DNA from: a virus | IMG/VR virus record: IMGVR_UViG_3300042197_000476 | Location: 1 to 21,655 of that record | Reading direction: 5' to 3' (one strand) | Length of the DNA stretch: 21,655 bases | Part shown: in pieces, positions 1 to 21,655 of the stretch | Layout of the letters: each line of letters starts with the position of its first letter | Position numbering within the stretch: the stretch's first letter is position 1 | Notes under the pieces: generated by a model | What the model was told of the DNA's origin: nothing | Database searches by the model: none | The model's input: only the letters and a program-made list of their open reading frames with translations | Made by a program: the position numbers and the translations under genes

Positions 1-640
1 ATACATCTGCATCTGTAGCAATAACATCATCATCAATACGAATTGCGTTGTTTGCAATTTCAAGACCGTAGCCTAGGTGAGCAGTAAATACTCCAGTGTT
101 TTCATCATACTGTAGACCTTCACCAGCACCTACTGCATCACGCACACGAGCATTTGAGAAATAAAGATTTGTTGTACCCTCAACGAGGTCGTCAGTGTCA
201 GAATCTGCAACACCGTTTTCTGCGCTAATTGTTAGTCCAGAGCCACTCCCTGTAATTGTAATATTTGTAAGAGTTGCACTTGTTAGCAAATCTGCTGCCG
301 CATCTTTTGCACGAGCATTTGAAAAGTAAAGGTTTGTTGTGCCTTCACCAAGATCATCTGTATCATGATTTGAAAGGTCAGATACTGTACCAGTTACGTT
401 ACCAGTTACATTACCCGAAAGAGTTGCTGTAATTACGTTTGCAGCAAAGTTTGCACTTCCATCACGAAGAACGATTGTGTTTGCTACTGCTTGTGAATTA
501 GCAGAGCCTCCGACCAAACCAATAATATATGTTTGGTCTGCTTCTTCTTTTGTAAGAATGTCATATCCATTGATGGTACCATTTGCACCTTCAACGATAA
601 GACCGTTTTTGATTTTAAAGTCTTTGTTGACTGTTGCCAT
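1..640 (-). CDS. tail fibre protein, N-terminal part (runs off window)
   Basis: This minus-strand frame is open from an ATG at 640 to the window edge, giving about 213 residues with the C-terminus missing. An AAGGAG ribosome site lies ten bases upstream. The protein begins MATVNKDFKIKNGL and carries two copies of a DTDDL-x-EGTTNLYFSNAR motif near residues 93-110 and 148-165. This motif recurs in tail fibres of many aquatic phages. Low-complexity beta-type sequence (GNVTGNVTGTV near 76-86) lies before the first repeat. The likely role is a trimeric fibre shaft involved in adsorption. It is the last gene visible in the minus-strand tail cluster. The fibre assignment rests on repeat architecture; the receptor is unknown. 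Confidence 0.82.
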   Translation of the reverse strand, partial: MATVNKDFKIKNGLIVEGANGTINGYDILTKEEADQTYIIGLVGGSANSQAVANTIVLRDGSANFAANVITATLSGNVTGNVTGTVSDLSNHDTDDLGEGTTNLYFSNARAKDAAADLLTSATLTNITITGSGSGLTISAENGVADSDTDDLVEGTTNLYFSNARVRDAVGAGEGLQYDENTGVFTAHLGYGLEIANNAIRIDDDVIATDADV

Positions 641-655
641 TTTTTATCTCCTTAG

Positions 656-1102
656 TTATGCCTTGAGACCAATACGTGCGTAACGTACGGTAATAGGCGT
701 GATCCCCACTTGCGGAGTCACAGTAACATTTACTGTTCCCCCTACCTTAGAGACGCTAACGGTTCCAATATTCCCATCATTGTCTATTGTGCCATACTCG
801 GATACATTTACATCTGATCCGTCAATTAGTATGCTCAATTCTGTTGCGTAGTACTTATTATCTCCCGAAGATGTTTTAGCAATTGATATTAAATATTTAA
901 TCATGCGCCAATCAGATGCCGCAAAATTATCAATTACTGTAGCGCTTTCAATACCGCTAATTGTGTTTTCGTTATTGCCGAATGTTCCAAGGTCAGTAGC
1001 CTGAGCAGCAACTGTATCAATTAAATCTTCATAGTCTTGCTGGCTTGGTCTGTCGCCAGTTTCATATTTTGTTTTAACGAGGGGGATAGTAGTTCTAGCC
1101 AT
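656..1102 (-). CDS. small virion/tail-associated protein
   Basis: The 148-residue product ends in a beta-rich block (from about residue 80) with KYYATELSILIDG, then a GTVSV..GGTVNVTVTP segment and YARIGLKA at the C-terminus. This arrangement recurs in structural proteins of tailed phages. The N-terminal half (PSQQDYEDLIDTVAAQ) is probably helical and may attach the domain to a fibre. The start is an ATG with no ribosome site. An extended -10 (TGA then TATAAT) ends six bases before it, so the mRNA should be leaderless. It lies between the fibre gene and the glycosyltransferases. Virion role is likely; the exact position in the tail is not determined. Confidence 0.7.
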   Translation of the reverse strand: MARTTIPLVKTKYETGDRPSQQDYEDLIDTVAAQATDLGTFGNNENTISGIESATVIDNFAASDWRMIKYLISIAKTSSGDNKYYATELSILIDGSDVNVSEYGTIDNDGNIGTVSVSKVGGTVNVTVTPQVGITPITVRYARIGLKA

Positions 1103-1108
1103 GATTGA

Positions 1109-1117
1109 ATTATATCA
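1109..1117 (-). promoter_or_regulatory. leaderless promoter of the 656-1102 gene
   Basis: On the minus strand an extended -10 (TG-A-TATAAT) ends exactly six bases before the ATG at 1102, which places the transcription start at or next to the start codon. No good -35 is visible. Confidence 0.6.
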
Positions 1118-1124
1118 TATTTAT

Positions 1125-1862
1125 TTATATTAAATCTAGTTTAAATACCGCATTATTCTGCCAATAAGACATAGTTTGATCTTTAGAATTTTTATGAATT
1201 GTATCAATGTGATCTTCATTTAATGAAGACCCGTGGTTTAGGGAGTAGGTAAAAAGCGGTATTGAATAACACCAAGAGCGACTAAATAAAACTCCTTCAG
1301 AAAGGCATCCGTATCTACTAACTGGGCTTAAAGTATACTTGTCGTTAATTTTGTGTTTTTTGATTAGTTGTTCGGCATATGATCTTTTTATTAAATATAC
1401 CGCTGCACTCCAGTCAAGGTATTCTCTTAAGTGAAGCCTGTTATTGATGGTAAAGTTATTAATCAAAGCCAATTGTAAAATATCATATTTATCTTTAATA
1501 GAGTTTAAAAAATCTTTCCAAGTAAAATCCCAAAAATCTACGGTCTCAAAACTTACATCATCTTCTACAATAATGGCATATTCAGAATCAGAATCTTCCA
1601 GCCATTGTTCGATTGCCTTTAAGTGTGAGATTGTACAGGCAACTTCTTTTTTTGAGATTACAGACTCATTAATTCCATGGCTAAGTAGACCTAGCACATC
1701 TTCTTCTGAACCATCTACCGCTTTTACAAAGTTAAAATTTGATACCTCATATTTTTTAAAATGTTCTTCTATATATTTTTTACGATCAGTTGATCTTTCC
1801 ATATTAACAACATATACGGGACCAAACCCATCCATCTTATTTAAACCAGTATGTTCCAACAT
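1125..1862 (-). CDS. family-25-like glycosyltransferase
   Basis: The 245-residue protein matches the glycosyltransferase family 25 (LPS-biosynthesis type) pattern. VYVVNMERSTDRK at residues 16-28 is the nucleotide-sugar entry strand, EVACTISHLKAI spans 73-84, and the acidic metal-binding IIVEDD spans 97-102. These enzymes transfer sugars such as galactose from UDP-sugar in the cytoplasm. The ATG at 1862 has an AAGGTGG ribosome site and overlaps the end of the upstream glycosyltransferase by 26 bases, which suggests coupled translation. A second ATG ten codons in is possible but lacks a site. In a tail-gene cluster it may glycosylate virion proteins or alter the host surface; which one is inference. 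Confidence 0.85.
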   Translation of the reverse strand: MLEHTGLNKMDGFGPVYVVNMERSTDRKKYIEEHFKKYEVSNFNFVKAVDGSEEDVLGLLSHGINESVISKKEVACTISHLKAIEQWLEDSDSEYAIIVEDDVSFETVDFWDFTWKDFLNSIKDKYDILQLALINNFTINNRLHLREYLDWSAAVYLIKRSYAEQLIKKHKINDKYTLSPVSRYGCLSEGVLFSRSWCYSIPLFTYSLNHGSSLNEDHIDTIHKNSKDQTMSYWQNNAVFKLDLI

Positions 1863-2550
1863 GCACCACCTTTACATAAGGAGCCAAATATATTTTACCG
1901 CCAAGATCTTTCCACATATTGCAAAAGTTATAGTCTTCAGATAAAAGTCTTTTTGATTTTGGATCAATATCTGTTCTCCAAAAATTGTAAACTGTGTCTC
2001 CATGTTTAACTCCTGCCATATCTGTCTGATCTGACCTATATGATGGAGTAGATTCTTTGAGTTTTTGAAATACTTCTCTTTTAATCAACATTACTCCAGT
2101 TCCAATATAATCAACTTCTACAATGCTGCCTGGATTTTCTTTTAATTTTTGTTTTTGTTCGGTTGAAATATTAACATTATATACTCCAGTAAAGACAGAA
2201 AGATCTGGCTTATCCTCTTTTGCGGCAGAGCGTACCCTATCCCAGTTAATTCCTTTCATTGGAACAGCGGCACCTATTAAGTCCACATCTTCCTCAATCA
2301 TCTTTAATATACCTTCTGGATTAAACCCTTGATCTGCGTCAATAAAAAGAAGATAGTCATTGCCCGTTCTTAAAAATATCTCTGTTAGTGTATTTCTTGC
2401 TCTTGTAATCAAAGACTCATTTGATAGATCAGAGTAATTAACACGATATCCTTTTTGAGTAAGCAAATTCATTAAAGAAAACATGCTTTTTTGATATGAG
2501 TTATGACAAATACCACCATACATAGGTGTTGCTATTGTTATGCTTTTCAT
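1837..2550 (-). CDS. GT-A fold glycosyltransferase
   Basis: The 237-residue product opens with SITIATPMYGG, typical of the first strand of GT-A enzymes. It has a DADQG metal/nucleotide site at residues 71-75 after the hydrophobic YLLFI. A C-terminal SEDYNFC (204-210) matches the acidic catalytic block, followed by VVHVG (228-232), a possible metal-binding histidine. It resembles phage-encoded family-2-like transferases of about 230 residues. The upstream sequence AAGGCGGGGG gives an unusually G-rich ribosome site. Its last 26 bases overlap the GT25-like gene, so the two probably act in one modification pathway. Sugar and acceptor cannot be read from sequence. Confidence 0.83.
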   Translation of the reverse strand: MKSITIATPMYGGICHNSYQKSMFSLMNLLTQKGYRVNYSDLSNESLITRARNTLTEIFLRTGNDYLLFIDADQGFNPEGILKMIEEDVDLIGAAVPMKGINWDRVRSAAKEDKPDLSVFTGVYNVNISTEQKQKLKENPGSIVEVDYIGTGVMLIKREVFQKLKESTPSYRSDQTDMAGVKHGDTVYNFWRTDIDPKSKRLLSEDYNFCNMWKDLGGKIYLAPYVKVVHVGTYWFK

Positions 2551-2564
2551 ACCCCCGCCTTTGC

Positions 2565-2789
2565 CTATAAAATGTAGTTACTAAAACCAATTATTTGAAG
2601 AGGAATTGGTGGAACATTTGATGAACTAACTCCTGGAATCTGAATTGCTGTAAATCTTACTCTAAATGGTAAAACCTCATTGATCACAGAAATTCTTTTA
2701 CTACCTCTAAACTTAGTTATTGAATAATCGGCGTTTTCTATTTTTTTGGTTTTTACTAGTTGGTTATCTAATATTGTAACACTAGCCAT
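2565..2789 (-). CDS. small tail-cluster protein, function unknown
   Basis: I do not recognise this 74-residue protein. It has a charged N-terminal half (NQLVKTKKIENADY) and a hydrophobic, proline-rich C-terminal half (IQIPGVSSSNVPPIPLQIIG). No cysteines, signal peptide or clear membrane segment are present. Its ATG overlaps the TAA stop of the upstream baseplate-like gene in a TAATG junction, so translation is probably coupled and stoichiometry linked. It sits between that gene and the glycosyltransferases, which suggests a small virion component, but this is context only. Confidence 0.6.
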   Translation of the reverse strand: MASVTILDNQLVKTKKIENADYSITKFRGSKRISVINEVLPFRVRFTAIQIPGVSSSNVPPIPLQIIGFSNYIL

Positions 2790-3205
2790 TATGCCGTTAC
2801 ATCCTCAAGAACAACTAACTTTCCTTGCGCTACCGTCCATACAAGAACATCTGCAGTTAAAGAAAGTTCTATATCAAAAATATCATTAGTCTGAAGTGTT
2901 GCTGTTTGAGCAGCAGTAAGAAATACGGTAAACTCTCCTGGACCATCATCTTCATCTGCCTCTGGAGTCAGGGTATAAAGAAGTGTCGCTGTATCTGTAA
3001 TTTCTCCTGGAACAACTGGACTTGTTGTAGGTCTTTTTATTTGCATACTTATATCCCAATCTGGAATATTTAATGGCTCTCTTGCATCATCAGTAACATA
3101 TACTTTAAATGACGCTGTGTCACCCTTAACAAAAGTCCAATTTACAAATGGAGGCTTTTCTCCAATATCATATGTTCCAGATCCAGAACCTCTATAAGTT
3201 GCCAT
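2789..3205 (-). CDS. baseplate Ig-like protein (BppU N-terminal type), paralogue 1
   Basis: The 138-residue product starts MATYRGSGSG and carries VNWTFVKGDTASFKVYV, the hallmark first strand of phage baseplate upper-protein-like Ig domains. It ends in a GKLVVLEDVT strand. Two other genes (9075-9431 and 10287-10685) share the same opening (..[R/K]GDT..) and closing strands. An in-frame ATG ten codons earlier (3235) exists. I prefer 3205 because it forms a TAATG junction with the previous stop and has AAGAAGGA just upstream. The role is probably a structural domain of the tail tip that links fibres. Confidence 0.72.
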   Translation of the reverse strand: MATYRGSGSGTYDIGEKPPFVNWTFVKGDTASFKVYVTDDAREPLNIPDWDISMQIKRPTTSPVVPGEITDTATLLYTLTPEADEDDGPGEFTVFLTAAQTATLQTNDIFDIELSLTADVLVWTVAQGKLVVLEDVTA

Positions 3206-3720
3206 TATGCTAATCCTTCTTTCAGTGATCCCCAAGTGCCATTTCCCTTTGGACTTCTAAACAACATTTTACCAGTTGATGCGTTAGATTCAAATATAAT
3301 GCCAATAGCACCACCACCATTTTCTGGCTTTGTGTTTGTAATACCGCCACCAGACGCTACATAAATAATATCTCCTGCAGCAAATGTAGATGTGTTGAAA
3401 TCATTTAACATACCAGAAATTAAAATATTTCCATCTGCGCCATTTGAAATGTTTGTCGTTGTAATTCCTGCAACTGGAAATGTGTTTGCAAGGTCTGCAT
3501 CACATTTAGCAATTGTTGGCTTAGTGCTAAATCCAGAAATATATACTGGAGTTCCCTTGTTAATTGTTGCCCCGCTATTATTTCTTACTTCAACATCTTG
3601 AATTGCAATTGTTTGCAAAACTAAATCAACTTGCTCTGCTAACTCCTGAATATCTCCGTGAACATTTACTGGATCACTAGATAGCGGGTATGGTAAATCA
3701 AAATTCGTTGTTTCTGCCAT
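3205..3720 (-). CDS. tail fibre/appendage protein
   Basis: The 171-residue protein contains VRNNSGATINKGTPVYISG (residues about 44-62), then SGMLNDFNTSTFAAGDIIYVASGGGIT. This is a repeating beta module common in phage tail appendages that binds or caps fibres. The N-terminus (DIQELAEQVDLVLQTI) is helical and probably trimerises. The ATG at 3720 has no ribosome site. A TGC-TATAAT -10 ends nine bases upstream with TTGCAA 18 bases further, so the leader is only about two to three bases. Expression is divergent from the lysis gene across a shared control region. Confidence 0.72.
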   Translation of the reverse strand: MAETTNFDLPYPLSSDPVNVHGDIQELAEQVDLVLQTIAIQDVEVRNNSGATINKGTPVYISGFSTKPTIAKCDADLANTFPVAGITTTNISNGADGNILISGMLNDFNTSTFAAGDIIYVASGGGITNTKPENGGGAIGIIFESNASTGKMLFRSPKGNGTWGSLKEGLA

Positions 3721-3784
3721 GATTAATATATTATAGCATCAAATCAAGTTGACTTGCAAGTAATATTTGTGTTATACTAGGTGT
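3721..3784. promoter_or_regulatory. divergent promoter region with palindrome
   Basis: Plus strand: TTGACT (3749-3754), 18 bases, TATACT (3773-3778), with a start expected near 3785. Minus strand: TTGCAA, 18 bases, TATAAT (3730-3735) serves the 3205-3720 gene. The two -35 regions overlap around a perfect palindrome ACTTGCAAGT (3752-3761) next to CAAGT-TG-ACTTG (3745-3756). This is a plausible operator through which one protein could control both the fibre and the lysis gene. Confidence 0.65.
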
Positions 3785-3807
3785 ATGACACCGTATATGG
3801 TGTCATA
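3784..3807 (+). promoter_or_regulatory. 5'-terminal mRNA hairpin
   Basis: Nine-base arms TATGACACC (3784-3792) and GGTGTCATA (3799-3807) form a perfect hairpin with a six-base loop at the predicted 5' end of the lysis transcript. It covers the leader-peptide start. It may stabilise the mRNA, or act at DNA level as an operator just downstream of the promoter. Confidence 0.6.
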
Positions 3808-3817
3808 TGCATTTTAG
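3785..3817 (+). CDS. possible leaderless 10-codon leader peptide
   Basis: A ten-residue frame (MTPYMVSYAF) starts with an ATG six bases after the -10 TATACT, so the mRNA would begin with its start codon. Its TAG stop overlaps the AGGAGG ribosome site (3816-3821) of the transglycosylase gene. Ribosomes translating it would therefore end on that site. It is very short and could be chance, but the geometry fits translational control of a lysis enzyme. Confidence 0.4.
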   Translation: MTPYMVSYAF

Positions 3818-3827
3818 GAGGATAAAC

Positions 3828-4379
3828 TTGACAAATAATAAAATGCTTGTAGGGGTAATAGGTGGTACGTTTCTGTTGGTGTCTATTTTGGGCTCTATAC
3901 CGTCACATGCTACCAAAAACAATTTATCAAAATCAGAAGGAATAGTCTTTGCCACCCCAGAGGTGGCTTTTCTGCTTTCTGAGGATAAAAATGAAAAAAT
4001 ACTTACTAAGTATAAAAATGCGACAAGTCTCAGTGACAACCAGTTACTTGAGTTACTTAAAGCAGTGGGATTCAAAGGCAAGGCTTTAAAAACTGCTTGG
4101 GCAGTGGCTAAAGCCGAATCCAATGGAAGACCTTTTGCTTTCAATGGAAACATCAAAACTGGAGACTCCTCTTTTGGCGTCTTTCAAATTAATATGCTAG
4201 ATGTTCTTGGAGAGGATCGCCGTAAGCGATTTGATCTAGAGCATAATGCTGATCTTTTCAATCCCGTCATAAATGCACAAATTGCATATCGTATGACAAA
4301 AGGCGGTATTGATTGGAGTTCATGGTCATCCTATAACAAGGGTGCCATATATAAATGGTTAGATAAATTCCCAAATTAA
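3828..4379 (+). CDS. secreted lytic transglycosylase / lysozyme-like endolysin
   Basis: I choose the TTG at 3828 because AGGAGG (3816-3821) lies six bases upstream; an earlier in-frame ATG at 3807 would place that site inside the gene. The 183-residue product begins with a signal peptide (basic N-terminus, hydrophobic residues 7-24, probable cleavage after about IPSHA). A lysozyme-like domain fills the C-terminal half. AKAESNGRP supplies a catalytic glutamate at about E97, and SSFGVFQINM (114-123) is the family's glycine-rich block. It should cleave peptidoglycan outside the membrane, during lysis or cell-wall penetration. It is the only plus-strand gene in the tail region, with its own promoter and terminator. 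Confidence 0.85.
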   Translation: MTNNKMLVGVIGGTFLLVSILGSIPSHATKNNLSKSEGIVFATPEVAFLLSEDKNEKILTKYKNATSLSDNQLLELLKAVGFKGKALKTAWAVAKAESNGRPFAFNGNIKTGDSSFGVFQINMLDVLGEDRRKRFDLEHNADLFNPVINAQIAYRMTKGGIDWSSWSSYNKGAIYKWLDKFPN

Positions 4380-4396
4380 TAATATAAAAAAGAATG

Positions 4397-4430
4397 CCCC
4401 CAAACATTAAAAGTTGGGGGTATTTTTATT
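4397..4430. terminator. bidirectional intrinsic terminator
   Basis: CCCCCAA (4397-4403) pairs with TTGGGGG (4414-4420) and is followed by a T-rich tract to 4430. Reading the other strand, the hairpin is followed by a T-run at 4386-4392. It separates the convergent transglycosylase gene and the 4407-4940 gene, whose stop codon lies inside the loop. Confidence 0.85.
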
Positions 4431-4940
4431 GTTCTGTTTTTTTACATAACTTCTTTCTTTTTCTTTCCACTTTATTTTAAATAGTTCTTTTGTATATTTT
4501 TTTGCATTTTGTAAATTTATTCTTTGTTTTTCTATTTCAAAATCTGAATCTTTTAATGTTCTCATAAAAGGACAGTATATTCTTGCCTGTCTCATACACT
4601 CTATGTGAAATGGACGAAAATCTGAAGGAACAAAATCTTTTGAATCATTATCTACATCTTTTTCTTTTTCTATCATCCATCTAATAGAATCAGAATCTTT
4701 ATCTATAGATAGCCCACAATACGAGCATAGGTCATTTGAAACAACATATTCTTCGTTTTCAATATTTAAATCAATAGGTGTGTTTTCTCCAGGCGTAGAT
4801 TGATACGGTATTGGAATTTTTTTTGCCAAATATCTTTTATTATTTTTAAAATAATATTTTTTAGGAACGACAAGGTATGGTCTTGGAAGACCAGTTTTTT
4901 TAATACTAGACTCTGACCATTCCTCTGAATTGTAAAACAT
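4407..4940 (-). CDS. zinc-binding protein of the actinobacterial CPFL type
   Basis: The 177-residue protein has C72-x2-C75 (CSYCG), then H112-x2-C115 (FHIEC) and C123 in a YCPFM block. This matches a common actinobacterial protein type whose pattern is GLP...CxxCG...PxHxxCA...ACPFL, including the N-terminal GLPRPYLVV. Members are small, cytoplasmic and presumably zinc-binding, with unknown function. The N- and C-terminal extensions are lysine-rich, so nucleic-acid contact is possible. A TATAAT within the last codons of the upstream gene ends eight bases before this ATG, giving a possible near-leaderless start. Family likeness is by motif only. Confidence 0.65.
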   Translation of the reverse strand: MFYNSEEWSESSIKKTGLPRPYLVVPKKYYFKNNKRYLAKKIPIPYQSTPGENTPIDLNIENEEYVVSNDLCSYCGLSIDKDSDSIRWMIEKEKDVDNDSKDFVPSDFRPFHIECMRQARIYCPFMRTLKDSDFEIEKQRINLQNAKKYTKELFKIKWKEKERSYVKKQNNKNTPNF

Positions 4941-4945
4941 ATTAA

Positions 4946-5653
4946 CTAATTATAAAACTTTTTTTTCCAAATATGATTTCTATACCAACCAAGGGTTGAC
5001 ACAGATCTTTTCGAATTTGTTAAAGACTCTTCTATAATACTTTTATCCTCTTCTGACGACCAATCTTCTGTTTTAAATAATAAAATTTGTGCTATTGGTG
5101 TTCCTGCTGGAATTATTCCTTCAAAGGTAGAACTAATAAAAACTGGAATATTGCCCAAAGGAACCACATATTCTCCGTCTATAATTCCACTTAGAGTGAA
5201 AAATGGTAAGTCGGTTCTATTTAGTGGATGAGTTATTAATGCACTATACCCTTTAGGAATTTTATAAACAACAGTAGTAAGCCATGCAAAGTGTAGTGAG
5301 GAATATCCAGTTGGTGTAGGAAGATTTACATTGACATGGGAATCTCTTATACTTATTGGTGGTGTAGAATTTTGAAACGGAATATTATATGTAATTGATG
5401 GTCCACCATCTGTTTGTTCAATAGCAATATCCTGACTAAGGGGAATCATATGCCCCGAAGACATTGCCTCAAAAAATGGTACACATGCTTTTAGACTAAT
5501 TTTAGCAGGAAAACTTTTAATATCTTTTTGATTATTGCTAGATCCAAACTTTTTTATATCTTTATACCAATCTGGTATGGTGGATTTTGAAGAAATAATT
5601 CGTAAATCATCATTTGGTGCAGCATGTTTTATTATATTTTTTTTATTAAACAT
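4946..5653 (-). CDS. phage protein of unknown function, tandem paralogue B (DUF6065-like)
   Basis: The 235-residue protein is a diverged copy of its upstream neighbour. Both have PDWYK or PEWYK near residue 30, KACVPFFEAMSSGHMIPL or RCIPVLDVLSAGYLIPT, a P.GYS.L block, FEG.IPAGTP.AQ near residue 180 and a C-terminal WxKK.YN. The pattern resembles an uncharacterised family (DUF6065-like, from memory) found in phages and aquatic bacteria. A beta-rich cupin-like fold is plausible but not shown. The gene is two bases from its paralogue, and a TATAAT formed by the paralogue's final codons precedes its ATG by five bases. Function is unknown. Confidence 0.68.
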   Translation of the reverse strand: MFNKKNIIKHAAPNDDLRIISSKSTIPDWYKDIKKFGSSNNQKDIKSFPAKISLKACVPFFEAMSSGHMIPLSQDIAIEQTDGGPSITYNIPFQNSTPPISIRDSHVNVNLPTPTGYSSLHFAWLTTVVYKIPKGYSALITHPLNRTDLPFFTLSGIIDGEYVVPLGNIPVFISSTFEGIIPAGTPIAQILLFKTEDWSSEEDKSIIEESLTNSKRSVSTLGWYRNHIWKKKFYN

Positions 5654-5655
5654 AA

Positions 5656-6357
5656 TTAATTATAAACCTTTTTAGACCAAAATCTTTTTTTATAATTGTC
5701 AAAAAATCCACTACGAATAAGATTTGAATGATCTACAATATTCTTTATATTGTTTTGATTACCAAAAGACATTTCCCAATTATCTCTTTTTATTGGAATA
5801 ACTTGTGCTAATGGAGTACCTGCTGGAATCAAACCTTCAAAATTTACATCCTTTAAAACAAATGGAAAATTAACTGGATTATTATATTTATCTGTGTCTA
5901 CAAATCCTTCTAAAATTTGAAAAAAAGTATTTCCACCATGAACTGGTGGCAAAAACAAACAAGAATATCCTTTGGGGGTTTCTATTGACCAGGAATTAAT
6001 AAATTTAGGATATGGGTGCTGATTCATATACGGATGATTGGGGGCTTGCTCTGTTGGATGAAACTCTATTGCATTTGGAATTGCAGACTTATAGTATATT
6101 TTTCCATCTTCGCTTTTTCTTACCCAAATATCACAATATGTAGGAATAAGATATCCTGCGCTAAGAACATCTAATACTGGAATACATCTTTTTATTGAAG
6201 AAGGAATATCAAAATTTTTATCTAATACTTTTTTGTTATCTGTTCCAAAATAAGAATATAAACTTTTATACCATTCTGGTAAGTTTTTAGACATTTGTTT
6301 TGGTGCAAAAGTATCTGAAACTTGTTCATTTACTTTTGTAAAAATTATTTTTTTCAC
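5656..6357 (-). CDS. phage protein of unknown function, tandem paralogue A (DUF6065-like)
   Basis: This 233-residue protein is closer to the family pattern than paralogue B. It has LPEWYKSLYSYFG, a KRCIPVLDVLSAGYLIPTY block, SIETPKGYSCLFLPPVHGG, a GFVDTD..NNPVNFPF segment and FEGLIPAGTPLAQVIPIKR before the tail WSKKVYN. The start is a GTG with AAGGGG four to five bases upstream. No signal peptide or membrane segment is present. Conserved GTPLAQ and FPF blocks suggest a small-ligand or carbohydrate-binding beta barrel, but no catalytic set is evident. Such genes often appear in the accessory part of tail regions. Confidence 0.7.
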   Translation of the reverse strand: MKKIIFTKVNEQVSDTFAPKQMSKNLPEWYKSLYSYFGTDNKKVLDKNFDIPSSIKRCIPVLDVLSAGYLIPTYCDIWVRKSEDGKIYYKSAIPNAIEFHPTEQAPNHPYMNQHPYPKFINSWSIETPKGYSCLFLPPVHGGNTFFQILEGFVDTDKYNNPVNFPFVLKDVNFEGLIPAGTPLAQVIPIKRDNWEMSFGNQNNIKNIVDHSNLIRSGFFDNYKKRFWSKKVYN

Positions 6358-6406
6358 TCTACCCCTTTATAAAAAAATACTATATTTTATTTTTTTATTC
6401 TGCTGA

Positions 6407-6796
6407 CTACTCTTCAGGAATCTCTGGAATTGGTTCTTGATGCATTGGTGCTGGTATAACTTCAACAGGAGTTATAACTATTGGAGCAATGGGTTCTGGA
6501 TTAGTAAAACTTGATCCATTCCACGTAGCCATAATTTTAACATCTGCATCTACAATTGGTCCATCTACTTCTGAAGAAAATGTAGTAGTTTTAAATCCTA
6601 CAACAACGTTGTTCTCCAAAATAGCATATTTAATTGTTGGAGCATCAACAAAATTTCCATTTTCATATTTTTTGCCCATATACTTTTCACCGTCTTCTTC
6701 TACCTGGATGATGTTATCACCTGGAATATCAACCTCTGTTGAAGAAGAGTGAAAAGAAAATACAACGTCGTCTTTTAATTGTACAAAATGTCTCAT
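6407..6796 (-). CDS. small proline-tailed virion-type protein
   Basis: The 129-residue product has a beta-rich N-terminal part (MRHFVQLKDDVVFSFHSS) and a central KYAILENNVVVGFKTT that resembles small fibre-associated proteins. The last 30 residues are rich in proline, isoleucine and glutamate (PEPIAPIVITPVEVIPAP). Such tails are often flexible linkers in virion proteins. A TAGGAG site lies about eight bases before the ATG. It is co-directional with the tail genes upstream. I infer a virion accessory role from context and composition; no family is recognised. Confidence 0.6.
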   Translation of the reverse strand: MRHFVQLKDDVVFSFHSSSTEVDIPGDNIIQVEEDGEKYMGKKYENGNFVDAPTIKYAILENNVVVGFKTTTFSSEVDGPIVDADVKIMATWNGSSFTNPEPIAPIVITPVEVIPAPMHQEPIPEIPEE

Positions 6797-6811
6797 TTTT
6801 TTTCTCCTATT

Positions 6812-7342
6812 TTAGAAATATTCTATTACTTCATAACGGCAAGGTCCCGTTGCAGTAATTGTTGTAGAATTAACAAGATATACACCATAAACAGCAGTTG
6901 TTAGTGATGTTGATCCACCAGTAATATTCATTGCGTTAGAATTTACGTTGGTAGCATTTATATTCATTGCGTTTAGGTTTTTTGCTGCAGCATTTCCTGA
7001 TGTGAATGACACAGAGTAGACTCCATATCTAGGACTATAAGAACCTGCAGTTCCTCCTATAGGAAAATTATTAAATCTTGCTCCACCTGGAACATTTATG
7101 CTAGCAGAATTTATTGTTCCTGTACTTGTAGATGATCCTCCTACAGTTCCAGAAAAAGCATTTACAGTTCCAGTTGCTGCTACTGATCCAGCAGATCCTG
7201 TACTAAAAGAATTAACAATAGTTTTTGTAGTATCTACTGCTGTAATTGTTATGTTACCAGCAGATGCTGCAACACCACGTTGAATTGATTTAACTGCAGA
7301 AGTTAGTCCACCAGAAGAGGCTGGAATTTGTGCGATACCCAT
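6812..7342 (-). CDS. beta-rich fibre/virion surface protein
   Basis: The 176-residue protein contains SIQRGVAASAGNITITAVDTTKTIVNSFS, a start module seen in many phage virion proteins. Long alanine, glycine, serine, threonine and asparagine stretches follow. An internal imperfect repeat (LNAMNINATNVNSNAMNI) near residue 125 suggests a repetitive beta structure. It ends with a conserved-looking CRYEVIEYF. Its GAGG ribosome site is formed by the last codons of the upstream 7344-7646 gene, so expression is probably coupled to it. The composition suits surface display. Confidence 0.66.
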   Translation of the reverse strand: MGIAQIPASSGGLTSAVKSIQRGVAASAGNITITAVDTTKTIVNSFSTGSAGSVAATGTVNAFSGTVGGSSTSTGTINSASINVPGGARFNNFPIGGTAGSYSPRYGVYSVSFTSGNAAAKNLNAMNINATNVNSNAMNITGGSTSLTTAVYGVYLVNSTTITATGPCRYEVIEYF

Positions 7343-7343
7343 T

Positions 7344-7646
7344 TTATGATACCTCTATTCCGCTGATATGAAAATTAATTGTTGTAGCAGATGCCGAACC
7401 AGTAATGGTCTTTGTTGTAGCGAGTACCTGCTTAAGATCAATATAGATCGTTGTGTTTGCACCAATTGCTGCTGTTGTATGAAGAGCAACACCATCGAGT
7501 GCGAGTGTAAATGTTCCTGCAGATCCTGCAGTATTTGTTACAGCAATGTTAGTGATAATTGCTGTGGTCGATGCTGGAACTGTATACAATGTCGTGGATG
7601 ACGTTGCTGCTGCAGTTCTAGCAAGAGCCTTGGTTGTTGTAGCCAT
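7344..7646 (-). CDS. small virion protein, tandem paralogue 2
   Basis: The 100-residue product is about 62% identical, without gaps, to the next gene upstream. Shared blocks are KALAR, TLYTVPA.TTA..TNI.V.N, LDGV and IDLKQVLATTK. The TLYTVPA..TTA pattern followed by a carrier-type beta sandwich is common in small tail-associated proteins of phages. A strong AAGGAGG site and its own TGT-TATAAT element (7665-7670) lie upstream, so this copy can be transcribed alone. Likely a decoration or adaptor subunit; exact place in the virion unknown. Confidence 0.72.
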   Translation of the reverse strand: MATTTKALARTAAATSSTTLYTVPASTTAIITNIAVTNTAGSAGTFTLALDGVALHTTAAIGANTTIYIDLKQVLATTKTITGSASATTINFHISGIEVS

Positions 7647-7685
7647 TAGTTACTACCTCCTTGTGTAAATTATAACACATTTTTT

Positions 7686-7988
7686 TTATACTATCTCTGC
7701 TCCAGATATATGATATTTTAATCCAGATGCGGAGGCAAACCCAGCAATAATTTTTGTTGTTGCCAGGACCTGTTTCAAATCAATAACAAGTGTTGTGTAT
7801 TGATTAATTGAAACATTAGAAAATAACTCAACCCCATCAAGTAATATATCAAAAGTTATAGATGATCCAGTTGTGTTTGCTACAGAGATGTTTGTAACTA
7901 CCGCCGTAGTAGCCGCTGGCACTGTATACAGAGTTGCGCTAGATGTAGCAAAAGTCCCCCTTGCAAGAGCCTTAAGTGTTGTAGCCAT
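7686..7988 (-). CDS. small virion protein, tandem paralogue 1
   Basis: This 100-residue partner of the 7344-7646 gene has the same length and core (LYTVPAATTAVVTNISVANTT, shown here in part as LYTVPAATTAVV). Differences concentrate in residues 43-68, where the loop and strand contents change (for example DILLDGVELFSN against TLALDGVALHTT). That pattern fits a conserved scaffold with a diversified face, for instance a heteromeric or receptor-facing component. TTGGAG lies before the ATG and a TATAAT is present at 8004-8009. Confidence 0.72.
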   Translation of the reverse strand: MATTLKALARGTFATSSATLYTVPAATTAVVTNISVANTTGSSITFDILLDGVELFSNVSINQYTTLVIDLKQVLATTKIIAGFASASGLKYHISGAEIV

Positions 7989-8024
7989 TAAATATCTCCA
8001 ATCAAACTATTATTATATCTCATA

Positions 8025-8492
8025 TTAATAAGCCCCAATCAAAACTAACAATTCGTTTGCCACATCTGTCAAAGTATTATTATTAATTGATATGGTCTTA
8101 TTTGTTAAAGTTACTGAGTTGTCTGGTCCAACAGAGGGTGCTGCCCACTTGACCCCAAGTGTTTGAGCGGAGTCTGCGGTAAGAATAAAATTATTGCTTC
8201 CAACTGAAATAATGTTTGGTGTATCGTTGGATTGTCCAACAATTAAATCGCCCTTTGCATTAATAACAGATTGAGATATGCTACCTGCGGGATCTAGAGA
8301 AGTTATTTGATCTTGTAAATCATTTAATGTATATGCTATCGATGGATTTACCAATTCTGTTTCATCAGTATTTGCAGTATCGTAGTCTTCAGATCCGTAA
8401 TGGTAAAGTCTTAACGCAGCCTGTATGTCGGCGGTATTCGTATACGAAGGTACCTTGGTTGAGTATAAAGAACCAATTGATTCAGAAGCCAT
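8025..8492 (-). CDS. tail fibre protein, short
   Basis: The 155-residue product has an N-terminal adaptor-like block (GSLYSTKVPSYTNTADIQ) and then NAKGDLIVGQSNDTP with FILTADSAQTLGVKWAAP. The AKGDL...SVG.N..ILTADSAQ..G.KWA pattern is a frequent tail-fibre module in phages of aquatic bacteria. The C-terminus TLTNKTISINNNTL is also typical of fibre beta-helix starts. AAAGGTG precedes the ATG, and a TGG-TATAAT promoter lies about 18 bases further upstream. It is short for a fibre, so it may be a fibre segment assembled with its neighbours. Confidence 0.75.
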   Translation of the reverse strand: MASESIGSLYSTKVPSYTNTADIQAALRLYHYGSEDYDTANTDETELVNPSIAYTLNDLQDQITSLDPAGSISQSVINAKGDLIVGQSNDTPNIISVGSNNFILTADSAQTLGVKWAAPSVGPDNSVTLTNKTISINNNTLTDVANELLVLIGAY

Positions 8493-8511
8493 ATTTTATC
8501 ACCTTTCGTTA

Positions 8512-9075
8512 TTATACCACTATAGATATAAAAACATGAACAGTAAAGTCTCCATCTAGATCTACCCAATCAGTGCCGTTGTGCTCTTTAGCAACAAAAT
8601 CTATATCAAGATTAGTCGCCTCTTCTGCAAGTGCTGGTACAGACATGCTTGATGCAATTGGATTCGTGTGAGTAATTTGATACTGTATGTTAAAATTTTC
8701 AGCAGTTAACGGTGTTCCAGAAACAGTAATAATGTTAGCAATAAGAATGCTAAGGGTTCCAGAACCACTAGAAAAATTGACGGTATGAAGTTTAGAATAA
8801 AGTACTGGATTAACCTTTACTACTTTTACCCAACTATCACCACCTGGTTGGCTGACATATTGATAAAGAAATGCGTAGTCTACTCCTGGGGCTGTGTTAA
8901 TATATAAATCGTTAAGTTCTGCCTCTTGCCCTATTTCAACAACATTTGGATCACCAATACCAACATATATTTGACTACCCCGTTGTCCTTGTGGACCAAA
9001 ATCTACAGACAACTCTACAATTTCGGGGGAGCCAAGAACTGTTAGGTCATCATTAGAAAGTAATACATCTGGCAT
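8512..9075 (-). CDS. tail protein with short collagen-like entry
   Basis: The 187-residue protein has VDFGPQGQRGSQIYVG near residue 25, a short Gly-x-y entry. It is followed by LYINTAPGVDYAFLYQYVSQPGG.SWVKVVKVNPVLYS, a module that recurs after collagen-like turns in phage tail proteins. The C-terminal half is beta-rich (TVNFSSGSGTLSILI). Its ATG shares a base with the stop of the 9075-9431 gene (TAATG), so the two are probably translated together in fixed ratio. Likely a baseplate or fibre-connecting subunit. Confidence 0.72.
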   Translation of the reverse strand: MPDVLLSNDDLTVLGSPEIVELSVDFGPQGQRGSQIYVGIGDPNVVEIGQEAELNDLYINTAPGVDYAFLYQYVSQPGGDSWVKVVKVNPVLYSKLHTVNFSSGSGTLSILIANIITVSGTPLTAENFNIQYQITHTNPIASSMSVPALAEEATNLDIDFVAKEHNGTDWVDLDGDFTVHVFISIVV

Positions 9076-9431
9076 TATTCCACTGCTCCAGTAATATCAT
9101 CCGTCACTGTAATGCTACCAGTAAGCAGTGTATAAATAACACCAGCGCCATTATCTATTTGAACATCGTATACATATGTTGTTCCAGCAGATAGTTCTCT
9201 TCCCTGTGTTGGTGTGATTGTGCAAGTAACAATATCTTGAGCCGTGTCGACTGCTGCTGTTGCTGCAATTTGAGTTCCTGAACTACCACGAACATTCGCT
9301 ATAGTAAAAACAGCATTACCATCATAATCGTCTAATGAAAAGGTTGCTCCGTTTGCGTTTTTAGGTCTAATAATAAATTGATAGGTGTCACCACGGTAGT
9401 AATTAAAATTATATGTTCCTGGAAATGCCAT
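9075..9431 (-). CDS. baseplate Ig-like protein, paralogue 2
   Basis: The 118-residue protein has YNFNYYRGDTYQFIIRP near residues 7-23 and a final GSITVTDDITG strand. Both correspond to the 2789-3205 and 10287-10685 proteins. The middle carries NAVFTIANVRGSSG and a disulphide-free beta core, consistent with a single Ig-like baseplate domain. AGGAGG lies eight bases before the ATG, with an upstream TGG-TATAAT element. It overlaps the next gene by TAATG. As one of three dispersed paralogues, it probably occupies an equivalent position for a different appendage. Confidence 0.72.
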   Translation of the reverse strand: MAFPGTYNFNYYRGDTYQFIIRPKNANGATFSLDDYDGNAVFTIANVRGSSGTQIAATAAVDTAQDIVTCTITPTQGRELSAGTTYVYDVQIDNGAGVIYTLLTGSITVTDDITGAVE

Positions 9432-9455
9432 TATTCCTCCTACTTTATTATACCA

Positions 9456-10187
9456 TTACGAAACTGCAATATGTATTGAATTTACTACCATTGAAGAATC
9501 ATAGTCCGTTCTTATTTGTGGAATTCCTCCAGATGACTGCATTTGCTTATTCTCTATAAAAACTGTGTGCTGCATAGATATATCATATTCAAACTGATAT
9601 TTTAAGGTGCCTAAATAAGATATGGGTGATGTAGCCTCATTGGAGCATAAGGTTCTAAACCAAACCTCTGTATTATTGTTAAAAGTAGACAGTGTTATAT
9701 TATAACGAATTGTTACAATTGCCCCGACATTTAATGCTCTAAAGTTTAGACGTTTTGTTACTGGATTCCATAATCCAACAGACTCTCTTGGCAAAAAAAA
9801 CTCATTAGTATTTTTGCCTTTTCCATCAACATTAAAATTGACCCAACCATCGTCTCCTTGGCTTGCCCCTAGCCTAAAACTTTTTCTTTCAAGATTATCA
9901 TATAGTGCCCAGCCTATATTTTGCATTGATGGAGATAGTATGCTAATTCCATCTTTACCGTCTTGTCCATCTTTACCGTTCTTTCCAGGATCCCCTTTGT
10001 CGCCCTTTAGACCCTGTTCTCCCTGCGGTCCATTGTCTCCCTTGGGTCCTCTTGGTCCAGGCTCTCCTTGTGGTCCAGGGACAGCAATATACATTTGTGG
10101 ATCAACAATTAAAGAATTATCCGACGGTATATTTTCTGAATATTTTTTCTTTTTTGAAGACACTGGAAAGTCCATGCTTTTTGCCAT
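9456..10187 (-). CDS. collagen-like tail fibre protein
   Basis: The 243-residue protein has a lysine-rich N-terminus, then about fourteen uninterrupted Gly-x-y triplets from residue 38 to 80 (GPQGEPGPRGPKGDNG...). A C-terminal domain of about 160 residues is rich in aromatic and asparagine residues and probably forms the trimeric head. Collagen-like stalks are common in phage fibres and drive trimerisation. An AGGTAAG site precedes the ATG, and the small 10201-10287 frame lies 13 bases upstream. The C-terminal domain has no recognised receptor-binding family. Role in adsorption is likely. Confidence 0.82.
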   Translation of the reverse strand: MAKSMDFPVSSKKKKYSENIPSDNSLIVDPQMYIAVPGPQGEPGPRGPKGDNGPQGEQGLKGDKGDPGKNGKDGQDGKDGISILSPSMQNIGWALYDNLERKSFRLGASQGDDGWVNFNVDGKGKNTNEFFLPRESVGLWNPVTKRLNFRALNVGAIVTIRYNITLSTFNNNTEVWFRTLCSNEATSPISYLGTLKYQFEYDISMQHTVFIENKQMQSSGGIPQIRTDYDSSMVVNSIHIAVS

Positions 10188-10200
10188 TGGACTTACCTAT

Positions 10201-10287
10201 TTATTTCTTTACCTTAAAAACCTTATTACCGATTTTAACAATTGGCGGTAAATTATTATTATTTGTTGAAACCTTTATCACTGCCAT
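10201..10287 (-). CDS. 28-residue tail-cluster peptide
   Basis: A short frame starts at an ATG that shares a base with the TAA of the 10287-10685 gene (TAATG), the same junction used at three other places in this cluster. It encodes a basic peptide beginning MAVIKVSTNNNNLPPIVKIG and ending KVFKVKK. Coupling and the gap it fills between two structural genes support translation. No function is recognised, and chance cannot be excluded at this size. Confidence 0.5.
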   Translation of the reverse strand: MAVIKVSTNNNNLPPIVKIGNKVFKVKK

Positions 10288-10685
10288 TATAGGCTACCCC
10301 CTGGCGTAATATCTCCAAGCACACAAATTGTTCCTATTACTGGAGTCCAAATTGTATCTTCCCCTGATTCTGGAATAACAGCCTGTAAATCAAATGACAA
10401 TTCTGCAACAACGCTTTTGTAGGCTGTGCCCCAATTTTCTGTTATTGATGCTGGAGCAACAATTGTTACATCTGAAGTATCTTCATACTCTACCTCAAGT
10501 TCATCTAATACATCGCCGTTTGGATCGTATACTGTTGCACGATATTCCCAGCCTTCGGTATCAAACAATGTAGATTCGTCATCTTCTAGAAACTTAACAT
10601 TAAGTCTTGCAGTATCTCCACGTACTACTGTCCATTGGACATTTGCAGGGGTAGCGCCATGTTTTTCGATTGTTGGAGTACACAT
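10287..10685 (-). CDS. baseplate Ig-like protein, paralogue 3
   Basis: The 132-residue protein contains VQWTVVRGDTARLNVKF near residues 18-34 and ends GTICVLGDITPGGS, aligning at both ends with the two other RGDT-type paralogues. The centre is acidic (DELEVEYEDTSD). The ATG has no ribosome site. Instead TGG-TATAAT ends exactly six bases upstream, predicting a leaderless mRNA that heads the 10685-to-8512 gene series. Its stop overlaps the 28-residue frame by TAATG. Likely a tail-tip structural domain. Confidence 0.72.
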   Translation of the reverse strand: MCTPTIEKHGATPANVQWTVVRGDTARLNVKFLEDDESTLFDTEGWEYRATVYDPNGDVLDELEVEYEDTSDVTIVAPASITENWGTAYKSVVAELSFDLQAVIPESGEDTIWTPVIGTICVLGDITPGGSL

Positions 10686-10700
10686 ATTGCGATTATACCA
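10686..10700 (-). promoter_or_regulatory. leaderless promoter of the 10287-10685 gene
   Basis: Minus-strand TGG-TATAAT (10692-10697 for the hexamer) sits exactly six bases from the ATG at 10685. No convincing -35 is present, so it relies on the extended -10. Confidence 0.6.
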
Positions 10701-10713
10701 TAAATAATAAGAC

Positions 10714-10762
10714 TGACACTCTAGGGGCAGTGGGGGTGGGTAGAGAGCAACCTAGAGTGCCA
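10714..10762. repeat. inverted repeat, possible terminator
   Basis: CACTCTAGG (10717-10725) and CCTAGAGTG (10751-10759) are perfect nine-base arms around a G-rich 25-base spacer, and pairing extends past one mismatch. On the minus strand the hairpin is followed by a T-rich stretch before the promoter of the next gene. It could end transcripts coming from the holin gene, or it could be a protein-binding or RNA element. Confidence 0.6.
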
Positions 10763-10769
10763 GCACATT

Positions 10770-10969
10770 GATTATAACATTTCTTTATTATAAAACGGAC
10801 AAAAAGTATAAAAACTTTTAAACCAGGACATATTGAAAAACTGTTATCAAATTGTTATAAAGAAAAAACGGTATAGAGTTGAAAACTGTAAAACCAGAGT
10901 GTATAATTGAAATATATAAAAGAAAAGAATATACTAACTATTAAGATATCTTTTATATATTATATATAG
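10770..10969 (+). promoter_or_regulatory. non-coding AT-rich region with tandem plus-strand promoters
   Basis: I see no gene here. Two well-spaced plus-strand promoters are present: TTGAAA (10833-10838), 17 bases, TATAAA (10856-10861); and TTGAAA (10879-10884), 17 bases, TATAAT (10902-10907). The expected start of the second is at a perfect 12-base inverted repeat, ATATATAAAAGA (10912-10923) and TCTTTTATATAT (10949-10960). Transcripts would run antisense into the holin gene. The inverted repeat may also terminate the holin mRNA on the minus strand. Confidence 0.45.
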
Positions 10970-11197
10970 TTACTTTTTAGAATGATCTTCAAGGTGGCTA
11001 AGCATCATATCAAACATTTTATCCATTTTGTCTTCAAGCCGTGTTACTTGATCTTTCATTGAACTTCCACTATTTGGCTTTAATTCGGACAAAATATCCT
11101 CAACGTATTTTTTCACAATCCACCTTCCGACGAGTCCGACAGCACCAAGTATGGATATAACTGTTAATATAAAACCTGCCCAATCTTGTGCTGACAT
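10970..11197 (-). CDS. holin-like membrane protein (DUF2746-like)
   Basis: The 75-residue protein has one membrane segment (about residues 8-26, GFILTVISILGAVGLVG), a basic stretch, and then a helical coiled-coil-like tail (SSMKDQVTRLEDKMDKMFDMMLSHLEDH). Actinophage holins of the DUF2746 type have the same plan, with one helix followed by a SSLRD...-type helix. It would form lesions in the membrane that trigger lysis together with the transglycosylase, though that gene is 7 kb away. The extended -10 (TGA-TATAAT) ends seven bases before the ATG, so the mRNA is leaderless or nearly so. Confidence 0.65.
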   Translation of the reverse strand: MSAQDWAGFILTVISILGAVGLVGRWIVKKYVEDILSELKPNSGSSMKDQVTRLEDKMDKMFDMMLSHLEDHSKK

Positions 11198-11307
11198 AAG
11201 ACAAATTATATCATTATTTGAAACAAAAATGCGACGGTATAAGTCGAAGCCGAAAATAGAATTATCAAACCCCCTATAGACAACATGTTAATGCAAGCAT
11301 TCTAAAC

Positions 11308-11343
11308 TTGTCTAAATAAAGGTTTATAGGATATAATGGGGGT
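11308..11343 (+). promoter_or_regulatory. leaderless promoter of the 11344 gene pair
   Basis: TTGTCT (11308-11313), 18 bases, TATAAT (11332-11337), then GGGGGT and the ATG at 11344. The start of transcription should coincide with the start codon. Confidence 0.65.
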
Positions 11344-11544
11344 ATGACAATAACAATTGATAATAAAGAAACCCTAATAGAAAAGACCAAGGCATATTTG
11401 CTTGAAGATTTTCTAACAAGCCTAGAAACAACAGATTTAGATCAAGAAGAAAAAGATGCTAATGTTGTTCTGGCTAGAAAGAAAATGCAAGCAGATGCAG
11501 AAAATATTGCTAACCTGGTATATAAGGTATATGGATTAGAATGA
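11344..11544 (+). CDS. small helical protein, unknown
   Basis: The 66-residue acidic protein is predicted to be almost entirely helical (AYLLEDFLTSLETTDLD, then EEKDANVVLARKKMQADA). It has no cysteines, membrane segment or recognised family. The start follows a leaderless promoter. Its TGA overlaps the next ATG (ATGA), so it forms a two-gene unit with the zinc-ribbon gene, followed closely by the sulfotransferase gene with its own promoter. It may be a partner of the zinc-ribbon protein. Confidence 0.62.
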   Translation: MTITIDNKETLIEKTKAYLLEDFLTSLETTDLDQEEKDANVVLARKKMQADAENIANLVYKVYGLE

Positions 11545-11744
11545 TGGCTGATGATGTTAAGCCATGGGATTTATTAAATCCTAATTCTCCTAGATCGCCA
11601 GAAGAATTGGCTGTATACCGCCTTAAAATCTGCAGAGGATGTGAGTTTTTTAGACCTAAGACTCAAACATGTAAAAAGTGTGGATGTTTTATGAAAGCCA
11701 AATCTATGCTGCTAAATGCTAAATGTCCTGTGGGGAAATGGTAA
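11541..11744 (+). CDS. zinc-ribbon protein (DUF6171-like)
   Basis: The 67-residue product starts MADDVKPWDLLNP (after a possible extra M) and has C31-x2-C34, C44-x2-C47 and C62 in CPVGKW. The pattern KPWDLLNPNSPR...C..C......C.KCGCFM..K......CP.GKW is that of an uncharacterised phage family recalled as DUF6171. It probably binds one or two zinc ions; function is unknown. Two ATGs three bases apart can serve as the start; the first overlaps the preceding stop. Confidence 0.72.
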   Translation: MMADDVKPWDLLNPNSPRSPEELAVYRLKICRGCEFFRPKTQTCKKCGCFMKAKSMLLNAKCPVGKW

Positions 11745-11757
11745 TTCTGCTTTAGTG

Positions 11758-11769
11758 TAGAATAGTGTT
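11758..11769 (+). promoter_or_regulatory. leaderless promoter of the sulfotransferase gene
   Basis: TAGAAT (11758-11763) ends six bases before the GTG start at 11770, and no ribosome site is visible. The spacing is the same as at the other leaderless genes in the window. Confidence 0.6.
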
Positions 11770-12576
11770 GTGGGTAAAACTTTTCATTTTCTATCTGGTT
11801 TACATCGCTCTGGCAATACCGTTCTTTCTGCAATATTGAATCAAAATCCAGAAGTATATGTAAGCCCTATTAGTGCTTTGATAGAGCATACTTGGGTTTG
11901 CCATAATACCGCTCAAAATTTTGAAAGCACACAGGTAAGTCTTGAAGATAAAAATAGATCAGTTAATATGATATTCAGACTGCCTGAAATATATTATGAA
12001 GATGTTAGTAAGCCAATAGTTTTTGACAGACACAAATCATGGATTAATCCAGGAAATATTGATCTTATAAAAACATATATAACTAAGAATCCAAAAATAG
12101 TTTTTACTACCAGACCCATTTTGGAATGTATTGCTTCTTTTATAGCAATAGATAAAAATGCAATTCTTGATAGCATGAATTATTGTCAATATGTACAAGA
12201 TTCAAATTTAACAGAAAATGAAAATATTGTTGATTATTTAATGTCAGAACATAGTACATTTGGTTTTACTAGAAACCTTGCCTTAAACTCAATAGATAAT
12301 CCAGATAATTTTGGAATGATTCATGTGGTTAAGTATGAAAATCTTTTAAATACCCCACAAGAAACTATGGATGGTATCTACGACTTTTTAGAAATCGATA
12401 AGTTCAAACATAATTTTACAAATATTCGTAAGATAGAAAAATATAACGATACTGCTATAGGATTTTCTAAAGATTTACATAAAGTAAGAAGAGTTCTTGG
12501 TAAGGGTGATGTAAGAGTTGAAGATTATCTAACGCCTAGATCTATTGAGAAATATAAAGACGTTAGGTATTTTTAG
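11770..12576 (+). CDS. sulfotransferase
   Basis: The 268-residue protein has the two PAPS-binding signatures of sulfotransferases. FLSGLHRSGNTVLSAILNQNP at residues 7-27 (shown in part as SGLHRSGNT) is the 5'-phosphosulfate loop, and FTTRPILECIAS around 112-123 supplies the arginine and serine that hold the 3' phosphate. It would transfer sulfate from PAPS to a hydroxyl or amine on a glycan or protein in the cytoplasm. The GTG start follows a leaderless promoter. With two glycosyltransferases in the same genome it suggests a modified glycan on virion or host surface. Substrate is unknown. Confidence 0.83.
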   Translation: MGKTFHFLSGLHRSGNTVLSAILNQNPEVYVSPISALIEHTWVCHNTAQNFESTQVSLEDKNRSVNMIFRLPEIYYEDVSKPIVFDRHKSWINPGNIDLIKTYITKNPKIVFTTRPILECIASFIAIDKNAILDSMNYCQYVQDSNLTENENIVDYLMSEHSTFGFTRNLALNSIDNPDNFGMIHVVKYENLLNTPQETMDGIYDFLEIDKFKHNFTNIRKIEKYNDTAIGFSKDLHKVRRVLGKGDVRVEDYLTPRSIEKYKDVRYF

Positions 12577-12586
12577 TTATATCGAA

Positions 12587-12772
12587 TTACATACACTCAA
12601 TACAATAGTTGGTTATACGACGATTTGATTCAGAAACAAATATGGACCTGCCACAATGAAAACATCTGGATTCTTGAACATTGGAAAAATTCATAATATT
12701 TTTATACCTGTTTGTATAAAACAACATTGTAATGGTCCAGGTGAGAAATATAATCAATAGTATCTTTATCAT
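12587..12772 (-). CDS. membrane-anchored zinc-ribbon protein
   Basis: The 61-residue protein has one N-terminal membrane helix (residues 2-19, IKILLIIFLTWTITMLF), a basic linker and C37-x2-C40 with C57-x2-C60 (CFHCG and CIEC). Four cysteines would hold one zinc on the cytoplasmic side if the N-terminus is outside. The start codon follows TGA-TACAAT by six bases, so the mRNA is predicted to be leaderless. It converges on the sulfotransferase gene with only ten bases between; no terminator hairpin is visible there. Function is unknown. Confidence 0.65.
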   Translation of the reverse strand: MIKILLIIFLTWTITMLFYTNRYKNIMNFSNVQESRCFHCGRSIFVSESNRRITNYCIECM

Positions 12773-12787
12773 ATACTGATTGTATCA
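12773..12787 (-). promoter_or_regulatory. leaderless promoter of the 12587-12772 gene
   Basis: Minus-strand TG-A-TACAAT (hexamer at 12779-12784) ends six bases from the ATG at 12772. It lies just outside the end of the upstream gene. Confidence 0.6.
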
Positions 12788-12970
12788 GATACTCCACCAG
12801 CCTCTTATAGTACCGCCATCTACTGGACATAAATACTCTTTGGGTTTATTTGATTTGTAATATTCTACAAATAGTTTATGGGATAGATCTAGATCAGGTT
12901 CATGAGTATACCGTCCACAATCAGGGCAGATATCTGCATAGACATATTCGTATACGTGGCGACAGGGCAT
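12785..12970 (-). CDS. zinc-binding GWWSI-type phage protein
   Basis: The frame is open from 13087 but I choose the ATG at 12970, because a TATAAT (12977-12982) ends six bases upstream and the product then starts at the conserved part. The upstream GTG lies inside a terminator hairpin. The 61-residue protein has C3-x-H5, C15-x2-C18 (CPDCGRYTHE) and ends GTIRGWWSI. That CxH..CxxCGR.TH...GWWSI plan is recalled from small phage proteins of unknown function. It probably binds zinc and acts in the cytoplasm. Confidence 0.68.
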   Translation of the reverse strand: MPCRHVYEYVYADICPDCGRYTHEPDLDLSHKLFVEYYKSNKPKEYLCPVDGGTIRGWWSI

Positions 12971-12982
12971 TTTTATATTATA
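12971..12982 (-). promoter_or_regulatory. leaderless promoter of the 12785-12970 gene
   Basis: Minus-strand TATAAT (12977-12982) is six bases from the ATG. It decides the start of this gene, since no ribosome site exists at either candidate start. Confidence 0.6.
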
Positions 12983-13066
12983 CCCCAAATCTGAAAAATT
13001 TTTTATTTTGGCAAAATCTGAATATTTTTCTAAGATGTATGATGCATGATTTGAAAAAATAAATAC

Positions 13067-13106
13067 AAAAAAAAATAGTGCGACCACTATTGGAGAGATC
13101 GCACTA
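13067..13106 (-). terminator. intrinsic terminator of the minus-strand small-gene operon
   Basis: TAGTGCGA (13099-13106 read on the minus strand) pairs with TCGCACTA (13076-13083) around a 15-base loop, followed on the minus strand by nine T residues (13067-13075). It lies directly after the 13113-13376 gene. Confidence 0.9.
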
Positions 13107-13112
13107 GGTTAT

Positions 13113-13376
13113 TTATTTAACTGCTCTTAGAAATCCAACTCCTTTAGATTTTATTTCATCAAGATTGACATTGATTTTATCTAATTGTAAATCTCTAACA
13201 ACTTTAGAGGTTTCTACTACTATTGTTTTAGCAAAGGCAACACCCAGAAGTTTTAGACCTATTGGAATTGCTACTACTGCGCCTATTGTGAGTATTGCTA
13301 CTATACCCGCACCAAATAGCAGGAAGTATCCAACCCAATCAAATATAGTTTCAAGGGGGCTAAACAAGAAATCCAC
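13113..13376 (-). CDS. small membrane protein
   Basis: The 87-residue protein has two hydrophobic stretches, about 14-24 and 25-50 (LLFGAGIVAILTIGAVVAIP), then a soluble basic helix (ETSKVVRDLQLDKINVNLDEIK). The start is a GTG overlapping the TAG of the preceding gene (TAGTG), with GAGAGGTGG upstream. It is the last gene before the operon terminator. It could be a membrane-modifying early protein, for example one that affects host division or superinfection, but nothing in the sequence fixes the role. Confidence 0.65.
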   Translation of the reverse strand: MDFLFSPLETIFDWVGYFLLFGAGIVAILTIGAVVAIPIGLKLLGVAFAKTIVVETSKVVRDLQLDKINVNLDEIKSKGVGFLRAVK

Positions 13377-13570
13377 TAGACGCCCACCTCTCTAATTGGC
13401 TTAGTGCCCTGTAAATATCCGTCAATACCTAATAAATCGCAAGTAATTTTTACTCGCTGATTTTTCTTTAGAGATTTTTTATACAAATCAATAAAGTAAT
13501 AAACATTTTCTTTAGTAGGCAAATCCATTTTCATTTCTTTGCCGTTCATACTAGTTATCGTTAGTTTCAT
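13376..13570 (-). CDS. small beta-type protein, paralogue of 14780-14962
   Basis: The 64-residue product (MKLTITSMNGKEMKMDLP...) resembles the plus-strand 14780-14962 protein. Shared positions include NG near the start, a V..FI..Y block, and VKITCDLLGI.G against VKVSCDTLGIRG near the end. The single conserved cysteine lies in that last block. AAAGAAAGG precedes the ATG, inside the end of the 13551-13694 frame. No function is recognised. The two copies sit on opposite arms of the divergent region. Confidence 0.7.
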   Translation of the reverse strand: MKLTITSMNGKEMKMDLPTKENVYYFIDLYKKSLKKNQRVKITCDLLGIDGYLQGTKPIREVGV

Positions 13571-13694
13571 TTAACACCTTTCTTTTTTCTGTATCTGTTG
13601 CTTTGTTATACCCTGCGATACTGCCGTGCTTGATAATCCAAGCCTTGCGTAGTTTCTGCTCTTGCGAATAATAATAATAAATAACACTATTCAC
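13551..13694 (-). CDS. small basic protein, probable
   Basis: A 47-residue frame starts at a GTG that overlaps the TAG of the preceding gene (TAGTG) and ends 20 bases inside the next gene. It encodes NSVIYYYYSQEQKLRKAWII..., a tyrosine run followed by a basic helix and an acidic-basic tail. The tight overlap at the start argues for translation. There is no separate ribosome site and no recognised family, so it remains provisional. Confidence 0.5.
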   Translation of the reverse strand: MNSVIYYYYSQEQKLRKAWIIKHGSIAGYNKATDTEKRKVLNETNDN

Positions 13695-13804
13695 TATGCT
13701 ACACACTCGCAAGGCTCAACGCCGTAATCGTCGTTATCTCCGTAAAAAATAACTCCGTGTCCGTAGCACTCATCACAATTTATTCTTTCTATTGCGTTTA
13801 TCAT
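13694..13804 (-). CDS. 36-residue CxxC/CxC zinc-finger protein
   Basis: The protein has C10-x2-C13-x-G-x-G and C32-x-C34 (NCDECYGHG and PCEC), half of a DnaJ-type zinc module. It is paralogous to the N-terminal part of the 17528-17746 protein (NCDLCNGKG and DCIC). A site of AAAGGATAAACTAAAA lies before the ATG. It may bind a zinc ion and a protein partner. It lies in the minus-strand operon between the 13829-13987 gene and the 13551-13694 frame. Confidence 0.65.
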   Translation of the reverse strand: MINAIERINCDECYGHGVIFYGDNDDYGVEPCECVA

Positions 13805-13828
13805 TTTTAGTTTATCCTTTCTTATTTC

Positions 13829-13987
13829 TTATAGTGTAGCAGGGGCTACTGACATAGCCTCTACTGTAAATCCATTAGCCACTAGGCTATCCATAAGGTC
13901 ATTTATCATAGACTCATTTAGCATAAGTCTATCTGAGATGGAAACTAGAGAGCCATCTTTCTCTACTGTATAACTTAGGTTTAGCAT
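13829..13987 (-). CDS. small protein, unknown (52 residues)
   Basis: The frame is open from 14044, but I start at the ATG at 13987 because GAAGG lies just upstream and the earlier ATG at 14044 lies at the promoter's TGTCAG box. The product (MLNLSYTVEKDGSLVSISDR) has a short beta part, then a helix (ESMINDLMDSLVANGF). No family is recognised. It has its own PafBC-like promoter, so the downstream genes can be induced separately from the 14078-14224 gene. Confidence 0.65.
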   Translation of the reverse strand: MLNLSYTVEKDGSLVSISDRLMLNESMINDLMDSLVANGFTVEAMSVAPATL

Positions 13988-14013
13988 TTTGCTACCTTCT
14001 TTCTTTCTGTTTA

Positions 14014-14043
14014 ATACTGTTATTCTATACCTTGCCACTGACA
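14014..14043 (-). promoter_or_regulatory. PafBC-like promoter (minus strand)
   Basis: On the minus strand TGTCAGTG (TGTCAG at 14038-14043) is followed, ten bases after TGTCAG, by TAGAAT (14022-14027) and then AA-CAGTAT. It matches the actinobacterial RecA-NDp/PafBC consensus TGTCRGTG-N8-TAnnnT in full and drives the 13829-13987 gene. Confidence 0.7.
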
Positions 14044-14071
14044 TTTTGGGGGGTCTGTGGGGTAGCCCCTG

Positions 14072-14087
14072 TGTGATTTACCTCACA
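14072..14087. promoter_or_regulatory. Crp/GlxR-like site TGTGA-N6-TCACA
   Basis: TGTGATTTACCTCACA is a perfect palindrome of the Crp-family type. Read on the minus strand it is identical to the site at 15582-15597. It covers the stop codon of the 14078-14224 gene. Confidence 0.6.
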
Positions 14088-14224
14088 ATTTTGCGTAGTT
14101 CATACGCATTGTTTAAGGGTCTAGGGTTATTTGAGAACATAGCCTCAACCACTAGTTTATCCTTTTCCGCTTGGATTTTGCGTTGCTCTTGTTGAGCCTT
14201 TAGTATTCTATCAAAAGTCGACAT
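14078..14224 (-). CDS. 48-residue helical protein, paralogue of 14978-15124
   Basis: The product starts MSTFDRILKAQQEQRK and contains EAMFSNN. It has the same length as the plus-strand 14978-15124 protein and about 58% identity (28 of 48). AAGAAAGG precedes the ATG by seven or eight bases. The promoter is TTGACT (14279-14284), 17 bases, TAGTAT (14256-14261). It is highly charged and probably helical, with no known function. Its TAA stop lies within a Crp-like palindrome (14072-14087). It is the first gene of the minus-strand operon. Confidence 0.72.
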   Translation of the reverse strand: MSTFDRILKAQQEQRKIQAEKDKLVVEAMFSNNPRPLNNAYELRKIVR

Positions 14225-14255
14225 TTTAGAACCTTTCTTAATTATTTATAGGAGA

Positions 14256-14284
14256 ATACTATCAAATAAATGTCAAAAAGTCAA
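14256..14284 (-). promoter_or_regulatory. sigma70-type promoter of the minus operon
   Basis: TTGACT, 17 bases, TAGTAT on the minus strand, about 30 bases upstream of the ATG at 14224. It is a standard housekeeping-type promoter. Confidence 0.65.
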
Positions 14285-14382
14285 GTCTTAACACGGCGTG
14301 TCGTGTGTGTTGTTAGTCACATTTTCTACCCCCGCGTTCGGGCGTGTCGTCCTCGGGGTGTCCGTTTTGTACCATTTCCCTG

Positions 14383-14398
14383 TGTGATTCAATTCACA
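14383..14398. promoter_or_regulatory. Crp/GlxR-like site TGTGA-N6-TCACA
   Basis: TGTGATTCAATTCACA is a perfect match to the Crp-family palindrome, 50 bases upstream of the PafBC-like promoter of the plus arm. Confidence 0.6.
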
Positions 14399-14447
14399 AA
14401 AATAGTTTTTCCCAATGTCCGTTTTGTCATACTTACTGGCTAGTAAA

Positions 14448-14477
14448 TGTCAGACCCCCCTGTTATACTTCCAGTAT
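14448..14477 (+). promoter_or_regulatory. PafBC-like promoter of the 14506 gene
   Basis: TGTCAG (14448-14453), ten bases including a C-run and TG, TATACT (14464-14469), two bases, CAGTAT (14472-14477). It lies about 30 bases upstream of the ATG at 14506. Confidence 0.65.
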
Positions 14478-14505
14478 AGAAAATAAAGAAAGGTTGGTAA
14501 ATAAA

Positions 14506-14694
14506 ATGACTAACACTAAAAAATGTAAATGTGAAAAAGCACATCTCCTAACTGATGTGCTAACTACTGAGGATAATCTCAGAGTAGTAAATGTCCAGAA
14601 ATGGCATAAATGCTTTAACTGTGGAAAGTTCCAAATCTCTAAGTGGATTAGACTTCACGAGTTTAGATGTAATCCTTCTTACTTCGTAAAATAA
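14506..14694 (+). CDS. small Cys/His zinc-binding protein
   Basis: The frame is open from 14344, but the earlier start would overlap the promoter, and AAAGAAAGG precedes the ATG at 14506. The 62-residue protein has C7-x-C9, then HKCFNCG (H34, C36, C39) and H51-x3-C55. This could hold one or two zinc ions. No nucleic-acid-binding family is recognised. It is the first gene of the plus arm and has its own PafBC-like promoter, so it may be expressed on DNA damage. Confidence 0.66.
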   Translation: MTNTKKCKCEKAHLLTDVLTTEDNLRVVNVQKWHKCFNCGKFQISKWIRLHEFRCNPSYFVK

Positions 14695-14707
14695 GTAAAT
14701 AAAAAAT

Positions 14708-14747
14708 CCTAGTGAGCCTCACTAAATAAGTGAGCAAATAATCTAGG
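14708..14747 (+). ncRNA. leader with mutually exclusive hairpins
   Basis: In the gap before the 14780 gene, AGTGAG, CTCACT and AGTGAG occur in series (14711-14716, 14718-14723, 14729-14734), so the middle segment can pair with either flank. CCTAG (14708-14712) and CTAGG (14743-14747) enclose them. The TGAGCCT...AAATAAGT pattern also appears twice in the 15309-15370 leader. It suggests an attenuator-type switch. Confidence 0.5.
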
Positions 14748-14779
14748 TCAAGGGAATTTCTTAGAAAGGAAATAAATAA

Positions 14780-14962
14780 ATGACTTACACACTTACACTA
14801 GAAACCTTCAATGGTTCTACTAAAAAAATTAACCTATCCTCTAGGGGTCAGGTTGCTCAATTCATAACTACTTATCCTACTCAATTACCAGTAGGTATAG
14901 CAGTAAAAGTTTCTTGCGATACCCTTGGTATTCGTGGAACTATTCGTGGTAATAGAAAATAG
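14780..14962 (+). CDS. small beta-type protein, paralogue of 13376-13570
   Basis: The 60-residue protein starts MTYTLTLETFNGSTKKINL and ends SCDTLGIRGTIRGNRK. The V..FI..Y and K[V/I].CD.LGI.G blocks match the minus-strand paralogue. A small beta fold with one conserved cysteine is likely. TTAGAAAGGAAATAAATAA precedes the ATG. It is followed 15 bases later by the 48-residue paralogue pair member, so this arm repeats two genes that are also in the minus operon. Confidence 0.72.
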   Translation: MTYTLTLETFNGSTKKINLSSRGQVAQFITTYPTQLPVGIAVKVSCDTLGIRGTIRGNRK

Positions 14963-14977
14963 AAAGGAAATAAATAA

Positions 14978-15124
14978 ATGGATACTTACAACAGAATACT
15001 AAAAGAGCAACAAGAAAAAAGAATTGCTCAAAGTAGAAAAGACCAAGAAGTTATTGAGGCTATGTTTTCAAATAATTCTAGAATTCTAAATAATAATTAT
15101 TTGCTAAATCAAATAAATAAATAA
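14978..15124 (+). CDS. 48-residue helical protein, paralogue of 14078-14224
   Basis: The product (MDTYNRILKEQQEKRIAQ...) is charged and probably one long helix. EAMFSNNSR and LNNNY match the minus-strand copy. AGAAAGG lies about ten bases before the ATG, the same ribosome-site type as the 14780 gene, from which it is separated by 15 bases. No family is known. Strong conservation of the central EAMFSNN suggests a binding surface shared with its paralogue. Confidence 0.7.
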   Translation: MDTYNRILKEQQEKRIAQSRKDQEVIEAMFSNNSRILNNNYLLNQINK

Positions 15125-15128
15125 AAAG

Positions 15129-15183
15129 TTTTCTACTAATAAAAAATTGGTAGAAAATTCCCGAGGCGATCTCGGGGGGTTTT
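15129..15183 (+). terminator. double hairpin ending the 14780-15124 unit
   Basis: TTTTCTAC (15129-15136) pairs with GTAGAAAA (15150-15157). Then CCCGAG (15160-15165) pairs with CTCGGG (15171-15176), followed by GGGTTTT. The second hairpin with its short T-run is a plausible intrinsic terminator. Confidence 0.65.
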
Positions 15184-15200
15184 CCACAGGTTTATCCACA
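15180..15200 (+). promoter_or_regulatory. paired DnaA-type boxes
   Basis: TTTTCCACA (15180-15188, one mismatch) and TTATCCACA (15192-15200, perfect DnaA box) start 12 bases apart. The same spacing and orientation are used by the pair at 16654-16674. They may bind host DnaA, as a replication or transcription signal. Confidence 0.6.
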
Positions 15201-15209
15201 GGCTTAAGA

Positions 15210-15225
15210 TGTGAGGTTTATCACA
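15210..15225. promoter_or_regulatory. Crp/GlxR-like site TGTGA-N6-TCACA
   Basis: TGTGAGGTTTATCACA is a perfect palindrome-type site, ten bases after the DnaA box pair and about 40 bases upstream of a PafBC-like promoter. Confidence 0.6.
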
Positions 15226-15263
15226 AAAATAATTCTACGACACGCCCAAGATTAGCCCCAAAA

Positions 15264-15293
15264 TGTCAGACCCCCCTGATAGACTTACAGTAT
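15264..15293 (+). promoter_or_regulatory. PafBC-like promoter of the 15392 gene
   Basis: TGTCAG (15264-15269), ten bases (A, six C, TGA), TAGACT (15280-15285), two bases, CAGTAT (15288-15293). A leader of about 100 bases follows before the coding sequence. Confidence 0.65.
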
Positions 15294-15308
15294 AAAGAAA
15301 ATTAAATA

Positions 15309-15375
15309 GTGCTAAATGAGCCTAGCAAATAAGTCTAGAAATAGAATGAGCCTAGCAAATAAGTTAGCACAATAA
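15309..15375 (+). ncRNA. structured leader with direct repeats
   Basis: GTGCTAA (15309-15315) and TTAGCAC (15364-15370) enclose two 19-base copies of ATGAGCCTAGCAAATAAGT (15316-15334 and 15346-15364). The TAGCA in each copy offers an alternative partner for TGCTA at 15310, giving competing hairpins. The same stretch also reads as a 19-codon frame (15316-15375) with a repeated MSLANK, so it could be a leader peptide. Confidence 0.5.
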
Positions 15376-15391
15376 ACGAAAGGAGTCAGAA

Positions 15392-15586
15392 ATGACTACA
15401 CTAAATAAAACTACGATAGAAATCGTTTTAGAAAATGGTTTCAATATTCAGGATAAAATCTGCGTATTTTGCTCAAATACCCTTGATCGCTGGGATACTT
15501 TTTGCTTCCCTTGCCAAGAGTATAAAGGCGTGATGAAAGTCATAGACGCCGTTGATTACTACGGAGTAGATATTCTAGGTGTGTGA
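15392..15586 (+). CDS. small four-cysteine zinc protein
   Basis: The 64-residue protein has C24-x2-C27 (CVFC) and C38-x2-C41 (CFPC) after an N-terminal IEIVLENGFNIQDK. A single zinc knuckle is likely. The ATG follows GAAAGGAG with good spacing. The gene is controlled by the PafBC-like promoter and the repeat-containing leader. Its TGA stop is inside a Crp-like palindrome (15582-15597). No family is recognised. Confidence 0.65.
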   Translation: MTTLNKTTIEIVLENGFNIQDKICVFCSNTLDRWDTFCFPCQEYKGVMKVIDAVDYYGVDILGV

Positions 15587-15597
15587 GGTAAATCACA
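15582..15597. promoter_or_regulatory. Crp/GlxR-like site TGTGA-N6-TCACA
   Basis: TGTGAGGTAAATCACA is a perfect site covering the stop codon of the 15392 gene and about 20 bases upstream of the next promoter. It is identical to the minus-strand reading of 14072-14087. Confidence 0.6.
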
Positions 15598-15618
15598 CGC
15601 CACAAGCGTGGGTCTAAT

Positions 15619-15647
15619 TTGACTTTAACGCTAAAAAATGAAATAAT
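15619..15647 (+). promoter_or_regulatory. promoter of the 15685 gene
   Basis: TTGACT (15619-15624), 17 bases ending in TGA, AATAAT (15642-15647). The same arrangement (TTGACA, 17 bases, TGA then AATAAT) precedes the 19692 gene. Confidence 0.55.
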
Positions 15648-15684
15648 AGAATTATTAGAAAGTATCTTAGAAAGGATAACTTAA

Positions 15685-15882
15685 ATGAAAACTTATTCAA
15701 TTCCAGACCTGTTAGTGGGTCAAACTTATTACCCTCGCTCTCTTGCGAGAAAATACCAATACGGCGAAATTAACTACGCTGAAAAGCGTGATGATATTTA
15801 TTTTGCTGACGGCTATGAAGCCTACGCAATTCGCTTCAATGGTCATCGTTGGGCTACTGTCGCAGTAAAGGTGGCAGACTAA
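15685..15882 (+). CDS. small actinophage-type protein
   Basis: The 65-residue protein contains VGQTYYPRSLARKYQYGEINYAEKRDD and ends RWATVAVKV. The YYPRS..RK.Q.G...YAE.R...Y and WATVAVKV pattern is one I recall from actinophage early-region proteins of unknown function. AGAAAGG precedes the ATG. Its stop overlaps the next start by TAATG. Beta-rich, no cysteines; function is unknown. Confidence 0.68.
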   Translation: MKTYSIPDLLVGQTYYPRSLARKYQYGEINYAEKRDDIYFADGYEAYAIRFNGHRWATVAVKVAD

Positions 15883-16001
15883 TGAAATTAGATGAATTCA
15901 AGAAACTTATTGAGGCACAACGCCAAGAAATAAAATTGACAAACTTAGAGAAAATCGCTACAATAGTTAATAACACAAACACTAAGAAAGGTAAAAACTA
16001 A
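15882..16001 (+). CDS. 39-residue charged protein
   Basis: The frame starts at an ATG sharing a base with the previous stop (TAATG). It encodes a lysine- and glutamate-rich helix (MKLDEFKKLIEAQRQEIKLT) and a short basic tail. It also carries, in its 3' half, the promoter TTGACA-17-TACAAT of the next gene, so its coding and regulatory sequences overlap. No function is known. Confidence 0.55.
   Translation: MKLDEFKKLIEAQRQEIKLTNLEKIATIVNNTNTKKGKN
15936..15964 (+). promoter_or_regulatory. internal promoter of the 16004 gene
   Basis: A near-perfect housekeeping promoter, TTGACA (15936-15941), 17 bases, TACAAT (15959-15964), lies inside the 15882-16001 frame and feeds the three genes 16004-16598. 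Confidence 0.75.
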
Positions 16002-16003
16002 CT

Positions 16004-16264
16004 ATGACTAACACAACCTATAAAGACTTCCCATTTACAACTAACGGCGTGAATTTTATTTCAAGAGTTTATTCTGACTCTCCGTTTCTATCTAGTATTG
16101 AGAGCCTGCCTGCTGGCGTATTTGCTGAATTAAATATTCAAGCACTAACAGAATTAGTTGGTGATGCTTCACTTCTAACTCATAATGAATTACTAATAGC
16201 ACTAACTAAAATAAATGATGGTGGAACTCATGCGTTTATTCTACTAGATGAGGAGTCTAACTAA
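16004..16264 (+). CDS. small protein, unknown (86 residues)
   Basis: The product (MTNTTYKDFPFTTNGVNFIS) is a mixed alpha/beta protein with LPAGVFAELNIQALTELVGDASLL in its centre and an acidic C-terminus. It has no cysteine and no recognised family. AAGAAAGG precedes the ATG with about 12 bases. It starts a three-gene unit joined by TAATG and ATGA overlaps. Confidence 0.62.
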   Translation: MTNTTYKDFPFTTNGVNFISRVYSDSPFLSSIESLPAGVFAELNIQALTELVGDASLLTHNELLIALTKINDGGTHAFILLDEESN

Positions 16265-16455
16265 TGATGACTAGAAAAGACTATGTCAAGACCGCTGAAA
16301 TTCTAAAAGGTTTCAGCGATGAAATTCACCCACAAGTTTTTGAGGATTTGGTAGAGGAGTTTTCACAATTCTTCAAGTCTGACAATGATAGATTTGACTT
16401 CGCAAGATTTGAAAAGGCTTGCGGTGTTGATGAGATAGGACTAATTCCAGTATGA
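16264..16455 (+). CDS. small phage protein (MTRKDYV type)
   Basis: The 63-residue protein has MTRKDYVKTAEILKGFSDE and FKSDNDRFDFARFEKACGV. I recall the combined pattern (M.RKDY....IL......F..L...F...F..DN.RFD..RF..AC) from small phage proteins in several hosts, function unknown. Probably helical. Two adjacent ATGs follow the TAA of the previous gene; the first overlaps it. The next gene starts at ATGA. Confidence 0.7.
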   Translation: MMTRKDYVKTAEILKGFSDEIHPQVFEDLVEEFSQFFKSDNDRFDFARFEKACGVDEIGLIPV

Positions 16456-16598
16456 CAAATTTAATTTTAACTATCGCAATAATTTCTTTTGGAACTTTGT
16501 TTGGAATGAGTTTAATTACTATGAGAAAATTAGAAATTGAAAACAAAAAACTTAGAAAAGAAAATGCTGAAATAAAATGGAATCAAATAAAAATTTGA
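16452..16598 (+). CDS. 48-residue single-pass membrane protein
   Basis: The frame starts four bases before the previous stop ends (ATGA overlap). The first 22 residues are a hydrophobic helix (LILTIAIISFGTLFGMSLI), followed by a highly charged coiled-coil-like tail (RKLEIENKKLRKENAEIKW). The topology resembles small spanin- or anchoring-type phage proteins, but no lipid-attachment cysteine is present. A strong hairpin follows the stop. Confidence 0.6.
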   Translation: MTNLILTIAIISFGTLFGMSLITMRKLEIENKKLRKENAEIKWNQIKI

Positions 16599-16606
16599 TT
16601 TAAAAA

Positions 16607-16653
16607 TTTGCAACTTTAATTTAAATAGTTAGAGTTGCAAAATCCCCGAGGGG
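16607..16653 (+). repeat. double hairpin with CCCCGAGGGG
   Basis: TTTGCAACT (16607-16615) and AGTTGCAAA (16633-16641) form a nine-base stem with 17-base loop, followed by CCCCGAGGGG (16644-16653). Order and spacing match the 15129-15183 double hairpin, so this is the start of the second copy of the DnaA-box module. It may end the 16004-16598 unit. Confidence 0.55.
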
Positions 16654-16674
16654 TTATCCACAGGCTTATCCACA
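16654..16674 (+). promoter_or_regulatory. two perfect DnaA boxes
   Basis: TTATCCACA at 16654-16662 and again at 16666-16674, both perfect and starting 12 bases apart, precede a TGTGATTATAATCACC near-palindrome at 16687-16702. This is the second copy of the 15180-15225 arrangement. Confidence 0.65.
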
Positions 16675-16686
16675 GGGTGTTTAAGA

Positions 16687-16702
16687 TGTGATTATAATCA
16701 CC
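16687..16702. promoter_or_regulatory. Crp/GlxR-like near-site
   Basis: TGTGATTATAATCACC matches TGTGA-N6-TCACA with one mismatch in the last base. It follows the DnaA box pair by 12 bases. Confidence 0.5.
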
Positions 16703-16741
16703 CTAAAAATTTTTCCAGATTTACGGCGTGTCGTTTTGATT

Positions 16742-16764
16742 TTGTCAGTAGAAAATGATAGGCT
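16742..16764 (+). promoter_or_regulatory. PafBC-like promoter of the 16791 gene
   Basis: TTGTCAGTA (16742-16750), eight bases, TAGGCT (16759-16764). It matches the TTGTCRGTG-N8-TAnnnT consensus except for the final G. CAGTAT is not present after this copy. Confidence 0.7.
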
Positions 16765-16790
16765 GGAAGCCTAAAGAAAGGATAACTAAG

Positions 16791-16955
16791 ATGACAGTTA
16801 TTGAAAAAATGGAAAGAATTGCTGATATTGAAAAATTAGCAAAAGGAAAATACGGAGATAATTATATTTATGCTCTTTGGGGAAGCGCACAGGCTTTTCT
16901 AACAGATGAAAATCTAAATGTAATGGAAAATGTTTTTGGAAAGGAATATAAGTAA
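16791..16955 (+). CDS. small protein, unknown (54 residues)
   Basis: The frame is open from an ATG at 16755, but that overlaps the promoter -10, so I start at 16791, where AAAGAAAGG lies upstream. The product (MTVIEKMERIADIEKLAKGK) is mostly helical with a YGDNYIYALWGSAQAFL core. No family is recognised. It is followed after one base by the MGLDMYL gene. Confidence 0.62.
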   Translation: MTVIEKMERIADIEKLAKGKYGDNYIYALWGSAQAFLTDENLNVMENVFGKEYK

Positions 16956-16956
16956 A

Positions 16957-17454
16957 ATGGGATTAGATATGTATCTCTCTGCTAAGAAAAATGTAGAGAA
17001 AGTAAATTGGCAGGCTCTTAGAGATAATGAGGAATTATCCTATGAAAGTCCTGAAGTGATTAATCCACTATGGAAAAATATTGTAGATGTTGCTGATATG
17101 GCAGATGTTGCTACAGATATTTATGGCGTTAATGTTGAAGTGACTTGTGCTTATTGGCGCAAGGCTAATCAGATTCATAATTGGTTTGTAAGTAATGTTC
17201 AAGGCGGTAATGATAACTGCGGTGAATACTATGTGTCGCAAGATAAACTAAATGAACTACTTGATCTAGTGAATAAAGCATTAGATAATAAAGACCCTAA
17301 TTTGCTACCGCCTAGAGAAGGATTTTTCTTTGGTGGAACAGATATTGATGAGTGGTATTGGCAAGACCTAAAGAATACTAAGGCTAAGTTAGAGCGTATC
17401 TTTGCTTTGCCCCAATTGTCTGATTTGTCCTTTTACTACTCTTCTTCGTGGTAA
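16957..17454 (+). CDS. MGLDMYL-type phage protein
   Basis: I start at the ATG at 16957 (AAAGGAA upstream, inside the end of the previous gene) because the product then begins MGLDMYLSAKK, the signature start of a widespread phage and bacterial protein type. YWRKANQIHNWFV near residue 67 and the GEYYVS..KL.ELL segment are also typical. The 165-residue protein has no membrane segment. Its function is unknown; the conserved aromatic and histidine block may bind a ligand. Confidence 0.75.
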   Translation: MGLDMYLSAKKNVEKVNWQALRDNEELSYESPEVINPLWKNIVDVADMADVATDIYGVNVEVTCAYWRKANQIHNWFVSNVQGGNDNCGEYYVSQDKLNELLDLVNKALDNKDPNLLPPREGFFFGGTDIDEWYWQDLKNTKAKLERIFALPQLSDLSFYYSSSW

Positions 17455-17475
17455 AAGGGCGAGGGGATTTGAAAA

Positions 17476-17505
17476 TGTCAGCCCCCCATGATAGGATTTC
17501 AGTAT
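17476..17505 (+). promoter_or_regulatory. PafBC-like promoter of the 17528 gene
   Basis: TGTCAG (17476-17481), ten bases (six C, ATGA), TAGGAT (17492-17497), two bases, CAGTAT (17500-17505). It drives the 17528-18485 gene series. Confidence 0.65.
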
Positions 17506-17527
17506 GAACAGAAAGAAGGAAAGAAAA

Positions 17528-17746
17528 ATGGATAAATTAGAATACGCACTACGCACTATCGCTAATTGCGATTTGTGTAATGGTAAAGGTGTTGATTATT
17601 GGTCTAATGGCGAGGACTATGACTTTGAGGATTGTATTTGTAATCCTTATGGAATTATCTTTGACCATGACGGCGAGGTAATTTGGGATAATGGTTTGAC
17701 AAGTGAGCCAGAATTGGCTATCTTTGGAAGTAAGGAGGCTAACTAA
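17528..17746 (+). CDS. CxxCxGxG zinc-finger protein, paralogue of 13694-13804
   Basis: The frame is open from 17504, but the ATG at 17528 has AAGGAAAG upstream. The 72-residue protein has C14-x2-C17-x-G-x-G (NCDLCNGKG) and C36-x-C38 (DCIC), half of a DnaJ-type zinc module, then a 30-residue acidic extension (IIFDHDGEVIWDNG). It is a longer relative of the 36-residue minus-strand protein. Probably zinc-binding; partner unknown. Confidence 0.68.
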   Translation: MDKLEYALRTIANCDLCNGKGVDYWSNGEDYDFEDCICNPYGIIFDHDGEVIWDNGLTSEPELAIFGSKEAN

Positions 17747-17747
17747 A

Positions 17748-18044
17748 ATGGGAAGTAATTTCGCAACAGAAATGGCAGACGGAACTCTTGATGAGTTAGG
17801 TATCCACTTGGATATTGAAACTCAGATAGAGATTCACCTATCTAGCAATCACTACCCACCCGTTCCTAAGTCTATGGTTAAACCTTGTATTGAAGCCATA
17901 GATGCCGTAAATGACTTAGGGCTTTGGGACTTAGATATTGAACTGCCTGAAGGCGTATCTTGGAGAGGTTTGACTACTGCCCCCGCTTGGTCTATTATTG
18001 AATCACACCACCTAAATGCGTGGCTTATTGAAAGGGAATACTAA
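17748..18044 (+). CDS. small actinophage-type protein
   Basis: I start at the ATG at 17748 with AAGGAGG 10 bases upstream. The 98-residue protein has LSSNHYPPVPKSMVKPCIEAIDAV and ELPEGVSWRGLTTAPAWSIIESHHL. The SNHYPPVP..M..PCI.AI and LPEGV..RG.TTAPA..IIE.H pattern is recalled from actinophage early-region proteins. Function is unknown. It shares a ribosome-site style with the genes before and after. Confidence 0.7.
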   Translation: MGSNFATEMADGTLDELGIHLDIETQIEIHLSSNHYPPVPKSMVKPCIEAIDAVNDLGLWDLDIELPEGVSWRGLTTAPAWSIIESHHLNAWLIEREY

Positions 18045-18045
18045 A

Positions 18046-18255
18046 ATGGAATATAACTATGTCTTGACTACTGCGTATGATGGAGAATTATTCTCTACCC
18101 TGCGCCTTAGCGATTTTGCAGAAGCGTCAGAGGCTTGGGCTAAATGCTCAGACCACGGAAATGCTAAAGAATACGCAACCTATAATCTCACAGACCCAAC
18201 AGGAAAAATGTTCACTAAAAACTTTTATTCTGATGGCAGAGTATCAGTAAAGTAA
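18046..18255 (+). CDS. small protein, unknown (69 residues)
   Basis: The ATG at 18046 with AAAGGGAATA upstream is preferred to an earlier one at 18016. The product (MEYNYVLTTAYDGELFSTLR) has a DFAEASEAWAKCSDHGNAKEYATYNL core and ends in a basic, serine-rich tail. The layout resembles a small beta-alpha protein in which the D..E...W.KC.D block may be a helix. No family is certain. It is one of a tight run of four genes. Confidence 0.62.
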   Translation: MEYNYVLTTAYDGELFSTLRLSDFAEASEAWAKCSDHGNAKEYATYNLTDPTGKMFTKNFYSDGRVSVK

Positions 18256-18257
18256 AA

Positions 18258-18485
18258 ATGTCTGATACACTAATTTCTATGGATTACAGATTCGTAGATA
18301 TTCTCAATGCTGACCAATTAGAAGTAGGAGATCTAATTGGTTTAGGCATTGTTGGAATTGTAGAAATAATTTCAATTGATTCAATTAAAGATGGATTCTC
18401 ACTTGTTGTTTTAAATGAGTTTGATGAAAAAGAAGATGTTGAAATTTCTGATAATGAAAAATTTGAATTGTTTATTTTAGAATAA
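18258..18485 (+). CDS. small SH3-like actinophage protein
   Basis: The 75-residue acidic product has LNADQLEVGDLIGLG and VVLNEFDEKEDVEIS. The ADQLEVGDLI...G.V..I and ..NE.DE... pattern is common in small actinophage proteins and suggests an SH3-like barrel. The ATG follows the previous stop by two bases with a weak site (GTAAAG). It ends with an AAAACCCCCCGAG element just after its stop. Confidence 0.65.
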   Translation: MSDTLISMDYRFVDILNADQLEVGDLIGLGIVGIVEIISIDSIKDGFSLVVLNEFDEKEDVEISDNEKFELFILE

Positions 18486-18533
18486 AACCCCCCGAGGTGT
18501 CCGTTTTGTCCAGAACCTCCCAATTAAGACAAT

Positions 18534-18568
18534 TTGATATTTTTACTGATTTATGATAAGATTATTTT
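18534..18568 (+). promoter_or_regulatory. leaderless promoter of the 18569 gene
   Basis: TTGATA (18534-18539), 17 bases, TG-A-TAAGAT (hexamer 18557-18562), six bases, ATG. The most complete leaderless promoter of the window. Confidence 0.7.
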
Positions 18569-18697
18569 ATGTGGAAAAAACCTAAAGAAGAATTACGTAG
18601 ATTAATGGAATTACGTAGGTCTTCTGCTGCCACGCCATTAAGGAACAAGAAAAATTATTCACGAAAAGTCAAGCATAAGAAATTGACACAAGACTAA
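18569..18697 (+). CDS. 42-residue basic protein, leaderless
   Basis: The product (MWKKPKEELRRLMELRRSSA...) is strongly basic (ends RKVKHKKLTQD) and probably binds nucleic acid. Its mRNA should start at its ATG. Its last codons contain TTGACA, the -35 of the next gene. It is the only predicted leaderless gene in the right arm. No family is recognised. Confidence 0.62.
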   Translation: MWKKPKEELRRLMELRRSSAATPLRNKKNYSRKVKHKKLTQD

Positions 18698-18711
18698 AAA
18701 AATGTTATTAT
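18683..18711 (+). promoter_or_regulatory. promoter of the gene-88-like gene
   Basis: TTGACA (18683-18688), 17 bases, TATTAT (18706-18711). It overlaps the end of the 18569-18697 frame. Confidence 0.75.
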
Positions 18712-18732
18712 AGAAAGTCAGAAAGGAACCCC

Positions 18733-19452
18733 ATGAAACTAAAACGCTCTAATGATAGAAAGGTCGCTAATGCCGTATCGCCAAATGGAAAAACCGCAAC
18801 AATTGCCAACACTTTTGGACTGCCTGCTGGAAAGGCTTACTCATGCCCTGGTGCCACTAACACTTGTGAAAGTGTTTGCTACGCAGGAAAACTTGAAAGA
18901 GTATACAAAGGAGTAAGAGATAATCTGCTCCATAACTGGAACCTACTTAAAGACGCAGACCATGACACTATGGAAAACCTATTGCAAGATATGATTAATG
19001 ATTTTAAGGTTGATTGTGATAAGCGCAATGCTCCTAAATTATTCCGTATCCACTGGGACGGCGATTTCTTTAATGATACTTATACTTTTGCATGGAAGCA
19101 TGTTATCTTAAATAATCCTGATATACAATTCTGGGTTTATACCCGTGTGGCTACCGCCGCAGATATGCTCAAGGGTATTGAAAACTTATCTCTCTATTTC
19201 TCAACAGATAAAGATAACAAAGAGATTGCTATTAATCTTAATAAAGATAAGGGAATTCGATTGGCATACCTTGCAGATACTTTTGCAATTGGACAGGCAG
19301 ACTTAAAGTCAATGATAGGAAGACCTGGCGCTAAGTGCCCTGAAAACCTAAAAGCAATTCCGCTTATTTCTAAAGAGGGAAGTGCTTGCGTATCATGTGG
19401 CTTATGTGTTTACAATAAAGCGGATATTGTATTCTCTGCTAAGAAGAAGTAG
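18733..19452 (+). CDS. gene-88-type cysteine-rich phage protein
   Basis: The 239-residue product fits the mycobacteriophage gene 88 family, which I recall as Pfam GP88. It has SCPGATNTCESVCYAGK (C38, C45, C49) near the N-terminus, RIHWDGDFF (H107, D109, D111) in the middle, C95 and C202, and a final CVSCGLC (C219, C222, C225). Seven or more cysteines suggest a bound metal or iron-sulphur cluster. The N-terminal C..C...CYA block is reminiscent of phage Gp37/Gp68-type proteins, but no radical-SAM CxxxCxxC is present. AGAAAGG precedes the ATG. Function is unknown. Confidence 0.78.
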   Translation: MKLKRSNDRKVANAVSPNGKTATIANTFGLPAGKAYSCPGATNTCESVCYAGKLERVYKGVRDNLLHNWNLLKDADHDTMENLLQDMINDFKVDCDKRNAPKLFRIHWDGDFFNDTYTFAWKHVILNNPDIQFWVYTRVATAADMLKGIENLSLYFSTDKDNKEIAINLNKDKGIRLAYLADTFAIGQADLKSMIGRPGAKCPENLKAIPLISKEGSACVSCGLCVYNKADIVFSAKKK

Positions 19453-19465
19453 GATCTAGGGGGAC

Positions 19466-19495
19466 TTGACCAATACCCTCGCAAAATGATAAAAT
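19466..19495 (+). promoter_or_regulatory. promoter of the 21-residue membrane peptide
   Basis: TTGACC (19466-19471), 18 bases, TG-A-TAAAAT (hexamer 19490-19495). It lies about 20 bases upstream of the GTG at 19517. Confidence 0.6.
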
Positions 19496-19516
19496 GAAGG
19501 GCAGAAAGGGGAAGGC

Positions 19517-19582
19517 GTGGAATTACTAATAATCTTAGGAGTCATATACCTATTACTAGTTTTTTCAGGTATGGGAAATTAG
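19517..19582 (+). CDS. 21-residue single-helix membrane microprotein
   Basis: A GTG with AAAGGGGAAGG upstream opens a 21-codon frame with its own promoter. The peptide (MELLIILGVIYLLLVFSGMG...) is one hydrophobic helix with an acidic residue at position 2. The stop codon lies in a Crp-like palindrome. A dedicated promoter and ribosome site argue for translation. It could regulate a membrane protein or act as a small lesion-forming factor; neither can be shown. Confidence 0.55.
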   Translation: MELLIILGVIYLLLVFSGMGN

Positions 19583-19596
19583 TGATTTATCTCACA
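19581..19596. promoter_or_regulatory. Crp/GlxR-like near-site
   Basis: AGTGATTTATCTCACA matches TGTGA-N6-TCACA with one mismatch at the first base. It overlaps the stop codon of the 19517 frame and is followed by AATCTCA-AATAA-TGAGATT (19597-19615), a seven-base hairpin. Confidence 0.5.
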
Positions 19597-19630
19597 AATC
19601 TCAAATAATGAGATTATTGGGGGAAATGAC

Positions 19631-19659
19631 TTGACAAAGCCAAAAATAAATGAAATAAT
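19631..19659 (+). promoter_or_regulatory. promoter of the 19692 gene
   Basis: TTGACA (19631-19636), 17 bases ending TGA, AATAAT (19654-19659). Same form as the promoter at 15619-15647. Confidence 0.55.
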
Positions 19660-19691
19660 AAATACCATAACCAAAAAAGGAGGAAAAAATA

Positions 19692-19859
19692 ATGGCAGTA
19701 AATAACGCAACCTACAAAGTAGGAGATACCTACACTTCTCAGAAGTCTAAGGTCACAGGAACTATCAAGGAGATTATCCCAAATAAGGATAACACTTCCG
19801 TTCGTGTGAAGTTAGATGTAGAAGGTCAGACACGCTGGACAACTTGGACAGCAAAGTAA
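19692..19859 (+). CDS. small SH3-like protein, paralogue of 20465-20632
   Basis: The 55-residue protein (MAVNNATYKVGDTYTSQKSK...) has TYKVGDTYTS..SKVTGTIKEIIPN and a C-terminal VRVKLD strand, typical of a small SH3-like beta barrel. The 20465-20632 product aligns over its length (YRVGDLFTT..TGITGRIEKFVP). AAAGGAGG precedes the ATG. Both paralogues are followed by the same kind of pseudoknot element, so the duplication may have included the 3' region. Function is unknown. Confidence 0.68.
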   Translation: MAVNNATYKVGDTYTSQKSKVTGTIKEIIPNKDNTSVRVKLDVEGQTRWTTWTAK

Positions 19860-19863
19860 ATAA

Positions 19864-19909
19864 TTCCTAATACAGGAAAAGACCTGAGCAAGTCTGCTAA
19901 AACTGCTCA
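19864..19909 (+). ncRNA. 3'-UTR hairpin/pseudoknot element, copy 1
   Basis: A five-base hairpin TTCCT-AATAC-AGGAA (19864-19878) is followed by AGAC-CTGAGCAA-GTCT (19880-19895). The loop TGAGCA can pair fully with TGCTCA at 19904-19909. It lies between the end of the 19692 gene and the promoter of the 19969 gene. Two more copies with compensatory changes are at 20752 and 21618. Confidence 0.55.
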
Positions 19910-19911
19910 AC

Positions 19912-19940
19912 TTGATTTCTTACCTAGAAAATGCTAGGAT
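19912..19940 (+). promoter_or_regulatory. promoter of the 19969 gene
   Basis: TTGATT (19912-19917), 17 bases ending TGC, TAGGAT (19935-19940). Standard spacing, directly after the pseudoknot element. Confidence 0.65.
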
Positions 19941-19968
19941 AGATACCCCAAACAGAAAGGAAACACAA

Positions 19969-20391
19969 ATGGCTAGAAATGGCAAAAGTATAAATGTCAA
20001 GATTGCTACAACCAAAGTAATCAAGGCATTAGAAACTAAATTGGCTCAACTCCAAAAGGATAAGGCTAATCAGAAAGTAAATGAGGAAAAGTTGCTGAAG
20101 GCACAAGAGAAGTATAATAAGGAAGTTGCTAAGTTAGCACTTGCTCAAATCTCTAAGGCAACAGACTTATCTGCTAATGTTCGCTGGAACGGCGAAGTAA
20201 ATGTTGATTTCAATTTACCAAAAGGTTCTATTGAATTACCTGAAATGCCTGAGAAAGATTTTGAGTCTTTCAATGATTGGCAATACAAGGAAATGGTAGA
20301 TGAAATTGAAAACGCTATCCGTATCCTAAAGATGACAGATGAGGAAGTAGTTTCTACTTCTACTTACAACACTATCGCAAGATACTTGTAA
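19969..20391 (+). CDS. coiled-coil small protein
   Basis: The frame is open from 19912, but that start is in the promoter and GAAAGGA precedes the ATG at 19969. The 140-residue protein has a long coiled coil (about residues 15-65: ALETKLAQLQKDKANQK, then EEKLLKAQEKYNKEVAKL). A short beta segment follows (VRWNGEVNVDFNLPKGSIEL) and then a C-terminal helical part with acidic residues. It could be a scaffold or DNA-binding accessory protein. No family is recognised. Confidence 0.65.
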   Translation: MARNGKSINVKIATTKVIKALETKLAQLQKDKANQKVNEEKLLKAQEKYNKEVAKLALAQISKATDLSANVRWNGEVNVDFNLPKGSIELPEMPEKDFESFNDWQYKEMVDEIENAIRILKMTDEEVVSTSTYNTIARYL

Positions 20392-20410
20392 TTCTATGGG
20401 GGAAGGGTAT

Positions 20411-20439
20411 TTGACTTCCCCCCTAAAAAATGTTAGACT
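20411..20439 (+). promoter_or_regulatory. promoter of the 20465 gene
   Basis: TTGACT (20411-20416), 17 bases including six C, TG-T-TAGACT (hexamer 20434-20439). Start expected near 20446. Confidence 0.7.
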
Positions 20440-20464
20440 TGATTATCACAGAAAGGATAAACAA

Positions 20465-20632
20465 ATGACCCTTGGAGGCTATACTTACAGAGTAGGCGAT
20501 TTATTCACTACTTCCAAAACAGGTATCACAGGTCGCATTGAAAAGTTTGTGCCAATGCGCCAAAATGTAACCAAAGTAATGCTACGCTTAGCAAATAACC
20601 AAACAAGATTTGCTATGGTAAAAACTTACTAA
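20465..20632 (+). CDS. small SH3-like protein, paralogue of 19692-19859
   Basis: The frame is open from 20396, but the promoter lies inside that and GAAAGGA precedes the ATG at 20465. The 55-residue protein begins MTLGGYTYRVGDLFTTSKTG and ends LANNQTRFAMVKTY, aligning with the 19692 product. It is more basic than its paralogue, which would suit a nucleic-acid-binding SH3-like fold. Function is unknown. Confidence 0.68.
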   Translation: MTLGGYTYRVGDLFTTSKTGITGRIEKFVPMRQNVTKVMLRLANNQTRFAMVKTY

Positions 20633-20637
20633 TAGAA

Positions 20638-20690
20638 TTGTGGCGGTTTTGAATGTGTAATCGCAATTGCCCCGCCACAACTTTTCTCTC
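20638..20690 (+). terminator. long hairpin after the 20465 gene
   Basis: TTGTGGCGG (20638-20646) and CCGCCACAA (20672-20680) form a nine-base GC-rich stem; the loop contains GCAATTGC. CTTTTCTCTC follows. It resembles an intrinsic terminator with a large loop, but the weak T-run leaves read-through possible. Confidence 0.6.
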
Positions 20691-20781
20691 TTGATAAGCA
20701 CTGCTAACAAATGAAGTGATTTAAAAAGTCCTTGCAGTTATTCCTAGAGAGATTGTCCTGAGTATGACAATAAACTGCTCA
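20685..20781 (+). ncRNA. 3'-UTR structured RNA with pseudoknot element, copy 2
   Basis: TCTCTC (20685-20690) can pair with GAGAGA (20747-20752), and ACTGC (20700-20704) with GCAGT (20734-20738). Directly after comes ATTGTC-CTGAGTAT-GACAAT (20752-20771). Its TGAGTA loop can pair, with one G-U, with TGCTCA at 20776-20781. It is the largest structured stretch without an open frame in the window. Confidence 0.5.
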
Positions 20782-20798
20782 TAAAACCCCCCGAGATC

Positions 20799-20814
20799 TG
20801 TGACCAATATCACA
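20799..20814. promoter_or_regulatory. Crp/GlxR-like site TGTGA-N6-TCACA
   Basis: TGTGACCAATATCACA is a perfect palindrome-type site, preceded by AAAACCCCCCGAG (20784-20796). It lies about 20 bases upstream of the promoter of the 20893 gene. Confidence 0.6.
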
Positions 20815-20833
20815 CAGGGCTTTACGGCACGAT

Positions 20834-20862
20834 TTGTATTTTTCCCTGATTTCTGCTAAACT
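20834..20862 (+). promoter_or_regulatory. promoter of the 20893 gene
   Basis: TTGTAT (20834-20839), 17 bases ending TGC, TAAACT (20857-20862). Start expected near 20869. Confidence 0.55.
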
Positions 20863-20892
20863 TGATAAATAACCAACAGAAAGGAACGCCCC

Positions 20893-21174
20893 ATGATAGC
20901 AACCGCTATTAAATTACAAGAAGCGTCAAGAGACGCAGTTCATGATGACATGATAATGGAAATTGCTAAACACATTTTTATTATCAGAAATGAAGTAGAT
21001 GATGACACCTTTATCAAAGAGATGTATAACTATTCTGCTATGCTCTCTGCTATGACAACAACTCTAGTTACTCACGCATTATTGACAGAGGAACAGTTAA
21101 ATGATATGCTGGAAGCCATTAAAGAAATGGATACAGTAGGAGAGGAACTCTTAAATGAATACAGAAACAACTAA
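20893..21174 (+). CDS. small helical protein, unknown (93 residues)
   Basis: The product is helical and acidic (MIATAIKLQEASRDAVHDDM, later LTEEQLNDMLEAIKEMDTVG) with a methionine-rich centre (YNYSAMLSAMTTTLVTHALL) that could be a membrane-surface helix. AGAAAGGAACG precedes the ATG. Its last 20 bases overlap the next gene, suggesting coupled translation. No family is recognised. Confidence 0.62.
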   Translation: MIATAIKLQEASRDAVHDDMIMEIAKHIFIIRNEVDDDTFIKEMYNYSAMLSAMTTTLVTHALLTEEQLNDMLEAIKEMDTVGEELLNEYRNN

Positions 21175-21619
21175 TGAAATAGTAGTGCCAGCACACTACA
21201 ACCCTAATCAAATCGTAACCTATAAGATTATTGATTCTGAAGCACACCAAAGTGATTATACAAATTGGTATCCAACAGTAAAGGTTAGCGACCTTGAGTG
21301 GGAATTACACCAATACCGCAGAGAAAGACGAGAACTTAATAGATATACTCAGCATGTAGGTATGTTAGAAAGTCGCCTACCTGATTACCTTGATATGGAT
21401 TCAGAGGAAATCGTTGCTGATATTTGTAGTATCTTTGGATTTAATCCTACTAAGGAAATTCAATTTGAGGCTACCGCCACAATTACAGGAACAGTATCAG
21501 TTCCGTTAGATGAAGTTGCTAACTTTGATGTTAGCGATATTGATATCAATGTTTATGCTGAACTAAACTCATATGACGGAGAAGCAGATGTTGAGATAGA
21601 TAATATCTATAAAGTGTGA
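21155..21619 (+). CDS. small protein with C-terminal beta domain, actinophage type
   Basis: The 154-residue protein has a charged helical N-terminal half (EWELHQYRRERRELNRYTQH) and an EEIVADICSIFGFNPTKEIQFEATATITGTVSVP block near residue 83. A beta-rich acidic tail (NVYAELNSYDGEADVEIDN) follows. The E..ADI..IF.F..T....F.A....G.V.VP pattern is recalled from actinophage early-region proteins of unknown function. AGGAGAGGAAC inside the previous gene serves as the ribosome site. Confidence 0.7.
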   Translation: MNTETTNEIVVPAHYNPNQIVTYKIIDSEAHQSDYTNWYPTVKVSDLEWELHQYRRERRELNRYTQHVGMLESRLPDYLDMDSEEIVADICSIFGFNPTKEIQFEATATITGTVSVPLDEVANFDVSDIDINVYAELNSYDGEADVEIDNIYKV

Positions 21620-21655
21620 TAGTGGGGCTATCCAAGACCTGAGCATGTCTTAAAA
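21618..21655 (+). ncRNA. 3'-UTR hairpin/pseudoknot element, copy 3 (cut by window edge)
   Basis: GATAG-TGGGG-CTATC (21618-21632), one base, then AAGAC-CTGAGCAT-GTCTT (21634-21651) and AAAA to the window end. Stem length, spacing and loop match copy 1. The expected partner TGCTCA should lie just beyond the window. Confidence 0.5.

Follow-up and report, generated by a model that had tools for sequence, protein, structure and literature searches.

Two leaders in the stretch of viral DNA analysed here (IMG/VR virus record IMGVR_UViG_3300042197_000476, positions 1 to 21,655; all 21,655 nt are called the window below) were found to carry one RNA family, which is nearly confined to phages and absent from Rfam. 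The element is almost certainly a real structured RNA that acts in cis on its transcript. The best explanation as a whole, still short of an even chance, is a cis-acting leader RNA that would be bound by a trans factor and would modify RNA polymerase. The family is abundant in freshwater-type actinophages that seem largely uncultured. In addition, serial repetition of one near-invariant loop is unusual for a leader RNA and makes its recognition easy to test.

MFE folding gave a single stem for each leader, with one internal loop in the leader of the gene at 14780 (leader 1, 14708-14747) and two in the leader of the gene at 15392 (leader 2, 15309-15370); the features are listed in Table 1. The folded leader 2 reads GUGCUAA-A-UGAGC-CUAG-CAAAUAA-G-UCUA-gaaa-UAGA-A-UGAGC-CUAG-CAAAUAA-G-UUAGCAC. 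Leader 1 reads CCUAG-UGAGC-CUCACU-aaaua-AGUGAG-CAAAUAA-U-CUAGG and holds the same internal loop once. The RBS was unpaired in the predicted fold of the leaders. The repeats that the sequence-only reading had placed within a GTGCTAA/TTAGCAC stem were confirmed as identical 20-nt copies of AATGAGCCTAGCAAATAAGT at 15315-15334 and 15345-15364. They are the halves of a two-fold-like arrangement in which their middles pair together (CUAG/CUAG) and each copy supplies strand A to one of the internal loops and strand B to its neighbour. The AGTGAG-CTCACT-AGTGAG run reported before the 14780 gene was present at 14711-14734. The two leaders are related, as had been proposed, but the shared AAATAAGT (14724-14731) is not the counterpart it was taken for, since in leader 1 it belongs to the hairpin, as loop plus stem. 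There, CAAATAAT (14735-14742) is the true second strand of the module.

Table 1. Features of the two leaders and their surroundings in the window, with LexA-like hairpins of other loci
Feature	Position	Strand	Basis or remark
One-module RNA element between genes 14508-14694 and 14780	14708..14747	+	MFE -11.2, z -3.0; covariance model E 1.7e-6
P1 of the 14708 element, CCTAG/CTAGG		+	
Strand A of the 14708 element, TGAGC	14713..14717	+	
Hairpin of the 14708 element, CTCACT-AAATA-AGTGAG	14718..14734	+	
Strand B of the 14708 element, CAAATAA	14735..14741	+	
Small gene, 60 aa, led by the one-module element	14780..14962	+	126 relatives in IMG/VR
Intrinsic terminator-like CCCGAG-gcgat-CTCGGG + GGGTTTT, closes the preceding unit	15161..15184	+	Sequence; stem listed on the opposite strand
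CRP/GlxR-like palindrome TGTGA-N6-TCACA	15210..15225	.	54 nt upstream of promoter motif 15264
Promoter-like TGTCAGACCCCCCTG...TAGACT..TACAGT before the two-module element	15264..15290	+	Window copies at 14448, 15264, 17476; motif recurs before other elements
Two-module RNA element, leader of gene 15392	15309..15370	+	MFE structure; covariance model E 3.3e-23; homologous leaders L003-L007 share the element
P1 5' arm GTGCTAA	15309..15315	+	Partner 15364-15370; MFE; both-side changes at all five P1 pairs counted
Module 1 strand A UGAGC	15317..15321	+	Flank A15316 opposite G15363; TGAGC in 212/214 copies
P2 5' arm CTAG	15322..15325	+	Partner 15352-15355; all 144 relatives selected by sequence have a complementary P2
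Module 2 strand B CAAAUAA	15326..15332	+	Flank G15333 opposite A15346; CAAATAA 178, CGAATAA 31, of 214
P3 terminal hairpin TCTA-GAAA-TAGA	15334..15345	+	MFE; CRP/GlxR-like palindrome instead in about half of relatives
Module 2 strand A UGAGC	15347..15351	+	Two-helix descriptor match
P2 3' arm CTAG	15352..15355	+	MFE; relatives chosen by sequence
Module 1 strand B CAAAUAA	15356..15362	+	Two-helix descriptor match
P1 3' arm TTAGCAC	15364..15370	+	MFE; covariation
Small cysteine-containing gene, 64 aa, led by the two-module element	15392..15586	+	40 relatives in IMG/VR
LexA-like hairpins of the element in other loci	L053 8756; L067 14096; L078 13421; L144 8486; L217 374; L210 2497		

The unit of the family is an internal loop, 5'-R-UGAGC / CAAAUAA-R'-3', flanked by two helices, in which R and R' mostly combine an A with a G, in either order; an element carries one, two or three such modules in series. 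A pattern scan of IMG/VR gave at least 120 stretches, in many of which two copies were spaced by 30 or 35 nt. This initial viral scan included chance matches inside genes and the counts were therefore restricted to elements with two helices or two tandem anchors. The descriptor, which required strand A, inner helix, strand B and outer helix, found 238 modules and 151 elements among 163 loci, compared to 0 in the reversed control and at most 1 with permuted strand letters. Together with covariance-model E values of about 3e-23 and 2e-6 for the two leaders, these counts placed the repeats beyond chance. At least one module was present in 252 of the 323 fetched loci. Among 107 distinct two-module elements, strand A was TGAGC in 212 of the 214 copies and strand B was CAAATAA or CGAATAA in 209. 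An outer stem of the ATCCT(A)G...C(T/A)AGG type, which is the stem type of the 14708 element, enclosed 1-3 modules in 27 distinct elements. Larger phage contigs had approximately 1-3 elements apiece.

Database searches showed that no Rfam 15 family was matched at the gathering threshold by the window, while 12 element-bearing loci gave one unrelated tRNA only; permissive thresholds gave chance matches only. When the leader region and two consensus elements were compared with cultured phages by BLAST, nothing relevant was found. A strict scan of the genome collection gave three matches, of which L164 and L165 were chance. The only true element, L163, was on a phage-like contig of 7.9 kb within a genome bin assigned to Flavobacteriia, where it precedes a homologue of the phage 14780 gene. 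A search of E. coli rRNA for the module (ribosomal-protein site mimicry) showed two weak, chance-like matches. No description of the element, its stacked use or the embedded operators was found in Rfam or the literature searched.

The helices of the element covary strongly. In a set of 59 sequences, both-side changes were found at 12 of 14 pairs with 222 cells compared to 63 when shuffled, counts that related sequences inflate; the covariation score was 0.631 compared to 0.134 shuffled and ≤0.127 with the 3' partners slid. Up to six standard pair types were present per position, which argues against common descent alone. Since pairing had been required in selecting this set, the test was repeated on 144 distinct tandem elements selected by sequence only. 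The middle helix P2 was fully complementary in all 144, in the forms CTAG/CTAG, CTTAG/CTAAG, CTAAG/CTTAG, CTGAG/CTCAG and CTCG/CGAG, and the outer helix P1 had at least 4 bp in 116 (shuffled mean 27, maximum 39). The flanking purines covaried as well: 161 of 222 cases combined an A on one side with a G on the other (shuffled 89, maximum 111). Overall, both leaders carry the same covarying structure, which upheld the earlier proposal of structured regulatory leader RNAs.

Elements were on the coding strand, before an RBS and an ORF, in 117 of 127 cases, with 0 in the antisense control. Most were directly 3' of a promoter-like TTGACTTT-N-TATACT or TGTCAGACCCCCCTG-TANNNT, then an AAATA(A/G) stretch. 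The 14708 element had no clear promoter directly ahead and is approximately 225 nt after the start predicted from 14448. Two elements were found upstream of one gene in L052, L097 and L217, and L052 showed promoter-like sequence before each. In many leaders the gene begins about 17-63 nt from the element. These genes are small, mutually unrelated in sequence and without a confident Pfam family. For homologues of gene 15392, an element was present within the fetched flanks in 36 of 40 loci and directly before the gene in only about ten. Recurrence upstream of genes in related phages, anticipated by the sequence-only reading, was found for the 14780 gene, whose homologues had the element in 44 of 56 distinct leaders, so that the structure withstood the refuting condition set by that reading (lack of conservation before homologous genes). 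Given the two elements before one gene and these gene-anchored counts, the element seems to track transcription starts more than genes.

Other sequences recurred around the promoters and leaders. The TGTCAGACCCCCCTG blocks of the window are followed by a dyad around the -10, TATACTTCCAGTATA (GATAGGATAGTCCTATC in relatives), without a clear -35. Shortly before promoters, CGACACGCC / GGCGTGTCG was found in either orientation (window positions 14295, 14341, 15238 and 16725) and also upstream of TTGACTTT promoters in many loci; it is possibly another regulator site. Between the terminator and the next promoter, window positions 15180-15202 hold TTTTCCACAGGTTTATCCACAGG with a perfect DnaA-box sequence, TTATCCACA, and resembling stretches were present in L024-L038. 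A second covarying hairpin (GGTTAGaaagtCTAACC, GATAACacaagGTTATC, GGTATCaaataGATACC) was found between the CCTAG-type element and the RBS in L050, L109, L122, L225 and others. Leaders of L011, L040 and L114 had another recurring block, GGGTAGAAA(A)AGTAAATAGGCGAAATCCC(T)GCC, near such elements.

The terminal hairpin was a CRP/GlxR-like TGTGA-N6-TCACA in 71 of 144 tandem elements. All 71 had a TGTC(A/G)G promoter motif shortly downstream (44 nt in 69, 43 nt in two), compared to only 1 of the 73 tandem elements without a CRP-like hairpin. As this second promoter motif is 3' of the element, transcripts from there would be without it. LexA-like CGAAC-N4-GTTCG terminal hairpins were found in 6 of 107 two-module elements, and the loci had 22 LexA-like boxes (controls 0-2). 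The AAATA[AG] leader came right after the promoter-like -10 in all elements of the CRP and LexA classes and in 79 of 100 others. In the 2.4 Mb of fetched loci, TGTGA-N6-TCACA had 618 matches while control palindromes had 0-5, and the free-standing sites mainly preceded this promoter motif by 44, 49-50, 54-56 and 64-66 nt. Sites in the window were at 14072, 14383, 15210, 15582 and 20799, with distances of 54 and 65 nt to promoter motifs 15264 and 14448, respectively. The spacing of 44, 54 and 65 nt before the TGTCAG motif is helically phased, with 49-50 nt as an additional distance.

From these sites we infer that a CRP-family protein may bind the phage DNA, as if a host cAMP-type activator drove the phage promoters; GlxR of C. 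glutamicum is a CRP-family regulator that is cAMP dependent (PMC4254451). Where the RNA hairpin doubles as a CRP-like operator, with a second promoter motif 44 nt further on, DNA and RNA control would share one sequence, and this coincidence suggests that the phages tie promoters to the cAMP or SOS state of the host. A more speculative and rather doubtful idea is that this is a new class of phage RNA, in which the stackable internal-loop module is a dose-adjustable tag of the nascent transcript and the hairpin DNA is also the operator of the neighbouring promoter, for the host activator (CRP/GlxR-like) or the SOS repressor (LexA-like), joining DNA- and RNA-level control of the leader genes of the phage.

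For the preferred mechanism, the element would fold on the nascent transcript, a trans factor, which may be RNA polymerase itself or an RNA-binding protein encoded by phage or host, would bind it, and the element would then modify the elongating polymerase in cis by antipausing or antitermination, as HK022 putRNA does. Recognition of the internal loops by a trans factor is probable, while action of the element on RNA polymerase is put forward tentatively. Cis action on the elongating polymerase would make the element go with a transcription start and not with a particular gene. The polymerase reading is preferred because the element is at promoters and transcript starts, precedes unrelated genes, shows no switch and has a static fold, like putRNA. 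A terminator within 1.5 kb downstream followed 20% of elements and 15% of promoters lacking one, which is no clear excess, so that the genomes gave no positive support for antitermination.

The put elements of HK022 are approximately 70 nt long and lie downstream of early promoters, one of them about 270 nt down; they suppress termination without a dedicated protein, and putRNA has two stem-loops (PMC9378689). The element is like putL/putR in being phage-borne, about 40-80 nt long and present in few copies per phage, in its static fold with conserved unpaired bases, and in its position on the sense strand shortly downstream of phage promoters, here predicted ones. However, it is one stem with repeated identical internal loops where putRNA (about 70 nt) has two adjacent stem-loops, no sequence likeness was seen, and the hosts are different. 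Binding to the beta' zinc-binding domain is a trait of HK022-type putRNA. At the sequence level, the loop also resembles the UAA/GAN internal-loop motif of 23S rRNA, RNase P and group I/II introns, as the UAA of CAAAUAA is opposite the GAG of UGAGC between helices; a GNRA-like geometry with a cross-strand A stack is a trait of that motif. GAN/UAA is the signature of a GNRA-like loop (PMC12550061), and the fold of each unit may therefore be a known one, although the module has an extra conserved CAA and UGAGC context and is a stacked repeat in a leader RNA. The manA and wcaG RNAs of cyanophages are likewise structured RNAs of 5' leaders, known chiefly from phages and aquatic metagenomes (PMC2864571). 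The element shares this setting but precedes unrelated small phage genes with no Rfam match, whereas manA and wcaG precede metabolic genes.

Protection of mRNA and control of translation are close rivals of the polymerase reading. The RNase III sites of T7 are likewise interrupted stems, found where transcripts start and between early cistrons. The interrupted stem of the element could protect the phage mRNA, or its loop could fix a specific nuclease cut as in the T7 sites. Such action on mRNA stability or processing would suit the position of the element at the 5' ends of transcripts and also, as the window shows, between two cistrons, together with the unrelated downstream genes and a length that varies around a fixed loop. 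It was nevertheless judged rather unlikely, as nuclease sites usually require far less conservation than the near-invariant TGAGC loop shows, the loop is repeated, unlike that of T7 sites, in modules stacked one to three times, and no element was seen at operon 3' ends in the sampled loci. A phage or host protein on the stacked loops could also repress or enhance the following small gene, for which the short distance to the gene start and the repeated loops, suited to a multivalent protein, would speak. Action on translation was considered a little less likely again, since the RBS is free in the predicted fold, the second promoter motif of the CRP class between element and RBS would yield element-less transcripts, and unrelated target genes do not fit simple autoregulation.

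The sequence-only reading had favoured attenuation or a ligand switch with mutually exclusive hairpins, and these proposals were not borne out. An alternative pairing can be drawn for leader 1, but among 27 distinct relatives that share the outer stem, only 4 reached 5 bp in this hairpin, and the MFE structure is one static stem for each leader, whose helices covary. No intrinsic terminator was found within 300 nt downstream of any of 123 elements, the RBS is not sequestered in the MFE structure, the downstream genes share no function or pathway, and Rfam had no matching family; a metabolite riboswitch or attenuator is thus very improbable. The same low probability was given to a purely DNA-level element, with operators and repeats for DNA-binding proteins and an incidental RNA fold. 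The CRP/GlxR-like or LexA-like palindrome at P3 of many copies would agree with this, but about half of the copies have a P3 of unrelated sequence that pairs all the same, the covariation of P1 and P2 does not preserve the DNA sequence, and orientation is strictly sense (117 against 0). The operator reading accounts for P3 of one subclass and nothing else. Least credible of all is a short leader peptide with ribosome-mediated attenuation. The 19-codon frame with its repeated MSLANK is open in the window as had been described, but it is not kept in relatives: it is open through copy 2 in 38 of 127 elements, CTG or TTG replaces ATG/GTG in 16 elements, and the 5-bp form of P2 gives MSLSK and then a stop.

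The host of the phage is likely a freshwater actinobacterium, judging from gene and RBS similarity. The GP88-like protein of the window was closest to mycobacteriophage and Streptomyces phage proteins (best approximately 58% identity), and the window RBS AGAAAGGNGG fits the 16S 3' end of actinobacteria. Finally, phage-borne glycosyltransferases (Glyco_transf_25; Anp1-like) and a sulfotransferase were found in the window at 1125-2550 (-) and 11770-12576 (+).
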